Shown here one piece after another: positions 1 to 64,000 of a stretch of 64,000 bases of DNA. Location: contig CANRVB010000001.1 of assembly GCA_947643165.1 (NCBI GenBank), positions 124,001-188,000 on the forward strand. The letters are read 5' to 3'. Position 1 is the stretch's first letter; every line of letters starts with the position of its first letter. Under the pieces are notes generated by a model. It did not search any database. It was given only the letters and a program-made list of their open reading frames with translations, and was not told where the DNA came from. A program made the translations under genes and the position numbers. This stretch comes from an uncultured Porphyromonadaceae bacterium. Its GTDB lineage: Bacteria > Bacteroidota > Bacteroidia > Bacteroidales > Muribaculaceae.

Positions 1-543
1 CTTGGCATAGGGCGATGACTCGTGATAACCCTTCTGGTCATTGGCGCCAAACAGACCCGTATCCTCCGAGATGACATAATATTCCAGCTCACCCATGGCA
101 TGGAAGTCCATGCCGGTCACCTCTCTGAACGACTCGCAGGCCTTACGGAGGGTGTATTCGGGCGACGAATGGAGCGGCTTGCCCTCCTTGTCGAAAAACG
201 AAGCCAGCATCGTCAGTGTCGGGATCTCCGCAAACGGATCGACAAACGCCGTGGAGTAGCGGGGTATCACGTACAGATCGCTGTTGCCGGCCTCGATGAA
301 GGGGAACAGGCTCGACCCGTCGACACGCTCGCCATAGGTAAGTATCGACTCCAGATATTCCTCGGAGTTGATGACGAAGTTGAGCGTCTTCAGACGGTTG
401 TCATCTGCCGGATACATGAAATTGACCATCCTGATGCCGTTCTCCTTCACAAAATTTATCAGATCGGCCTTTCTTATCTCCGACTTGTCCTTACGGAGGT
501 AGGCCACAACTTTATTAGGGTTTAGATTTAAGCTTTTGTCCAT
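1..543 (-). CDS. glnA: Glutamine synthetase, 5' part (cut by window start)
   Basis: Reading the minus strand from an ATG at 543 gives 181 codons that stay open to the window edge, so only the N-terminal part is present. It would make glutamine from glutamate, ammonia and ATP in the cytosol. The beta-grasp region includes ERVDGSSLFPFIEAG (residues 72-86) and DLYVIPR (89-95). GELEYYV (151-157) matches the start of the catalytic barrel, where the first metal-binding glutamates of the family sit, and HESSPYAK closes the visible part. The style matches the roughly 500-residue Bacteroidetes glutamine synthetases. The active-site remainder lies outside the window, so activity cannot be judged. A promoter sits about 50 bases upstream. 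Confidence 0.85.
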   Translation of the reverse strand, partial: MDKSLNLNPNKVVAYLRKDKSEIRKADLINFVKENGIRMVNFMYPADDNRLKTLNFVINSEEYLESILTYGERVDGSSLFPFIEAGNSDLYVIPRYSTAFVDPFAEIPTLTMLASFFDKEGKPLHSSPEYTLRKACESFREVTGMDFHAMGELEYYVISEDTGLFGANDQKGYHESSPYAK

Positions 544-593
544 AAACTGTGTTTTTGGGTTAGCCCCGTGTCGTTCGTTACAGAGGCACACGG

Positions 594-625
594 CAAATGT
601 AACCATAATTATGCTTTCAGACAAG
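594..625 (-). promoter_or_regulatory. Promoter of glutamine synthetase
   Basis: On the minus strand, -7 element TACATTTG (601-594) is preceded by CTTG (625-622) with 20 bases between them. This fits the Bacteroidetes major-sigma pattern and predicts a leader of about 45 bases. Confidence 0.55.
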
Positions 626-696
626 CGTTTATGCTTTATAACAGCTTTTTATGGCCAACGCACGCTGTCAGGCCGCCAACTGCATGGACAGCCGGC

Positions 697-727
697 TTTA
701 CAATTACATATTTTTTAATTATCTTTG
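697..727 (+). promoter_or_regulatory. Possible promoter of the exported nuclease/phosphatase
   Basis: TATCTTTG (720-727) fits TAnnTTTG. The -33 element is weak (TTTA at 697-700, spacer 19). The next ATG with a signal peptide is at 757. Confidence 0.35.
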
Positions 728-756
728 GCAATCAAAAGCCATCAATTGTCCACATC

Positions 757-1716
757 ATGCAACTACGCTCCTGCTCACTGGCCATCGCCATAGCCACCTC
801 GCTGATAGCATCCATACTATCCTCATCATGCGGCAGCGCCGTGAAGGCCGGCCGTCAGCCACGCCACCTCTCGGTGCTCTCCTGGAACATATGGCATGCC
901 GGACATACCAAATATTACGGCAGCAAAGCCTGCGACGGTATCATCGGTATCCTGAAAGAATCGCAGGCCGACGTCATACTGATGGTCGAGACTTACGGCG
1001 CCTCACAGATGGTGGCCGATTCTCTGGGCTACGACCACTACCTCATCTCTGACAACCTCTGCATATACAGCCGGTATCCTATCACCGGCCGATATACGTT
1101 TCCCGACTCCATCAGCACATTCAACTTCGGAGGCATCGAAATCAATGTCGACGGACAGCCCGTCAGGATATTCGACACCTGGATCCATTACCTCCCCGAT
1201 GAACGGCTCACCCCTACACACCTCTCAGAGCAGGAAATTATCGATTGGGAGAAAAGCGGAACCCGCGACGAGGAGATCAACACCATCATCGCCACTCTTG
1301 AGCCAATGATGGCCGACACCGACAGCATACCCATTATAATAGGTGGCGACTTCAACAGCCATTCGCATCTTGACTGGACAGAAGCCACTAAAGATATGTA
1401 CCGCCACGGCGGAGCCGTCGTTGCATGGCCAGTATCAGTAGCGATGACTTGGGCAGGGTTTATCGACAGCTTCCGGGAGATAAATCCCGACCCGGCCAAG
1501 AAACTCGGTGTCACATGGATCACTGAAGCCGACTCCGTAGAGACACCCCACCGGTCAGACCGCATAGACTTCATCTACTACAAAGGCCGGAATATCAAAG
1601 CCGTAGACTCGGAATGCTATGACAACCTCCTCGGCGAGCCATTCACATTCAACGGCAAGCAATTCTTCTACGCTTCGGACCACGGCTTTGTCCTCACCCG
1701 CTTCCAGCTCGACTGA
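757..1716 (+). CDS. Exported endonuclease/exonuclease/phosphatase-family lipoprotein
   Basis: A 319-residue protein of the EEP superfamily (Mg-dependent phosphodiesterases such as DNase I, sphingomyelinase and inositol phosphatases). The frame is open further upstream, but the ATG at 757 is preferred because it starts a lipoprotein signal peptide with lipobox LSSSC (Cys25). Visible family motifs are LSWNIWH (41-47), the metal-binding Glu in MVETYG (Glu78), GGDFN (196-200) and the catalytic SDH near the end (307-309). All key residues are present, so an active enzyme facing the periplasm or cell surface is expected. The substrate (nucleic acid, phospholipid or sugar phosphate) cannot be told from sequence. 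Confidence 0.82.
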   Translation: MQLRSCSLAIAIATSLIASILSSSCGSAVKAGRQPRHLSVLSWNIWHAGHTKYYGSKACDGIIGILKESQADVILMVETYGASQMVADSLGYDHYLISDNLCIYSRYPITGRYTFPDSISTFNFGGIEINVDGQPVRIFDTWIHYLPDERLTPTHLSEQEIIDWEKSGTRDEEINTIIATLEPMMADTDSIPIIIGGDFNSHSHLDWTEATKDMYRHGGAVVAWPVSVAMTWAGFIDSFREINPDPAKKLGVTWITEADSVETPHRSDRIDFIYYKGRNIKAVDSECYDNLLGEPFTFNGKQFFYASDHGFVLTRFQLD

Positions 1717-1753
1717 AACATAACATCAACCACATAGCTCTTTCCTCACCATC

Positions 1754-2179
1754 ATGACAGCAAAACTCCTCACAATCTCCCTCTTAGGGCTTTTGAGTTC
1801 ATTTTCCGTCTCAGCCCAGTCGGTTTCGGCCGATCCATGTCAGATTGGCTCCAGAAGCCTGCCTGTCCCGCAGTTTCATTCTTTACGGATTGCTGCCGAC
1901 AGCCTTGTGCCACAATATTCCACATCGTTCATATCAGCCGGCAATTCCACATCGCTTATCCCGCCCTCAGCTTGGACTCCCGGAATAAGCATTTCAGACT
2001 TCTTCCGGCCATCTCAACCGTTTCTCACCTCAAAATTAGCAGTCAACAGCCTCCCGTCGGCACCTGCCTTCACCAATTTTCCTGTCATTGGTCCAAACCT
2101 GTGGCAGACACTCGGCATCATTGGATTAGGTATCGCCCAACAATTTCTCGATCAGACCGGCGCGTATCCCGACCTCTGA
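1754..2179 (+). CDS. Small secreted protein of unknown function
   Basis: 141 residues starting with a clear signal peptide that ends in the cleavage-like stretch FSVSAQS. The mature part is rich in Ser, Pro and Thr, has no cysteine pairs or motif that I recognise, and contains a hydrophobic stretch near the C-terminus (TLGIIGLGIAQQFL). It lies 37 bases after the nuclease/phosphatase gene on the same strand and may be co-transcribed with it. Its stop codon ends one base before the stop codon of the convergent helicase gene, and no terminator is visible between them. The signal peptide supports a real gene, but no function is claimed. Confidence 0.6.
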   Translation: MTAKLLTISLLGLLSSFSVSAQSVSADPCQIGSRSLPVPQFHSLRIAADSLVPQYSTSFISAGNSTSLIPPSAWTPGISISDFFRPSQPFLTSKLAVNSLPSAPAFTNFPVIGPNLWQTLGIIGLGIAQQFLDQTGAYPDL

Positions 2180-2180
2180 C

Positions 2181-3596
2181 TCACCTCACCTCAATCCCCG
2201 GATTGATATAATACAAGCGTTCGGACGCCCGCGTCGTAGCCGTATACAGCCACCGGTAGAAATCCATTCCCTGCGCCTCCGGAGGTATGTATCCCATATC
2301 CACGTATACCTCCCGCCACTGTCCGCCCTGGCTCTTGTGGCATGTCACAGCATAGGCATACTTCACCTGCAGAGCGTTGACATACGGATTGCCTTTCAGC
2401 GCCTTCATCCGATAGTTCATCGGCACATCAGCCGAAAACAGATTTTCATCATACAGCGCGCTCATCATCAGATGCTGGGCCTTGTCGGGCGGCAATGCCG
2501 GGCTCTCGGCCAGCAACGTGTCGAGTATTATCTTGCACGGCACGGTTATCTCACGGTCGGTCAAAGTCAGCTCGACGTCGGCAAAACGTAGACCATACTT
2601 ATCCTCCGTGCCAACTATCTTGTCAACCCTGCACATATCGCCGTTGGCTATGAAATCAAGATTCTTCACCGGGCCGCTCCACAGATAGTTGTTTTTCGAC
2701 ACCATCAGAAGCTCACCGCGCACCATCTCCTCATACCTGTCCATCAGCTTTGTCCTTATGGCAAGATTATACTTCACGGCCGCCTTATTGCTGCGGGTCA
2801 CGACTATCGTCTCGCCCATCCCGGCTCTGCTGTAGCTCGACGAGAGCATGTCCTCGAGCTCCTCGCCCGATATGCCCTTCACATCGGCAAAGCACGACAC
2901 CGTCAGCCTGGGCTCGGGAAGCACCTTCGCCCTCATTGCCCGCCGGAGCCACGTAGCGTTATACAGTATCCCGCTATCCTTTGCCTGGCGGACAGTCGAC
3001 GTCAGGACCGCCCGCATCACCTTCAGCCCATAGCCCCGCAGACGGTCAGCGCTCATAGCCGGACTCTCCGACGCTCCGACCGGAGGCAGCTGGGCCGTAT
3101 CGCCAAGCAGTATCATACGGCAACCGATACCGCTGTATACATAATATATCAGATCGTCAAGCAGCGACGACCGTCCGTCGGCAGACGCCGTGTCATCGCC
3201 TATCATCGACGCCTCATCAACTATAAACAGCGCATTATGCATGGGATTGTCGGCCATGGTAGTAAATCCCTGCCCGCTGCCGGGAACCGGCGCCCGGTAT
3301 ATCCGCCTGTGTATCGTCGACGCCTGATGTCCCGCAAACGACCCGAACACCTTGGCCGCCCTGCCCGTCGGGGCCATCAGCACGACAGGTATCTTCAGGT
3401 CATCGCATGTCTTGACCAATGCGCCCATCAGCGACGTCTTGCCCGTTCCCGCATAGCCGCAGAGCATAAACACCGAGTCGCTCGGCATATCATCCGACAG
3501 AAACCTCGCCAACGCCCCTATCACCTCCACCTGTTGGTCGGTAGGCAGATAGGGCAGATTCAGGAATATACGCTCGGCGAGTTCCGTCAGATCCAT
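2181..3596 (-). CDS. RecD-like ATP-dependent DNA helicase
   Basis: 471-residue superfamily 1 helicase of the compact RecD2/Dda type. Walker A is GYAGTGKT (47-54), and motif Ia APTGRAA follows at 75-81. Walker B is IVDEAS (125-130), motif III is LLGDTAQLPPVGA, and the C-terminal motif AVTCHKSQGGQW is typical of the UvrD_C_2 fold. It lacks the N-terminal extension of full RecD and has no RecB or RecC partner nearby, so a stand-alone 5'-3' helicase in repair or recombination is likely. It is the last gene of a minus-strand operon after NfeD and SPFH genes, starting 15 bases past the SPFH stop. That pairing is probably only transcriptional. Confidence 0.85.
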   Translation of the reverse strand: MDLTELAERIFLNLPYLPTDQQVEVIGALARFLSDDMPSDSVFMLCGYAGTGKTSLMGALVKTCDDLKIPVVLMAPTGRAAKVFGSFAGHQASTIHRRIYRAPVPGSGQGFTTMADNPMHNALFIVDEASMIGDDTASADGRSSLLDDLIYYVYSGIGCRMILLGDTAQLPPVGASESPAMSADRLRGYGLKVMRAVLTSTVRQAKDSGILYNATWLRRAMRAKVLPEPRLTVSCFADVKGISGEELEDMLSSSYSRAGMGETIVVTRSNKAAVKYNLAIRTKLMDRYEEMVRGELLMVSKNNYLWSGPVKNLDFIANGDMCRVDKIVGTEDKYGLRFADVELTLTDREITVPCKIILDTLLAESPALPPDKAQHLMMSALYDENLFSADVPMNYRMKALKGNPYVNALQVKYAYAVTCHKSQGGQWREVYVDMGYIPPEAQGMDFYRWLYTATTRASERLYYINPGIEVR

Positions 3597-3611
3597 CGCT
3601 TGTCTGTGTTA

Positions 3612-4595
3612 TCACTTCTCAAACAAAGTGCGCAGCGATCCTATCGACGACAGCACCGACGATGCCTCATAAGGCACATAAACCGTCTTATTGTCCTTGC
3701 CCGAAGTCATATCCTTGAGCGTCTCTATATACTTCATGGCCAGCATATAGGTAGCCGGATCTGTCTTACCCTGGCTGATGGCCTCCGCAACGCGCCTTAT
3801 CGCCTCAGCCTCGGCCTCGGCATTCAGTATTATTGCCCGCGCCTCACCTTCGGCCCTGAGCACCTCGCTCTGCTTCGTTGCCTCGGCCTGATTGATCCGC
3901 GACGCCTTCTCGCCCTCCGAGCGAAGTATCAGCGACTGCTTCTCGCCCTCCGCATTCAGTATCTCCGCACGGCGGTTACGTTCGGCCTGCATCTGCTTCT
4001 CCATCGCAACGCGAACACTCTCAGGAGGCGTGATATCCTGCAGCTCAACGCGGTTCACCTTCACGCCCCACTTGTTGGTAGCGTCATCCAGTATCACCTG
4101 TAGCTTCGTGTTGATTGTGTCGCGCGACGTCAGGGTCTCGTCGAGCTCCAGCTCGCCTATCACATTTCTCAGCGACGTCTGCGTCAGCTTCTCTATCGCG
4201 TTCGGCAGATTGTCTATCTCATACACCGCCTTTTTCGGGTCGGTTATCTGAAAATACAGCAACGCGTTGATCTCCGTCGTGACATTATCTCGCGTGATCA
4301 CCTGCTGCGACGGAAAGTCATACACCTGCTCGCGCAAGTCTATCACCGACGTCGCGACCATTCTTACCGTCGTCCTGCCGTTGACCGACTGGATAGTCCG
4401 CGTATATATCACCTTCGGACGGTCAACAAACGGTATGATGAAATTCAGTCCCGGAGCAAGCACACTGTGGAAGCGCCCCAGACGCTCAACCACTCTTGTT
4501 TCCGACTGAGGCACGACCTTGACGCCCGCCGAGATAACCACTATCGCAAGAATCACCAGAACTCCTGCAAGAATCCATGCTACCATAACTGTCAA
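3612..4595 (-). CDS. SPFH/Band 7 (stomatin-like, QmcA type) membrane protein
   Basis: 327 residues: an N-terminal membrane anchor (about 3-25), a Band 7/SPFH domain starting at VKVVPQSETRVVERLGRF and running to about residue 180, then a long Ala/Glu-rich coiled coil (about 190-260) containing repeats of the type ILxAEGEKQS/ILRSEGEKAS. These proteins form large membrane rings that organise lipid microdomains and protect membrane proteins. The gene overlaps the upstream NfeD gene by four bases (ATGA), the classic SPFH-NfeD pair, which supports the assignment. Confidence 0.9.
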   Translation of the reverse strand: MTVMVAWILAGVLVILAIVVISAGVKVVPQSETRVVERLGRFHSVLAPGLNFIIPFVDRPKVIYTRTIQSVNGRTTVRMVATSVIDLREQVYDFPSQQVITRDNVTTEINALLYFQITDPKKAVYEIDNLPNAIEKLTQTSLRNVIGELELDETLTSRDTINTKLQVILDDATNKWGVKVNRVELQDITPPESVRVAMEKQMQAERNRRAEILNAEGEKQSLILRSEGEKASRINQAEATKQSEVLRAEGEARAIILNAEAEAEAIRRVAEAISQGKTDPATYMLAMKYIETLKDMTSGKDNKTVYVPYEASSVLSSIGSLRTLFEK

Positions 4596-5047
4596 TCTTT
4601 TAATTGGTTTATTGGTTCTACTGAGAGTATTATGCTGTCATAGCCCGTCACCGACACATATCCTCCCCTGTCTATCTTGGTCTCCGTGCCGGGGGCCTTC
4701 ACCTGCCAGCAGTCGCCATCTATCCTCACGCGCCCGAGCTCGCCGGGCTTTATCTCATCCACCACAACTCCGCGCCGACCCAGAAGAGCGTCCATCCCTG
4801 TCCGCGCATCCTTGCCCCCTGTCGACCGCGCATACCACCTCCGCATGAACGGCACGCACGCAAAGTAGGCCACAACCGCGCCAACCGCAGCTATGCCCGT
4901 CTGCAACGCCAGCGGCGCCCCGGCCAGATCACTTATCAGCGCTATCACACAGCCTATGGCCAGGCAAAAAGTCCACACCCATTGGCTGATCACCTCAACG
5001 ACAATCAGCAGCACCGCCGCAACTATCCATGCAATCCAGGCCTCCAT
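4592..5047 (-). CDS. NfeD-family membrane protein
   Basis: 151 residues of the short NfeD type. Two to four hydrophobic segments fill the first 75 residues, and a soluble OB-fold domain follows (LLGRRGVVVDEIKPGELGRV to the end). There is no serine-protease domain, as expected for the short form. It is the first gene of the minus operon and translationally coupled by a four-base overlap to the SPFH partner, with which NfeD proteins form membrane complexes. A well-formed promoter lies about 60 bases upstream. Confidence 0.85.
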   Translation of the reverse strand: MEAWIAWIVAAVLLIVVEVISQWVWTFCLAIGCVIALISDLAGAPLALQTGIAAVGAVVAYFACVPFMRRWYARSTGGKDARTGMDALLGRRGVVVDEIKPGELGRVRIDGDCWQVKAPGTETKIDRGGYVSVTGYDSIILSVEPINQLKD

Positions 5048-5107
5048 AACAAAACAGTTCGGTTAGTTTACTTTTTAGAGACTGCGTTTTCTTGACAGTT
5101 CCCTATG

Positions 5108-5139
5108 CAAATATACTGTTTTGTCTCATCAATTGCAAG
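5108..5139 (-). promoter_or_regulatory. Promoter of the NfeD-SPFH-helicase operon
   Basis: Minus strand TATATTTG (5115-5108), with CTTG (5139-5136) 20 bases upstream. The predicted leader is about 55 bases. It lies in the gap before the 3' end of gpmA. Confidence 0.6.
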
Positions 5140-5176
5140 CGGATCCTCCCTTTTTCTTACAGTTCTTTCATATTTC

Positions 5177-5863
5177 TCACAGATACTCGGTTTTCGTCAC
5201 GCGCATCCGGTCGTCGAGCGTGAACACCCACGGCTTGCCCGTAGGTATCTCCAGACCAACCACCTCCTCCGCCGTCAGATTCAGAAGCATCATCGCCAGC
5301 CCGCGCAGCGAGTTTCCATGCGCCGCTATCAGCACCGTGTCATACATGCTCACCTTCGGGGCTATCACCTCGTCCCAGCACGCATGCACACGCTTTATCG
5401 TATCCTTCAGGCTCTCGCTCAACGGCAGGTCAGCCGACGGCAGCATTCCGTACCTCGGGTCATGCCCCGGATAGCGCTCGTCATCAGGCGTCAGCAGCGG
5501 CGGCAGCACGTCGAAGCTCCTCCGCCACAGATGCACCTGCTCCTCACCATACTTCGCCGCCGTCTCCGCCTTGTTCAGACCCTGCAGCGCCCCGTAGTGA
5601 CGCTCGTTCAGATGCCAGTCCTTTATCACCGGCACCCAGTCCCTGTCCATCTCCGCCGCGGCTATCTCCAGCGTGTGTATAGCACGTTTCAGATACGACG
5701 TAAAGTAATACCGTGGCTCCAGACCCGACGCCTTTATCAGTCGTCCGGCCTCCTTTGCCTCCTCACGCCCCTTTTCCGACAGTTCCACATCCGTCCAGCC
5801 CGTAAATCGGTTCTCCAGGTTCCACTCGCTCTGCCCGTGGCGCAGCAATATTATATGTTTCAT
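5177..5863 (-). CDS. gpmA: 2,3-bisphosphoglycerate-dependent phosphoglycerate mutase
   Basis: 228 residues. It interconverts 3- and 2-phosphoglycerate in glycolysis and gluconeogenesis. The phospho-acceptor motif LRHGQSEWN has His9, the second catalytic His is in AAHGNSLRG (His182), and the acid Glu is in LNERHYGALQG (Glu87). FTGWTDVELSEKG is the usual substrate-loop region. The protein is about 20 residues shorter than the 248-250 residue forms, the loss being at the C-terminal tail that closes over the active site, but all catalytic residues are kept. It is monocistronic and divergent from the RNA helicase gene. Confidence 0.92.
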   Translation of the reverse strand: MKHIILLRHGQSEWNLENRFTGWTDVELSEKGREEAKEAGRLIKASGLEPRYYFTSYLKRAIHTLEIAAAEMDRDWVPVIKDWHLNERHYGALQGLNKAETAAKYGEEQVHLWRRSFDVLPPLLTPDDERYPGHDPRYGMLPSADLPLSESLKDTIKRVHACWDEVIAPKVSMYDTVLIAAHGNSLRGLAMMLLNLTAEEVVGLEIPTGKPWVFTLDDRMRVTKTEYL

Positions 5864-5911
5864 ATCTTTACATTTTGTTTTACTCTACTTTTACAACACA
5901 CCCCGCACCCG

Positions 5912-5946
5912 TTTGTGCGGTTTTCAACTATTTTTCATTAATTTTG
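5912..5946 (+). promoter_or_regulatory. Possible promoter of the DbpA-like helicase
   Basis: TAATTTTG at 5939-5946 fits the -7 element. The nearest TTTG (5912-5915) is 23 bases upstream, longer than the usual 19-21. Confidence 0.4.
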
Positions 5947-5971
5947 TTGCATAGAAAAACAGATTGACAAT

Positions 5972-7291
5972 ATGACTGAAAAAGAGATAACCCGCAATAT
6001 CGCCCAACGCCTCGGCATACATACCCTCAACCCCATGCAGCTTGAAATGTTGGCCGACACCTCCCAAGCCACCGTCCTCATCGCGCCAACCGGCTCCGGC
6101 AAGACCCTCGCGTTCGCCTGCGCCATGCTCCGCAGCCTCGCTGCCCCCGACGGATCCGTACAGGCTGTCGTCCTTTCCCCCTCACGCGAGCTCACCCTCC
6201 AGACCTTCGAGGTCATACGCCCTATTGCATCCGGATTCAAGACCACGGCCCTGCGTGGCGGACACGCCGTCCGCGAGGAGCAGAACTCCCTTTCAGTCAC
6301 TCCCGACATTGTCATCGCAACCCCCGGACGACTCCTCGACCATGCTCGGCGCCATCGCATCGACCTCTCTTCAGTCCGCCTGCTCGTCATCGACGAATAC
6401 GACAAACAGCTCGAACTCGGATTCGAAGCCGACATGAAAGCCCTCGTCAATCTCATGACACGCCTCTCTCGGGTTATCCTCACCTCGGCAACTACCCTCG
6501 ACGTCATGCCCGACTACCTCCCCATCGCACGCAACGCCGTCGTCATCCAGGGCAAAGGCGTCATCAGCCCTAAGGAACGCATCCAGAAAGTCCATATCGA
6601 AAGCCCCTCGCGCGACAAGCTCGACACTCTCGCCGACCTCCTCCACTCTCTCCCCAATGGCAAAGTCATCGTATTTGTCAACCACCGCGACGCCGCCACC
6701 CGCATCTACGAATCCCTCAAATCCCGCCGCCTCCCCGTCGGCCTCTACCACGGTGGCATGGACCAGCCCGAGCGGGAGCTCGCCATCGACCTGCTCAACA
6801 ACGGCTCCACACCCATCCTCATATCCACCGACCTCGCCGCGCGAGGCCTCGACATAGCCGACGTCGACGCCGTCATCCACTACCATATTCCCCCATCAGC
6901 CGAAAGCTGGACCCACCGCAACGGACGCACCGCTCGCCAGGGCGCACACGGCACAGTCTACATCATAACCTCCGAAGCCGACTCAATCCCCGATTACATC
7001 ACCTGGGACCGCGACTACGTCCCCACTGCTAAAAGCCCCGATCCTATCCGATCACACGTAGCCACACTCTACCTCAATCTCGGCAAAAAAGAAAAAGTCA
7101 GCAAAGGCGACGTCGCAGGATTCGTCATGGCCAACACCGGACTCTCTCCCGACCAGGTCGGAACGATTGTCGTCAAAGACCATTCGGCCATTGTCGCCAT
7201 CCCCCGGGCCAACGCCGCCGATGCCCTCGCAACCCTCTCGCAGTGCCGCCTCAAAGGCAAAAAAGTACGCGTCTCGCTGCTAAAGCGTTGA
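5972..7291 (+). CDS. dbpA: DEAD-box RNA helicase, DbpA-like, with DEYD in motif II
   Basis: 439 residues. The two RecA-like domains carry Walker A APTGSGKT (38-45), PSRELTLQ, TPGRLLD, motif II DEYD (141-144), SAT (172-174), and the C-terminal motifs STDLAARGLD and HRNGRTARQG. The last ~75 residues (from SKGDVAGFVMANTGL) match the RNA-binding fold that directs DbpA to 23S rRNA helix 92, so a role in 50S assembly is likely. Motif II has Tyr where DEAD proteins have Ala; the Asp-Glu pair needed for ATP hydrolysis is intact. Third codon positions are extremely C-rich, unlike plus-strand genes further right in the window. Confidence 0.85.
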   Translation: MTEKEITRNIAQRLGIHTLNPMQLEMLADTSQATVLIAPTGSGKTLAFACAMLRSLAAPDGSVQAVVLSPSRELTLQTFEVIRPIASGFKTTALRGGHAVREEQNSLSVTPDIVIATPGRLLDHARRHRIDLSSVRLLVIDEYDKQLELGFEADMKALVNLMTRLSRVILTSATTLDVMPDYLPIARNAVVIQGKGVISPKERIQKVHIESPSRDKLDTLADLLHSLPNGKVIVFVNHRDAATRIYESLKSRRLPVGLYHGGMDQPERELAIDLLNNGSTPILISTDLAARGLDIADVDAVIHYHIPPSAESWTHRNGRTARQGAHGTVYIITSEADSIPDYITWDRDYVPTAKSPDPIRSHVATLYLNLGKKEKVSKGDVAGFVMANTGLSPDQVGTIVVKDHSAIVAIPRANAADALATLSQCRLKGKKVRVSLLKR

Positions 7292-7365
7292 CTCCTCAAC
7301 TCTTACTTCAGCCTATCGCACATTCCAACATTAATTGTGCCATAGGTTAAGTTAATGTTAAAAAG

Positions 7366-7395
7366 ATTGAAATAAGAAAAGTTTCATTATTTTTG
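7366..7395 (+). promoter_or_regulatory. Promoter of the Kor/Vor operon
   Basis: TATTTTTG (7388-7395), with ATTG (7366-7369) 18 bases upstream. The predicted leader to the ferredoxin start is about 55 bases. Confidence 0.5.
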
Positions 7396-7455
7396 CATTC
7401 ACAATAGCTGTCATAGCTGTTTTCTCTCTTCTTTCAGTTCCAGAATCTTATCATA

Positions 7456-7710
7456 ATGACAGAAAACAACAATAGGCTTAAAGGTGCTGTAGAGATCAAC
7501 CGGGAGCGTTGCAAAGGTTGCGACCTTTGTGTTGTCGCGTGCCCTTGCGATGTTCTTAAGCTGCAACCCAAGGAAGTCAACAACCGCGGTTATCACTTCG
7601 CTTTTGCCGACAACGCTTCGGCATGTATCGGATGCGCTGCCTGCGCCGCCGTATGTCCAGACGGATGTATCACCGTTTATAGAGTCCGCCCCAAGGCCGT
7701 GGCCCGCTGA
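7456..7710 (+). CDS. korD: 2-oxoacid:ferredoxin oxidoreductase, ferredoxin-like delta subunit
   Basis: 84 residues with two [4Fe-4S] motifs: CKGCDLCVVAC (Cys19, 22, 25, with Cys29 as the fourth ligand) and CIGCAACAAVC (Cys57, 60, 63, 67). It is the electron-transfer subunit of the oxidoreductase encoded by the next three genes and passes electrons from the TPP/Fe-S core to soluble ferredoxin. Gene order delta-alpha-beta-gamma is the usual one for this enzyme in Bacteroidales. The ATG at 7456 follows the predicted promoter by about 60 bases. Confidence 0.88.
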   Translation: MTENNNRLKGAVEINRERCKGCDLCVVACPCDVLKLQPKEVNNRGYHFAFADNASACIGCAACAAVCPDGCITVYRVRPKAVAR

Positions 7711-7779
7711 TACGGCCCCTTCCGCCCCTCTTTCTCAACCGCATTTTTCTTTCAGTCAACTGTAAAAACCCTATATAGC

Positions 7780-8907
7780 ATGGAATCCAATTCCAATGTT
7801 CCCGGCAAGATCACTCCCGACGACAACGTGAGGCTCATGAAAGGCAACGAAGCCATCGCACACGCTGCCATACGTTACGGTTGTGACGGCTACTTCGGAT
7901 ATCCCATCACCCCTCAGAGCGAGGTCCTCGAGACCCTCGAGGCTCTGATGCCCTGGGAAACCACCGGCATGGTTGTCCTCCAGGCCGAGAGCGAGATCGC
8001 TTCGATCAATATGGTTTACGGCGGTGCCGCCACTGGCAAAGCCGTCTTCACATCATCCTCCAGTCCCGGCATCAGCCTCATGCAGGAAGGCATGTCATAT
8101 ATAGCCGCCGGCGAGCTCCCCGCCCTTGTCGTTAACGTAATGCGCGGAGGCCCCGGACTCGGCACTATCCAGCCGTCACAGGCCGACTACTGGCAGGCCA
8201 CTCGCGGAGGCGGTCACGGCGACTACCACTTCATCGTCCTCGCTCCCGCCACCGTTCAGGAAATGGCCGATTTCGTAGGACTCGGTTTCGACCTCGCTTT
8301 CAAATACCGCACACCGGCCATGATTCTCGCCGACGGCATCGTTGGCCAGATGATGGAAAAAGTTGTCCTCCCACCCTTCCGCCCACGCCGCACCGACGAG
8401 GAGATCGCCCGCCAGTGCCCCTGGGCAGTTACCGGACGGGCCGCTTCACGGAAGCCCAACGTCATGACGACTCTCGAGCTCGACTCCGCTACTATGGAGC
8501 AGAACAACGAGCGCTTCCAGCGCACATACCGGCTCATTGCCGAGAACGAATCTCGTTGCCAGACATACTATACCGACGACGCCGACTACCTCATCGTAGC
8601 CTTCGGATCCGTTGCACGTATATGCCTCAAGGCCATCGAGGAAATGCGCGCCAAAGGCATTAAGGTCGGACTCCTGCGCCCCATCACCCTCTGGCCTTTC
8701 CCGCAGAAACAGCTTGCCGGAATTGCGGCCCACACAAAGGGTATGCTCGTTGTCGAGCTCAACGCCGGTCAGATGATCGACGATTGCCGCCTCGCCACAG
8801 ATTGCAGCATCCCCACCTTCCACTTCGGACGCATGGGCGGTATCGTCCCCAACCCCGGCGAAGTCGCCGACGCGCTCCTCTCCCACTTCCCCGAAGCCGC
8901 AAACTAA
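7780..8907 (+). CDS. korA: 2-oxoacid:ferredoxin oxidoreductase alpha subunit (Kor/Vor type)
   Basis: 375 residues. It contains the pyrimidine-binding and transketolase-C-like domains of the alpha subunit. GNEAIAHAAIRYGCDGYFGYPITPQSE near the N-terminus is the family signature, followed by the glycine-rich stretch GGAATGKAVFTSSSSPG. With the beta subunit it decarboxylates a 2-oxoacid to acyl-CoA and reduces ferredoxin. Sequence alone does not separate 2-oxoglutarate (Kor) from branched-chain 2-oxoacids (Vor); homologues carry both names. It starts 69 bases after the delta subunit gene in the same operon. Confidence 0.88.
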   Translation: MESNSNVPGKITPDDNVRLMKGNEAIAHAAIRYGCDGYFGYPITPQSEVLETLEALMPWETTGMVVLQAESEIASINMVYGGAATGKAVFTSSSSPGISLMQEGMSYIAAGELPALVVNVMRGGPGLGTIQPSQADYWQATRGGGHGDYHFIVLAPATVQEMADFVGLGFDLAFKYRTPAMILADGIVGQMMEKVVLPPFRPRRTDEEIARQCPWAVTGRAASRKPNVMTTLELDSATMEQNNERFQRTYRLIAENESRCQTYYTDDADYLIVAFGSVARICLKAIEEMRAKGIKVGLLRPITLWPFPQKQLAGIAAHTKGMLVVELNAGQMIDDCRLATDCSIPTFHFGRMGGIVPNPGEVADALLSHFPEAAN

Positions 8908-8934
8908 TTTGATCATTTTCTCATCATCACTATA

Positions 8935-9702
8935 ATGACTATTGACGAGATTAAAAGCCCCGAAAACCTGGTGTATGCCAAGCCGCGTCTCCTCAACGAC
9001 AGGCACATGCACTATTGCCCGGGCTGTAGCCACGGTGTCGTTCACCGTATCGTGGCTGAAGTACTCGAAGAAATGGGCCAGGACAACAACACTATCGCTG
9101 TAGCACCTGTCGGTTGTGCCGTCTTTGCCTACAACTATATCGACGTCGACTGGATCGAAGCCTCCCACGGACGTGCCCCAGCGGTCGCCACTGCAGCCAA
9201 ACGGCTCAACCCCGACCGGCTCGTGTTCACATACCAGGGCGACGGCGACCTCGCCGCTATCGGTACCGCCGAGACTATCCACGCCGCTAACCGTGGTGAG
9301 AACATCACCATCATCTTCATCAACAACGCTATCTACGGAATGACCGGTGGACAGATGGCCCCCACTACCCTCGAGGGCATGAAGACATCCACCACCCCTT
9401 ATGGCCGCCAGCCCGAGCTCAACGGCTACCCCCTCGTCATCACTCCATTGCTTGCCCAGCTCCCCGGAACATGCTACGTGACCCGTCAGGCCGTACACAC
9501 CCCCGCGGCAGTCGCCAAGGCTAAGAAAGCCATCAGGCGCGCTTTCCAGTCATCCCTCGACAAACGCGGCACAAGCATAGTCGAGATCGTCAGCACATGC
9601 AGCAGCGGATGGAAGCAGACACCCGAGAAAGCCAACCAATGGATGGTCGAGAACATGTTCCCCGCATATCCCCCGGGCGATCTCAAGAATTTCAAAGACT
9701 GA
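8935..9702 (+). CDS. korB: 2-oxoacid:ferredoxin oxidoreductase beta subunit (TPP-binding)
   Basis: 255 residues. It carries the thiamine-pyrophosphate motif GDGDLAAIG (102-110), closing at the Asn pair 130-131 in IFINNAIYGMTGGQ. The N-terminal CPGCSHG (28-34) and Cys61 are the conserved cysteines of the family. This is the catalytic half that binds TPP and the substrate carbonyl. It lies 27 bases after the alpha gene and 6 bases before the gamma gene, so the three are translated as a block. Confidence 0.9.
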   Translation: MTIDEIKSPENLVYAKPRLLNDRHMHYCPGCSHGVVHRIVAEVLEEMGQDNNTIAVAPVGCAVFAYNYIDVDWIEASHGRAPAVATAAKRLNPDRLVFTYQGDGDLAAIGTAETIHAANRGENITIIFINNAIYGMTGGQMAPTTLEGMKTSTTPYGRQPELNGYPLVITPLLAQLPGTCYVTRQAVHTPAAVAKAKKAIRRAFQSSLDKRGTSIVEIVSTCSSGWKQTPEKANQWMVENMFPAYPPGDLKNFKD

Positions 9703-9708
9703 ACCATC

Positions 9709-10245
9709 ATGAAAGAAGAAATTATTATTGCCGGTTTCGGAGGTCAGGGAGTACTCTCCATGGGAAAAATTCTGGCCTATGCCGGACTGATCGACAACCT
9801 CGAGGTCACATGGATGCCCTCCTATGGTCCCGAACAGCGTGGTGGTACCGCCAATGTCACTGTCATTCTTAGCGACGAGCCTATCAGCTCTCCCGTCCTC
9901 GACACCTACGACACCGCCGTTATTCTCAACCAGCAGAGCCTCGACAAGTTTGAATCGCGCGTCAAGCCCGGTGGAACCCTCATCTACGACTCCTACGGTA
10001 TTCACCACGCGCCTCAGCGCACCGACATCACTGTCAAGCGCATCGACGCTATGGAAGCCACCTTCGACCTCAAAAGCTCCAAAAGCTACAACATGGTTGT
10101 CTTGGGCGCGCTCCTCGCTATCAAGCCCATCATACCCGTCGAAAGCGTTTATGCTGCCCTGCGCAAGGTTATCCCCGAGCGTCACCACAACCTCCTCGGC
10201 GCTAACCACGAAGCCCTTGCTAAAGGTCGCGACCTCGTTTCCTGA
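9709..10245 (+). CDS. korC: 2-oxoacid:ferredoxin oxidoreductase gamma subunit
   Basis: 178 residues. The start EEIIIAGFGGQGVLSMGKIL is the glycine-rich signature of the gamma subunit (POR_N-like fold), and MPSYGPEQRGGTANVTVILS is the second conserved block, part of the CoA-binding side of the complex. It is the last gene of the delta-alpha-beta-gamma operon. No clear intrinsic terminator follows before the promoter of the next ferredoxin. Confidence 0.88.
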   Translation: MKEEIIIAGFGGQGVLSMGKILAYAGLIDNLEVTWMPSYGPEQRGGTANVTVILSDEPISSPVLDTYDTAVILNQQSLDKFESRVKPGGTLIYDSYGIHHAPQRTDITVKRIDAMEATFDLKSSKSYNMVVLGALLAIKPIIPVESVYAALRKVIPERHHNLLGANHEALAKGRDLVS

Positions 10246-10345
10246 CGACCCCATCAACCACCGTGACACGCTGTCTGTATAGCGTTATTCACCCGTTGTT
10301 GATAAATTTTTTCGAAAACATGCAGGTAGTTTGAAACAAATTTTC

Positions 10346-10353
10346 TACTTTTG
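10346..10353 (+). promoter_or_regulatory. -7 element of the small ferredoxin gene
   Basis: TACTTTTG fits TAnnTTTG. No TTTG at the usual distance. It would give a leader of about 100 bases, long for this genome. Confidence 0.45.
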
Positions 10354-10448
10354 CAGCGTTATAATGTAGCCGCATCCCTGCGGTTACATCTTTTGGAACT
10401 TAATTTCCAGCATTCGTAATATCCATTTTATCCAACAAATTAATTTAA

Positions 10449-10625
<177 letters not shown>

Positions 10626-10643
10626 TCGTCAACACGACCAGAT

Positions 10644-10693
10644 AAATCAATGTCGGTCCTGAGCCTTGCGCTTCGGACCGACATTGATTTTTT
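10644..10693 (+). terminator. Intrinsic terminator of the ferredoxin gene
   Basis: Perfect 16-base stem (10644-10659 with 10675-10690), 15-base loop, then a T run. Very strong. Confidence 0.9.
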
Positions 10694-10734
10694 ATACCTC
10701 CCGTCTATACCTCATGGTATGGACGGGAGGTATA
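10693..10734. terminator. Second long hairpin between convergent genes
   Basis: A stem of about 19 base pairs around the loop TCAT, with arms starting TATACCTCCCGTC and ending GACGGGAGGTATA. It directly follows the ferredoxin terminator and lies 20 bases past the stop of the convergent acyltransferase gene. Neither side has a proper T run, so its role as terminator for the minus-strand operon is only likely. Confidence 0.5.
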
Positions 10735-10753
10735 AAAACGTATACTTGTAGAT

Positions 10754-11911
10754 TCAGTCTACCAATCGCGAAGTCAATCGCGTTAGTTTGAACAGACGCG
10801 TCAGCACCGCTCCGCCGGCAAATGCCACCGCAAACGCCGACACAAGCCGCGCTATTATCGGCCAACCCGTCGCATCAAGCAGATCATACGCCACAAACAC
10901 AAATATATAGTGGCACAGATATATGCCGAATGTCAGACCCGCAAGCCTTCCGAGCCACCCTCCGCTGCCCAGTTTCAGTCTGCTGCACGCCGCAAACACC
11001 GGCAACGTCATCATCAGCACATTGATCGAGCAGAAATACCATATTATCTCCAGATAAGCGTAATTGCCCGGATAATAATTATTGAGCCATATATATCCGC
11101 CCGCTGTGATCAGATATCCCGCCGCGAACATCGGAATGAATATGGCCGCCATCTTCCCGCTCGACCACGTCAGTGGATACTTCACCAGATAATAGGCTAA
11201 AAGCACATAACCCGTGAAACCGCTCATATAGTAGAACGTACCGAACGGATTCCAGTCACAGACACCCAGTATTCCCATATTACCGTAATTGCCCGCATAT
11301 CCTGCGTATGGTGCCAGCAACTGCACATACGGCAGAAACAACGTCACTACCCATACCTTCAGCACCGTACGTATCTCCTTCCGCGACGCCCGTTCAAGCC
11401 ATGCGCCTATTATTGGCATCACCAGATATATTCCCACAAGCATATACAGATACCACAGCGGCACTGTATCGAAGTTGAAGTTGAATACAAACGTACTCAG
11501 CTTCTGCACCAGACCGCCCGACGTATACGCCGACGTATCAAGCAGAGGATTGCCGCTGCCCGGGCTCACATACACGAAATACAGATGCATCAGTATCGGC
11601 AGCGCCAGCGACCAGAATATCAGCGGAGGCAATATTCTTCCTATACGCCGCTTGTAAAATGTATTTACCGTTGTCCCCGGCTTCAGCGGAAGCAGCAACA
11701 CCGCCGTCATCATCACAAACAGCGGCACCGACGGCCGCACAAGGCTTCCGGACCACACTCCCGTCAGAAACGCATCCTTGTCCATATCAAACTGACCCGT
11801 GAAGGCGTCACACGAATGACTGAACACCACAGCCATACATGCTGCCACCCTCAGCAGATCAACCCATCCCAGACGCTCACGCCCGCCGGTTATAGTCCTC
11901 TCGTTTTCCAT
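10754..11911 (-). CDS. Acyltransferase 3 family membrane protein (OafA-like)
   Basis: 385 residues of an integral membrane acyltransferase. The start GWVDLLRVAACMAVVFSHSCDAF carries the conserved early His (in FSHS) used in catalysis by this family. The rest is about ten hydrophobic segments separated by short loops, with SFVRPSVPLFVMMT-like features in the second segment region. These enzymes O-acylate surface sugars or peptidoglycan. The substrate is unknown. It is the third gene of the pepT-miaA-acyltransferase minus operon, 24 bases after miaA. Alternative: a succinyl- or acetyl-transferase of exopolysaccharide. Confidence 0.8.
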   Translation of the reverse strand: MENERTITGGRERLGWVDLLRVAACMAVVFSHSCDAFTGQFDMDKDAFLTGVWSGSLVRPSVPLFVMMTAVLLLPLKPGTTVNTFYKRRIGRILPPLIFWSLALPILMHLYFVYVSPGSGNPLLDTSAYTSGGLVQKLSTFVFNFNFDTVPLWYLYMLVGIYLVMPIIGAWLERASRKEIRTVLKVWVVTLFLPYVQLLAPYAGYAGNYGNMGILGVCDWNPFGTFYYMSGFTGYVLLAYYLVKYPLTWSSGKMAAIFIPMFAAGYLITAGGYIWLNNYYPGNYAYLEIIWYFCSINVLMMTLPVFAACSRLKLGSGGWLGRLAGLTFGIYLCHYIFVFVAYDLLDATGWPIIARLVSAFAVAFAGGAVLTRLFKLTRLTSRLVD

Positions 11912-11935
11912 TACTCATTACTGTTCTTCTGTTCA

Positions 11936-12856
11936 TTACTCTGTTTCATTCGCCCGCACTATCTCCATAGCCTCCTCTGTGGCCGTTTGCGGTGACAGCA
12001 TCACCGTCTCCGCCACACTCGGGCGCTTCAGCCACGTCAGTTGCTTCTTCGCGTAGACACGCGTGTTTTTCTGTATCCTCGCCACTGCCGTCTCCCGGTC
12101 CATCAGTCCGTCAAACCATGCGAACATCTCCTTGTAGCCGACCGTGTTGAGCGAATTCAAAGCCCGTTGAGGATACACACGCCGTGCCTCTTCCTCAAGG
12201 CCGCTCGCCATCATCAGCTCCACACGCCGGTTTATCCTCCCGAACAGATCATCCCGCTCACGGTCTATAGCCAACCGTACCACATTGAACGGACGCTTCC
12301 GCCTCTCTCCCGTGCGGAGACTGCTGTAACTGCATCCCGACTCCAGGCATATCTCCAGCCCGTGTATCACACGCTTATGGTTGGAAGCATCCACCGTTCC
12401 GGCATATTCCGGATCCAGATCCATCAGTCGTGACATTACGGCCCCTATACCTTCCCGGTTGTACAGGTCGAGCACAAGCTGTCTTGTCTGGTCGGAAATT
12501 GTCGGCAGATCATCTATACCGTTGCACAGCGCATCGACATACATCATCGAACCTCCGCACACAACGGCCCTGCCACCCGATCGCCGGAATATGTCCGGCA
12601 ACAGCCTTAGGGCATCCTGCTCGAACAGCGAAGCCGAATAATACGAATCAAGCGGCAGTACGCCCACCAGATGATGGGGTACCGCCGCAAGTTCTTCTTC
12701 GGTCGGCTGAGCCGTCCCTATCGGTATATCGCGGTATATCTGTCGCGAATCAGCCGATATTATGTCACACCCAAGTCGCTGGGCCAGATCTACAGCCAGT
12801 CCGGTCTTTCCGGAGGCCGTGGCACCGGTCACCACTATGAGTGTCGGTGTCTTCAT
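11936..12856 (-). CDS. miaA: tRNA dimethylallyltransferase
   Basis: 306 residues. It adds dimethylallyl to N6 of A37 in tRNAs reading UNN codons. The P-loop is GATASGKT (11-18), followed by the signature [21 protein letters not shown], with Asp36-Tyr41 holding the catalytic Asp. [11 protein letters not shown] and the C-terminal region KKQLTWLKR bind tRNA. The gene overlaps the upstream pepT by four bases (ATGA). Bacteroidales often have two miaA paralogues; only one is seen here. Confidence 0.93.
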
Positions 12857-14094
12857 TTACGCTCCGCTGCAATCTCCGCTATGCGGGCAACTACCATCAT
12901 GGCCTTCTCCATCGATGGTATGGGCACAAACTCATAACGGCCATGGAAGTTCAGACCACCGGCAAATATATTCGGGCACGGAAGTCCTTTGAACGACAGC
13001 TGCGCTCCGTCTGTACCGCCGCGTATGGGTACGACCTTGGGCACTACATCGCTGCGGCGCATGGCTTCCTCGGCTATGTCTATGATATGCATCACCGGTT
13101 CTATCTTCTCTCTCATGTTGTAGTACTGATCCTTGATATCGATCTCCGCGACTCCCGGAAACTCATTGTTGATCTTGCGGGTCAGATGCTCGAGCTCCTT
13201 CTTCCGGCGCTCGAAACGGTCACGGTCATGATCTCTGATTATATAGGTCAGAACAGTCTTCTCTACCGTACCCTCTATTGAGTTCAGATGATAGAATCCC
13301 TCATAACCCTCCGTATGCTCCGGTGTTTCCCAGCGCGGAAGCATGATGATGAACTGGTTGGCTATACGGATCGAGTTGACCATCTTGTGCTTTGCATATC
13401 CCGGATGCACATTGCGGCCGTTGAATGTCACCTTGGCCACGGCTGCATTGAAGTTTTCAAACTCAAGCTCGCCTATCTCGCCGCCGTCCATGGTATAGGC
13501 CCAGTCAGCGCCAAAGCGCTCCACATCAAATTTGTGCGCACCCTGGCCTATCTCCTCGTCCGGATTGAATGCTATGCGTATCTTGCCGTGCTTCACCTCC
13601 GGATGCTCCTGAAGCCATACCACTGCGCTGACTATTTCGGCTATACCGGCCTTGTCATCTGCGCCCAGCAGTGTGTTGCCGTCTGTCACTATCAGATCCT
13701 GGCCTACATAGTGCTTCAGCTCTGGAAACTCCGATGGCGACAGCACTATTCCCTTGTCTTGGTTCAGGACTATATCTCCGCCGTCATATTTCTCTACTAT
13801 GCGGGGCGACACATGCCTGCCCGACATATCGGGACTTGTGTCAAGATGAGCTATGAAGCCGACTGTCGGCACACTCTTCTCATCTGTTCCATCAGGAAGA
13901 TTGGCCGGAAGGGTTGCCATCAGATAGCCATTTTCATCAAGGCTGATTTCAGTAAGACCAAGTTCGGCCAGCTCCTTCTCGAGATGCTGGGCGAATATCA
14001 TCTGACCCGGGGTCGACGGTGTCAGGTTTGTCAGTTCGTCACTCTGTGTGTCGAACTTGACATACTGTAGGAAACGGTCTACAACAGTAGTCAT
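12853..14094 (-). CDS. pepT: Peptidase T (tripeptide aminopeptidase)
   Basis: 413 residues of the M20 zinc peptidase family. Metal-binding motifs are [22 protein letters not shown] and [13 protein letters not shown], with the catalytic Glu in [20 protein letters not shown] holds the C-terminal ligand region. It removes the N-terminal residue from tripeptides in the cytosol. It is the first gene of the operon with miaA and an acyltransferase, with a clear promoter about 60 bases upstream. Confidence 0.93.
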
Positions 14095-14151
14095 TATATC
14101 GGGATTGTTATATTAAGATTATCGGGACGCACTATGCCTGCCCTCTCCTTG

Positions 14152-14183
14152 CAAAGTTACACATAATTGGCGTACCGAGCAAA
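14152..14183 (-). promoter_or_regulatory. Promoter of pepT-miaA-acyltransferase
   Basis: Minus strand TTTG (14183-14180), 20-base spacer, TAACTTTG (14159-14152). A full consensus match; the leader is about 50 bases. Confidence 0.75.
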
Positions 14184-14191
14184 TAGGTCAT

Positions 14192-15298
14192 TCACAACTT
14201 CAATGGCTCATACTTCATTCCGAAAGCATCGGCCACAGCCTTATATGTTATCTTGCCGTCCGCTATGTTCACTCCTTCGGCCAGGACCCCATCACGGCGG
14301 CACGCTTCCTCCCATCCGAGATCGGCTATCCTCACCGCATATGGCAGTGTGGCATTCGTAAGCGCACGTGTCGATGTCTGTGGAACAGCACCGGGTATGT
14401 TCGCCACCGCATAATGGATTACACCGTCCACCTCATACACCGGATCCGCATGGGTTGTCGGAACTGATGTCTCGAAACATCCGCCCTGGTCTATGGCCAC
14501 GTCTACCAATACGGTTCCCGGCTTCATCAACGGCAGCATCTCCTTAGTGACCAGACGCGGCGCCTTCGCTCCGGGTATCAGTACAGACCCTATCACCAGA
14601 TCCACATCCAGCAGCTCCTGCTCTATGTTGTGTGCCGACGAATAGAGTGTTTTCACATTTTTAGGCATCGTCTCCGCCACATGGCGCAGCGTCGGCAGCG
14701 ATATATCGGTTATTGTGACATCAGCTCCCAGTCCGGCTGCCATAAGTGCCGCGTTGCGGCCCACTACGCCCGCACCGAGCACAAGCACCTTCGCCGGCTT
14801 CACGCCCGGAACGCCCCCGAGCAGCACTCCCTTGCCCCCTTGGGGCTTCTCGAGAAAACGGGCACCCTCCTGCACCGACATCCGGCCCGCCACCTCGCTC
14901 ATCGGTATCAGCAGCGGTAGTGTTCCGTTCGGAAGACGCACCGTCTCATAAGCGATACACACCGCTCCCGACGCAAGCATCGCCTCTGTCAGCTCAAGGT
15001 CGCAGGCAAAGTGGAAATACGTGAACACGATCTGACCTTTTCTTATCAGATGATACTCTGCCTTCACCGGCTCCTTCACCTTCACTATCATCTCCGCTTT
15101 CCCATACACATCCTCTATGCTCGGTAGCAGCTTTCCGCCCACCGATGCATACTCATCGTCGCTGAACCCGCTTCCTATGCCTGCGGTCATCTGTACGTAA
15201 ACCGTATGGCCGTGATTCACAAGCTCTTTCACACCCGCCGGAGTCACCGAAACGCGGTTTTCATTGTTCTTGATCTCTTTTGGTATTCCAATAATCAT
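14192..15298 (-). CDS. ald: Alanine dehydrogenase
   Basis: 368 residues. It catalyses NAD-dependent interconversion of alanine and pyruvate plus ammonia. The N-terminal MIIGIPKEIKNNENRVSVTP is the family start, VKVKEPVKAEY carries the substrate-binding Lys, and FTYFHFA the catalytic His. VLVLGAGVVGRNAALMA is the Rossmann motif, and NIPGAVPQTSTRALTNATLPY the C-terminal signature. Length and motifs are normal. It stands alone on the minus strand; no good promoter was recognised in the 140 bases upstream. Confidence 0.93.
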   Translation of the reverse strand: MIIGIPKEIKNNENRVSVTPAGVKELVNHGHTVYVQMTAGIGSGFSDDEYASVGGKLLPSIEDVYGKAEMIVKVKEPVKAEYHLIRKGQIVFTYFHFACDLELTEAMLASGAVCIAYETVRLPNGTLPLLIPMSEVAGRMSVQEGARFLEKPQGGKGVLLGGVPGVKPAKVLVLGAGVVGRNAALMAAGLGADVTITDISLPTLRHVAETMPKNVKTLYSSAHNIEQELLDVDLVIGSVLIPGAKAPRLVTKEMLPLMKPGTVLVDVAIDQGGCFETSVPTTHADPVYEVDGVIHYAVANIPGAVPQTSTRALTNATLPYAVRIADLGWEEACRRDGVLAEGVNIADGKITYKAVADAFGMKYEPLKL

Positions 15299-15382
15299 GA
15301 TGGCAATAGATTTTTAGGTAATATATTGATTTATAGTCGGAAACGCTGTTGGCGCGGATTTAGACCCGCGGATCTATAAAGG

Positions 15383-15427
15383 AACCATGCCGCAACCACC
15401 TGTTTTCCAGATGATTACAGCATGGTT
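15383..15427 (-). terminator. Possible terminator of the phosphodiesterase gene
   Basis: Arms AACCATGC (15383-15390) and GCATGGTT (15420-15427) enclose an inner weaker stem. On the minus strand the hairpin is followed by CCTTTAT, a weak T tract, just past the stop at 15440. Confidence 0.4.
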
Positions 15428-15439
15428 TTTACTCTTATT

Positions 15440-16366
15440 TTAGTTGAAAGCCGATTTTACTGGCTCTCCTGTCCAGATCGAATCTGGCTCTACACCAAGT
15501 ATATACGCTATTGTCGGTGTAATGTCCGGCGACATCACCAGCTCCGTAATTTTATATCCCCCCTTCACTCCTTTGCCTGAAATAACCAGGGGTGAAAGCA
15601 TCTCTGACATAGTCGTTCCACCATGTCTTGTCTCGATTCCTCCATGGTCCGCACTGAGCACGAAAACAGTCTCGTCAAGTATGCCTGCCTCTTCCACAGA
15701 CTTCACTATATCAGCGATATAGCCATCGACTTTGTTCATCATGTCGTAATACTCCGGCGACCCCCAGCCGATATCATGACCCGGGTGGTCAGGACGATCG
15801 AACACGATAGCCACAAGCTCCGGCTTGTTCTGCTTGATGTAGTCGCCCGACACCTTCGCAAGGTTCTCAAGATCAGGCTCTTCGAAGTGATCCAGAGAGA
15901 GTGTGTCGACCAGATGTTTTATGCCGTCCCACTCCGCGAACAGAGCAAGATTAGCGTCAGGATGCTGATTACGAACCACTTGGAAGATAGTCGGCATTAT
16001 ACCGTTCTTCTTCACGGCACCTGTAGGTTGCTCCATATCAGGCGTTTTTGATCCCCATGTAAGATATCCGTGAACCTCTGTCGGAACACCCATAAAGATT
16101 GATGCCCAGTTGATTGCGCTGGCCGAAGGAAGCACGCTGCGCTTCTCCAGAGTCAGGGCTCCATTATCGGCCAATCCCTTGATAGTCGGAATATTAGATT
16201 CCTCATAGGTGTTGGCGGCCCAGCCATCCAAACCGATAAACACAACGTGCTTTGCAATAGGTTCACGTCCTTCGGTCTCGCCCACAGGAGCATTGCCCGT
16301 GCACGATCCAAATGACAACGCGGCCAACGCCACCAATGCCATCTGCGTAAATACTCTCAGTCTCAT
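15440..16366 (-). CDS. Exported type I phosphodiesterase/nucleotide pyrophosphatase-like lipoprotein
   Basis: 308 residues of the alkaline-phosphatase superfamily. A lipoprotein signal ends in LSFGSC. Metal and nucleophile motifs are FIGLDGWAA (first Asp), LPSASAINWASIFMG (nucleophile region, with Ser where many relatives have Thr), FDRPDHPGHDIGWGS (Asp/His ligands) and SADHGGIETRHGG (last ligands). These fit the ectonucleotide pyrophosphatase/autotaxin fold, in a short secreted form common in Bacteroidetes. Expected to hydrolyse phosphodiester or phosphate ester bonds in the periplasm. The substrate is unknown. Confidence 0.83.
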   Translation of the reverse strand: MRLRVFTQMALVALAALSFGSCTGNAPVGETEGREPIAKHVVFIGLDGWAANTYEESNIPTIKGLADNGALTLEKRSVLPSASAINWASIFMGVPTEVHGYLTWGSKTPDMEQPTGAVKKNGIMPTIFQVVRNQHPDANLALFAEWDGIKHLVDTLSLDHFEEPDLENLAKVSGDYIKQNKPELVAIVFDRPDHPGHDIGWGSPEYYDMMNKVDGYIADIVKSVEEAGILDETVFVLSADHGGIETRHGGTTMSEMLSPLVISGKGVKGGYKITELVMSPDITPTIAYILGVEPDSIWTGEPVKSAFN

Positions 16367-16485
16367 TGCTAAATAGATAAAATGTTGATTGGTTGATTTT
16401 GTAAATTTAGCAGTTTAGAGAGCAAATCGCAAGAATGACCGAGTGTTTTTTTTATTTTTAACCTTTCAGATCAATATGCATGGAC

Positions 16486-17157
16486 TTACTTCTGCGCCAT
16501 TGATGCAGCCAAGCCATTTGCATATTCTATACCGCGGGTAGCGGCCACTATAGCGAACGCAAAAGGATATGCAGCCCCATCGCCGGAAGCTGTTATGAGT
16601 CGCGGATGAGAAACGACCTGTCGGCACGTCATGTGAGCCTTAGGGCACTGCTCAGCATAACATGAATCGCATGTAGCATCCTGACCGTCAAGGATTCCCA
16701 GCGGGTAAAGCACCAGTGCAGGCGATGCACCGATCGCAGCCACCTTACCACCCGAGCGGTAGTAATCGGCTATCAAGTCGCCCAATGTAGTGCCTGAGCT
16801 GAGATTTTCCGAGCCTGAGATACCATCGCTTACAATCAGCCAGTCAGCGTCGCCGGGAGTGAACTTGTCGATAGTCATGTCAGCTGTAACCACATGCCCG
16901 TCCGAGCTCTTCACATTGCTGTCGGCACTGACCGACACTGTCTTGACATTCATATCGGCCCGGCGGAGCACATCTACCGGAACAAGAGCTTCGGATTCAT
17001 CAAATCCGTCAGCCAGAAGGACATACGAAGTCGGTACTTGGCGAGAGGACGAACTATTACCGGGTGCGCCGGGCTTTGATGCGTTAATCTGAAATGTCGC
17101 AGCTATCGCCAGAAATAATGTAGCGGCAAAAGAAACCAATTTGTGCTGTTTGAACAT
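16486..17157 (-). CDS. Exported DJ-1/PfpI-family protein lacking the nucleophilic cysteine
   Basis: 223 residues. A signal peptide (about 1-26) precedes a DJ-1/PfpI domain. Strand 1 is YVLLADGFDESEALVPVDVLRRA, with Glu56 at the conserved position that contacts the active Cys in DJ-1. The nucleophile elbow reads AAIGASPALVL (140-150), so Gly143 replaces the usual Cys. The C-terminal VSHPRLITASGDGAAYPFAFAI matches the end of the fold. Four cysteines sit instead near 160-180 (DATCDSCYAEQCPKAHMTC), perhaps a disulfide or metal site. Family glyoxalase, deglycase or protease activity is therefore unlikely; a binding or sensor role is inference. Confidence 0.8.
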   Translation of the reverse strand: MFKQHKLVSFAATLFLAIAATFQINASKPGAPGNSSSSRQVPTSYVLLADGFDESEALVPVDVLRRADMNVKTVSVSADSNVKSSDGHVVTADMTIDKFTPGDADWLIVSDGISGSENLSSGTTLGDLIADYYRSGGKVAAIGASPALVLYPLGILDGQDATCDSCYAEQCPKAHMTCRQVVSHPRLITASGDGAAYPFAFAIVAATRGIEYANGLAASMAQK

Positions 17158-17240
17158 AATGCGGTGTGTTGAGTATGTGTTTGTTATTCAAGACCTAAAC
17201 AAGGGTCTGACAATACAACATCAAATACCGCACTATTGTT

Positions 17241-18035
17241 TCAGAAAACGGCAACAGCCGCAATCGCAGCTCCATCGGCCGACACCTGCGGTATGATGGA
17301 AAACTGCCGCCCTTCAGAATGGCGTGCTGTGGTGGATCCTTTATCCAGATTGAATAACCGCCGTTCCCAGGGCAAGAGCCACATGGCTATGCGTGTACTC
17401 AGTATGCCTATGCCTGCTCCTGCCATGCAGTCCGTCAGCCAATGGTGACGACCGGCAAGACGCATTGCAGCCACGCTTGTAGCCAACGCATAAGCACCTG
17501 CACCATAAGCAGTTCCATAAGCAATACGACACAACTCAGCTCCGGCGAACGCTGTTGCGGTATGGCCTGACGGGAATGAGTGACAGTCACTCATATCGGG
17601 ACGCGAACGTCCGGCTATCCGCTTGAAAGGCTGAGTTATAGCTTCAAGAACAACAAACGATGTAGCTGCAAGCAAAACCCTGTCGGCCAATCTATAACCG
17701 GACGGTATGCCTACACACCCAAGTCCAATGCCGGCAGCCAGAGGCACGAACTCAAGATAATCGGCCGAATGCCATTGATGTGATGATCCCATCGCATGAT
17801 CGACGGAACGGTCGATATGCTTACGGAACCATCCATTAGATGCGCAAAATCCGCCTACGGCAATCAAAGCGGCAGGGACTATAAGCTGGTCAGAATTAAA
17901 ATGATATGATGGTAATGAATCCGCCGATAAAGAATTGGCGGATGCATCCGCAGGCTTTCCAGCCGCCGGTAATGCTTCCGCCAATACCAATATCATGCAG
18001 ATCACGGCCACCACATACCTTTGAATCGGGGCCAT
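17241..18035 (-). CDS. PAP2-family lipid phosphatase
   Basis: 264 residues with an N-terminal signal or membrane segment and several later hydrophobic helices. The three phosphatase motifs are complete: K138 to RSRP (143-146), PSGHT (155-159) and R192 to HHWLTD (197-202). Such enzymes remove phosphate from undecaprenyl pyrophosphate, phosphatidic acid, phosphatidylglycerol phosphate or lipid A. The active site would face the periplasm. It sits 11 bases after the glmM stop on the same strand, so it may be read through from glmM. Confidence 0.85.
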   Translation of the reverse strand: MAPIQRYVVAVICMILVLAEALPAAGKPADASANSLSADSLPSYHFNSDQLIVPAALIAVGGFCASNGWFRKHIDRSVDHAMGSSHQWHSADYLEFVPLAAGIGLGCVGIPSGYRLADRVLLAATSFVVLEAITQPFKRIAGRSRPDMSDCHSFPSGHTATAFAGAELCRIAYGTAYGAGAYALATSVAAMRLAGRHHWLTDCMAGAGIGILSTRIAMWLLPWERRLFNLDKGSTTARHSEGRQFSIIPQVSADGAAIAAVAVF

Positions 18036-18046
18036 GTCGAAATGTA

Positions 18047-19438
18047 TTACTTGCCAGTGATCTCCTTTATCACGCTCTTGATCTGCTCGGCGAGTGCATT
18101 GGCCTCGTCCATAGTAGCAGCCTCAGAATAGATGCGGATGATCGGCTCGGTGTTGCTCTTGCGCAGATGAACCCACGAATCGGGGAAATCAATCTTCACA
18201 CCGTCGATGTCGGTGATCTTCTCGTTTGCGAACTTATTCTTCACAGCCACAAGAATTTCATCAACATTAATATCGGGAGTAAGCTCAATCTTATTCTTGG
18301 CGATAGAGTAAGCCGGATATGTCTTCTTGAGTTCAGACACTTTCTTACCGCTCTTTGCAAGCAGAGTGAGGAACAGAGCCACACCAACCAGAGCGTCGCG
18401 GCCATAGTGGGCAGCAGGATATATGACACCACCATTTCCTTCACCGCCTATCACAGCTCCGGTCTTCTTCATAAGAGTGGTAACATTTACCTCACCTACA
18501 GCAGAAGCATCATATTTGCAACCGTGGCGTTCGGTAACATCGCGGAGAGCACGCGATGAGCTGAGATTGCTCACCGTAGATCCGGGAGTATGAGCCAGAA
18601 CATAGTCGGCAATCGACACGAGTGTATATTCCTCAACAAACATCTCGCCGTTTTCCATAACAATGGCCAGACGATCAACGTCAGGATCGACAACAAAGCC
18701 TACATCGGCGCGGCCATCGGCCATGAGCGATGAGATCTGGGTGAGGTTTTCGGGAATAGGTTCGGGAGTGTGGGCAAACTTGCCTGTAGCCTCACAGTTG
18801 AGCTCAATGATGTTCTTCACACCAAGCGCACGGAGCAACTGCGGTATAACCACGCCACCTACAGAGTTGACAGCATCGACAGCCACAGTGAAGTTGGCAT
18901 TGGCAATAGCCTCACGGTCGACGAGCTCGAGAGCGAGCACCTGATCGATATGGCGACGGTTGTAGGTAGTGTTGTGGAACTCATGGCCGAGGTCATCAAC
19001 TTCGGCAAACGAATAAGCCTCCTCCTCAGCTATGCGGAGCACTTCCTTACCCTGGGCATCATTGAGAAATTCACCATGCTCATTGAGGAGCTTGAGTGCA
19101 TTCCACTGTTTGGGATTGTGGCTGGCAGTAATGATAATTCCGCCGCATGCATTCTCGCCAGTTACAGCGATCTCGGTGGTAGGGGTAGATGCCGGTCCGA
19201 TGTTTACAACATCGAATCCCATGCCGCAAAGTGTGGAAACAACGATTCCGCACACCATATCGCCGGAAAGGCGGGCATCACGGCCAACGACAATCACGTT
19301 TGAGGTCTTTGTGGTAGACTTGCGGATGAATGTTGCGTAAGCGGCTGTAAACTTTACAATATCGAGGGGTGACAGGCCATCACCGGGAACTCCGCCGATG
19401 GTACCTCGAATACCAGAAATTGACTTAATAAGTGCCAT
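18047..19438 (-). CDS. glmM: Phosphoglucosamine mutase
   Basis: 463 residues of the alpha-D-phosphohexomutase family. It converts glucosamine-6-phosphate to glucosamine-1-phosphate for peptidoglycan and lipopolysaccharide. GIRGTIGG (9-16) starts the fold. The phosphoserine loop is ITASHNPKQWNALK, with Ser106 as the phospho-carrier. The metal loop is DPDVDRLAI, the sugar-binding loop GGEGNGGVIYP, and the phosphate-binding loop RKSNTEPIIRIYSEA. The order nrnA, DUF4827-like lipoprotein, glmM is a common Bacteroidales neighbourhood. Confidence 0.9.
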   Translation of the reverse strand: MALIKSISGIRGTIGGVPGDGLSPLDIVKFTAAYATFIRKSTTKTSNVIVVGRDARLSGDMVCGIVVSTLCGMGFDVVNIGPASTPTTEIAVTGENACGGIIITASHNPKQWNALKLLNEHGEFLNDAQGKEVLRIAEEEAYSFAEVDDLGHEFHNTTYNRRHIDQVLALELVDREAIANANFTVAVDAVNSVGGVVIPQLLRALGVKNIIELNCEATGKFAHTPEPIPENLTQISSLMADGRADVGFVVDPDVDRLAIVMENGEMFVEEYTLVSIADYVLAHTPGSTVSNLSSSRALRDVTERHGCKYDASAVGEVNVTTLMKKTGAVIGGEGNGGVIYPAAHYGRDALVGVALFLTLLAKSGKKVSELKKTYPAYSIAKNKIELTPDINVDEILVAVKNKFANEKITDIDGVKIDFPDSWVHLRKSNTEPIIRIYSEAATMDEANALAEQIKSVIKEITGK

Positions 19439-19474
19439 GATATCGATCGATTAGGTTTATGTTCTTGAATCTTG

Positions 19475-20059
19475 TCAGTTGCGTGCAGGGAAATAACGTA
19501 CGTCGTAGAGATATGGCTGCACGTAGCTCAGTTCGCTTGTTATACCCAATTCGGCCTTTATGATGATATTGACCTGAGAATTGAGCGGGAGATACTTGAG
19601 CGGCATCTGTATACCGGTTCCCCACTGGGTAGTTGATGTGAGAGTAGTATTTCCGAACCGGAAATAATTTGCATCATAACCCATATTCTCGTTAGACTGA
19701 TCGGGTATCATATCCTCGCCCGGCTCATAATAAGCGAGCGGATAACGGGTAAAACGAAAATATACCATTTCGTTGTCGGCCACTTTCGGACCGAAACCGG
19801 GATTAATGACCTGCATGAACACACGTCCGTCCTCATCGAGCATGTAATAAGGGGCATCGGGACCTGTCTCGAAAACAGTATCGGCAGGTATCTCTGCGAT
19901 AACTACCTGATCGGCAAGGAAGTTGTTGACGTATTTGCTTTCTGTGTTAAGCAGATCGGTGTAACTGTTGTCATCGCTGCACGATGAGGCCACAAAGGCC
20001 ATCAGCGGAAAAGCCAATGCGCACAGAGCGCTGATTATGAAGTTTTTGTTGAATATCAT
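19475..20059 (-). CDS. DUF4827-type lipoprotein (FKBP-like)
   Basis: 194 residues. The signal peptide ends in lipobox VASSC (Cys27). The body resembles the Bacteroidales DUF4827 lipoproteins found between glmM and the DHH phosphoesterase gene. It looks distantly like FKBP isomerases (for example FGPKVADNEMVYFRFTRYPL followed by IQMPLKYLPLNSQVNIIIKAELG) but lacks the usual catalytic pattern. It is probably anchored in the outer or inner membrane facing the periplasm. Function is unknown; the family name is from memory of the neighbourhood and pattern. Confidence 0.7.
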   Translation of the reverse strand: MIFNKNFIISALCALAFPLMAFVASSCSDDNSYTDLLNTESKYVNNFLADQVVIAEIPADTVFETGPDAPYYMLDEDGRVFMQVINPGFGPKVADNEMVYFRFTRYPLAYYEPGEDMIPDQSNENMGYDANYFRFGNTTLTSTTQWGTGIQMPLKYLPLNSQVNIIIKAELGITSELSYVQPYLYDVRYFPARN

Positions 20060-20068
20060 CGGTTTAAG

Positions 20069-21187
20069 TTAGAGATTGCTTTTAGGAGTAGCCGGATCGG
20101 GCAGATAAGAGTCGTAGGACGGCGCCAATCCAATGATTTTGCTGATAGTATCTTCAAGCGAGGCATGGCTCTCGCCACCGGCGGCATTCTTATGGCCACC
20201 TCCGCCAAAATGGTCATGACAGACCTGATTGACAGGAAAATCACCGACACTACGCATTGAAACCTTTATATAGTCATCCTCATCCTGACGCAGGAATACG
20301 CTCCAGACAATTCCCGGCAGAGCCAGCGGCTGATTGACCAGGCTCTCGGTATCGCCACGTGTATAGCCATGTTCAATAAGTTCCTGGCGGGACAAAGAGA
20401 TTATAGCAAGCCCATGTTCAGGATACAGTTGCATTTTTTCGAGGATGGCAAATGCACATAGCTTCATCCGCTGAACTGTCGAGGTGAACCATACCCGCCG
20501 GTATATCTCATCCTTGTCGATACCGCGCCCGAGAAGTTCGGATATGACACGATAGATATCAGGATCAGACGCATTGTAGCTGAAATTGCCGGTATCGGTC
20601 ATCATTCCGGTATAGATGCAAGTAGCTGAATCACGTCCAATCATACAGGCAAGTCCTGCTTTCTCAAGAATCTGAAAGAGTAACAGACAGGTGGATGAAC
20701 TGGCCGGGCTGCTGATGACAAGATCGGCCGGTACGGTTGGATCAAGATGATGATCTATATGTATACGCGCAGCCGGTGACTTATCGACCATCGGCACAAG
20801 CCGATCGATACGACGCATCTCGTTGAAATCAAGACATACTATAAGATCGGCCCGCATGAAACTACGGGCAGCAGCATCGGGATGATGAGATCCGACAAGA
20901 ATGTCCTGTGCTCCGGGGAGACACATGAGATTCTTTGCGGGAGCGTCGGGGGTTATAACGACCGCAACCTTTCCGAGCGCCCTAAGCATGTGGGCAAGAC
21001 CAAGCGACGACCCCACAGCATCGCCATCGGGCGACACGTGGCATGTGATACACACATAGCGCGCATCATCAATCATTTGCCGGAGACGTGAGATCTGCCG
21101 GTCGTCTATGCAAATACTCTGGGTTGAAGACATAGATCGGTATTTGCCGACAAATTTACGCATTAAATCCCGTATTTCACTATTCAT
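20069..21187 (-). CDS. nrnA: DHH-family oligoribonuclease/PAP phosphatase (NrnA)
   Basis: Up to 372 residues. It degrades short oligoribonucleotides and 3'-phosphoadenosine 5'-phosphate. DHH motifs are HVSPDGDAVGSSLGL (metal Asp pair), CLDFNEMRR, HIDHHLDP (the DHH signature) and, in DHHA1, GGGGHKNAAGG. Starts at 21187, 21163 and 21136 are all in frame. Two -7-like elements lie at 21191-21198 and 21151-21158, and homologues usually begin close to the DHH domain, so 21136 (355 residues) is a good alternative. First gene of the minus operon leading to glmM; divergent from the TraB-like gene. Confidence 0.88.
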   Translation of the reverse strand: MNSEIRDLMRKFVGKYRSMSSTQSICIDDRQISRLRQMIDDARYVCITCHVSPDGDAVGSSLGLAHMLRALGKVAVVITPDAPAKNLMCLPGAQDILVGSHHPDAAARSFMRADLIVCLDFNEMRRIDRLVPMVDKSPAARIHIDHHLDPTVPADLVISSPASSSTCLLLFQILEKAGLACMIGRDSATCIYTGMMTDTGNFSYNASDPDIYRVISELLGRGIDKDEIYRRVWFTSTVQRMKLCAFAILEKMQLYPEHGLAIISLSRQELIEHGYTRGDTESLVNQPLALPGIVWSVFLRQDEDDYIKVSMRSVGDFPVNQVCHDHFGGGGHKNAAGGESHASLEDTISKIIGLAPSYDSYLPDPATPKSNL

Positions 21188-21267
21188 TCACCAAAATTAT
21201 AATTTACAAACGACACGATAATATAAAGACCGAGTCCGGAGATTTTTCTGAATAATTGAAAAAAAAT

Positions 21268-21298
21268 TTTGGAGGTTGAGAAAAAGAGTGTACATTTG
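21268..21298 (+). promoter_or_regulatory. Promoter of the TraB/ABC/GntR operon
   Basis: TTTG (21268-21271), 19-base spacer, TACATTTG (21291-21298). Full consensus; the leader is about 60 bases. Confidence 0.75.
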
Positions 21299-21361
21299 CA
21301 GTGTTGCATTGAGGTACAACACAACATCACTATACGTATCAACATAATAAAACCAATCATA

Positions 21362-22243
21362 ATGAGAAAATTAGTCCTCGCCATCAGCGCCCTGCTCGTG
21401 GCCGCCGGCGCCAACGCACAACTTCTGTGGCAAATAACCAGTCCTTCGTCACCCAACAAATCATACATGGTGGGTACACACCATATAGCTCCTCCAACCA
21501 TGCTTGAGAAAATAACCGGACTGACAGATGCAATCAATTCGGTAGATAAAGTGCTGGGAGAGATAGACATGACAGACATGAACGCGATGGAGATACAGCA
21601 AGCTTCACTGTCGCACCTGATGGCTCCTTCCGATTCGACACTAAGCAAGCTGTTCACAAGCGAGCAGCTCGACTCGATAGGGACACTGCTGAAGAACTAT
21701 ACAGGCGGAATGGTGCAGGTAGAGCAACTTGAAATGATGAAACCTGTAGCTGTAGGACAGACAATAGCCCTGCTGCAGTCGCAGAAAGCGTTTCCTGATT
21801 TTGACCCGACGCAGCAACTTGACACCCGTATACAGGCCATAGCCAAAGCGGGGGGCAAGGCTACCGGAGGATTTGAAACTATCGAATTTCAACTGAAGAC
21901 ACTGTTCGACACCCCTCTGAGCGAACAGGCTAAAGATCTGATGGAGAGCGTAAGAAACGATTCGATAGCGATAATCGACGCAAAAAAACTTGCTGACGCA
22001 TACGTAGCCGGAGATCTGGAGCAGATAAACAAGATGCTGACGGAGGGAGACTCGGCACTCGATCAGGATGCATATAACCGCCTGCTGCTGAGCCGAAACG
22101 CAGACTGGGTAGAGAAGCTCAAAACCATTCTTCCGAAGGAGAATGTGCTGATAGCCGTAGGATGCGGCCATCTGACGGGAGAGAAGGGTCTGATAGAGCT
22201 GTTACGCGCTGAGGGATACACAGTTACACCGGTTGGAGAATGA
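21362..22243 (+). CDS. Exported TraB/GumN-family protein
   Basis: 293 residues from the ATG at 21362, chosen because it starts a signal peptide (MRKLVLAISALLVAAGANAQ) downstream of a clear promoter. The mature protein begins LLWQITSP and has the family motif VGTHHIAPP (a metal-binding GxHH region) and, near the end, IAVGCGHLTGEKGLIELL, which is the matching C-terminal GxxH motif. TraB/GumN proteins are thought to be metal-dependent hydrolases of the Tiki type, but most bacterial members are uncharacterised. The stop overlaps the ABC ATPase start by four bases. Confidence 0.8.
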   Translation: MRKLVLAISALLVAAGANAQLLWQITSPSSPNKSYMVGTHHIAPPTMLEKITGLTDAINSVDKVLGEIDMTDMNAMEIQQASLSHLMAPSDSTLSKLFTSEQLDSIGTLLKNYTGGMVQVEQLEMMKPVAVGQTIALLQSQKAFPDFDPTQQLDTRIQAIAKAGGKATGGFETIEFQLKTLFDTPLSEQAKDLMESVRNDSIAIIDAKKLADAYVAGDLEQINKMLTEGDSALDQDAYNRLLLSRNADWVEKLKTILPKENVLIAVGCGHLTGEKGLIELLRAEGYTVTPVGE

Positions 22244-23124
22244 TTAACATCTGTTTGAACAATGTGAGCTACCGGTATCCGGACCAGCCGAACCGCAACG
22301 CTATCAGCAATGCCAATCTAACTCTGTCACAGGGAGTAACGCTGCTGATGGGTGCCAATGGGGCGGGTAAGACCACACTGCTCCATCTGATAGCCACTCT
22401 GCTCTATCCACAGACAGGAGAGATGGAGTATTCGCTTGTGACAGAGGAAGATATCTTCAGGTTACCAAACCGCGGACGCAAACCATCGCTGATGAGACAC
22501 CTGTTCATGCTCGATGACAACCCCACTCCGAGCATGCGTACAATCAAGGAAGCCAGGAAGTTGCACGCGCCATTATATCCAAATTTTTCGAGTGAAATGC
22601 TTGAAAGCAACCTTCGGGAGTTCGGAATCGATGAGAGGACACCACTCCAGAGCATGTCGCTGGGCGAACTGAAACGCGCACTTTTCAGCTATGCGCTATC
22701 ACTTCAGACCGACGTGCTGCTACTCGACGAGCCTGTGAACGGACTTGACATGGGAGCAAGAGATACGGCACGCGGGATGCTGGCCCGGTGTGTGGATCCG
22801 GAAAACCAGACGGTGATAATGTCGACCCACACGGTGTCGGATTTCAAGCCGTTGTTTGACAATATCATCCATATAAGCCATGGAAGTGTGGCGGTAGCGG
22901 CATCGACTACGGAGATAGTGGAACGTCTGGCTTTCAGATGCAGTCCTATTCCACCGGCCGACGCGCTATACGTGGCACAGGAAACGGGAATATTCCATTC
23001 GATCACGGCCGCCGACACGTATGATGAGACAGATATCGACATCCATCTTCTGTATCAGGCTCTGAATGACAAGAACGCCTCGAAAGTAATAACAGAAATA
23101 CTAAACAGACCTCCTTCGATATGA
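22240..23124 (+). CDS. ABC transporter ATP-binding protein
   Basis: 294 residues. Walker A is GANGAGKT (38-45), Walker B LLLDEPVNGLD, and the switch His is in STHTVSDF. The signature reads SLGELKRALFSYAL in place of LSGGQ, a moderate deviation typical of the YtrB/CcmA-like group. An extra C-terminal segment of about 60 residues follows. It pairs with the membrane protein encoded next (four-base overlap) and with the GntR regulator at the operon end, the usual composition of Ytr-like transporters. Transport direction is probably export; the cargo is unknown. Confidence 0.88.
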   Translation: MINICLNNVSYRYPDQPNRNAISNANLTLSQGVTLLMGANGAGKTTLLHLIATLLYPQTGEMEYSLVTEEDIFRLPNRGRKPSLMRHLFMLDDNPTPSMRTIKEARKLHAPLYPNFSSEMLESNLREFGIDERTPLQSMSLGELKRALFSYALSLQTDVLLLDEPVNGLDMGARDTARGMLARCVDPENQTVIMSTHTVSDFKPLFDNIIHISHGSVAVAASTTEIVERLAFRCSPIPPADALYVAQETGIFHSITAADTYDETDIDIHLLYQALNDKNASKVITEILNRPPSI

Positions 23125-23891
23125 ATACAAACACATCATTGCTTGCCACTGATAAGTTCAGCATACATCGGGCCATGATGGTAGCCCGGTATTATTGGCC
23201 AAGCCTATACACAGTATTCCTGATGGTGGCAGGTGGAATGCTCATGACAATCATATTGCTAATGCTCAGCCATATATCATTTGTATTTTCGATGGTTGCG
23301 GGCGCTGTAAGCTGTGTGACAGGATTTATAATGTATCTGTCGCCACTGTGCCTATGCCGCAGCCGCAAACCATCGATAGAGACGCTTCTACCCGCTACGG
23401 CAGGTGAGAAATCAGCAGTGCTGGTGGTATTTTTTCTGATACTGCTGCCATTGCTGACGATGATTCCGTCGATATTCTGCTCTAAAGAGATGATACGAAC
23501 CTTGATGCAGAGCAACATGGAGTTGCAGCTGCTGGATGATGTGTATCAGCACAAATATATGCTGGGGTCGTTCAACAGCATGGGTCCCACAGCTATGTGT
23601 CTGTATGCTGTGACAGCATGGCCCGGCCGCAAGTCAAAGGCCGTACTGATGACGTTGGGAGTGCTCTTGCTACTATTTGTAGTCGGAGGCACCCTTGGCG
23701 GCTGGTTTGCCTTCAAGTTAGGCTATGAGGACGCAATAAACGGCAGAAATATGGCCAACGTGGAAGAGCTGACCATGGAGTTCGGAAATATGCTTGCCGA
23801 GTCGATGTTTTATGTATCAATAGGCATGATGGTACTGACGGCAGTTCTGGTATGGCTGACATACAAAAAAATGTTGAACAGACAGTTCTGA
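23121..23891 (+). CDS. Membrane protein, probable ABC permease partner
   Basis: 256 residues with about five to six hydrophobic segments, for example YTVFLMVAGGMLMTIILLML, VLVVFFLILLPLLTMI and LMTLGVLLLLFVVGGTLGGW. No enzymatic motif. It overlaps the ATPase gene by four bases and ends three bases before the GntR gene, so it is almost certainly the transmembrane part of that ABC system. Sequence identity to a named family was not recognised. Confidence 0.75.
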   Translation: MNTNTSLLATDKFSIHRAMMVARYYWPSLYTVFLMVAGGMLMTIILLMLSHISFVFSMVAGAVSCVTGFIMYLSPLCLCRSRKPSIETLLPATAGEKSAVLVVFFLILLPLLTMIPSIFCSKEMIRTLMQSNMELQLLDDVYQHKYMLGSFNSMGPTAMCLYAVTAWPGRKSKAVLMTLGVLLLLFVVGGTLGGWFAFKLGYEDAINGRNMANVEELTMEFGNMLAESMFYVSIGMMVLTAVLVWLTYKKMLNRQF

Positions 23892-23894
23892 CCA

Positions 23895-24269
23895 ATGAGC
23901 GGAATTGATTTCAATAACACGACACCGATCTACCGGCAGATAACGGCAGCCGCGTGCAGCCGGATACTGAACCGAGAGTGGCCTGACGGGGAGAAAGTGC
24001 CGTCGGTAAGAGAACTGTCGACAGAACTGACCGTAAATACCCGAACTGTGATGAAAGCTCTCGAATATCTTCAAAACCATGGCATCATACAGCCCAGACG
24101 AGGTATGGGATTTTACACGGTAGAGAACGCGAGAGAGCTTGTACTGAAGCTGCGCAAGGATGAGTTTTTCGAGGATGTGGTGCCCAATCTGGCATCACAG
24201 CTGAGGGATCTCGGAATCACTCCAGATGAGTTGGCCAAATATCTTGACAAGGTAATGAAAAGCGAATAG
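23895..24269 (+). CDS. GntR-family regulator, YtrA subfamily
   Basis: 124 residues. An N-terminal winged helix-turn-helix (PIYRQITAAACSRILNREW, then KVPSVRELSTELTVNTRTVM, then GIIQPRRGMGFYTVE) is followed by only about 45 residues of helix. That lacks a large effector domain and is typical of YtrA. Such regulators usually repress their own ABC operon. Here the regulator is last in the operon and the promoter is upstream of the TraB-like gene, so autoregulation of all four genes is inferred. Confidence 0.88.
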   Translation: MSGIDFNNTTPIYRQITAAACSRILNREWPDGEKVPSVRELSTELTVNTRTVMKALEYLQNHGIIQPRRGMGFYTVENARELVLKLRKDEFFEDVVPNLASQLRDLGITPDELAKYLDKVMKSE

Positions 24270-24293
24270 CTTTATTTTCAGAAAAGACAGAAC

Positions 24294-24338
24294 AAGCCGT
24301 CGGTCAACATATAAGACCGACGGCTTGATTTGTTTTTT
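24294..24338 (+). terminator. Terminator of the TraB/ABC/GntR operon
   Basis: Perfect 12-base stem AAGCCGTCGGTC / GACCGACGGCTT around a 9-base loop, followed by GATTTGTTTTTT. Confidence 0.9.
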
Positions 24339-24437
24339 ATACAGTCAAGGGATATTTAGCAAAAAAAGATTGTACCGCCGTATTAACTTTGCCGCAAAAC
24401 TTCAATAACAAAAAATGCTATGGAAAAGGGACAAAAA

Positions 24438-25646
24438 TCACTCGGCATCAATCAGCTTTTTCAGACGGAGAAGAGCCTCAACGTAGTAGTAATCGGCATA
24501 GCTCAGAGGTACATCGACCTCGCTGTCGGAGGGAAAATTGCCAGTGGAATGCATCAGGGCAAAATTGCAGTTTTCGCCGACGGGAGCCAGATAATCGGGC
24601 GAAGTCAAGGAGCGAATCTGTTCTTCGGCAAAGTCGCGGTAGGTCTTGGCATCCTGCTTATCACTGTCGAGCTGGCTCAATTCGATAAGAGCCGAGGCCA
24701 TAATGGCAGCCGCGGAAGCATCGCGCGGGACATCGGGGATGCCAGGTGCATCAAAATCCCAATATGGGACTTTGTCGGCAGGCATAGCGGGATGATTCAT
24801 GATGTAGTCGGCAACATGCTTGGCCTGAGCCAGATATTCGGGCTTCTCCGTCTCACGATACATCATTGTGAAGCCATAAAGCGCCCAAGCCTGTCCACGC
24901 GCCCAAGCAGAGGAATCGGCCGCGCCCTGATGAGTCTGCCGTATGTGCGGATTGCCGGTAATAGTGTCGTAGGAGACAACATGATAGCAGCTGTAATCAT
25001 CGCGGAAATGATTGTTGAGAGTCTTGTCGGCATGAGAGACAGCAATGTCGCGGAATCTGTCGTCGCCCGAAGCATCAGCTGCCCAACACATGAATTCCAG
25101 ATTCATCATATTGTCGATGATAACCGGATACTGCCACACCTTGCGGTTGAAATCCCAGGAGCGGATAGCACCAACGCGCTGATCAAAACGTGTAGCGAGC
25201 GAGTTGGCTCCAGTGAGCATGATATCCCTGTAGATAGAGTCGCCTGTAAGCCTGTAACCGTTTCCGAAGCTGCAATTGAGCATGAAACCCAAATCGTGGC
25301 TATAGGTGATGTTTTTGGCATCTTCGACACGAGCGGTGAACATACGTGCATAGTTCTTCAACTCGTCGGTAGGATTTGCCTCGTAGAGATACCAGAGTTC
25401 GCCGGGAAAGAACCCACTGCACCACCAGCTGTAATCGCTGGTCTCGAGAGTACCCTGCTTGTTGATACATTTTGGCAGGCGTCCCTCCTGGTTTTCAAGT
25501 TCCCTGGCCATCAGAACAGCTTGCTGAGCGGCAACACTCAGACCTCGATCCACAACATCGGCAATCGGCTCACGCACAGGCCGAGGATCGCATGAGACTG
25601 CCAGAGCTGCGCATGCGAGCACTCCGAAAGTCAGTAGTTTGTTCAT
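24438..25646 (-). CDS. Glycoside hydrolase family 88 lipoprotein (unsaturated uronyl hydrolase)
   Basis: 402 residues. A signal peptide ends in lipobox AVSC. The alpha/alpha-barrel of GH88 is indicated by YSWWCSGFFPGELWYLY, HDLGFMLNCSFG (first catalytic Asp), PVIIDNMMNLEFMCWA (second Asp), and RGQAWALYGFTMMYRET. These enzymes hydrate the 4,5-unsaturated uronic acid left at oligosaccharide ends by polysaccharide lyases, releasing it. No lyase or SusC/D pair is present in the window, so the parent glycan is unknown. It is divergent from a multi-domain esterase that may act on the same substrate. Confidence 0.87.
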   Translation of the reverse strand: MNKLLTFGVLACAALAVSCDPRPVREPIADVVDRGLSVAAQQAVLMARELENQEGRLPKCINKQGTLETSDYSWWCSGFFPGELWYLYEANPTDELKNYARMFTARVEDAKNITYSHDLGFMLNCSFGNGYRLTGDSIYRDIMLTGANSLATRFDQRVGAIRSWDFNRKVWQYPVIIDNMMNLEFMCWAADASGDDRFRDIAVSHADKTLNNHFRDDYSCYHVVSYDTITGNPHIRQTHQGAADSSAWARGQAWALYGFTMMYRETEKPEYLAQAKHVADYIMNHPAMPADKVPYWDFDAPGIPDVPRDASAAAIMASALIELSQLDSDKQDAKTYRDFAEEQIRSLTSPDYLAPVGENCNFALMHSTGNFPSDSEVDVPLSYADYYYVEALLRLKKLIDAE

Positions 25647-25696
25647 AATAATTGAATGAGTTGTTATAAAATAATAATTGAATGATTGGTTATAAT
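25645..25696. repeat. Tandem duplication of 26 bases at the GH88 start
   Basis: Copies at 25645-25670 and 25671-25696 share the pattern ATAATAATTGAATGA followed by a GT-rich TATAA end, differing at only a few positions. The first copy includes two bases of the GH88 start codon, so the duplication forms the GH88 leader. Confidence 0.7.
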
Positions 25697-26025
25697 TAAG
25701 AAAAGGATCTCAGCGACTTGCATATGAGCAAATGTGAGATGGAAAAAATTCGGACCACTAAGTTAGTAAACCTCAATAAAACTACCAAATCGAGCCTGAA
25801 AGAATTGATTTAATCAATATGTGAGGAGCCGGATATTCCGCAAGAATCTGTTGCGGACAAGATGATTTAAACCAGAGAGTATCGCCAGTGGATTTCTGAG
25901 AAAATTTCTAAAAAACATGTAGCTAAAACCTGTCATTACCAAACACTTTCTTAACTTTGCAGATGGAACGAATACCAATTATCTCCCACCAAACCAATAC
26001 CAACTATCAGAAACTCAAAAAAACA
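25647..26025. other. Intergenic region between divergent GH88 and esterase genes
   Basis: It holds the 26-base duplication, an interrupted plus-strand frame (25724-25954) with in-frame TAA at 25811 and 25868, and the -7 element of the esterase gene at 25952-25959. A clear GH88 promoter was not found. A small inverted repeat ATTGATTTAATCAAT lies at 25804-25818. Confidence 0.6.
25952..25959 (+). promoter_or_regulatory. -7 element of the esterase gene
   Basis: TAACTTTG, followed by a 66-base leader to the ATG at 26026. No TTTG at the usual distance. Confidence 0.5.
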
Positions 26026-28137
26026 ATGATCAATATCAAAAAAACAGCAATAATGGCGGCAGGGCTACTCATCAGTATCGCTGTGGGAGCCAGGACGAAG
26101 ATTGCGTGTGTAGGCAACAGTATCACATATGGATATCTGATAGCCAACAGAGAATTGAACAGCTATCCGGCTCAACTGCAATATTATCTCGGGGATGAAT
26201 ATGAGGTAGAGAACTTCGGAGTGCCCTCGAAAACAGCTCTGAGCAATGGTGATCAACCATATATAAAGACTGAAGCTTACATGAGATCGCTGGAGTATAA
26301 TCCGGACATAGTGCTCATAAAGCTCGGGACCAATGACTCAAAGCCTGCAAACCGCGACCATCTGGATGAATTTGCAGCCGACTACAAGCGACTGATAGAC
26401 AGCTATAAATCGCTACCATCGAAGCCCCGCATAGTGCTACTGACCCCGACCAAGTCGTTTACGGAGGATTCGACTTCGATAGACGGGCGCGTGATAGAGC
26501 GGAGGATTGTACCGCTGGTGGAAGAGGCCGCTTATGAAAACGGAACGGAAATAGTGAGGCTGCACAATATGTTCGGCGATCAGTGGTCGACAGCTATAAT
26601 CTCAGACAAGATCCATCCGACATCAATAGGCGCAGGAATGATAGCCAGGAAGATAGGTGAATACATAACACAACCCGTAGGCAATGACAAGAAGATTGTG
26701 GCGGCCGGAAATGAGAGGGAAGATTTCAACTTTCACGGATACCGTGGCCAGAGGTTCAAGCTGAACGGAGTGGATTGCCGTCTGGTATCACCGAATGTAT
26801 CGGCTGAAGATAATCCGTGGGTGCTCAGAGCAAGATTCTGGGGTCATGAGCCTCAAACAGACATAGCATTGCTGGAGCATGGATTTCACATAGCGTATTG
26901 TGATGTGGCAGATCTGTTTGGTTCGGAGGAGGCAATGAAACGCTGGGATGCGTTTTATGATGAGATGAAGTCGATCGGCATGAACGAAAAAGTTGTGCTT
27001 GAAGGCATGAGCCGCGGAGGGCTGGCGGTATACAACTGGGCGGCAAGACATCCGGAACGCATCGCATGCATATATGCAGACGCACCAGTGATGAATCTGT
27101 ACAGTTGGCCGATGAGTAACGGCGATATGTCGCGATGTCCAGATGAGAGTAAAAACATGATGAAAGTGTACGGATTTAAAAGCGCGGAAGATGCAGCAAA
27201 ATTTGACAATAATCCCATAGACCACGCATCAACGATAGCAAAGTACGGAATACCCGTGATTCACGTTGTAGGCGATGCGGACGATGTTGTTCCGGTGGCT
27301 GAAAACACAGCTATTTTCGAGGCACGGATGCATGATGCAGGTCAAGACATAACAGTGATCCATAAGCCCGGGACAGGTCATCATCCACACTCGCTATATG
27401 ACCCCAAGAAAATAGTTGACTTTATACTCCGGTCGACAGGAAAGAGATCAAAGGTAACCACACATGCAGTGCCGGGCAATGAATTTCGCTCGGGAGCAGG
27501 CTGGACAGAAGGCCAAGAATGGCACGGAATATCGCAGGAAATAAGTGAAACAATAAATGGACGTAAACTGAAACTACTGTTGCTGGGAAACTCAATCACC
27601 CAAGGGTGGGGAGGAAGCCGCAAGTCGGTAACATATAAACCAGGGCAAAAGGCCATGGACAGAACCGCCGGCGTAGGCAACTGGGAAAGCGCCGGAATAT
27701 CGGGTGACCGCACAGAGAACCTGTTGTGGCGCGTGCGGAATTGCGAGTATGAAAAATGCCAACCGGAGAATATAGTAATCGCCATAGGAATAAACAATCT
27801 GATAGCAGGTGACGAGCCCGAAGATGTGGCCGATGGAATAATCGCCGTGGCAAAAGAGTCAAGATCCAAATTTGCGGATGCACGGATATTACTGCTTGGC
27901 CTCTATCCATCGGGACTTGAGCCTGACAGCGACATAAGGAAGAAGTGCGACCGGATACATGAAATACTCGCCGCAACGGAAATTGCCGGAGTTGACTATG
28001 AGAATCCTACCGGCTGGCTGACAGACAGCAATGGCAGGATCGGCGAAGGCCTGTATTCTCCAGATTATATCCATCTGTCGGAAAAAGGATATGAGGTTGT
28101 AGCTAAAGGTATAAAGAAATGGATGGGCGATAGATGA
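26026..28137 (+). CDS. Exported three-domain esterase: SGNH + alpha/beta hydrolase + SGNH
   Basis: 703 residues from the ATG at 26026, which begins the signal peptide (cleavage near VGARTK). Domain 1 (about 24-225) is SGNH/GDSL: GNSITYG with Ser32, LGTNDSKP, and IHPTSIG near 208. Domain 2 (about 235-480) is an alpha/beta hydrolase: nucleophile elbow LEGMSRGGLAVYNW with Ser329, GDADDVVP (acid) and GTGHHPHS (His). Domain 3 (about 510-703) is a second SGNH: LLGNSITQGWGG with Ser523, GISGDRTENLLWR, IGINNL and DYIHLSEKG. All three active sites look intact. It probably removes ester groups from a complex glycan, together with the divergent GH88; this is inference. Confidence 0.83.
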   Translation: MINIKKTAIMAAGLLISIAVGARTKIACVGNSITYGYLIANRELNSYPAQLQYYLGDEYEVENFGVPSKTALSNGDQPYIKTEAYMRSLEYNPDIVLIKLGTNDSKPANRDHLDEFAADYKRLIDSYKSLPSKPRIVLLTPTKSFTEDSTSIDGRVIERRIVPLVEEAAYENGTEIVRLHNMFGDQWSTAIISDKIHPTSIGAGMIARKIGEYITQPVGNDKKIVAAGNEREDFNFHGYRGQRFKLNGVDCRLVSPNVSAEDNPWVLRARFWGHEPQTDIALLEHGFHIAYCDVADLFGSEEAMKRWDAFYDEMKSIGMNEKVVLEGMSRGGLAVYNWAARHPERIACIYADAPVMNLYSWPMSNGDMSRCPDESKNMMKVYGFKSAEDAAKFDNNPIDHASTIAKYGIPVIHVVGDADDVVPVAENTAIFEARMHDAGQDITVIHKPGTGHHPHSLYDPKKIVDFILRSTGKRSKVTTHAVPGNEFRSGAGWTEGQEWHGISQEISETINGRKLKLLLLGNSITQGWGGSRKSVTYKPGQKAMDRTAGVGNWESAGISGDRTENLLWRVRNCEYEKCQPENIVIAIGINNLIAGDEPEDVADGIIAVAKESRSKFADARILLLGLYPSGLEPDSDIRKKCDRIHEILAATEIAGVDYENPTGWLTDSNGRIGEGLYSPDYIHLSEKGYEVVAKGIKKWMGDR

Positions 28138-28140
28138 GAT

Positions 28141-28263
28141 TAATACCCCAATAAATTTGGCATTACACTCGACTTATTCGTAACTTTGGCTGACGCCCAA
28201 GTTACTACCGCTCGGTAATGCCCAAATAAATTTGGCATTACGCTCGACTTATTCGTAACTTTG
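28141..28263 (+). repeat. Palindromic promoter array 1 (upstream of dxr)
   Basis: Order: A palindrome (28141-28164, arms TAATACCCCAAT and ATTTGGCATTA), linker, B palindrome (28181-28204, arms TAACTTTGGC and GCCCAAGTTA around TGAC), linker CTACCGCTCGG, A palindrome (28216-28240), linker, and half a B unit TAACTTTG (28256-28263). The period is 75 bases. TTTG in each A right arm and TAACTTTG in each B left arm are 21 bases apart, forming two tandem promoters. The array begins three bases after the esterase stop, so its hairpins may also end that transcript. Confidence 0.85.
28231..28263 (+). promoter_or_regulatory. Proximal dxr promoter within array 1
   Basis: TTTG (28231-28234), spacer 21, TAACTTTG (28256-28263). 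Only 8 bases separate the -7 element from the dxr ATG, so this promoter would give an almost leaderless mRNA. An identical promoter lies one period upstream (28156-28188). Confidence 0.7.
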
Positions 28264-28271
28264 CAACGTAT

Positions 28272-29441
28272 ATGAAAAAAATCGCCATATTAGGAAGTAC
28301 AGGATCGATAGGAACACAAACTATCGACATACTGCGCAAACATCCGGACAGATTCGAGGCAAGTCTGCTGACAGCCGGATCGAATGTTGATCTGCTTATA
28401 AAACAGTCACGAGAACTAAGACCATCAATGGCTATAATCGCTGATGACCGGCAGTACGACAAACTACGCGAAAACCTCGAACCACTCGGCATAGAGACAG
28501 CAAGCGGCGCAGCAGCACTTGCAGATGCCATGGACCGCGATGACTTTGAAACAGTTGTCACCGCAACTGTAGGCTACAGCGGATTGATGCCAACCGTGAG
28601 AGCGATACTTTCAGGGAAAGACATAGCACTTGCCAACAAAGAAACCCTGGTGGTCGCAGGCGAGCTGATAACACATATGGCCGAAAAAAACAGCAACAGC
28701 CAGATAATACCTGTCGACTCCGAACACTCAGCAATATACCAATGCCTGCAAGGTGAAGACAGAAATCAAGTAGAACGCCTGATCATCACCGCATCGGGCG
28801 GACCATTCAGAAACATGACAGCAGAAGCACTGGAGAAAGTGACAGTAGCCGACGCCCTGCGCCATCCCAACTGGCAGATGGGAGCCAAGATCACGATAGA
28901 TTCGGCCACAATGCTCAACAAGGCTTTTGAAATCATAGAAGCCAGGTGGCTATTCGGAGTTCCAAGCGACAGAATAGAGGCAGTGGTGCATCCCCAGTCG
29001 ATAGTACACTCGATGGTAGAATTCAAAGATGGTGCCGTAAAGGCGCAGTTAGGACTCCCCGACATGCATCTGCCAATAAGCTATGCCCTGGGAGAACGTG
29101 AGCGCATAGCATCGCCCGAACACATGAGCCTGCAGGACTACAGCCGTCTGGAGTTCATGGCACCTGATATGGATAAATTTCCATGCCTAAAGCTGGCCAA
29201 GCTGGCACTTGAAACCGGAGGCACATCGGCATGTACGATCAATGCCGCCGGCGAGGTAGCCAACGAAGCATTCAGAGAAGGCATGATAAGATTCACAGAT
29301 ATTTACAGGGTGATAATGGACACCCTTGAGAAGGCACCGTCGGTCCAGCAACCAGGACTTGACGATTATGTAGCCATAAATTCGGCCTCGCGCGCCATAG
29401 CATCGCAGGAAGTGGCCAGAATAAACTTTAACCAACTCTGA
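28272..29441 (+). CDS. dxr: 1-deoxy-D-xylulose 5-phosphate reductoisomerase
   Basis: 389 residues. Second step of the MEP isoprenoid pathway: DXP plus NADPH to methylerythritol phosphate. The NADPH motif is ILGSTGSIGTQTIDIL at the N-terminus. ALANKETLVVAGE and IIPVDSEHSAIYQCL carry the metal and substrate ligands, ITASGGPFR closes the flexible loop, and NWQMGAKITIDSATMLNKAFEII is the family signature. First of four tightly packed genes (dxr-rseP-methyltransferase-DPP III). The start at 28272 lies only 8 bases from a predicted -7 element; no later ATG fits, because the Rossmann motif begins at residue 6. Confidence 0.95.
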   Translation: MKKIAILGSTGSIGTQTIDILRKHPDRFEASLLTAGSNVDLLIKQSRELRPSMAIIADDRQYDKLRENLEPLGIETASGAAALADAMDRDDFETVVTATVGYSGLMPTVRAILSGKDIALANKETLVVAGELITHMAEKNSNSQIIPVDSEHSAIYQCLQGEDRNQVERLIITASGGPFRNMTAEALEKVTVADALRHPNWQMGAKITIDSATMLNKAFEIIEARWLFGVPSDRIEAVVHPQSIVHSMVEFKDGAVKAQLGLPDMHLPISYALGERERIASPEHMSLQDYSRLEFMAPDMDKFPCLKLAKLALETGGTSACTINAAGEVANEAFREGMIRFTDIYRVIMDTLEKAPSVQQPGLDDYVAINSASRAIASQEVARINFNQL

Positions 29442-29451
29442 CAAACCCAAC

Positions 29452-30888
29452 ATGGAGACATTCCTACTGAAAGCACTTCAGCTGGTAGCAGCCTTGTCGC
29501 TGCTTGTAGCAGTGCATGAATTCGGCCACTACCTGTTTGCCCGTATCTTCGGCATCAGGGTGGAGAAATTCTATCTGTTTTTTAACCCCGGCTTCTCGCT
29601 GGTGCAGTATGATCCGGCTCGCGGTACACTGCGCCTATGCACATGGACCGATAAGGACGGAAAAGAACGCCAACTTGTAAACATACGCACAGGCAAAGAT
29701 CTGCGAGCAGAAAAAGGAGCCCATATAGCCGGGTGGCGTGAGACCATATATGGCCTGGGCTGGCTACCTCTTGGCGGCTACTGCAAGATAGCCGGCATGA
29801 TAGACGAGTCGATGGACAAGGAGCAGCTTGCGAAGGATCCCGAGGAATGGGAGTTCAGATCGCGTCCGGCCTACCAGCGTCTGCTGGTGATGATAGGAGG
29901 CGTGCTGTTCAACTTCATCACAGCAATAGTGATCTACATAGGCATAGCATGGCACTGGGGTGCTGAATACATACCGTTTTCATCGGCATACGCCGGCTTT
30001 GACTTCGTAGAAGCCGCCAAGGATGCAGGATTCAGGAACGGCGACATACCGTATGACGCAGATGGAAAGATACTTGATGCTGCCGACGGTGACTATATGC
30101 TGAAGATGGCGGAGGCCAAACAGGTGAGAGTGATACGCAACAACAGCGACACAGTCACCATAGACATACCTGAGAACTTCATATTCAGACTAAACGATGC
30201 CGGAGCATTCATGGCCTACAGGGTGCCGGTATATGTTGCCAATGTGCTCGGCGGACAGCCGGCGGCCAAAGCAGGCATAATGGCGGGCGACCATATAGTG
30301 GCCGTAGACGAGACAGCCACACCGTCGTTCACAGAGCTTACGGAGGCATTGAGCAAAAGCGCAGGCAAAAGTGCGGTGATCACTGTTGAGCGCGATGGCA
30401 AGCCAGTGAAACTGACAGCCGAGATAGATGAATCGGGCAAACTTGGCTTCCAGCTGCAACCTATCACCGAGGTATATGAGACGGTGAGAGTGAAGTATGA
30501 TCTGCTGTCATCGGTACCAAAGGGATGGGAACTGGGCACAGGTACGCTGACCAACTATGTAGGGTCGATGAAGCACTTGTTCTCATCGGAAGGCGCAAAG
30601 AGCATAGGTGGTTTCGGAGCACTCGGCAATATGTTTCCAGAGCGATGGAACTGGTATTCGTTCTGGCAGATAACAGCCTTTCTGAGCGTAGCGCTCGCTT
30701 TCATGAACATCATACCTATACCGGCACTTGACGGCGGCCACGTGATGTTCCTGCTGTATGAGGTAGTGACCCGCCGGAAGCCATCGGAGAAGGTGCTCGA
30801 ATGGGCACAATATGCAGGCATGGCATTTCTGCTGCTGCTGCTGCTGTACGCCAACGGCATGGATCTATTCAGGGCTTTTGCAAGATAA
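29452..30888 (+). CDS. rseP: RIP zinc metalloprotease RseP (site-2 protease)
   Basis: 478 residues. The zinc motif is HEFGH (22-26) in the first membrane segment. A second ligand motif, NIIPIPALDGGH, lies in the C-terminal membrane part. A PDZ domain lies between (about 265-330, VANVLGGQPAAKAGIMAGDHIV). It cleaves membrane-embedded substrates such as anti-sigma factors and signal peptides. It follows dxr by 10 bases, a neighbour relation widespread in bacteria. An ECF/anti-sigma pair exists at the window end, but a functional link is not shown. Confidence 0.92.
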   Translation: METFLLKALQLVAALSLLVAVHEFGHYLFARIFGIRVEKFYLFFNPGFSLVQYDPARGTLRLCTWTDKDGKERQLVNIRTGKDLRAEKGAHIAGWRETIYGLGWLPLGGYCKIAGMIDESMDKEQLAKDPEEWEFRSRPAYQRLLVMIGGVLFNFITAIVIYIGIAWHWGAEYIPFSSAYAGFDFVEAAKDAGFRNGDIPYDADGKILDAADGDYMLKMAEAKQVRVIRNNSDTVTIDIPENFIFRLNDAGAFMAYRVPVYVANVLGGQPAAKAGIMAGDHIVAVDETATPSFTELTEALSKSAGKSAVITVERDGKPVKLTAEIDESGKLGFQLQPITEVYETVRVKYDLLSSVPKGWELGTGTLTNYVGSMKHLFSSEGAKSIGGFGALGNMFPERWNWYSFWQITAFLSVALAFMNIIPIPALDGGHVMFLLYEVVTRRKPSEKVLEWAQYAGMAFLLLLLLYANGMDLFRAFAR

Positions 30889-30900
30889 CAACACAACGAA

Positions 30901-32082
30901 ATGAACACCATACGACTTCGCCGCGGTAAGGAAGAATCGCTACTACGCTTCCACCCGTGGGTATTCTCGGGGGCGATCGCATCGCCCGTCGACAACCTTG
31001 AAGAGGGAGAGGTAGTAGTAGTAGAATCGCACGACGGTACACCCCTGGGCTCAGGCCATTATCAGATAGGGACCATAGCCGTGAGAATGCTGAGCACCGA
31101 CCGTGAGACCCGGATAGACGGAGATTTCTACAAGGATCGTCTCGGGAAGGCTCTGGAGATGCGCAAGGCTCTCGGGCTGATGCGCAGCGACAACAATGCG
31201 TTCAGGCTTGTTCACGGTGAAGGAGATTTCCTGCCGGGTCTGGTTGTAGACATATATGGCGACAATGCGGTAGTGCAGGCCCACAGCGTTGGAATGCACT
31301 ATGCGCGCGAGCTTATAGCCGATGCTCTGTGCGAGCTTCCCGGAGCCGGAATAAAGAACGTATACTACAAGAGCGAGACTACCCTGCCCTACAAGGCGGA
31401 ACTTGATCCGGTGAACGAGTATATACGCGGCGCCAATACGGGAAATGTAGCGATAGAGAACGGACTGAAATTTCACGTGGACTGGCTGAAAGGACAGAAG
31501 ACCGGATTTTTCGTAGACCAACGCGACAACCGCAGCCTGCTTGAGAAGTATGCCAAGGGGCAGAAGGTGCTAAATATGTTCTGCTATACGGGAGGCTTTT
31601 CGGTATATGCTCTACGTGGAGGGGCCGAAAGTGTTGTATCGGTGGATTCATCGGCCAAAGCCATAGCCCTTACTGATGCGAACGTGACTCTGAACTACGG
31701 CGAGTGTGACCGACACAAGAGCCATGCTGTGGACGCATTCAAGTTTTTGGGCGAGATGGAATATGGCGCATACGATCTTATAGTACTCGATCCGCCGGCA
31801 TTCGCCAAGCACCGAGGAGCTATCAAGAATGCACTACGCGGCTATCAGAAACTGAATGCCGCCGCCATAGAGAAGATAGCACCAGGTGGAATACTGTTCA
31901 CCTTCAGCTGTTCGCAGGCGATATCGCGTGAACAGTTCAGACTGGCTGTATTCTCGGCAGCAGCCCAGACAGGCCGCAAGGTAAGAATACTGCACCAACT
32001 GACTCAACCGGCCGACCATCCGGTAAACATATATCATCCGGAAGGAGAATATCTGAAAGGACTAATCCTCTATATAGAATAA
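30901..32082 (+). CDS. rlmI: PUA-domain rRNA (cytosine-C5) methyltransferase, RlmI-like
   Basis: 393 residues. An N-terminal PUA domain (about 1-75, including HPWVFSGAIA) is followed by an EEHEE linker region and a SAM-dependent Rossmann domain. LNMFCYTGGFSVYALRGGA is the SAM-binding motif I, LDPPAFAK motif IV, and FSCSQAIS contains the cysteine used by m5C enzymes. Best fit is the 23S rRNA C1962 methyltransferase group. It starts 12 bases after rseP in the same operon. Confidence 0.85.
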   Translation: MNTIRLRRGKEESLLRFHPWVFSGAIASPVDNLEEGEVVVVESHDGTPLGSGHYQIGTIAVRMLSTDRETRIDGDFYKDRLGKALEMRKALGLMRSDNNAFRLVHGEGDFLPGLVVDIYGDNAVVQAHSVGMHYARELIADALCELPGAGIKNVYYKSETTLPYKAELDPVNEYIRGANTGNVAIENGLKFHVDWLKGQKTGFFVDQRDNRSLLEKYAKGQKVLNMFCYTGGFSVYALRGGAESVVSVDSSAKAIALTDANVTLNYGECDRHKSHAVDAFKFLGEMEYGAYDLIVLDPPAFAKHRGAIKNALRGYQKLNAAAIEKIAPGGILFTFSCSQAISREQFRLAVFSAAAQTGRKVRILHQLTQPADHPVNIYHPEGEYLKGLILYIE

Positions 32083-32083
32083 C

Positions 32084-34090
32084 ATGATCAAACCAATCAC
32101 CGCCGGAGCGCTTGCTCTGGCTATCACAACGACAACAATGGTAGGATGTAAATCGGGTGAGCAGAGCACTCCTGATTTCGACTATACCGTTGACCGCTTT
32201 GCGGACATAGAAGTGTTGCGCTACCAAGTGCCCGGGTTCGAGAACCTGACACTTAACCAGAAGCTTCTGATCTATTATCTGACAGAGGCTGCCATAAGCG
32301 GCCGCGACATACTGTGGGACCAGAACGGCAAGTATAATCTGGCTCTGCGCGATATGCTGGAGCAGGTGTATGAATCGTATGACGGCCCGAAGGATGACCA
32401 ACAGTGGCAGGCTTTCGACAAGTATGTCAAGCAGGTATGGTTTGGCAATGGCGTCCATCACCACTACTCTATGGACAAGTTCGTGCCGGAATTCAGCCGC
32501 GAATGGTTTGAGGGCCAACTGAGCAAGAACGATATGGCCAAGGATGAGACACTTCTGCGTGTGATATTCGACCCGACATTCATGGCCAAGCGTGTCAACC
32601 AGGCAGAGGGAGCTGATCTGATCGTGACATCAGCCAACAACCTGTATGAGGGTGTGACCCAGCAGGAGGTCGAGGCTTATTACAATGCCCGCAAAGACAC
32701 CACCGACCTGACACCTATAAGCTGGGGTCTGAACGCAAGAGTGACAAAGGATGCCGACGGCAACGTGGTTGAACAGGTATATAAGGTAGGTGGCTTGTAC
32801 TCGGATGCTATCAGCCGTATAGTGGAGCTGCTGAACAAGGCATCGGAATATGCGGAGAACGACGGTCAGCGCGAAGTGATCAAAAAGCTTGTCGATTTCT
32901 ATACCACCGGCGATCTGAAGGATTTTGATGACTACAGCATAGCGTGGGTCGACGAGACCGACTCGCAGGTAGACTTCATTAACGGATTCATAGAGAGCTA
33001 TGGCGATCCGCTGGGCATGACCGGCGCTTTTGAGTCGATAGTCAACTTCAAGGATATACCCGCCAGCAAGCGCACCGAAACCATAAGCAACAACGCTGAA
33101 TGGTTTGAGCAGAACTCGCCTGTTGATCCCCGCTTCCGCAAGGATAAGGTGAAGGGTGTGACGGCCAAGGTGATCACAGCCGCTATACTGGCTGGTGACA
33201 GCTACCCGGCAACACCTATCGGTATTAATCTGCCCAACGCCAACTGGATCCGCGCAGCCCATGGATCGAAGTCGGTGACGATCGAGAATATCACCAAGGC
33301 CTATGATGAGGCAAGCCACGGTAATGGCTTCAACGAGGAGTTTGTTATAGACGAGGAGACTTCGAAGCTTCTTGACGACTATCTGTTTATCACCGACAAT
33401 CTGCACACCGACCTGCATGAATGTCTTGGACATGCTTCGGGACGTCTGCTTCCGGGTGTGGATCCGGATGCGCTGAAAGCTCACGGCTCTACTCTCGAGG
33501 AGGCCCGCGCCGATCTGTTCGCTCTGTATTATCTTGCCGACCCGAAGCTTCTGGAGCTTGGCCTGCTGGACAATCCCGATGCCTACAAGGCGGAATACTA
33601 CAAGTATATGCTCAATGGCCTTATGACTCAGCTGATGCGTATTGAGCCAGGCAAGGATGTGGAGGAAGCGCACATGCGCAACCGTAAGCTGATATGCGAA
33701 TGGGTATACGAGAAGGGCAAGCCCGAGAATGTGGTGGAACTCGTGGAGAAGGATGGCAAGCACTATGTCAAGATAAACGACTACAAGCGTATGCGCGAGC
33801 TGTTCGGTGAGCTTCTCGGCGAGATACAGCGCATCAAGAGCGAGGGTGACTACGAAGCCGGTCGCGATCTGGTGGAGACTTATGGTGTAAAGGTTGACCA
33901 GAACCTGCATAAGGAGGTGCTCGACCGCTATGCGAAGCTCAACATAGCACCTTACAAGGGCTTTGTCAACCCCGTATACACACTTGTGACGGACGACAAT
34001 GGTAATCCTGTAGATGTGACAATCACCTACGAGGAGGATTATCCCACTCAGATGCTCAGATACTCCAAGCAGTATAAGACGCTTAAATAA
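32084..34090 (+). CDS. Dipeptidyl peptidase III-family (M49) lipoprotein
   Basis: 668 residues, similar in length to the Bacteroides DPP III. The zinc motif is HECLGH (445-450, the M49 form of HExxxH) with the second motif EEARAD (472-477), supplying the third ligand. The N-terminus MIKPITAGALALAITTTTMV followed by GC looks like a lipoprotein signal, so the enzyme is probably exported. It would release dipeptides from peptide N-termini. It starts one base after the methyltransferase stop and ends the dxr operon, with a terminator 30 bases further on. Confidence 0.88.
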   Translation: MIKPITAGALALAITTTTMVGCKSGEQSTPDFDYTVDRFADIEVLRYQVPGFENLTLNQKLLIYYLTEAAISGRDILWDQNGKYNLALRDMLEQVYESYDGPKDDQQWQAFDKYVKQVWFGNGVHHHYSMDKFVPEFSREWFEGQLSKNDMAKDETLLRVIFDPTFMAKRVNQAEGADLIVTSANNLYEGVTQQEVEAYYNARKDTTDLTPISWGLNARVTKDADGNVVEQVYKVGGLYSDAISRIVELLNKASEYAENDGQREVIKKLVDFYTTGDLKDFDDYSIAWVDETDSQVDFINGFIESYGDPLGMTGAFESIVNFKDIPASKRTETISNNAEWFEQNSPVDPRFRKDKVKGVTAKVITAAILAGDSYPATPIGINLPNANWIRAAHGSKSVTIENITKAYDEASHGNGFNEEFVIDEETSKLLDDYLFITDNLHTDLHECLGHASGRLLPGVDPDALKAHGSTLEEARADLFALYYLADPKLLELGLLDNPDAYKAEYYKYMLNGLMTQLMRIEPGKDVEEAHMRNRKLICEWVYEKGKPENVVELVEKDGKHYVKINDYKRMRELFGELLGEIQRIKSEGDYEAGRDLVETYGVKVDQNLHKEVLDRYAKLNIAPYKGFVNPVYTLVTDDNGNPVDVTITYEEDYPTQMLRYSKQYKTLK

Positions 34091-34122
34091 TAATAGCGTC
34101 GACAGGCATATATAACCCAAGA

Positions 34123-34157
34123 GAAGCCGGTGCGGTGATACGTACCGGCTTCTTTTG
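34123..34157 (+). terminator. Terminator of the dxr operon
   Basis: GAAGCCGGT / ACCGGCTTC stem with a 12-base loop, then TTTTGG. Confidence 0.8.
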
Positions 34158-34224
34158 GTTAATGACGCCGAATCACATCAGCAGAATCACATCATACGTA
34201 ATCGCTGCCTGCCCGTATAAAAAG

Positions 34225-34260
34225 CTACCGCCGTATATGCGATCGCATATACGGCGGTAG
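34225..34260 (-). terminator. Terminator of the LemA/FKBP transcript: perfect 36-base palindrome
   Basis: Every base from 34225 to 34260 is part of one perfect palindrome (arm CTACCGCCGTATATGCGA). On the minus strand it is followed by CTTTTTATAC. It lies 42 bases past the FKBP stop. Confidence 0.75.
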
Positions 34261-34301
34261 TCTTAAGATGTATCAACGTTGATCCGAGGTGATGCTGCGG
34301 A

Positions 34302-34865
34302 TCAGTTGTCCTGCGGGGTCTCTATCTCGTAGGCAGGGATATCGACAAGCTTCATGTAGAAGCGTAGATACGAGTAAGGCGGAATCGACATATAGCCGTT
34401 GGCGCCATAGGCAGACGAGAAGGGAATGACTACCTCGACGCTGTCGCCTACATGCATGGCATTGAGTGCAACCTGCCAACCGACAATATTATCGGATACG
34501 CGGCTACGGTAAATGCTGTCGCCATACTGAGTGGAGGTATATGAAGAGTCGAACGGCTCACCATTGTAGAACTGTCCAAGATACTTCATGTCGACAGTGC
34601 TTGTCTGGAGGGGCGAGAGATTGCCCTCGGTAAGACGGCGGTCGTTGAAGAAATGTATCAGGACGCCGCAACTGGGATCCCAAGCCGGAGAGAGGCGGGT
34701 GTAGTAGGGGTTTCCCTGATCATCGGTGCGTGTCTTGAGCTGCTCGTACCAGGCAATGTTGTCATTGCGCCACTCCTCGTACTTATCCCAGTTGTTGTCG
34801 CTCATACATGACGATGCCGAGGCAAGGATGAGAGCGGTAGCTATAACAGGTAAGATGGGCTTCAT
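34302..34865 (-). CDS. FKBP-type peptidyl-prolyl isomerase lipoprotein
   Basis: 187 residues. Lipobox ASSC (Cys20). The FKBP fold is visible from VDMKYLGQFYNGEPFDSSY, IVGWQVALNAMHVGDSVEVVIPFSSAYGANGY and IPPYSYLRFYMKLVDI, which match the order of strands and the helix of FKBP domains. The substrate-pocket residues are only partly conserved, so chaperone function is more certain than isomerase activity. It is the last gene after glyS and lemA on the minus strand, followed by a strong palindromic terminator. Confidence 0.82.
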   Translation of the reverse strand: MKPILPVIATALILASASSCMSDNNWDKYEEWRNDNIAWYEQLKTRTDDQGNPYYTRLSPAWDPSCGVLIHFFNDRRLTEGNLSPLQTSTVDMKYLGQFYNGEPFDSSYTSTQYGDSIYRSRVSDNIVGWQVALNAMHVGDSVEVVIPFSSAYGANGYMSIPPYSYLRFYMKLVDIPAYEIETPQDN

Positions 34866-34880
34866 TGAGTAAAAAAAGGT

Positions 34881-35471
34881 TTAGAATTCCACTTTAGGAG
34901 CCTGCGAAGCACCCGGATCGGCCTTGAACTGTGGTTTGGATTCAAATCCGAACCAACCGGCATAGATGACAGTAGGGAATTTCTTGATGCTTGTATTATA
35001 TGACTGTACAGCCTCGGTGTAGCGCGAACGGGCCACGGTGACGCGGTTTTCTGTACCTTCGAGCTGCACCTGAAGATCCTTGAAGTTTTCGTTGGCCTTG
35101 AGGTCGGGATAGGCTTCGGTGACAGCAAGAAGCGACTTCAGTGCGCCGGTAAGCTCGTTCTGGGCTTCCTGAAATTTGGCAAGAGTCTCTTCGTTGAGAT
35201 TGTCAGCGTCGATGGTGACAGATGTAGCCTTGGCCCGTGCCTCGGTAACTTTCTGGAAGGTCTGCTCCTCATGGGCGGCATATCCCTTGACGGTAGCCAC
35301 AAGGTTAGGGATCAGGTCGGCACGACGCTGATATTGGTTCTCGACTTCAGCCCACGACTGATCGACCTGCTGCTGTTTTTCAACAAGGCTGTTATAGTTG
35401 CAAGAGCTGAGAGAACAGATTGCCGATATCATGGCAAAAGCCATGATGATGCGGCTGTAGATTTTTTTCAT
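34881..35471 (-). CDS. LemA-family lipoprotein
   Basis: 196 residues. The signal ends in LSSC (Cys24). The long helical LemA domain starts YNSLVEKQQQVDQSWAEVEN and includes QRRADLIPNLVATVKGYAAHE, FQEAQNELTGALKSLLAVTEAYPDLKANENF (shown here as a family block, not all invariant), and ARSRYTEAVQSYNTSIKKFP. LemA proteins form extended helical bundles at the membrane; the role is poorly known. It usually neighbours a TPM-domain protein, absent here. It lies 15 bases upstream of the FKBP gene. Confidence 0.88.
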   Translation of the reverse strand: MKKIYSRIIMAFAMISAICSLSSCNYNSLVEKQQQVDQSWAEVENQYQRRADLIPNLVATVKGYAAHEEQTFQKVTEARAKATSVTIDADNLNEETLAKFQEAQNELTGALKSLLAVTEAYPDLKANENFKDLQVQLEGTENRVTVARSRYTEAVQSYNTSIKKFPTVIYAGWFGFESKPQFKADPGASQAPKVEF

Positions 35472-35489
35472 AAAAAATTGGGGAAGAGA

Positions 35490-37034
35490 TTAGGCCAGAC
35501 GGCGAAGCAGCGAATTTATGCTCACACGGTCATGGATGAGTTTGTGAAGGTCGGCGACAGCGACACGCGACTGCTCCATAGAGTCGCGCTCACGCAGGGT
35601 GACGGTGCCATCCTCGAGAGTCTGATGGTCGACAGTGATACAGAAAGGTGTGCCTATTGCATCCTGACGACGGTAACGCTTGCCGATAGAGTCTTTTTCG
35701 TCGTAGTGTGTGGCGAAGTCAAACTTAAGGTCGTTTACGATCTCATGAGCCTTTTCGGGGAGACCGTCTTTCTTGACCAGAGGCATCACTGCACACTTTA
35801 CCGGAGCGAGAGCCGGTGGAAGGTGGAGAACAACGCGCTTGTCGCCGCCTTCGAGCTGCTGCTCCTCATAGCTTGAACAGAGAACGCTGAGGAACATTCG
35901 GTCTACACCGATCGAAGTCTCGATCACATAGGGAGTGTAGCTTTCGTTGAGCTCCGGATCGAAGTATTTGATATTCTTGCCCGAGAACTTTTCGTGCTGC
36001 GAAAGGTCGAAGTTTGTACGCGAGTGTATACCCTCTACTTCCTTGAATCCGAATGGCATCTCAAACTCGATGTCGGTAGCGGCATTGGCATAGTGGGCGA
36101 GCTTTTCGTGGTCGTGGTAGCGGTATTTCTGATCGCCGAGGCCAAGAGCCTTGTGCCATTTCAGACGCCATTCCTTCCATGTAGAGAACCATTTTAGCTC
36201 CTCGCCTGGACGAACGAAGAACTGCATCTCCATCTGCTCGAACTCGCGCATACGGAATATGAACTGACGGGCAACGATCTCATTGCGGAATGCCTTGCCT
36301 ATCTGTGCTATACCGAAGGGTATGCGCATGCGGCCGGTCTTCTGCACATTCAGGTAGTTTACGAATATACCTTGAGCTGTCTCCGGACGGAGGTATACTG
36401 TCATGGCACCATCGGCTGTCGATCCCATCTCGGTGCGGAACATCAGGTTGAACTGGCGCACTTCGGTCCAGTTGCGTGTGCCGCTTACAGGGCAAGCTAT
36501 CTCCTCATCTACTATTATCTGGCGGAGCTCGTTGAGATCGTTGGCGTTCATTGCGTCGGAGAAACGCTGATGAAGTGCCTCACGCTTTGCAGCCACTTCG
36601 GCTACACGCGGATTGGTCTGACGGAACAGGGCCTCATCGAAGCTCTCGCCAAAACGCTTGCGGGCCTTGGCTACCTCCTTCTCTATCTTTTCATCATATT
36701 TGGCAATAGCATCCTCTATGAGCACATCAGCACGGTAGCGCTTCTTTGAGTCGCGGTTGTCTATCAGAGGGTCGTTGAATGCATCGACGTGGCCGCTGGC
36801 CTTCCAGATAGTCGGGTGCATGAAAATGGCTGAATCGATACCCACTATATTTTCGTGGAGCAGCGTCATTGCATCCCACCAGTAGCGCTTTATATTGTTT
36901 TTCATCTCCACGCCGTTCTGGCCGTAATCGTAAACGGCTGCGAGACCATCATAGATCTCACTTGACTGGAACACGAAGCCATATTCCTTGGCGTGTGACA
37001 CTATTTTCTTGAAAACATCTTCTTGCTGTGCCAT
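35490..37034 (-). CDS. glyS: Glycine--tRNA ligase (homodimeric type)
   Basis: 514 residues from the ATG at 37034, the start of MAQQEDVFKKIVSHAKEYGF. Upstream in-frame codons read through the divergent promoter region and are rejected. This is the eukaryote/archaea-like alpha2 class II synthetase used by Bacteroidetes. Motif 1 region is FVFQSSEIYDGLAAVYDYG, motif 2 FRNEIVARQFIFRMREFEQMEMQ (family block), and motif 3 TPYVIETSIGVDRMFL, with the anticodon-binding domain at the C-terminus from LAPVKCAVMPLV. It charges tRNA-Gly. Confidence 0.95.
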   Translation of the reverse strand: MAQQEDVFKKIVSHAKEYGFVFQSSEIYDGLAAVYDYGQNGVEMKNNIKRYWWDAMTLLHENIVGIDSAIFMHPTIWKASGHVDAFNDPLIDNRDSKKRYRADVLIEDAIAKYDEKIEKEVAKARKRFGESFDEALFRQTNPRVAEVAAKREALHQRFSDAMNANDLNELRQIIVDEEIACPVSGTRNWTEVRQFNLMFRTEMGSTADGAMTVYLRPETAQGIFVNYLNVQKTGRMRIPFGIAQIGKAFRNEIVARQFIFRMREFEQMEMQFFVRPGEELKWFSTWKEWRLKWHKALGLGDQKYRYHDHEKLAHYANAATDIEFEMPFGFKEVEGIHSRTNFDLSQHEKFSGKNIKYFDPELNESYTPYVIETSIGVDRMFLSVLCSSYEEQQLEGGDKRVVLHLPPALAPVKCAVMPLVKKDGLPEKAHEIVNDLKFDFATHYDEKDSIGKRYRRQDAIGTPFCITVDHQTLEDGTVTLRERDSMEQSRVAVADLHKLIHDRVSINSLLRRLA

Positions 37035-37066
37035 TTCAAAATGGTTATTAATGTATTGTTCGGGTG

Positions 37067-37074
37067 CAAAATTA
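37067..37074 (-). promoter_or_regulatory. -7 element of glyS
   Basis: Minus strand TAATTTTG, giving a leader of about 30 bases. The -33 element is not clear. Confidence 0.45.
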
Positions 37075-37165
37075 CGCAAAATCCACGAAACTACATTGCT
37101 GCATGACAAAAAGATTGTTATAAGGGGCTGAATAACGACAGGCAAAGCGATGTAGGAGGATATTT

Positions 37166-37197
37166 TTTGGATAGGGCAGATATACTTTGTATATTTG
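37166..37197 (+). promoter_or_regulatory. Promoter of the aminopeptidase P gene
   Basis: TTTG (37166-37169), spacer 20, TATATTTG (37190-37197). Full consensus. It supports the ATG at 37236 rather than an upstream start. Confidence 0.75.
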
Positions 37198-37235
37198 CAG
37201 GTGCCATGAGGCAAATAATCAATAACAGAAAGACT

Positions 37236-38609
37236 ATGTTTGGCAAAGACACTTATACCGGCCGCCGCAAGCAGCTCATGGAAACCGTGGGCTCCGGCGT
37301 TCTCTTGTTTCTGGGCAATGATGAGCAGGGCCTGAACTATGCGGACAACACATTCCGCTACCGTCAGGACTCATCTTTCCTCTACTTTTTCGGAATATCC
37401 GGAGCCGGTCTGGCTGCGATAGTAGACGCCGACGAAGGCAAGACAATTCTATTCGGCGATGAACTGACAATCGACGATATCGTATGGATGGGACCGCAAC
37501 CCACACTTCGCCAGCGTGGCGAGGCCGTAGGTATAACCGATGTGCGTCCGCTCGGCTCAATTGCCGATTATCTGCGTCAAGCCCGCAGCAAGGGCCGTGC
37601 CATACACTTCCTGCCACCCTATCGCGCTGAACATAGACTTAAGCTGATGGACTGGCTCGGACTGATGCCCGATGCCCAGACAGGCTCAATCCCTATGATA
37701 AAGGCTGTTGTGGAACAACGCAACCACAAGACTGCCGAAGAGATAGCCGAGATAGAACGCGCATGCGACGTGACCGCCGATATGCACATAACTGCCATCA
37801 AGACCATACGTCCCGGCATGTATGAGTATGAAGTGGTGGCCGAGATGCTCCACGTGGCCAACAAAGCCAACTGTCAGGAGAGCTTCGCTACGATAGCCAG
37901 CGTTAACGGACAGACACTCCACAACCATTATCATGGGAATATAATAAAACCGGGCGACCTGTTTCTGATAGATGCCGGCGCCGAACTTCCTTCGGGCTAC
38001 TGCGGCGATATGTCGTCGACCGTACCCGCCGACAAAACTTTCACCACCCGCCAGAAGGAAGTATATCTGGTCCAGAACGCCATGCATATGGCTGCCGTAA
38101 ACGCCCTGCGTCCCGGAATTGCCTACATGGATGTGTACGACATTTCGGCCAAAGCTCTTGTCGAGGGCTTCAAAGCTCTTGGCATTATGAAAGGTGACGC
38201 CGACGAGGCTGTCAAGGCTGGTGCCCATGCTCTGTTCTATCCTCACGGACTGGGCCACATGATGGGCCTTGACGTGCACGACATGGAGAATCTCGGCGAG
38301 AAGTGGGTCGGATATGCCGGCGGCGAGAAATCCACACAGTTCGGACGCAAGAGCCAGCGTTTGGCCATACCTCTGGAGCCTGGATTCGTATTTACAGTTG
38401 AACCGGGCATCTATTTCATACCCGAGCTGATCGACATCTGGAAGTCGGAAAAGAAGTGTGGTGAATTCATCAATTATGATGTTGTAGATACCTATCGCAA
38501 CTTTGGCGGCATCCGCAACGAAGAGGATTGGCTCATAACAGATGGCGGAGCTCGCCGTCTGGGCAAGAAGATTCCATTGACACCTGATGAAGTTGAGGCT
38601 CTGCGCTAA
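37236..38609 (+). CDS. pepP: Xaa-Pro aminopeptidase (aminopeptidase P)
   Basis: 457 residues from the ATG at 37236. M24 'pita-bread' metallopeptidase that removes an N-terminal residue preceding proline. The N-terminal domain has the creatinase-like start (GRRKQLMETVGSGVLLFLG). Metal ligands are Asp in LIDAGAELPSGYCGDMSSTV, His in HGLGHMMGLDVHD, Glu in VEPGIYFIPEL and the last Glu in NEEDWLITDGG. Promoter at 37166-37197; mdh follows 68 bases downstream with no terminator between. Confidence 0.92.
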   Translation: MFGKDTYTGRRKQLMETVGSGVLLFLGNDEQGLNYADNTFRYRQDSSFLYFFGISGAGLAAIVDADEGKTILFGDELTIDDIVWMGPQPTLRQRGEAVGITDVRPLGSIADYLRQARSKGRAIHFLPPYRAEHRLKLMDWLGLMPDAQTGSIPMIKAVVEQRNHKTAEEIAEIERACDVTADMHITAIKTIRPGMYEYEVVAEMLHVANKANCQESFATIASVNGQTLHNHYHGNIIKPGDLFLIDAGAELPSGYCGDMSSTVPADKTFTTRQKEVYLVQNAMHMAAVNALRPGIAYMDVYDISAKALVEGFKALGIMKGDADEAVKAGAHALFYPHGLGHMMGLDVHDMENLGEKWVGYAGGEKSTQFGRKSQRLAIPLEPGFVFTVEPGIYFIPELIDIWKSEKKCGEFINYDVVDTYRNFGGIRNEEDWLITDGGARRLGKKIPLTPDEVEALR

Positions 38610-38677
38610 CTTTAATCTCCGTCGGATGTTTGACTAAGTGAGGATATGCCTCATAACCCAAATTATCTACATCAAGT

Positions 38678-39679
38678 ATGGAATTCTTAACAAATGAAAA
38701 ACTGACTATAGTCGGTGCTGCCGGCATGATAGGCAGTAACATGGCACAGACTGCCATGATGATGCATCTTACCCCCAATATATGCCTCTATGATCCCTAT
38801 GGCCCCGGTCTCGAGGGTGTTGCCGAGGAAATGATGCATTGCGGCTTTGAAGGCGTCAACCTGACTTATACAAGCGATATCGCCGAGGCATTGACTGGAG
38901 CTAAATATATCGTGTCGTCGGGCGGAGCAGCACGCAAAGCCGGAATGACCCGTGAGGACCTCCTGAAAGGAAATGCACAGATAGCCGAGGAATTTGGCAA
39001 GAACGTCCGGAAGTATTGCCCCGATGTGAAGCACATAGTTGTGATCTTCAATCCTGCCGATATCACCGGCCTCATCACTCTGATCTATTCAGGCCTGAAG
39101 CCGAGCCAGGTGACCACTTTGGCCGCACTCGACTCGACACGTCTGCTGACAGAACTGTCGCGCTGGTTCAAGAAGCCGGCTTCTGAAATAGAAAACTGCC
39201 GTACATACGGCGGTCACGGCGAGCAGATGGCTGTGTACGCATCGACAACAAAGGTTGATGGCAAACCGCTCACCGAAATCATAGGCACCGAGGTGCTTCC
39301 CGATGGCGAATGGGAAAACCTGAAGGTACGCGTGATACAGGGCGGCAAGCACATCATAGACCTCCGCGGCCGCTCGTCATTCCAGAGCCCGGCTTATCTG
39401 TCTATCGAAATGATAGCTGCGGCAATGGGCGGCAAGCCGTTCCGCTGGCCGGCAGGCGTATATGTCGACAACGATCATTTCCAGCATATCATGATGGCCA
39501 TGGAGACCACTATCTCTAAAGATGGCGTAAGCTACCGCGAGGTAAAAGGCACTCCGGCAGAACAGGCGGAACTCGAAAAGAGCTACAGTCACCTCTGCAC
39601 ACTCCGCGATGAGGTGATAGCAATGGGCGTGCTGCCTCCTATTGCCGACTGGAGCAAGATAAATCCCAACCTGAAATAA
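38678..39679 (+). CDS. mdh: Malate dehydrogenase
   Basis: 333 residues. NAD-dependent interconversion of malate and oxaloacetate, part of the reductive branch to fumarate and succinate in Bacteroidales. The dinucleotide motif is LTIVGAAGMIGSNMAQ, with NAD-binding Asp in ICLYDPYG. Substrate-binding Arg residues are in GGAARKAGMTREDLL, the Asn in VIFNPADIT, and the catalytic His in CRTYGGHGEQM. Length and motifs are those of the Bacteroides enzyme. Confidence 0.93.
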   Translation: MEFLTNEKLTIVGAAGMIGSNMAQTAMMMHLTPNICLYDPYGPGLEGVAEEMMHCGFEGVNLTYTSDIAEALTGAKYIVSSGGAARKAGMTREDLLKGNAQIAEEFGKNVRKYCPDVKHIVVIFNPADITGLITLIYSGLKPSQVTTLAALDSTRLLTELSRWFKKPASEIENCRTYGGHGEQMAVYASTTKVDGKPLTEIIGTEVLPDGEWENLKVRVIQGGKHIIDLRGRSSFQSPAYLSIEMIAAAMGGKPFRWPAGVYVDNDHFQHIMMAMETTISKDGVSYREVKGTPAEQAELEKSYSHLCTLRDEVIAMGVLPPIADWSKINPNLK

Positions 39680-39704
39680 ACACAGGACTGAAACAACCAT
39701 AAGA

Positions 39705-39757
39705 ATCGCCGGCCGCGACATCATCCGATGTTCAGCGGCCGGCGATATATTTGTTAT
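39705..39757. terminator. Bidirectional terminator between mdh and ROK kinase
   Basis: 12-base stem ATCGCCGGCCGC / GCGGCCGGCGAT with an 18-base loop, followed by ATATTTGTTAT. It lies between the convergent stops. Confidence 0.75.
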
Positions 39758-39775
39758 ACCTTCAGAGATCTGTGA

Positions 39776-40756
39776 TCACTTGAACTTTGCTTCCCAACCG
39801 AGAGCGCTTGCACCAAGTATAGCGGCATCGGCCTCCTTGAGTTCGCTCTGGAGCACTTTCACTTTGTTCTTCCAGATACTGAGCATGTTCTTCTCCATAG
39901 CGCGTACAAGCGGCTTCATAAGCAGATCACCCGACTTGGCGAGACCACCGAAAAGAATGAATGCCTCCGGAGCGGAGAATACCGTGAAGTCGGCCAAAGC
40001 CTCACCGAGAATTGTTCCGGTATATTCGAACACATCCTTGGCAAGCTGGTCACCGGCCATAGCTGCATCATAGACATCCTTCGATGTGATGTCCTCTATC
40101 TGGATATCGCGCAGAAGCGAAGGCTCGTTGGCACGTATCTCAAGGAATTCGCGTGCTGTGCAAGCCACACCTGTAGCCGAGCAATACGTCTCCAGACAAC
40201 CTGTACGGCCGCAACCGCATAGACGTCCGTTGCTGCGCTTCACAATGATATGTCCGAGCTCGCCGGCAAAACCGTCGTGACCGTAAAGCACCTGACCGTT
40301 TACAACGATACCCGAACCCACACCCGTTCCAAGCGTGATCATGATGAAGTCTTTAAGACCACGGGCAGCGCCATAGGTCATCTCGCCGATAGCTGCAGCG
40401 TTTGCATCGTTTGTGATAGCGACGGGAATACCGAACTTATCGCTCACGAGCTGCGCGAAGGGTACTGGTGTAGGCCAGGGAAGATTCACACCATCTTCGA
40501 TCATACCGGTGAAAAAGTTAGCATTGGGTGCTCCGATACCGATACCGTAGATTTTGTCTTCTGCATCGACAGAACGCATCAGTCGTGTCAGTTCGGTGTG
40601 GAGTTCATCGATATAGTCATTGATGTTAGAGTGCTTGCGGGTCTTGATAGAGTCGCTTGTGATCACAATACCACGGGCATCAACAATGCCGAAGACGGTA
40701 TTGGTGCCACCCATGTCGATACCTATCACGTAGGGTTTGTTAGCTTGTGCTGTCAT
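39776..40756 (-). CDS. ROK-family sugar kinase (glucokinase-like)
   Basis: 326 residues. The ATP phosphate motif is GIDMGGTNTVFGIVD, catalytic Asp in PIAVTNDANAAAIGE-like region, TLGTGVGSGIVVNGQVL, and the ROK zinc motif GRLCGCGRTGCLETYCSATG. No helix-turn-helix precedes the kinase domain, so this is an enzyme and not a NagC-type repressor. Glucose or N-acetylhexosamine are the likely substrates. Monocistronic. Confidence 0.9.
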   Translation of the reverse strand: MTAQANKPYVIGIDMGGTNTVFGIVDARGIVITSDSIKTRKHSNINDYIDELHTELTRLMRSVDAEDKIYGIGIGAPNANFFTGMIEDGVNLPWPTPVPFAQLVSDKFGIPVAITNDANAAAIGEMTYGAARGLKDFIMITLGTGVGSGIVVNGQVLYGHDGFAGELGHIIVKRSNGRLCGCGRTGCLETYCSATGVACTAREFLEIRANEPSLLRDIQIEDITSKDVYDAAMAGDQLAKDVFEYTGTILGEALADFTVFSAPEAFILFGGLAKSGDLLMKPLVRAMEKNMLSIWKNKVKVLQSELKEADAAILGASALGWEAKFK

Positions 40757-40854
40757 GATATTTATTAAAGTAAGATTGATTTCTCAAACTGGAAATATGG
40801 ATCACGCTTGGGCCAATACCCATTGTTAGCGCTGACCATAATCGCAAAGTTAAC

Positions 40855-40862
40855 CGAAAAAT
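40855..40862 (-). promoter_or_regulatory. -7 element of the ROK kinase gene
   Basis: Minus strand TAACTTTG. It would give a leader of about 90 bases. No TTTG at the usual distance. Confidence 0.4.
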
Positions 40863-41031
40863 CGCAATCTGACTATTAAAAACCGAAAAAAAGTAATAAA
40901 AGTGGTGCAATATCAGCCAAAAACACTGATTATATAGATGAAGCCGTGCCAACTTGGGGCATCGCTGACAAAAAAAGCCGGAATTAGAGATTATTAGCTA
41001 CAAGAATTCCGGATAACCACATTATTTTGAG

Positions 41032-41039
41032 TAATTTTG
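41032..41039 (+). promoter_or_regulatory. -7 element of the C11 peptidase gene
   Basis: TAATTTTG; the leader to 41066 is about 22 bases. Confidence 0.45.
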
Positions 41040-41065
41040 CATTAATAACATATACAGAATCAGAC

Positions 41066-42247
41066 ATGAGAAAACAAATAATAGGCAATATCGCATCAAG
41101 AGCCATACTGATGACGGGGATTTTGGTCGGACTGATGCTGTCATCATGCAAGAAGGATGATCCGGAACCGGTAGATCCGCTCGCAGTGAGCCGCACCGTG
41201 CTTGTATACATGGCAGCAAACAATAGCCTCGGATCAAGCGCATACGACGACCTTGATCTCGACGAAATGCAGCAGGCGGTAGACGCCGGATCGCTGCACG
41301 GCGGACGTCTGTTGGTGTTTCACGCGCCCTGGCGCTCATCGCAGTCGCTCATCGAGATTACCGAGCAGGGCAAGAAGACATTGAAGACATATTCCAGTGA
41401 TAAATCATCTGTATCGCCGGAACGCATGTCGGAAGTTTTGAGCGACGTAAGGATACTCGCTTCGGCCGATGACTACGGACTGGTGTTGTGGAGCCACGGC
41501 ACAGGTTGGGGCGATGAGAAAAACAGCCGCTCTGCAAGCACACGCGCATGGGGTGTGGATGATTCTTATGGCAGCCAATGGATGAAGGTATCGACACTTG
41601 CCGATGTGATAGAGAATTCAAACCTCAATCCAAGCTTCATATACTTCGACGCTTGCCTGATGGGAACGATAGAGGTGGCATACGAAATGCGCCGCTGCAC
41701 TCCCGAGATCATCGCGTCAGGAACCGAGACCAGAGTATACGGAATGCCTTACCAGCTGAATGTCCCTGTATTCTTCGCCAAGAACAGAAACCTTGAGGAT
41801 GCGGCAAGAAACACCTTTGAGGACTATCAGACAGGAAAATATGACAACGGAGCTACCGATTGCTCTATTTCATTGATCCGTACACATGGCCTGGAAGATC
41901 TGGCTGCTGCCACGCGGAGAATAATGGAAACCGGGGCAATGCCCAAAAGCACCTATAAGCCTGTGAAATACGGATGGACATCGTATGGAATTTACGATAT
42001 GCCCGACTACATCAAGGCTCTCCCAGTCGACACGGATATGAAGACCGCATGGACTAAGGCATTCAATAGAGTTGTACCATATTTTGCCGCGACAGCAAAA
42101 TATGGATCTTACGACCTGACTAACTTCGGTGGCCTTGGCTGCTACATACTCGACTCCCCCGCCGATGCTCAATATATGGGTTATGACACCTACGAATGGT
42201 GGAAGGATGTAGTCAGCGCTAATCCGAGCCTTAATCCGGCCGACTGA
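41066..42247 (+). CDS. Clostripain-like C11 peptidase lipoprotein
   Basis: 393 residues from the ATG at 41066, just after the predicted -7 element; lipobox LSSC. Catalytic His is in LVLWSHGTGWGDEK and the catalytic Cys in YFDACLMGTIEVAYEM, the two signature blocks of family C11. These caspase-fold cysteine peptidases cleave after Arg or Lys. Bacteroidales carry many exported ones, some autoprocessing. It is likely to be surface or periplasmic. It ends 38 bases before the MscS gene on the same strand. Confidence 0.87.
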   Translation: MRKQIIGNIASRAILMTGILVGLMLSSCKKDDPEPVDPLAVSRTVLVYMAANNSLGSSAYDDLDLDEMQQAVDAGSLHGGRLLVFHAPWRSSQSLIEITEQGKKTLKTYSSDKSSVSPERMSEVLSDVRILASADDYGLVLWSHGTGWGDEKNSRSASTRAWGVDDSYGSQWMKVSTLADVIENSNLNPSFIYFDACLMGTIEVAYEMRRCTPEIIASGTETRVYGMPYQLNVPVFFAKNRNLEDAARNTFEDYQTGKYDNGATDCSISLIRTHGLEDLAAATRRIMETGAMPKSTYKPVKYGWTSYGIYDMPDYIKALPVDTDMKTAWTKAFNRVVPYFAATAKYGSYDLTNFGGLGCYILDSPADAQYMGYDTYEWWKDVVSANPSLNPAD

Positions 42248-42285
42248 CAACAGCAGGATTTACACACTTCGAACCTAAAAACAGG

Positions 42286-43242
42286 ATGATACAGACAGAA
42301 ACTACAGTACCGACCGATTCAATAGCTCCGGTGATTGGAAATGTGCGCGAGGATCTTGCCGCCCTGAAGGGACTTTCGCTGGAGGATTTCATATCGAAAA
42401 TAGCGCATGATATGGTTGACTTTGCCATTCATCTCGCCATAGCGGTATTGGTGTTCTATGTTGGAAAGTTCATAATCAAGAAGCTCTTCATACTCACAAG
42501 CAGCATCCTCGCACGACGCAATATCGATGCCTCGCTGGCTACATTTGTGCTGAGCATGCTGAGGATAGTCCTGTTCTTTATACTGATCATCACCGTAATC
42601 GGGATACTGGGTATAAACACCAGTTCGTTCCTGGCGCTGTTTGCCTCGGCCGGCGTCGCTATCGGTATGGCGCTGAGCGGCACGCTGCAAAACTTTGCCG
42701 GAGGTGTGCTGATATTGCTGCTGAAGCCCTACAAGGTAGGCGACTACATTGAAGCACAAGGATTTGGCGGCACAGTAAGAGAAATCCAGATATTTCATAC
42801 CATCATCTGTACAGCCGACAACAAATCTATTATAATACCAAACGGCGGACTGTCGACCGGAAGCATCAACAACTGGAGCCGCGAGGCGCACCGGCGCGTG
42901 AGCTGGAGTGTCAGTCTCGCTTATGGCGACAATGTGGAGGATGCCCGCAGAGAGTTGCTGGCAATGCTCAATGAGGATCCACGTGTGGTTCATGAGGATG
43001 AGCCGGCCGCCACTCCGATTCTCGCAGCAGGAATACTTAAACCTGCCGACAGAAGCGCAAGCGTAGTGGTCGATCAACTTGCCGACAGCGCCATAGTCCT
43101 GCAAGTGAGAGCATGGACACGTACATCAGATTACTGGGGGCTTTATTACGACTTCAACGAGCGCATCTACAAGGAATTGCCGGAACGCGGATTTCACTTT
43201 CCGTTTCCTCAGCTTGACGTACACCTCAATCCCGTCAACTAA
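42286..43242 (+). CDS. Small-conductance mechanosensitive channel (MscS family)
   Basis: 318 residues. Three N-terminal membrane segments, the last being the pore helix FLALFASAGVAIGMALSGTL followed by QNFAGGVLILLLKPYKVGDYI, a near-perfect MscS signature. The beta domain (VREIQIFHTIICTADNKSIIIPNGG) and the C-terminal alpha/beta cage (VQLRAWTRTSDYW-type region to DVHLNPVN) follow. It releases solutes on hypo-osmotic shock. Followed by an intrinsic terminator. Confidence 0.93.
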   Translation: MIQTETTVPTDSIAPVIGNVREDLAALKGLSLEDFISKIAHDMVDFAIHLAIAVLVFYVGKFIIKKLFILTSSILARRNIDASLATFVLSMLRIVLFFILIITVIGILGINTSSFLALFASAGVAIGMALSGTLQNFAGGVLILLLKPYKVGDYIEAQGFGGTVREIQIFHTIICTADNKSIIIPNGGLSTGSINNWSREAHRRVSWSVSLAYGDNVEDARRELLAMLNEDPRVVHEDEPAATPILAAGILKPADRSASVVVDQLADSAIVLQVRAWTRTSDYWGLYYDFNERIYKELPERGFHFPFPQLDVHLNPVN

Positions 43243-43294
43243 CAGAGAGCCAAAGCATTCAAAACGGGCGTTTGATTTTCTTATAAATAAACTT

Positions 43295-43322
43295 AAAACG
43301 GTGGGTTTTCTCACCGTTTTTT
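43295..43322 (+). terminator. Terminator after the MscS gene
   Basis: AAAACGGTG / CACCGTTTT stem, 8-base loop, then a T run. It ends two bases before the next -7 element. Confidence 0.8.
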
Positions 43323-43324
43323 GC

Positions 43325-43332
43325 TACTTTTG
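43325..43332 (+). promoter_or_regulatory. -7 element of the recJ-recQ transcript
   Basis: TACTTTTG directly after the MscS terminator. Its -33 region would lie inside the terminator stem. The leader to recJ would be about 285 bases. Confidence 0.5.
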
Positions 43333-43621
43333 CGAAAAATCGTATATTTCGGCGAAATGTATGAATCAAATTGTCAGGTCAGGGATGTCCGACCGGCAAC
43401 TACTCTCTCTTATCAACCCTTCCGCCTGCCGTAATAGCGGCGACAGGAAGCATACTACTCTTCTCACCCGGGCGCACGGATCGCCCGCCTCTCACTCCTC
43501 TTCGACATACAGTCCCCGCCAGAGGGACATCATGACCGCCACGGCGGCTCATGCCATGCTGCCGGTATACCATCAGGATTGCCGTCGGCCCCAGCGAGAT
43601 AATAAAAAAAGAATAACATAA
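43333..43621 (+). other. Long leader of recJ, with small upstream frame and hairpins
   Basis: No annotatable gene. A 25-codon frame begins at the ATG at 43358 (MYESNCQVRDVRPATTLSYQ and five more residues, then TAA). Short GC-rich hairpins follow, such as GGGCG-CGCCC (43470-43486) and CCGCC-GGCGG (43532-43543). It may be a regulatory leader; nothing matched a riboswitch I know. Confidence 0.4.
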
Positions 43622-45373
43622 ATGACCTGTAAATGGAATTACTTACCCCTTACTTCACAAGAGCAGGAATTAGAGACGGAATTAGCTAAGAAATACGCCG
43701 GCACTCCCCCGATATGTGAGTTGCTGGTGCAACGTGGCATCAAGTCTGTAGAAGAGGCGGAGCATTTTTTTCATCCGTCGCTCAAGGACTTGCATGATCC
43801 GTTTCTGATGCCCGACATGGACAAGGCCGTAGACCGGCTGAACCAAGCAATGGGTAAAAAGGAGAGGATAATGGTTTACGGAGACTATGACGTAGACGGC
43901 ACGACCGCCGTTGCGCTGGTCTTCAAATACCTGAGAAATTACTACTCCAACATAGAATACTATATCCCTACACGTTACGACGAGGGATATGGGATATCTC
44001 TTCGCAGCATTGACTATGCGGCGGCACAAGGTGTGAAACTAATCATCATACTTGACTGCGGCATCAAGGCTATCGAAGAGATCCGTTATGCCAAGGAGCG
44101 CGGAATTGATTTCATAATCTGCGACCACCACGTGCCTGACGATGAGCTTCCGGAAGCTGTAGCCATACTCAACCCCAAGATGGAAGGCTCGCCATATCCG
44201 TGTCCCCACCTGTCTGGATGCGGAGTAGGATTCAAACTGATGCAGGCGTTCGCCATATCAAACGGCATCCCCACAACAGAGCTTGAGGCCATGCTCGACC
44301 TTGTCGCCGTGAGCATCGCTGCCGACATAGTGCCGATGGTCGACGAAAACCGCATCATGGCCTATCACGGACTTAAGCGCCTGAATTCCAACCCCAATAT
44401 GGGTCTGCGGGCTATAATCAGAATATGCGGACTGTCGGGAAGGGAAATCACGATAAGCGATGTTGTGTTCAAGATCGGTCCGCGAATCAACGCAAGCGGC
44501 AGAATGCAGAGCGGACGAGAGGCGGTAGATCTGCTTGTGTCGCGCGATTCGGCCGAAGCCAATGAGAAGGGACGCGCCATAGACCAATACAATCAGGACC
44601 GGAAGGAACTTGACAAACGTATCACTTACGAGGCCAACACGATACTTGAGTCGCGCGGGGAGGTGAATTCGGACAAGAAATCCATAGTAATTTACAACAA
44701 GGACTGGCACAAGGGAATCATTGGAATTGTGGCATCGAGACTGACGGAGCTTTACTACAAGCCGTCGGTAGTTTTGACACTGTCGAACGGATTAGCCACT
44801 GGATCAAGCCGTTCGGTGCAAGGTTTCGACATTTACAAGGCCATAGACGCGAGCCGGGATCTGCTTGAGAATTTCGGGGGGCACGCATATGCGGTCGGAT
44901 TGTCGCTGAAGGAGGAGAATATACCGGAGTTCACGCGGAGGTTCGAGGAGTATGTGGCGGCGAACATTTTGCCGAGCCAACTGACTCCGTTACTGGACAT
45001 TGACGCGAATCTGACGTTTGCGGACATCACGCCGGAATTTGTCCAGCTGCTGCGCCGATTCAACCCGTATGGTCCTGGAAATCAGAAGCCTGTGTTCTGC
45101 GCGAGGAATGTGATGGACTTCGGGACGAGCAAGCTGGTGGGCAGAAACCTGGAGCATATCAAGCTGGAACTGGTGGATGACACGTCGGGTAAAGTGCTGA
45201 GTGGCATAGCATTTAACGCTGCGAAACACTTTGATCACATACACTCCAGACAGCCATTTGACATCTGTTTCACGATAGAGGACAACAAGCACCAATCGGC
45301 ATCAAACGCCACGCAACTACTTATAAAAGAGATACATACCTCGAAGATCGGACATAAGCACCAGAAGGCGTGA
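43622..45373 (+). CDS. recJ: Single-stranded-DNA exonuclease RecJ
   Basis: 583 residues. 5'-3' exonuclease in recombination and mismatch or excision repair. DHH motifs: VYGDYDVDGTTA (85-96), IILDCGIK, ICDHHVPDDELPEA and the later GCGVGFKLMQ. The DHHA1 signature GGHAYAVGLSLKEENI follows, and then the C-terminal OB-fold. All metal-binding residues are present. recQ follows by 9 bases on the same strand, a functional pairing because RecQ unwinds DNA for RecJ in the RecF pathway. Confidence 0.95.
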   Translation: MTCKWNYLPLTSQEQELETELAKKYAGTPPICELLVQRGIKSVEEAEHFFHPSLKDLHDPFLMPDMDKAVDRLNQAMGKKERIMVYGDYDVDGTTAVALVFKYLRNYYSNIEYYIPTRYDEGYGISLRSIDYAAAQGVKLIIILDCGIKAIEEIRYAKERGIDFIICDHHVPDDELPEAVAILNPKMEGSPYPCPHLSGCGVGFKLMQAFAISNGIPTTELEAMLDLVAVSIAADIVPMVDENRIMAYHGLKRLNSNPNMGLRAIIRICGLSGREITISDVVFKIGPRINASGRMQSGREAVDLLVSRDSAEANEKGRAIDQYNQDRKELDKRITYEANTILESRGEVNSDKKSIVIYNKDWHKGIIGIVASRLTELYYKPSVVLTLSNGLATGSSRSVQGFDIYKAIDASRDLLENFGGHAYAVGLSLKEENIPEFTRRFEEYVAANILPSQLTPLLDIDANLTFADITPEFVQLLRRFNPYGPGNQKPVFCARNVMDFGTSKLVGRNLEHIKLELVDDTSGKVLSGIAFNAAKHFDHIHSRQPFDICFTIEDNKHQSASNATQLLIKEIHTSKIGHKHQKA

Positions 45374-45382
45374 CGGAGAGAG

Positions 45383-47296
45383 ATGAGCCAAATTGACGAT
45401 ATCCTCCTGAAACACTGGGGGTTTGCCTCGTTCAGACCGCTGCAGCGAGATATCATAGAGAGTGTGATGCTCGGACATGACACTTTAGGGCTGCTGCCGA
45501 CGGGCGGAGGGAAGTCGATAACTTTTCAGGTTCCGGCGCTGGCGCTGCCTGGAATGGCGATAGTCGTGACGCCTCTGATCTCGCTGATGAAGGATCAGGT
45601 GGACAATCTGAAACAGGCGGGGATAAAGGGTGTGTATCTTCACAGCGGACTAACGCCGAGGGAATCGCGCCTGGCGATAGACAAGTGCCGTCACGGAAAG
45701 GTGAAGCTTCTGTACATATCGCCGGAAAAGCTGAGGGGTGAGAACTTCATAGCGGAGCTGCGGCTGATGGATGTGAGTCTGATAGTGGTCGACGAGGCAC
45801 ACTGCATATCGCAATGGGGGTATGACTTCAGGCCGAGCTACCTGAAGCTGTCGGCGCTGCGGGATATATTTCCGGATGTGCCGGTGCTCGCGTTGACGGC
45901 CACGGCCACTCCGGAGGTCGCGCGGGATATACAGGATCAGCTGAGATTCGGAAAGGACGCGCAAGTATTCGCGGGAAGTTTCGCGAGGGACAATCTGTCG
46001 TATGTTGTGAGGTATGGAGACTCGAAGACGGATATGCTGCTAAGGGTGCTGTCGAACACGACGGGTACGGCGATAGTGTATGTGCGGTCGCGGCGTCGGA
46101 CGCGCGAGTTGGCAGAGGTGATAGCCTCGGCAGGCATAAGCGCAGACCATTATCACGCGGGGCTGACGCCACAGGACAAGGAGGATCGGCAGAACCGGTG
46201 GAAGCAGAATGAGGTGAGGGTCATGGTGGCCACCAACGCGTTCGGGATGGGAATAGACAAGCCGGACGTGAGGGTCGTGGTGCATCATGACATGCCATCG
46301 TCGCTCGAGGAGTACTATCAGGAGGCCGGAAGAGCGGGAAGGGACGGCAAGGCCGCATATGCAGTGGTTCTGGCCAACAACCGTGACAAATCGACACTGA
46401 GCAGGCGGCTTGCGGAGGCATTTCCCGACAAGGAGGTGGTGACGCGGGTATATGAGCTTGCGGGAAACTATCTGAATGTAGCCGTGGGGAGCGGTTACGG
46501 ACGGCTGTTCGAGTTCAACTTCGCGGGGTTCTGCGAGACGTACAAGCTGCAGCCGAACATAGCCCGGAGCTCGCTGCTGATACTGTCGAGGTCGGGGTAT
46601 ATAGACTATGTCGACGAGATAGCGACCCGTTCGCGGCTCATGATCACAGCCGACAAGGGTGATCTGTACGGACTGCGTCTGGATGAGAAGACCGACAGCG
46701 TCCTGCAGGCCGTGCTGAGATCGTATCCGGGACTGTTTGCGGACTATGTCCAGATATATGAGAGCGAGCTGTCGCTGCGGACGGGTCTGACGGAGCAGGA
46801 GGTGTATGAGTCGTTGCTGCTGTTAGCGCGCCAGAGGGTGCTACACTATGTGCCGAAGAAGCAGACGCCGTATCTGATGTATACGACGGGGCGGGAGGAA
46901 CCAAGATATGTGAAGTATCCGGTGGAGGTGTATGAGAAGCAGCGGGAGCGTATGGCGTCGAGGATAGAAGCGATGAAGCGTTTTGTGTTCAACGAGACAG
47001 AGTGCCGAGTCGCGGGAATGCTGAGTTACTTCGGTGAGGAATCGCCCAGGGCTTGCGGGAAGTGTGATGTGTGCCGGTCGCACAGACAGACGCAGAGGCA
47101 TGAGAGCAAGGAGCAGGAGGGCAAGAAAAGGGCGAATGTGCTACGGCTGATGAATCAACCGGGAGGCCATACGGCGGATTATGTTGCGGAACAGCTGTCG
47201 CTGACCAGGGATGAGGTGATAGAAATAACAAGGGGTCTGCTTGACTCGGGAGATCTTGACGCCGGGGCCATATCCAGGGTGATCGGGAAGCAATAA
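45383..47296 (+). CDS. recQ: ATP-dependent DNA helicase RecQ
   Basis: 637 residues. Motifs: LLPTGGGKS (37-45), [19 protein letters not shown] with the aromatic-rich loop, [23 protein letters not shown], and [21 protein letters not shown]. The RQC zinc cysteines occur as [13 protein letters not shown], then CGKCDVC, placed later in the chain than in E. coli RecQ. No HRDC domain is recognised. This is the second, shorter RecQ type common in Bacteroidetes. It is co-transcribed with recJ. Third positions are strongly G-rich, the reverse of the DbpA-like gene. Confidence 0.93.
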
Positions 47297-47654
47297 TTGG
47301 CAAAATGCAGGATATTGTTAACAGAAGGTGCTGTTTTAGGTTAAAGCAGCGCGAGGATTAATATCTTTTAATGACTTTTAGTGGAATATTGACGGCGAGG
47401 GCGGCGTGAGGGTTGTTTATTATACGAAACGTAAGTAGAAAGACAACAGCAAGAAAGAGACAAGCAACAAACTACTCAACATCCCTCGTCCTTATTATTG
47501 GATAGTGATTATTAGATGATAAGGCTCTCATAAATAAATAGTTGAAACGTGAGAGGAGGAGCTGCGACCCAAGGCTGCAGCTCCTCCTTTGCGTTGATAT
47601 GAAGGAATGTATGAACAAAGGGGATATTTCGCAAAAGAAGTCGTTGAAGAAGCA
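47297..47654. other. Intergenic region after recQ
   Basis: No convincing gene on either strand. It contains an imperfect inverted repeat (47490-47524, arms CCTTAT and ATAAGG) and a strong hairpin with short T run (47554-47591), 258 bases past the recQ stop. The distance suggests either a long 3' end or a short unrecognised transcript. Confidence 0.5.
47554..47591 (+). terminator. Strong hairpin between recQ and array 2
   Basis: 12-base stem AGGAGGAGCTGC / GCAGCTCCTCCT, 11-base loop, then TTG. Confidence 0.6.
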
Positions 47655-47872
47655 GTAACTTTGGCTGACGTTCGGCAAACCGCAAATGAATTTGCGTTTG
47701 CGCTCTACTTATCCGTAACTTTGACTGTTGTCGAAGTTACTCACGCTCGGTAATGCTAAAATAAATTTTGCATTACACTCGACTTATCCGTAACTTTGAC
47801 TGTCGTCGAAGTTACTCTCGTTCGGCAAACTGCAAATGAATTTGCGTTTGCGCTCACTTATTCGTAACTTTG
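47655..47872 (+). repeat. Palindromic promoter array 2 (upstream of the GH2 gene)
   Basis: Truncated B (TAACTTTGGCTGACG at 47656), A (47676-47700, arms CAAACCGCAAAT and ATTTGCGTTTG), B (47716-47739), A (47751-47775, arms TAATGCTAAAAT and ATTTTGCATTA), B (47791-47814), A (47826-47850), and final half B TAACTTTG (47865-47872). The period is 75 bases. Each A/B pair gives TTTG - 20 or 21 bases - TAACTTTG. The A stems differ in sequence between copies but stay paired. B loops and stems are the GAC/GTC variant. Confidence 0.88.
47841..47872 (+). promoter_or_regulatory. Proximal promoter of the GH2 gene within array 2
   Basis: TTTG (47841-47844), spacer 20, TAACTTTG (47865-47872). The leader is about 70 bases. 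Two equivalent promoters lie one and two periods upstream. Confidence 0.7.
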
Positions 47873-47946
47873 CAGGGTATAGCGACATGCCATGCAAACA
47901 GTGTGATAATTCTAACAATCAAAACCATAAAACCAATCTACCAACC

Positions 47947-50900
47947 ATGATCACAGCAAAGGCTTGGATGATAGCGGCCGCAACGGCCGGTGTACTGGCA
48001 GCAAACGCGGCCAGCCCTCAGCCACAGCTCGAAGGGTGGGCTTACGACCTGAGCGTAACGGCCCCTGACGGCACGGAATGGCAGAGTCCCGGACGTCTGT
48101 CGCTCAACAAAGAGCAACCCCGGGCAGAATTTTACAGTTTCGAGAATGAAACGGCAGCTCTGAAAGTGCTGCCTGACGGCTCGCGGTATTACCAGAACCT
48201 GAACGGACAGTGGAAATTCCGCTGGGTAGCCAATCCCTGGGAGCGCGACTCCACCTTCCATGAGGCAGGAAAGGATCTGAGCAGCTGGGATGACATAGCC
48301 GTGCCCGGCTCGTGGAATATCCAGGGACTGCAGAAGGACGGCAGCCAGAAGTATGGCACGCCCATCTACGTGAACCAGCCGGTGATATTCATGCACAAGG
48401 TAGCGGTAGACGACTGGCGCGGCGGCGTGATGCGCACACCCCCGGAAAGCTGGACGACCTACAAGGCAAGAAACGAAGTGGGCCAGTACAGCCGCACTTT
48501 CAGCGTGCCTGAGGACTGGAAGGACAGAGAGGTGTATATAAACTTCGACGGCGTAGACTCGTTCTTCTATCTGTGGATAAACGGCAAGTATGTGGGATTC
48601 AGCAAGAACTCGCGCAACTCGGCCCGCTTCAACATCACTCCCTATCTGGCCAAGAAGGGAGCGAACACGATATCGGTAGAGGTGTACCGCAACAGTGACG
48701 GCAGCTTCCTGGAGGCCCAGGATATGTTCCGTCTGCCGGGCATATTCCGCACCGTAGCCCTGTATTCAACACCGAAGATGCAGATACAGGACCTGAAGGC
48801 AATCCCGAGCCTGAGCGGCACCTTCATGAACGAGGGCAAGCTGAATGTAGTGACCACCCTGCGCAACCTGACGGGGAAGAACCAGAAGGACCTAACAGTG
48901 GACTACAAACTGTATCAGTGCAGCAAGCTGTATGAAGACGCGACCAACGGCACGCCTGTAGCAACCGCCTCGAACGCAAAGGTAGGTGTAGCGAAAGACG
49001 GTTCGATAGCTGTAGAGGCTACCATAGATGCGGGCGAGGTGAAGACCTGGAGCGCGGAAGCACCGTGGCGCTACATACTCGTGGCCCAGCTGAAGGACAA
49101 GAAGGGCAAAGTGATCGAGACCGTCTCGACCTTTACCGGCTTCAGAGTAGTAGAGATAAAGGACACTCCCGCAAGCGAGGATGAATTCGGACGCGCAGGC
49201 CGCTACTACTATGTGAACGGCCAGACCGTGAAGCTGAAGGGCGTCAACCGTCACGAAACCATGCCTGACCGCGGCCATGCAATAACCCGCGAGAACATGG
49301 AGAAGGAAGTGATGCTGATGAAGCGCGGCAACATAAACCATGTGCGCAACTCGCACTACAATGATGATCCGTACTGGTACTACCTTGCAGACAAGTATGG
49401 AATCTATCTGGAGGACGAGGCCAACATAGAGAGCCATGAGTATTACTACGGCAAGGCATCGCTGAGCCATCCGGAAGAGTGGAAGCCGGCCCACGTGAGC
49501 CGCGACATGGAGATGGTGAGAGCGCATGTGAACCATCCGTCGATAGTGATATGGAGTCTTGGCAACGAGGCTGGCCCGGGTGAGAACTTCGTGGCTTCGT
49601 ATGACGCGATAAAGGCATACGACACGAGCCGTCCGGTGCAATATGAGCGCAACAACGAGATAGTAGACATGGGCTCGAACCAGTATCCGTCGATAGGCGG
49701 CACACAGTATCTGGCCAACGGCGGCGAGGGCGCGAAGTATCCGTTCCACATATCGGAGTACGCACACTCGATGGGCAACTCGTTAGGTAACCTTGTAGAC
49801 TACTGGAACGCGATAGAGAGCAGCAACTTCATAATGGGCGGCGCCATATGGGACTGGGTAGACCAGAGCCTGTATAACTATGACAAGAAGACGGGCAAGC
49901 GCTATCTGGCATACGGCGGCGACTTCGGTGACTTCCCCAACGACGGCCAGTTTGTGATGAACGGCATAATGTTCGGCGACCTGACCCCGAAGCCCCAGTA
50001 CTATGAGGTGAAGAAGGTATATCAGAATGTCGGCGTGACACCGGTAGACATGGCCAAGGGCCAGATAGAGATCTTCAACAAGAACTACTTCGAGCCGCTG
50101 ACCGACTACACCATGAGCTGGACACTGCTCGAGGATGGTGTGACAGTAGAGAGCGGAGATGCGCTGACAGGCCCGAAGATGCCGCTTGGACCGCGCGAAA
50201 AGGCGGTGTACACCATACCCTACAAGCTTGACGGCCGCACCGGCGAACTGGCAGTGAATGTAGAGTTCAAGCTTGCCGAGGACAAGCCGTGGGCCAAGAA
50301 AGGCTACGTCCAGATGGACGAACAGCTTCCGATACGCGAAGCCAGCAACCTGAAAGCGCTGAGCGCCGATGCCACAGGCCACGCCGTGACCATGAGCGAA
50401 AACGGCAAGGAGGTGAAGCAGGTAGACAATGTTACCGCTCCCCTGACAGTGAAGGGCAACGGATTTACAGCAGTATTCTCGCCGGAGACCGGCTCGCTGA
50501 GCTCGCTGATATATGGCGGCAAGGAGATGATAGCCGACGGCAAGGGACCGCAGCTCGATGCGTTCCGCGCACCGGTGAACAACGATACCTGGGTAGACCG
50601 CAACTGGTGGTCGAACGGACTGGACAATCTGAAGCACACAGTATTGTCGTCGGATGCCTATACGACAGAAAACGGCACAGCCGTAGTGATATTCAAGGTA
50701 AAGAGCCAGGCACCCTACGCAGAGCGTCTGAAGAGCCAGAGAATAGATGGCTCATGGGGTACGGATGAGCTGAGCCGCGCACATCACGAGATAGAGCAGC
50801 TGACCGATCAGCCCAAGGGTGAGAACGACTTCATGTTTGTGACGGACCAGATCTGGACAGTATATCCTGACGGATCGATAGAGCTTGAGTCGGTGATCAA

Positions 50901-52056
50901 CGGCAATAATCCGAGCCTTGTACTTCCGCGCTTAGGCTATACAATGAGCGTACCTCAGAGCATGGACCAGTTCGAGTATTACGGCCGCGGCCCTCTGGAA
51001 AACTACGCCGACCGCAAGACAGGCAGCTTCCTGGGTCAGTACAAGCAGACCGTAGCGGACCAGTTCGTGAACTATCCGAAGCCCCAGAACATGGCCAACC
51101 GTGAGGATGTGCGCTGGGCATCGCTGACATCGAAAGATGGATCGGGCCTTGTTGTTACCGCCGCAGAACCTATGAGCGTCACCGCAATACCCTGGACCGA
51201 GCGCGACCTGATACTGTCGGGCCATCCGTATGAGCTTCCGGCACCGGGCAACACACAGCTGCACCTTGACCTCGGCATGACCGGTCTTGGCGGTGCAAGC
51301 TGCGGTCAGGGCGGACCTCTGAAGCCAGACCGTGTGATGGGCGGCACCAACAAGATGAGTCTCGTGATCCGTCCGGTGAGCGCCGCATCGCCCGCAAGCG
51401 TGAAGGCCAAAGTGATACCTGACGGAGCAAGCCCACTGCGTCTGGAACGCAACGGCATGACCGGAGATGTGAGCGTGATAGCACCCAAGGAGGGTGACAA
51501 GATCATGTATAAGACCAACGGCATGAAACGTGCGAAGGCTTATGAAGGCGCTGTAGCCATGAAGGATGGAGGCACCATAGAGGCGTGGCTTCTCGACAAT
51601 CCGCACATAAGCAACACCGCCACCTATCCAAAGATAGACAAGGTAGCGACAGAGGTTGTATTTGTAAGCTCGGAGGAGCCTGATGATCCGGCAGTGAATC
51701 TGACAGACGGCGACACTGAGTCAATCTGGCACTCGATGTGGTCGGTAACCGTTGCGCAGTATCCACACTGGATTGATTTCGACACCAAGGGAGATCATGA
51801 GATAAAGGGTCTGCAATATGTACCGCGCACCGACAGCTGGACCGGTCTGATAAAGGATTACGAGATCTATGTGTCGACCGACGGCAAGGAATGGGGCGAG
51901 CCCGTAGCAAAGGGCAGCTTCGAGCGGACAGTCAAGCCACAGCGTGTGGACTTCAGCAAGCCAGTGAAGGGCAGATATGTACGCTTCAAGGGTCTGAACG
52001 CCCACGACGGACAGGATTATGCGGCAGGCTCGGAAATCGAGATTTTCGCCGAATAA
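47947..52056 (+). CDS. GH2 beta-galactosidase-like enzyme with C-terminal discoidin/CBM32 domain
   Basis: 1369 residues from the ATG at 47947, which starts the signal peptide (cleavage near AANAASPQ). Upstream in-frame codons run through the promoter array and are rejected. Domains: GH2 sugar-binding (about 55-290), Ig-like (about 300-420), TIM barrel (about 425-720) with acid/base Glu541 in WSLGNEAGPG and nucleophile Glu604 in HISEYAHSMGN, DUF4981-type Ig domain, beta-galactosidase small-chain domain (about 840-1160), and a C-terminal F5/8 type C domain (about 1225-1369). It probably acts on host or plant galactosides at the surface or in the periplasm. Confidence 0.9.
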   Translation: MITAKAWMIAAATAGVLAANAASPQPQLEGWAYDLSVTAPDGTEWQSPGRLSLNKEQPRAEFYSFENETAALKVLPDGSRYYQNLNGQWKFRWVANPWERDSTFHEAGKDLSSWDDIAVPGSWNIQGLQKDGSQKYGTPIYVNQPVIFMHKVAVDDWRGGVMRTPPESWTTYKARNEVGQYSRTFSVPEDWKDREVYINFDGVDSFFYLWINGKYVGFSKNSRNSARFNITPYLAKKGANTISVEVYRNSDGSFLEAQDMFRLPGIFRTVALYSTPKMQIQDLKAIPSLSGTFMNEGKLNVVTTLRNLTGKNQKDLTVDYKLYQCSKLYEDATNGTPVATASNAKVGVAKDGSIAVEATIDAGEVKTWSAEAPWRYILVAQLKDKKGKVIETVSTFTGFRVVEIKDTPASEDEFGRAGRYYYVNGQTVKLKGVNRHETMPDRGHAITRENMEKEVMLMKRGNINHVRNSHYNDDPYWYYLADKYGIYLEDEANIESHEYYYGKASLSHPEEWKPAHVSRDMEMVRAHVNHPSIVIWSLGNEAGPGENFVASYDAIKAYDTSRPVQYERNNEIVDMGSNQYPSIGGTQYLANGGEGAKYPFHISEYAHSMGNSLGNLVDYWNAIESSNFIMGGAIWDWVDQSLYNYDKKTGKRYLAYGGDFGDFPNDGQFVMNGIMFGDLTPKPQYYEVKKVYQNVGVTPVDMAKGQIEIFNKNYFEPLTDYTMSWTLLEDGVTVESGDALTGPKMPLGPREKAVYTIPYKLDGRTGELAVNVEFKLAEDKPWAKKGYVQMDEQLPIREASNLKALSADATGHAVTMSENGKEVKQVDNVTAPLTVKGNGFTAVFSPETGSLSSLIYGGKEMIADGKGPQLDAFRAPVNNDTWVDRNWWSNGLDNLKHTVLSSDAYTTENGTAVVIFKVKSQAPYAERLKSQRIDGSWGTDELSRAHHEIEQLTDQPKGENDFMFVTDQIWTVYPDGSIELESVINGNNPSLVLPRLGYTMSVPQSMDQFEYYGRGPLENYADRKTGSFLGQYKQTVADQFVNYPKPQNMANREDVRWASLTSKDGSGLVVTAAEPMSVTAIPWTERDLILSGHPYELPAPGNTQLHLDLGMTGLGGASCGQGGPLKPDRVMGGTNKMSLVIRPVSAASPASVKAKVIPDGASPLRLERNGMTGDVSVIAPKEGDKIMYKTNGMKRAKAYEGAVAMKDGGTIEAWLLDNPHISNTATYPKIDKVATEVVFVSSEEPDDPAVNLTDGDTESIWHSMWSVTVAQYPHWIDFDTKGDHEIKGLQYVPRTDSWTGLIKDYEIYVSTDGKEWGEPVAKGSFERTVKPQRVDFSKPVKGRYVRFKGLNAHDGQDYAAGSEIEIFAE

Positions 52057-52079
52057 CAAAACATAGCATAGTGTGAAGG

Positions 52080-52114
52080 GTCCGGGCCGCGACAATGCGG
52101 TCCGGACTTTTTTT
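52080..52114 (+). terminator. Terminator of the GH2 gene
   Basis: GTCCGGGCCGC / GCGGTCCGGAC stem (one G-T pair), 6-base loop, then seven T. Confidence 0.9.
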
Positions 52115-52205
52115 GTGAAGAGAGAGTGTGTGTGGATCGTGGCCAGATTGTGAAGAAAGGCCAGAAACTTATCATCAGAGCGGAGGATAAACAGGATAAT
52201 TTCAG

Positions 52206-52213
52206 TAACTTTA
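52206..52213 (+). promoter_or_regulatory. Possible -7 element displaced from the TlpA-like gene
   Basis: TAACTTTA, one base off TAACTTTG, 17 bases before the left end of the inserted element. Without the insertion it would sit about 30 bases from the TlpA-like start codon. Confidence 0.35.
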
Positions 52214-52230
52214 CGCGATCATTCAATTAA

Positions 52231-52470
52231 GAGGATGTTTAATAACAAAACTTAAAATGAATCGTTCGCAAAATTATCAAAGTGGTTGGTGTCAACCACT
52301 TTGATAATTCACTCACTCAACATATTTTAATTGTTAATGTCTTTGGCCGTCTTTTTGGTAAATTTCCGCAAACTCGTCAGTCGCGTAGCTCGCTACGCTT
52401 CTTCCTCATTTACAAAAATTTCCTCAAAAATACAGCTTAAATCCATTAACATTACTTATTAAACATCCTC
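52231..52470. mobile_element. MITE-like 240-base element with 15-base terminal inverted repeats
   Basis: Ends are GAGGATGTTTAATAA (52231-52245) and its exact reverse complement (52456-52470). Inside are a 17-base perfect stem with loop GTGT (52272-52309) and a second palindrome GCGTAGC-TC-GCTACGC (52383-52398). It has no coding capacity. A possible TAA target duplication flanks it. It lies between a -7-like element and the TlpA-like gene, whose start codon is 14 bases beyond the right end. Confidence 0.7.
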
Positions 52471-52484
52471 TAAAACAGAAATAT

Positions 52485-53582
52485 ATGAAGAAGTTTCTCA
52501 TAATAGCCATCGCGGCTGCATTTGCGGCGGGTGGCAATGCGCAGACGTTCAAGATGAGAGCGAAAGCAGACAGCACTCTGCAAGGAAAGACGGCTTATTT
52601 TCAGATAAAGACCGCAGATAAGAAACAGAGTGTTGACAGCATGGTGATAGCAGGCGAGGTGATCGAGTTCACCGGGACAATTCCGGAGGGAAACGGAGCG
52701 GCATTCGTTATGGTGCCCCCGAGGCTTTATGCATCGGCCTACATAGAGCCGGGGGTAATAGAGTGTGACCTGACGGAGCACCGTTCGTGGGGCACTCCAC
52801 TAAACGACCGGGCGGCCGCCATAAAGAACGCCATCAAAGAACAACAGGACTGGTATATACCACAATCAACCGAAATAAGAGAGGACACAACCATGACCGC
52901 TGATGAGCGTGAGGCAAAGCTCAAGCCGCTGAACGATGTGTTTTACGCAAGACTCGACAGCATCTATGCGGAGGCCATGAAGGCGGATGACGCAGTGTCG
53001 GAAAGCAACTTTTCGGAGTGGGCTTATTCGTTCATGCTGAGCAGGCCGGAGCAGTGTGAGCAAGCGATCATGACAATCGAGGGTGCCACAGGTCCCAAGC
53101 TGAAACAGACCGAAGGTTACGCGACACTGACCAAGGAAATCAAGGCAGTAGCGGCAACGGCCATAGGGAATAAAATAAAGGACATGACCATAGAGGGCGG
53201 ATCGGCAGATTCGACCGATGTGGCGATATATGATCATGTGGGCAAGGGCAAGTATGTGCTTGTGGATTTCTGGGCCTCATGGTGCGGACCATGCAGGCAG
53301 GAGATGCCCAATGTGGTCAAGGCTTACGAGATGTTCGGGGGTGAGAGGTTTGAAATTGTCGGGGTGGCCGTCAATGACAAGCGCGAAAAAACCAAGGAGG
53401 AGATGGAAAAACAGGGCATGACATGGCCGATGATCTATAATGCTCCCTGGGACAAGGTGCAGGAACTATATGGGATAATGGGTATACCTGGTAACCTGCT
53501 TGTAGATCCTGACGGCATAATCATAGCGCGTGACCTGCGCGGAGAGAGATTGATAGAGAAGCTGCAGGAGGTGCTGAAATAA
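52485..53582 (+). CDS. Exported TlpA-like thioredoxin with N-terminal DUF4369-like domain
   Basis: 365 residues. The signal peptide ends GGNAQT. The first half (about 20-215) resembles the beta-rich DUF4369 domain common in Bacteroidetes thiol oxidoreductases. The second half is a TlpA/AhpC-type thioredoxin: VLVDFWASWCGPCRQEMPNV with redox pair Cys267 and Cys270, and the cis-Pro region MGIPGNLLVDPDG. It probably reduces periplasmic disulfides, for example in c-type cytochrome assembly or lipoprotein maturation. Its 5' region has been altered by the MITE-like insertion. Confidence 0.88.
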   Translation: MKKFLIIAIAAAFAAGGNAQTFKMRAKADSTLQGKTAYFQIKTADKKQSVDSMVIAGEVIEFTGTIPEGNGAAFVMVPPRLYASAYIEPGVIECDLTEHRSWGTPLNDRAAAIKNAIKEQQDWYIPQSTEIREDTTMTADEREAKLKPLNDVFYARLDSIYAEAMKADDAVSESNFSEWAYSFMLSRPEQCEQAIMTIEGATGPKLKQTEGYATLTKEIKAVAATAIGNKIKDMTIEGGSADSTDVAIYDHVGKGKYVLVDFWASWCGPCRQEMPNVVKAYEMFGGERFEIVGVAVNDKREKTKEEMEKQGMTWPMIYNAPWDKVQELYGIMGIPGNLLVDPDGIIIARDLRGERLIEKLQEVLK

Positions 53583-53609
53583 CTGCCAAGGAAAGAAAGG
53601 AGTTGCGCT

Positions 53610-53642
53610 GTCGCGTCGTGATATACCGGATCATGACGCGAC
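53610..53642 (+). terminator. Terminator of the TlpA-like gene
   Basis: 13-base stem GTCGCGTCGTGAT / ATCATGACGCGAC with one G-T pair and a 7-base loop. The T run is weak. Confidence 0.6.
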
Positions 53643-53768
53643 GGTGTGCGTTTTACGGGTGGGGAGTCAATAAATGTGATTAAAAGATAGTAAGAAAGCA
53701 CGAGATTACCAATATGATGCGATTAAACAAATAACAATTATGTTTTATAACACGAAAGCCTGTTTTTG

Positions 53769-53801
53769 TTTGTTTTTTTTTAAATTCCATCTATATATTT
53801 G
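53769..53801 (+). promoter_or_regulatory. Promoter of the outer-membrane barrel gene
   Basis: TTTG (53769-53772), spacer 21, TATATTTG (53794-53801); leader about 27 bases. Confidence 0.75.
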
Positions 53802-53831
53802 CAAATATCAATCTATAAACACATTTCGACT

Positions 53832-54443
53832 ATGAAAAAGACAATCATGACTATCGTACTCGCGTTAATGACAAGTATGGGGTGTATGGCACAGGAACAT
53901 GTGCGCCTTGGTGTGGGTGCGGGGATAAATATGACAAGCCCATTAGAAAAGGCATCGAACTTTGGCGGCAAGGAAAAGAAGATGCTGCCCGGCGGAGAGA
54001 TATATGGTGTGGCCAATATAAAGCTGGGAGAGGATGGCTGGATGGCTGAGGGAAGACTGGGGCTATCCATGAACCGATGGAAAATGATGTCGAGCTGGAT
54101 TCCAGCCCCACCAGACAAGGATGCACTTTCGTCGTATTATAGCTTAAGTGTGAAGCTACCAGTGATGATAGGCTACAAATGGGGTATAAGCAATAGCACG
54201 GGCTTGTATGGGTTAATCGGTCCATCGGTGAACTACAGCCCTCTGATAGAGGTAAAATATACGGACAACTGGGAAGATTATGATGTGTATCATTGGTGGC
54301 TTGGAGCAAACGCGCGTGTCGGGGTGGAGATGGGAGGACATCACAGGATCGAGGCGATGTATTCAATCAATCTGACACACAGGGTTTCATTCGAGCCAAC
54401 GACTCAGCATACAGTAGGTCTGAGCTACGGATATATGTTCTGA
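53832..54443 (+). CDS. Outer-membrane beta-barrel (porin-like) protein
   Basis: 203 residues from the ATG at 53832. The signal peptide ends GCMAQE. The mature protein alternates amphipathic strands with turns, for example VRLGVGAGINM, WMAEGRLGLSM, YYSLSVKLPVMIGYKWG, TGLYGLIGPSVNYSPL, NARVGVEMGGHHRIEAMYSINL, and ends in an aromatic residue (GLSYGYMF) as barrel proteins do. This is the OmpA/PorT-like eight-stranded barrel type. The ligand and partner are unknown. Confidence 0.8.
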   Translation: MKKTIMTIVLALMTSMGCMAQEHVRLGVGAGINMTSPLEKASNFGGKEKKMLPGGEIYGVANIKLGEDGWMAEGRLGLSMNRWKMMSSWIPAPPDKDALSSYYSLSVKLPVMIGYKWGISNSTGLYGLIGPSVNYSPLIEVKYTDNWEDYDVYHWWLGANARVGVEMGGHHRIEAMYSINLTHRVSFEPTTQHTVGLSYGYMF

Positions 54444-54549
54444 ATGGAACAAGAGAGATAATGAGCTTACGCGAACGGGGTGGACATGATGGTGTGTCGG
54501 CCACGCGATGCGTGATAGGGCAAGGTGGATAGGGAGGGGGTACGTTCGG

Positions 54550-54815
54550 CAATCGAAAATAAATTTTCGTTTGCTCTCACTTAATCGTAACGGTGGCTGA
54601 CGCCCAAGTTACTCACGCTCGGTAATGCCAAATAAATTTGGCATTACCCTCGACTTAATCGTAACTTTGGCTATCGCCGAAGTTACTCTCGTTCGGCAAA
54701 CAAAAATAAATTTTCGTTTGCTCTCACTTAATCGTAACAGTGGCTGACGCCCAAGTTACTCACGTTCGGCAAACAAAAATAAATTTTCGTTTGCTCTCAC
54801 TTAATCGTAACTTTG
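54550..54815 (+). repeat. Palindromic promoter array 3 (upstream of the CHU_C gene)
   Basis: A (54550-54573), B (54588-54611), A (54623-54646), B (54662-54685), A (54697-54720), B (54735-54758), A (54770-54793), and final half B TAACTTTG (54808-54815). The period is 73-74 bases. A stems are of two kinds (CAAAC...GTTTG and TAATGCCAAAT...ATTTGGCATTA). Two internal B units have lost the -7 match (TAACGGTG at 54588, TAACAGTG at 54735), while 54662 and the terminal 54808 keep TAACTTTG. Confidence 0.88.
54808..54815 (+). promoter_or_regulatory. Terminal -7 element of array 3
   Basis: TAACTTTG, only 6 bases before the ATG at 54822. The upstream -33 position reads TTTC rather than TTTG (spacer 19). 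Predicted transcripts are nearly leaderless. Confidence 0.6.
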
Positions 54816-54821
54816 CAGGAT

Positions 54822-56114
54822 ATGAGAATATTGGTACTTGCAGCAGTAATGGTGATGGCTGTGGCGTTGAGGGCCGCGGCTGAACTGAGGGTGACGGCGC
54901 GAGGTGAACATGCGCCGGTGAGGATAGAGCCTGCCAGGGGTTCGGGTCTGGAGGGTGTGTATGTTGTTGACGGGATGAGCGGCGTGGAGCTGAGATACAG
55001 GCCTGAGTCAAAGGATGGGAAGGTGAGATGGCTGAGGTTTGACAGCCGCGGTGCGGCGTATGCCACTGATGCGGGCGAGGGTAGCAGGGATGGTGACGAG
55101 GTGGTGATGGAGATAGAGGCGGGTGATATGGGGTATATAGCGGAGGAGAACAACCGGCGTCACTGCGTGTGGGTGTCGGACTACAGGATGCATCCGTTTG
55201 AGGCGCATGGGGTGGAGTGCGTCGTGGCTGACTGCGCGGGCAACACGATAAGGACGTCGGGGACAGGGGAAAGGATGACTTATACGGGTATAACGGGGCG
55301 TAGCGTAGAGATAGACAGGGAGATATGGCTGACGTATATGAATGTGGAATATGACGGGGAGAGGGATGAATATGTGCAGCGGGAGCGGATAATATCGCTG
55401 GGGTATCTGAGGGATGAGGTGAGGTGTGAGCCAACGTATTGTGACACCCGGTACAGGCTGAGCGGGGACCGGTTCGGGCGTGCATGGGGTATGGCCAGCG
55501 AGGCGGAGAGCGAGCGCGTGGAGGCTGTGGCGGTGACGGCAGAGGTGAGCGCCAGCCAACTGACGGGCGGCAATGAGGACGGTATGGAGCTGGGTGGAAG
55601 CGCCCCAGCGGAGATATGCTTCAGTGCGGCGGTGAGCGACGGGGTGGTGTATACGGAATGGCAGATAAGCGATGACGAGAGCTTCGGGCGGATAGAGTAC
55701 AGGTATAATGACCGGGAGGCGACGCATACGTTCAGGGAGAGCGGGAGGAGCTACGCACGGTTTGTGTGTGCGAACGGTGATGGCAGTTGCAGCTATGAGA
55801 GTGAGGCAACGGCGATAGAGATAGGCGAATCGATGATGAAGTGTCCGAATGCGTTCAGTCCGGACGGCGACGGGGTGAACGACGAGTGGCGCGTAAGGAG
55901 CCGGTCGATAGTAGAGTTTGACTGCCGGATATATGACCGTCAGGGACGCGAGGTGGCGCACCTGACGTCGGCAGAGCAGGGCTGGGACGGGCGCCGAGGC
56001 GGCAAGAAGGCAAAAGCGGGTGTGTACTATTATGTGATCCGCGCGAAGGGGTCGGACGGGAAGGTGTATGAGAAAAGCGGGGATATCAACATAATAGACT
56101 ACAGGCGTGAATGA
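54822..56114 (+). CDS. Secreted protein with CHU_C type-B T9SS sorting domain
   Basis: 430 residues from the ATG at 54822 (signal peptide MRILVLAAVMVMAVALRAAA). The C-terminal ~85 residues are a gliding-motility/CHU_C domain: PNAFSPDGDGVNDEWRV, FDCRIYDRQGREVAHL, GWDGRRGG, GVYYYVIRAKGSDGK, ending in GDINII. That marks cargo of the type IX secretion system. The N-terminal 340 residues match no family I know and may hold one or two beta-sandwich repeats. Codon use is extreme (AGG, GGG, GTG, GCG rich) compared with the adjacent genes, so the gene may be recently acquired or simply fast evolving. Confidence 0.8.
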   Translation: MRILVLAAVMVMAVALRAAAELRVTARGEHAPVRIEPARGSGLEGVYVVDGMSGVELRYRPESKDGKVRWLRFDSRGAAYATDAGEGSRDGDEVVMEIEAGDMGYIAEENNRRHCVWVSDYRMHPFEAHGVECVVADCAGNTIRTSGTGERMTYTGITGRSVEIDREIWLTYMNVEYDGERDEYVQRERIISLGYLRDEVRCEPTYCDTRYRLSGDRFGRAWGMASEAESERVEAVAVTAEVSASQLTGGNEDGMELGGSAPAEICFSAAVSDGVVYTEWQISDDESFGRIEYRYNDREATHTFRESGRSYARFVCANGDGSCSYESEATAIEIGESMMKCPNAFSPDGDGVNDEWRVRSRSIVEFDCRIYDRQGREVAHLTSAEQGWDGRRGGKKAKAGVYYYVIRAKGSDGKVYEKSGDINIIDYRRE

Positions 56115-56135
56115 ACGTGAAGAAAAGTCAAAACA

Positions 56136-56167
56136 GTTGGGAATGAGGAAAAAGATGAGTAACTTTG
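56136..56167 (+). promoter_or_regulatory. Promoter of the lytic transglycosylase gene
   Basis: GTTG (56136-56139), spacer 20, TAACTTTG (56160-56167); leader about 70 bases. A single copy without array. Confidence 0.55.
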
Positions 56168-56241
56168 TATGTTATGGCCCGCGCATCACGCCATGAGCCA
56201 TGACAAGACATAACCAACCTTTCTCTTTGACTCATAACACA

Positions 56242-57213
56242 ATGACAAAACGAATCACCGCCTGTATAGCAGGCGCAGCACTGCTGGCACTGATAATATC
56301 GGTAAGCAACACGAAGGCCTCGGCGGCTCCGGAAACGGAAGCAGCAGAAAGCAGCGTGGTGCTCGACATAACAAGTCCGAACATACCGAACGAGATAGAA
56401 TTCTGCGGAGACAAGATATCGCTTGACCGTGACGACATGTATGAGCGTTATGACCGCGAACTGACGTCGATGGCCTATACGCACGGGAACACCCTGTCGA
56501 TAATAAAGAAGGCAAACCGCTATTTTCCGATAATGGCGCCGATATTGCAGGCCGAGGGTGTGCCGATGGATATGCTGTATCTGGCGTGCATAGAAAGCTC
56601 GCTGAACAACCGTGCGCTGTCGGGAGCCAAGGCCGGCGGGCTGTGGCAATTCATGCCTGCAACCGCTAAGGAGTATGGGCTTGAGGTGACGGACAGCGTG
56701 GATGAGCGCTATAACACGGAGCTCGCGACGCGTGCGGCGTGCCGTTTTCTGAAAAAGGCGTATGCGAAGTATGGCGACTGGGCAACAGTAGCGGCGGCGT
56801 ATAACGGTGGAACCGGACGGGTGAGCCGAGAACTGGCCGCACAGCAGGCGGACAAGGCACTGGACCTGTATCTGAACGAGGAGACGTCGCGGTATGTGTT
56901 CAGAATCATGGCGATGAAGGCGATAATGGAGCATCCGTCGGAATATGGGTTCAAGCTGCGTGCGGACCAGCTGTATATGCCCGTGGAGTGTGACACGGTA
57001 GAGGTGAGCACTCCGGTGGCATCGTGGCCTGCGTGGGCCAAGGAAAGGGGTACAGACTACCTGTCGCTGCGTGAGATGAATCCGTGGATACGCGGCAAGA
57101 GCCTTCCGAACAAGAGCGGCAAGACGTATAAGGTAGCGGTGCCCAAGAAAGACGCGCTGCTGCGGTCGCACCGCAGCGTGAGCGTGTACAATCCCAACTG
57201 GATCTCTCTATGA
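56242..57213 (+). CDS. Exported lytic transglycosylase (SLT, MltD-like)
   Basis: 323 residues from the ATG at 56242, chosen for its signal peptide. The SLT domain has catalytic Glu118 in [19 protein letters not shown] followed by [14 protein letters not shown], then [10 protein letters not shown] and the C-terminal block [13 protein letters not shown]. It cleaves peptidoglycan glycan strands with anhydro-muramic acid formation. No LysM repeats of full MltD are obvious; the C-terminal [14 protein letters not shown] may be a short LysM-like remnant. It overlaps uvrA by four bases. Confidence 0.9.
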
Positions 57214-60095
57214 CAAGCATTGACAGACAGACAGACAACACAACAATGACTGACGCGGCGCCAGACATGGCGATGATAGATGAGCTGAGTGTGCTCGGCG
57301 CACGCGTGAACAATCTGAAAAACATAGATGTAACGATACCGCACAAGTCGCTGACGGTGATAACCGGTCTCAGCGGCAGCGGGAAATCGAGCCTGGCCTT
57401 CGACACGATATATGCCGAGGGTCAGCGCCGCTATATAGAGACTTTTTCGTCGTATGCGCGAAATATGCTCGGGGGGCTGGAGCGTCCGGATGTAGACAAG
57501 GTGAGCGGCCTCAACCCCGTGATAGCGATAGAGCAGAAGACGGTGAACCGTAATCCCCGCAGCACGATAGGCACCACCACGGAGGTGTATGACTTCCTGC
57601 GACTGCTGTATGCGCGTATAGGTCACGCGATAAGCTATCTGTCGGGTGAGCCTATGATAAAGTATAGCGAGGAGAAGATAGTGGACCTGATACAGAACCG
57701 CTATAAGGACCGGAAAATATATATACTGGCTCCGCTGGTGAAGAACAGAAAGGGTCACTACAAGGAGCTGTTTGAGACTCTGAGAAAGAAGGGGTATCTT
57801 CGCGTGAGAGTAGACGGCGAGCTGAAGGAGCTGACCTATGGGATGAAGCTTGACCGCTATAAGAACCACTCGGTAGAGCTTGTGATAGACAGGCTGAAGG
57901 TGAGCGGCGGCGATGACACGCGGCTGCGCGAGACGGTGAGCGAGGCTCTTCACCAGGGCGAGAAGCAGCTGATGATAGTGGATGCCGATACCAATGAGGC
58001 CGGTCACTACAGCCAGACGCTGATGGATCCGGTGACGGGTCTGAGCTACCGGGAACCGGCACCGCATAACTTTTCGTTCAACTCGCCCCAGGGTGCGTGT
58101 CCGGTATGCAAGGGTCTGGGGTATGTGAATGCCGTAGATCTGGACAAGCTCGTTCCAGACAGGCGCAAATCGATACATGATGGTGCGATAGAGCCTATCG
58201 GCCGGTATCAGAACACGATGGTATTCTGGCAACTGGCGGCAGTGTGTGAGAAACATGGGTTCACACTCAAGACACCATTCGGCGATCTGAGCGATGACGC
58301 AGTGAACGATATACTCAACGGAACCACGGAACCTCTGGCCATAACAAACGAGGGCGGCTCGATAGCCAACTATTTTCAGTCGTATGACGGATTGGTGAAG
58401 TATCTGGAGATGATGCAGAGCGACGATATGGGCGCATCGGCCAAGAAATGGAGCGGCCGGTTCTTCACGCGCGGCGTTTGCCCGGAGTGTAACGGGGCCC
58501 GTCTGAACAAGGAGGCACTTCACTTTTTCGTGGACGGGAAGAATATAGCCGAACTGTGCCGTATGGATATATCGGAGCTGAACGGCTGGGTGTCGGGGCT
58601 CGAGGAGAGGCTCGACAAAACGGAACGCATAATAGGCCATGAGATAATAAAGGAGATAAGAAACAGGCTCAGCTTTCTTGTAGATGTGGGTCTGGAATAT
58701 CTGTCGCTTGACCGCAACAGCTCGACACTGAGCGGCGGCGAGAGCCAGCGGATACGTCTGGCAACCCAAATAGGATCGGAGCTGGTGAATGTGCTGTATA
58801 TACTTGATGAACCGAGTATAGGTCTGCATCAACGCGATAACCGCAGGCTGATAAACTCACTGAAGCGACTGCGCGATGCTGACAATACCATAATAGTGGT
58901 AGAGCATGACAAGGAGATGATGCTCGAGGCGGATTATATAGTCGATATAGGCCCGAAGGCCGGACGCAAAGGCGGTGAGGTGGTGTATCAGGGCACACCG
59001 GGCAATATGCTTGACTGCCGTACCGTGACAAGCGACTATCTGAACGGCAGACGCGAGATCGCAACTCCAAAGACAAGGAGAACCGGCAACGGCAAGACTC
59101 TTAGACTGACAGGAGCCACGGGCAACAATCTGAAGGATGTGGATCTGAGTATTCCTCTTGGCACACTGACGTGTGTGGCCGGAGTGTCGGGCAGCGGTAA
59201 GTCGAGCCTTATAAACGCTACGCTGCAACCCATATTGTCGGCCCATTTCTTCAGATCGCAGACCCAACCACTCCCCTACCGGACGATAGAGGGGATAGAG
59301 AATATAGATAAGGTAGTGACTGTAGACCAGTCGCCGCTGGGCAAGTCGCCGCGATCGAATCCGGCGACATATACGGGTGTGTTCACTGATATACGCAACT
59401 TGTTTGTGAATCTTCCGGAAGCCAAGATACGCGGCTACAAGCCCGGGCGATTCTCGTTTAACGTGCGCGGCGGACGTTGCGAGACCTGCTGCGGCAACGG
59501 TTACCGCACTATCGAGATGAATTTTCTGCCGGATGTGCTGGTGCCTTGCGAGGCGTGCGGCGGACGGCGCTACAACCGGGAGACACTGGAGGTGAGGTTC
59601 AAGGGTAAGTCGATAGCTGATGTCCTTGACATGACCATAAACCAGGCGGTGGAATTTTTTGAGAACATGCCATCGATCGTCAAAAAGATCAAGGTGCTCC
59701 AGGACATAGGTCTGGGATACATAAAGCTCGGACAGCCGTCGTCGACACTGAGCGGCGGGGAGAACCAGCGCGTCAAACTGGCTACAGAACTGGCTAAACG
59801 GGACACCGGCAAGACTCTGTTCATACTCGACGAGCCGACAACGGGGCTACACTTCGAGGATATAAGGGTGTTGCTCGATGTGTTTGAGACTCTTGTGGCG
59901 AAAGGTAACACTGTGCTTGTGATAGAGCATAATCTGGACGTGCTGAGATGTGCGGACCATCTGATAGACATGGGTCCGGGCGGAGGACGCAACGGCGGAG
60001 AAATAATAGCCACAGGAACGCCAGAGGAGGTTGCGCTAACCGGCTCACCGACGGCTCCTTTCCTACGTGAGGAACTCGGTATAAAGATTGAATGA
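57210..60095 (+). CDS. uvrA: Excinuclease ABC subunit A
   Basis: 961 residues. DNA-damage sensor of nucleotide excision repair. First ATPase: GLSGSGKS (53-60), with the UvrB-binding region [20 protein letters not shown] and [20 protein letters not shown]. Zinc motifs are CPVCKGLG and CPECNGARL; signature [19 protein letters not shown]. Second half: [31 protein letters not shown], zinc module CETCCGNG and [38 protein letters not shown]. Starts at 57246 or 57267 are also possible; the first ATG is kept because it is coupled (ATGA) to the transglycosylase. Confidence 0.95.
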
Positions 60096-60197
60096 TAATC
60101 GAAAGCGCGTAAGCTGATACGTTAATAAAACCAAAGTATAGAGCAAATACCGCTGATGATTGTTTACCTCATAGAACTAATAAAACAAACGTAATAA

Positions 60198-60764
60198 ATG
60201 AGAACAATAATCAACACTAAATTACCTGACTTCGAGGTACCGGCATTTGTAGACGGTGCATTTAAAACCATCAACCGTGCAGATACCGAGGGACATTGGT
60301 CGATATTCTTCTTCTATCCCGCAGACTTCACTTTTGTATGCCCTACCGAGCTTGAGGATATGGCCGACAACTATGACAAGTTCAAGGAACTTGGCGCAGA
60401 GGTGTATGCCGTAAGTACCGACACCCAGTTCAGCCACAAGGCATGGCACGACACTTCGGCAAGCATCGGCAAGATAAAGTTTCCTATGCTCGCGGACAAG
60501 ACCGGTTATCTGAGCGAGGCTCTCGGTGTGCTGAATCCTACTGATTTCCTGGCATACAGAGGCACTTTCGTAGTAAACCCGGCCGGTGAGATCAAGATAG
60601 CAGAGATCAATGATAATGGCATCGGCCGTAACTCGGAAGAGCTACTGCGTAAGCTTGAGGCCGCACAGTTTGTGGCCGAACATGGCGATCAGGTATGTCC
60701 GGCCCGCTGGAAAAAGGGCGGCAAGACCCTGAAACCGGGGATTGACCTTGTAGGAAAAATCTGA
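60198..60764 (+). CDS. ahpC: Alkyl hydroperoxide reductase subunit C (typical 2-Cys peroxiredoxin)
   Basis: 188 residues. Peroxidatic Cys48 in FYPADFTFVCPTELED and resolving Cys167 in DQVCPARWKKG. AVSTDTQFSHKAWH is the usual second block. It reduces hydrogen peroxide and organic peroxides in the cytosol. No ahpF follows: the downstream sequence is a terminator and then the candidate RNA. The reductant may be encoded elsewhere. Confidence 0.95.
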   Translation: MRTIINTKLPDFEVPAFVDGAFKTINRADTEGHWSIFFFYPADFTFVCPTELEDMADNYDKFKELGAEVYAVSTDTQFSHKAWHDTSASIGKIKFPMLADKTGYLSEALGVLNPTDFLAYRGTFVVNPAGEIKIAEINDNGIGRNSEELLRKLEAAQFVAEHGDQVCPARWKKGGKTLKPGIDLVGKI

Positions 60765-60791
60765 TCCATGTAAATAATTAATCTCTCCCAG

Positions 60792-60829
60792 CGGGGCAGG
60801 CCGACAATGAGCGGTCTGCCCCGATTTTT
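60792..60829 (+). terminator. Terminator of ahpC
   Basis: CGGGGCAGGCCG / CGGTCTGCCCCG, 8-base loop, then ATTTTTG. Confidence 0.88.
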
Positions 60830-60833
60830 GTTG

Positions 60834-60886
60834 AAAAAAACCGGGGCGGACACCTGTCGACCTTAAGAGATCGCGGTAGTCCGCCC
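60834..60886 (-). terminator. Terminator of the candidate small RNA
   Basis: On the minus strand GGGCGGAC (60886-60879) pairs with GTCCGCCC (60851-60844), followed by CGG and seven T. It faces the ahpC terminator five bases away. Confidence 0.75.
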
Positions 60887-61051
60887 ACAAATGCGTCATG
60901 TTCGGTTTTCAATTTTAAGCATAAGTTTCAAAAACACTCTGTAATTCATTGCTTTTCAGAGTTAAGGGTCTCTTGAGAAAAGAGAATAAAAAAAATTACT
61001 CGTCGTCACGACGAATAATCTTCTTACCTTAAATCTAATACCATGAAAAAC
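60834..61051 (-). ncRNA. Candidate structured small RNA, about 218 nt
   Basis: A minus-strand promoter (61087-61057) with a perfect TTTG - 19 - TACCTTTG spacing and a minus-strand terminator bound a segment without a credible reading frame. Internal structure: an 11-base-pair hairpin with loop TGA (61018-60994), a small CTCTT/AAGAG hairpin, an ACTCTG/CAGAGT stem, and imperfect pairing of the 5' end (GTTTTTC, ATTTAAG) with the 3' part (CTTAAAAT, GAAAAC). Size and overall long-duplex shape suggest a 6S-type RNA such as the Bacteroidales-1 motif; this identification is tentative. Confidence 0.55.
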
Positions 61052-61056
61052 TGATG

Positions 61057-61087
61057 CAAAGGTACGGATAGTTTTTAAAATAGCAAA
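61057..61087 (-). promoter_or_regulatory. Promoter of the candidate small RNA
   Basis: TTTG (61087-61084), spacer 19, TACCTTTG (61064-61057) on the minus strand. Confidence 0.7.
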
Positions 61088-61193
61088 AGGATAGGGAAAA
61101 AATCTTACATTTTTTGCACATTTTAATACTACAGTATTTTTCAGCCCTATAATGTTAATTTTTTTAAATATACGGTTTGGATGAGCATGAGAT

Positions 61194-61224
61194 TTTGAGA
61201 AGTGGCAGTTATAGTGTATAATTG
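61194..61224 (+). promoter_or_regulatory. Promoter of the alpha/beta-hydrolase-like gene
   Basis: TTTG (61194-61197), spacer 19, TATAATTG (61217-61224), one base off in the -7 element. Confidence 0.6.
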
Positions 61225-61246
61225 CAGGTGAATAAACACATTAGAC

Positions 61247-62065
61247 ATGGAAACAATGAATAAAAAACGTGTTGCAAGGAATCTCATTATTATGCTGACC
61301 GTAGCGATGTCGGGTGGATTGGCATGTTTCGGCAGTGAAAAGCCTGTCACGATAGTAATTTCCGACTATCCGCAGACTCAACCGCTATGTGCGGCTATAG
61401 TAGACAAACTATCTACCGAAAAGGAGGTAAGATTTGTACACACGGCCGACAAGACAGCTGCAGCCAAGGCTTCCGATGGTAAGCCTGAAGTAGAGGGCGT
61501 AATAGCGATAGGGATGCTGTCGCTTGGAGATGGTATGAAACTTGTGGCTGAAACGTCACCTAAATATTTCGCATCGATAGGTGGTGTGGCTATGAGCGTA
61601 ACGGAGTATGCCAGATGGCTCAACAAACTTGTGTATCACTACCCAGGGATGGACACCGACTATGAGACCGCTACCCGCAAACGCATAGAGATAGACAGAG
61701 CTTTAATGAGCAATACTGACTCTGTGGCCAAAAACGGCGCTCTACCATTCGTAGTAGAGAAATTAGCAAGCATAGATATGCCGAAGCTACTTGAACAACT
61801 GACAGTGCCTGTCATCACTATCAACGGCATGAACGACCGACTCGTTCCGTGGTATGAGAATATCAGCGCGTATGAGGCGAGCATACCTTACAGAGAGAAC
61901 AACTGCCACATAGCGTGGCCCAATGTCGACGGTCAACTGGTAGAAAGTGCGGTAAACCTGCCGCCATTTGCCATGGTTGACACCTCTCCGCAGAAATCAT
62001 TTGAACCAAACAAAGAAGTACTGTCGATATTCTATGACTGGATCGCCAGGACAACAGCTAAATGA
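61247..62065 (+). CDS. Exported alpha/beta-hydrolase-like protein of unknown function
   Basis: 272 residues. The N-terminus (NLIIMLTVAMSGGLACFG) is a signal peptide or lipoprotein-like segment. The C-terminal part VPVITINGMNDRLVPWYENI resembles the acid-loop region of alpha/beta hydrolases (dienelactone-hydrolase or S33 style), but the expected GxSxG elbow is replaced by GVIAIGMLSLGDGM, so the nucleophile is not certain. It is shorter than typical family members and may be a non-enzymatic relative. It has its own promoter and is followed by a long hairpin. Confidence 0.65.
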   Translation: METMNKKRVARNLIIMLTVAMSGGLACFGSEKPVTIVISDYPQTQPLCAAIVDKLSTEKEVRFVHTADKTAAAKASDGKPEVEGVIAIGMLSLGDGMKLVAETSPKYFASIGGVAMSVTEYARWLNKLVYHYPGMDTDYETATRKRIEIDRALMSNTDSVAKNGALPFVVEKLASIDMPKLLEQLTVPVITINGMNDRLVPWYENISAYEASIPYRENNCHIAWPNVDGQLVESAVNLPPFAMVDTSPQKSFEPNKEVLSIFYDWIARTTAK

Positions 62066-62104
62066 CTTAGGGACATAACTTTCAGGACTAAGGCAAACCA
62101 TGAG

Positions 62105-62145
62105 TATCGCTGCCGGTATGGATGATGAGCATACCGGCGGCGATA
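62105..62145 (+). terminator. Hairpin after the alpha/beta-hydrolase-like gene
   Basis: 16-base stem TATCGCTGCCGGTATG / CATACCGGCGGCGATA with one G-T pair. There is no T run, so terminator function is uncertain. Confidence 0.5.
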
Positions 62146-62198
62146 CAGTGTATATATGGGTATGGGATATGATCACTTCAAAAAAAGTTGAAAAAAGT

Positions 62199-62225
62199 TG
62201 TAACAAACCGTGAGGAGTTCCGTAT
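62199..62225 (+). promoter_or_regulatory. Possible ECF-sigma-type promoter upstream of the sigma gene
   Basis: TGTAACAAA (62199-62207) and CGTAT (62221-62225), with 16 bases between AAC and CGT. This is the -35/-10 style of autoregulated ECF sigma factors and differs from the TTTG/TAnnTTTG promoters elsewhere in the window. Confidence 0.55.
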
Positions 62226-62271
62226 ATAAAGTGACGGCCGGAAAATAGAGCCGCACTCCAAACGAAACAGA

Positions 62272-62802
62272 ATGCCAACCGATCTGCTGACACAAACGTT
62301 CACCCGCCTTCGCCCACGTCTGAAAGCGCTGGCCGATCGCCTGCTACAATCGCAGGATGATGCCGAAGATGCACTTCAGGAAGCCTTCTACAGGCTATGG
62401 AAAAGGCAAAGCGACGATGAAGCGAAGATAGACGCAGTGAGGGTAGAAGGATTGGCTGTGACCACAGTGAGAAACCTATGTCTTGACAATCTGAGACATG
62501 CGTCAGCTCACCCGCAATGGAGCCTTGATGACGAGGAAACCCACGTGATGCCCGTCGCCGCTCCAGACAAGGAAGAAGAGAGGGAGCGTGAAGAGACCCT
62601 TGCAGAGGTGACAAGCGTGATCGAATCGTCTCTGACAGAACGTCAGCGAACAGTACTCTACATGAGGGATCGCGACGGATATGAGATGGAAGAGATAGCC
62701 GAGCAGCTCGGTCTAAGCGAGGCCAATGTCCGCACCATTCTAAGCCGGAGCCGCAAGGTAGTGCGCGAAACATATATGAACTATACCAGACAACGAATAT
62801 GA
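62272..62802 (+). CDS. ECF sigma-70 factor
   Basis: 176 residues. Region 2: LRPRLKALADRLLQSQDDAEDALQEAFYRLW, containing the DAEDALQEAF core-binding motif. Region 4: LTERQRTVLYMRDRDGYEMEEIAEQLG, then LSEANVRTILSRSRKVVRE, the DNA-binding helix-turn-helix. The acidic linker (DKEEEREREE) joins them. It has no extra domain. Overlaps the next gene by four bases. The ECF-like promoter 50 bases upstream suggests it activates its own operon. Confidence 0.92.
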   Translation: MPTDLLTQTFTRLRPRLKALADRLLQSQDDAEDALQEAFYRLWKRQSDDEAKIDAVRVEGLAVTTVRNLCLDNLRHASAHPQWSLDDEETHVMPVAAPDKEEEREREETLAEVTSVIESSLTERQRTVLYMRDRDGYEMEEIAEQLGLSEANVRTILSRSRKVVRETYMNYTRQRI

Positions 62803-63251
62803 GCAGCAACAAACCAGGTATAATATACAGGCTGATCGATGCCTACTTCGAGGGGTCGACCACAACCGAAGAAGAGCGCCTGCTGAAGCAGATGCTCGCG
62901 TCGCCCACACTGAAGGAGGATGACGAAATCAGAGCCGCACGCGCCGTTCTTGGATTTGCGGCCGCTGCGAACCGAACACCGAAAATACGCCGGCAATCGG
63001 GCCATAAGTGGCTGATCGCAGCAGCAATGACGGGCCTGAGCATAGCTGTGTGTGCCACATTGATGCTGACGGCAACACATGGAGAGCAGAGCACCGCCGT
63101 AATATATGCCCAGGGACGTGAGCTACATAACGTAGATCTGGCACTGGCGGCAATGCACAGCCAACTCAGCGATATAGGCGAGGCCAATCTTGCCGAGCCT
63201 GAAGGCGCGGTATCTCTGTTGCGCGAATTCGGAGACTCATGGAGTGAATAA
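62799..63251 (+). CDS. Putative anti-sigma factor (single membrane segment)
   Basis: 150 residues. A cytoplasmic N-terminal part (IIYRLIDAYFEGSTTTEEERLLKQML resembles the short helical N-domain of Bacteroidetes anti-sigma factors), one membrane segment (WLIAAAMTGLSIAVCATLML, about 70-89), and a periplasmic tail of about 60 residues. No zinc ZAS motif (HxxxCxxC). Overlap with the sigma gene by four bases is the main reason for the assignment. RseP at 29-31 kb could process such a protein, but nothing here shows it. Confidence 0.72.
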   Translation: MSSNKPGIIYRLIDAYFEGSTTTEEERLLKQMLASPTLKEDDEIRAARAVLGFAAAANRTPKIRRQSGHKWLIAAAMTGLSIAVCATLMLTATHGEQSTAVIYAQGRELHNVDLALAAMHSQLSDIGEANLAEPEGAVSLLREFGDSWSE

Positions 63252-63270
63252 CAGTCAGAACCAAATAAAT

Positions 63271-63732
63271 ATGAAACATCATCACATAACCAATCTGAAG
63301 CGGCGAATTGCTATGCTTGCCATAGTACTTGTCAGCGCCGTAATTCCGGTGTTAGCCCAAAGTGATCTGGCCATAGGCCAGCTGTTTGACGGCCGCTTCC
63401 GAAACGATGTAAATGCGCAGGAGACAATCATGACAGGAGATGTAATGAAGAAATACAATATCTCCACATTCAGGTCGCTCACATTCACAAACAACGAAAA
63501 GATAGCCCAAAATATAGCTCCCCTTGTGAAACTCGACGGCGAGAAGGCCGTGAGCAAGGAGGTGAAGATGAAAAACGGCGAACTGTTCGGCGCGTTCTAC
63601 GAGCTGCCAAAAAAGTCAGGCAAACGACGCTACATATTCTATCTGAACCGCTTTCTCACCGGCGGCAATAAGCTGATAATAATCTACATAGACGGCAAGG
63701 TAGATTTAGAAGAACTTAAATCACTCATGTAA
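63271..63732 (+). CDS. Exported protein of unknown function in the ECF operon
   Basis: 153 residues from the ATG at 63271, which starts the signal peptide (LAIVLVSAVIPVLAQSDL). The mature part (about 120 residues) is lysine-rich, without cysteines, and ends YIDGKVDLEELKSLM. Similar small secreted proteins (possibly DUF6108-like) follow ECF sigma/anti-sigma pairs in Bacteroides; the family name is not certain. It lies 19 bases after the anti-sigma gene and 22 bases before the next gene. Confidence 0.7.
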   Translation: MKHHHITNLKRRIAMLAIVLVSAVIPVLAQSDLAIGQLFDGRFRNDVNAQETIMTGDVMKKYNISTFRSLTFTNNEKIAQNIAPLVKLDGEKAVSKEVKMKNGELFGAFYELPKKSGKRRYIFYLNRFLTGGNKLIIIYIDGKVDLEELKSLM

Positions 63733-63754
63733 GACAACTATTTAACGATCAACA

Positions 63755-64000
63755 ATGAAAAAGATCATAGTTTCAACTATAATGGCGATGGCATCTGTGC
63801 TTGCAGCTTTCGCACAGACAGAAATAACAGAGACAGCCAAGAAGTATGACATAACTTCGGCCGACACGCTGCAAGTGACAGAATCGGGAGTGTCAGAACT
63901 GCTACGGATGGTTGGCTCAGCAAAACTCAATATATGGAGCAGCAATGGTGACAAGCAGCTAATCATCATAGTTGTAAAAGACAATGAGGCAACCAGAAGC
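63755..64000 (+). CDS. Exported protein, cut by window end
   Basis: 82 codons visible. Signal peptide MKKIIVSTIMAMASVLAAFA, then QTEITETAKKYDITSADTLQ. The visible part resembles neither an enzyme nor a transporter. It follows the previous secreted protein by 22 bases in the same operon and could be a paralogue of the DUF4252-like secreted proteins that accompany such sigma operons. This cannot be settled from the fragment. Confidence 0.65.
   Translation, partial: MKKIIVSTIMAMASVLAAFAQTEITETAKKYDITSADTLQVTESGVSELLRMVGSAKLNIWSSNGDKQLIIIVVKDNEATRS

Follow-up and report, generated by a model that had tools for sequence, protein, structure and literature searches.

The three tandem arrays of palindromes in the window (the whole 64,000-nucleotide stretch of DNA that was analysed) are built from a single type of hairpin unit, copies of which are dispersed through the source genome and occur in related genomes. 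In the putative promoter box at the right end of each unit, two bases are free to vary, and they change in step with those of an arm located some 50-65 nt upstream. Our preferred explanation, to which we give an even chance of being correct, is that of a dispersed miniature hairpin repeat, similar to REPs and REPINs in form, whose copies were placed behind pre-existing promoters and which restores a promoter at its own right end.

An earlier note on this DNA had described arrays of two alternating palindromes, A and B, at 28141-28263, 47655-47872 and 54550-54815, with a period of 73-75 bases, and all three were found as described (Table 1). TRF reported period 75 with 2.7 copies at 47668-47872 and period 73 with 3.7 copies at 54542-54811; the short array at 28141-28263 was absent from the TRF list, and its two right ends lie 75 bases apart. 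Regular spacing of palindromic units within one array, which is a criterion for BIMEs, was found, with A and B alternating at 73-75 bp. A right-end pattern allowing up to three mismatches matched seven times in the window, as compared to a mean of 0.00 in 100 shuffled sequences. Also as described, every array terminates in TAACTTTG, with a gene on the same strand directly after it: the gap from the array end to the start is 8 nt for the ATG of dxr, 6 nt for the ATG of the CHU_C protein gene and approximately 14 nt for the GH2 gene. The terminal unit of array 1 consists, in order, of the left arm AAGTTAC, a linker, the A stem, the linker CTCGACTTATTC and the right arm GTAACTTTG. Two points of the earlier description needed correction, in that the left ends of the arrays are ragged and the middle array is preceded by a second conserved motif, AAGGGGATATTTCGCAAA.

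Table 1. Coordinates of the repeat units, associated motifs and downstream genes in the window.
Feature	Position	Strand	Supporting evidence
Array 1, truncated first unit (A palindrome, linker, right arm with TAACTTTG)	28141..28188	+	
Array 1, full terminal unit, predicted promoter -7 box	28199..28263	+	profile match, folding
dxr, gene after array 1	28272..29441	+	TIGR00243, NF009114 above cut-off
AAGGGGATATTTCGCAAA, upstream module of a separate promoter class, ahead of array 2	47618..47635	+	
-7 box TAACTTTG of the AAGGGGATATTTCGCAAA promoter; array 2 begins immediately after	47656..47663	+	
Array 2, first unit, left arm truncated	47664..47723	+	profile match
Array 2, second unit	47734..47798	+	profile match, folding
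Array 2, terminal unit with predicted promoter	47809..47872	+	profile match, folding
GH2 family protein after array 2, start approximate	47887..52056	+	PF02837, PF02836, PF00703
Array 3, decayed first unit, -7 box broken: GTAACGGTG	54533..54595	+	profile match
Array 3, second unit	54606..54669	+	profile match, folding
Array 3, third unit, -7 box broken: GTAACAGTG	54680..54742	+	profile match
Array 3, terminal unit, -7 box TAACTTTG intact	54753..54815	+	profile match, folding
CHU_C (type IX secretion signal) protein after array 3	54822..56114	+	PF13585

A consensus was derived from 188 distinct units, a set from which units containing N or lying less than 40 nt from a locus end were left out. 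It consists of the left arm C-n-A-A-n-n-T-A-C, the linker TnnCGYTCGG, an inner stem, an A-rich loop, the second strand of the inner stem, the linker nCTCGACTTATTC, which also occurs in shorter forms, and the right arm GTAnnTTTG. The outer stem pairs AAnnTAC of the left arm with GTAnnTT of the right arm, so that the feet of the unit read GTAnn / nnTAC. The sequence of the inner stem is variable and the linkers are fixed, their conservation being partly imposed by the search pattern. Within the arrays listed, units lie head to tail on one strand. When five units of the window were folded as DNA, both the outer and inner stems formed, with z scores of -2.4 to -4.7 relative to shuffles, although in one of the five the outer stem appeared in the centroid only.

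The variable positions of both stems covary. The two free bases of the -7 box can pair with the left arm of the same unit in 172 and 155 of the 188 units, respectively; when right arms were re-dealt among units, the means were 65 and 112, and the observed values were never reached in 500 trials. Populated letter pairs between -7 box and left arm included GA/TC (56 units), GT/AC (34), GG/CC (30), AT/AT (10) and TA/TA (8), and in the CT/AC class (9 units) the second base is unpaired. Positions 1-5 of the inner stem were paired in 162 to 181 of the 184 units that parsed, as compared to shuffle means of 70 to 162, with the first variable position paired in 175 of 184 (shuffle mean, 74). Because units within one genome are related, such counts do not represent independent events. 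With one unit taken from each of 30 genomes, both outer bases were paired in 29 of 30 cases and inner positions 1, 4 and 5 in 30, 26 and 27 of 30, and a shifted-partner control reduced these inner counts to 0-6, 5-22 and 2-15. Since the A stems vary in sequence yet stay paired, A does not constitute a fixed operator for a protein.

Pairing of the third T of TTTG would be possible in just 8 of the 188 units. Thus, the left arm retains only a disrupted mirror image of the -7 box, as would be expected if a promoter in the opposite direction were harmful, or if the mismatch belongs to the fold. Short inverted ends are present, but they covary between copies, and TTTG is found on both sides at many sites.

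The recurrence of two palindromes claimed in the earlier note is real, but B was not retained as the primary unit. An upstream -7 box is available for 152 units (36 more have none), and in 37 of these the left arm lies between differing boxes and is therefore informative: it matched the box of its own unit in 27 cases, the upstream box in 2 and neither in 8. The unit is therefore the A hairpin with its outer arms, and the B palindrome arises at the junction between the right arm of one unit and the left arm of its successor. At the 152 junctions, three positions of the B inner stem covary (121, 127 and 44 paired versus shuffle means of 61, 77 and 22), and covariation was not found in the next two.

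As the earlier note proposed, the right half of the unit resembles a promoter. It ends in a -7 box of the sigma-ABfr type, TAnnTTTG, and in the units printed, TTTG or a near form is located at the border of loop and stem approximately 20 nt before it. In the part of PMC7366714 used here, the sigma-ABfr promoter consensus of Bacteroides is given as TAnnTTTG at -7 and TTTG at -33. Judging from consensus, position and conservation, the right half is predicted to be a complete and active promoter of the Bacteroidetes housekeeping type. Among terminal or single units, 182 of 191 had an intact TTTG in the -7 box, versus 18 of 39 internal ones (Fisher p 1.3e-12); for right ends lacking their own left arm under the strict pattern, the counts were 50 of 60 terminal or single versus 27 of 59 internal ones. 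CA directly follows TTTG in 119 of 251 terminal right ends. In contrast to an ordinary sigma-ABfr promoter, which is not known to have a paired arm, the nn of the -7 box in the repeat is tied to its distant arm.

The earlier note had stated that random placement relative to gene starts would speak against its proposal; instead, a gene start lies ahead of the promoter end at 62 of 76 sites, as compared to 33 of 71 for the left end. This count is based on 80 named loci of at least 118 stretches, with a downstream gene called at 76 sites and a neighbor of the left end at 71; some of the "end" assignments look like mis-called starts and were kept unchanged. The genes behind the repeat are unrelated in function, as had been noted for dxr, GH2 and CHU_C in the window, and this extends to varied genes across the genome. 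In the source genome, dxr, argS, rlmN, rlmD, ruvX and ybeY lie directly behind units and dnaG behind a weaker profile match (C22:15641, 49.7 bits), and further downstream genes encode the GH2 and CHU_C proteins, an alkaline phosphatase, a chromate transporter and others. No clear gene was found behind 2 of 20 sites in this survey, in which L150 was not parsed and L017 was taken at the wrong end.

The earlier note saw no flanking insertion repeats. The arrays do have a flanking regularity: many start approximately 9-11 nt behind another -7 box. The scan for such boxes covered the 183 of 188 units with enough upstream sequence. In 54 first units, no sequence resembling the CTTATTCG linker occurs upstream; 30 of these show a TAnnTTTG-like box 7-15 nt ahead of the left arm, in most cases by 9-11 nt, versus 3-5 of 54 in equal windows further upstream, and 24 of the 54 have none. 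A possible earlier left linker lies near 3 of the 30 boxed units; in the subset without any trace of one, the box is present in 20 of 37 cases (controls, 1-4). A middle class of 27 units includes 19 with a -7 box (controls, 0-9). Target-site duplication of a whole -7 box was considered and rejected, since the two -7 copies disagree in their nn bases at 37 of 152 sites, and at most TTTG could be duplicated.

Some of these upstream boxes belong to the AAGGGGATATTTCGCAAA class, of which the source genome contains 31 copies, with TAnnTTTG 19-21 nt behind the module in 30 of the 30 read. The repeat sits right behind this -7 box in 6 of the 30 and not in the other 24; two of the six have a truncated first unit, and three are also among the 30 boxed first units described above, so that the two counts overlap. 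With the spacer fixed at 20 and one mismatch allowed, the class was found in 0 of 33 other genomes of the same genus. Thus, it is not an old shared promoter, and it looks like either a promoter class specific to the species or a further promoter repeat of the dispersed kind. The two sites of the source genome with no clear gene downstream, L009 (contig C3, ~18089) and L011 (contig C10, ~52693), are arrays behind a AAGGGGATATTTCGCAAA promoter, where unannotated small RNAs or orphan insertions are possible.

The profile search of source and related genomes suggested in the earlier note revealed that the repeat is dispersed throughout the genome and beyond it. The unit profile gave 30 matches at 17 sites in the source genome, and CTTAWYCGTAACTTTG with at most one mismatch gave 33, with none for the reversed control. 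Of its left arms, 26 of 27 are accompanied by their right end, and three right-only remnants were seen (L012, L014, L017), numbers too few to lean on in comparing right-only with left-only remnants. Full units were found in 37 of 397 genomes of the same family, representing 10 of 30 genera (reversed control, 0), and because the full-unit pattern is strict, these genome counts are lower bounds. Within the genus, 3 of 34 genomes contain full units, in 25, 6 and 1 copies, and 31 contain none. The right-end pattern was present in 26 of the 397 family genomes, its reversed control occurring once in each of three genomes. In an order-wide sample, 3 of 198 genomes were positive, two of them in the same family, so that outside it the count is 1 of 195. 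Carriers among the matches listed include records titled Prevotella, Alistipes, Rikenellaceae, Muribaculaceae and Paludibacteraceae, found with a pattern that fixes the linkers; two of the Prevotella records bear the titles Prevotella aff. ruminicola Tc2-24 and Prevotella sp. P5-50. The matches listed also include a record titled Lachnospiraceae (L237, JAMPGZ010000016.1), which is probably mislabelled or a mixed bin.

Orthologous loci differ in whether they carry the repeat. An array lies upstream of dxr at 2 of 29 readable loci of the same genus, in the source genome and in G008 (one further locus, L110, was unreadable); the G008 array has TATCTTTG with a matching GATAC arm. The loci without an array have a plain TAnnTTTG within 110 nt in 26 of 27 cases, and the dxr orthologues at these empty sites are 59-69% identical in protein sequence. 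Similarly, a g17 gene is preceded by the repeat in G109 and G372 and by a plain promoter in G358 (69% DNA identity). The flank upstream of this array in G109 and G372 could not be aligned, so that exchange between arrays is also possible. Unit number at orthologous sites was 0, 1 and 2 in G095, G340 and G358, respectively. Between G109 and G372 (L313, L338), the gene is approximately 97% identical and the inner stems of both array units differ, as if entire arrays had been replaced or exchanged; because the G372 contig stops a short way upstream, the far flank is hardly comparable. No insertion between close strains was found, the empty orthologues being only moderately related. A different dispersed repeat, also abundant and matching G109 and G372 many times, was observed in L316 at ~1-260 and 470-560.

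Among known elements, the Correia elements of Neisseria are promoter-bearing MITEs that are small, have palindromic ends and can supply outward promoters. They differ from this repeat in size, ends and phylum, and we know of no covarying hairpin arm in them. The earlier note knew of no described element that alternates two palindromes with a promoter at their junction. In this wording the statement is not supported: in the sections of the cited papers considered here, BIMEs alternate REPs (PMC2817692), and BrickBuilt is a promoter-carrying repeat (PMC4596501). REPINs consist of two REPs in inverted orientation, for which folding into a single hairpin is predicted (PMC3116915). Like REPs, BIMEs and REPINs, as characterized in these sections, the present units are short, dispersed, imperfect palindromes, single or clustered, with alternative complementary residues in their stems and an uneven distribution between species (PMC3116915, PMC2817692, PMC3733652). 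Unlike REPs, which usually number more than 100 (PMC2817692) and are described as downstream from coding regions (PMC3733652), there are about 30 copies here and their built-in predicted promoter faces gene starts. The units also lie head to tail, in contrast to the alternating orientation of REPs in BIMEs, and, unlike RAYT-linked REPs, they reside in a Bacteroidales host in whose source genome RAYT was not found; the relevant section of PMC3733652 lists CGTC but not GTAG repeats for Bacteroidetes. Similar to BrickBuilt, which has 19 copies in one strain, and other P. gingivalis MITEs, the repeat is intergenic, occurs in Bacteroidales and combines tandem repetition with promoter elements (PMC4596501). 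According to the same part of that paper, BrickBuilt differs in being a 23-nt minisatellite with a leader and tail, IS5-like terminal repeats and bidirectional promoters, and has full matches only in P. gingivalis and homologues in P. gulae (PMC4596501). The repeat shares its form with BIMEs and REPINs and its promoter carriage with the P. gingivalis MITEs. We found no description of it in the open-licence literature, which was the scope of the search.

These likenesses raise the question of whether the repeat belongs to the REPINs or BIMEs in the strict sense, in which case a RAYT (Y1 HUH) transposase would move it and the promoter would be incidental. In keeping with this idea, the hairpins are imperfect and dispersed, stand alone or in tandem, occur unevenly from one species to the next and have variable stems with fixed flanks, and Y1_Tnp genes were present in 23 of the 37 genomes tested. 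However, PF01797 (Y1/RAYT) was absent from the source genome (88.5% complete) and from six other carriers tested, including G008 (99% complete, 6 units), and among the 37 hand-chosen genomes Y1_Tnp was found in 7 of 14 carriers versus 16 of 23 non-carriers. Only 1 of 30 Y1 loci (L064, G360 contig C51) had a right end, approximately 580 bp behind the gene and with none on the other side, and the position ahead of genes is unlike that described for REPs; we thus regard RAYT-driven movement as unlikely. We consider it equally unlikely that the hairpin acts chiefly as a 5'-leader RNA, in which the transcript of the upstream promoter would begin with a hairpin controlling stability or translation and the internal promoter would be an alternative start. 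Covariation suits RNA as well as DNA, and because the left arm at many sites lies ~9-11 nt behind an upstream -7 box, transcription from that promoter would set in a few bases ahead of the hairpin. Nevertheless, no such box precedes 24 of 54 first units, the -7 box is often damaged where another unit follows (18 of 39 intact), the upstream gene is divergent at 33 of 71 sites, and no Rfam family was matched at the gathering score. At that score, a search of the window and 18 related loci gave nothing in the repeats, one sRNA elsewhere in the window and two tRNAs, and a permissive search of array 3 gave one chance-level match (E 0.62), far below the gathering score.

Less probable still are two further readings. 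If A and B were binding sites for transcription factors and the arrays defined a regulon, fixed linkers, tandem layout and location at promoters would be accounted for, but the compensated stem variation is unlike a sequence-specific operator, the genes are unrelated, and dxr is without an array at 27 of 29 readable loci in the genus. Alternatively, ordinary promoters could have been duplicated in tandem, with palindromes made and kept by neutral quasi-palindrome correction. Template switching can yield covariation of arms without selection, and unit number does vary between orthologous loci. Against this, the linkers have not become complementary and few units (8 of 188) could pair at the third T of TTTG, so that correction would have to be local, and among the matches listed, contigs titled Prevotella, Alistipes, Muribaculaceae and Paludibacteraceae share these linkers, the search pattern itself fixing them. 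We rated this reading as doubtful as the operator arrays. Several other candidates were rejected: a coding function and CRISPR, because units differ by compensatory change and are without spacers; an intrinsic terminator, because a T tract is absent behind A in the units printed; and a phage-borne element, for which six stretches were found in a viral contig collection.

Returning to the miniature hairpin repeat placed behind promoters, it was probably once mobile. Copies would have entered the start-site regions of promoters already in place, whether in the form of a single-stranded hairpin or through copying, and there the right end would re-create the -33 and -7 boxes next to the old start site. 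With these boxes re-created, insertion ahead of essential genes could be tolerated. Tandem copies would then accumulate, and their inner promoters would decay or be selected against. We infer harmlessness to the host as the advantage of this arrangement, alongside transcription, movement and target choice. A more far-reaching version, which we put forward tentatively and hold to be less probable than the simple repeat, is that the hairpin uses promoters as its landing site and, by rebuilding a promoter at its own end, spreads ahead of essential genes while leaving the host viable; owing to its paired -7 box, in which one mismatch within TTTG is conserved, the hairpin may in addition act as a promoter on single-stranded DNA.

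If this is correct, a selfish-looking repeat would serve as the promoter of core genes (dxr, dnaG, argS, rlmN, ybeY, ruvX) in some Bacteroidales. Its -7 box would be under a second constraint, pairing with a distant arm, which goes beyond a plain repeat. It would also provide a testable case of a harmless repeat spreading through regulatory DNA, and would account for the marked differences in promoter region that can exist between orthologous genes of related gut bacteria. These repeats will also turn up in motif scans of Bacteroidales promoters.

Two further features were observed in the window: a 26-bp tandem repeat in two copies at 25645-25695, and, on the minus strand at 60986-61053, a match to Rfam RF04319 FopS, a paralogous sRNA family of Bacteroidetes (58.8 bits).
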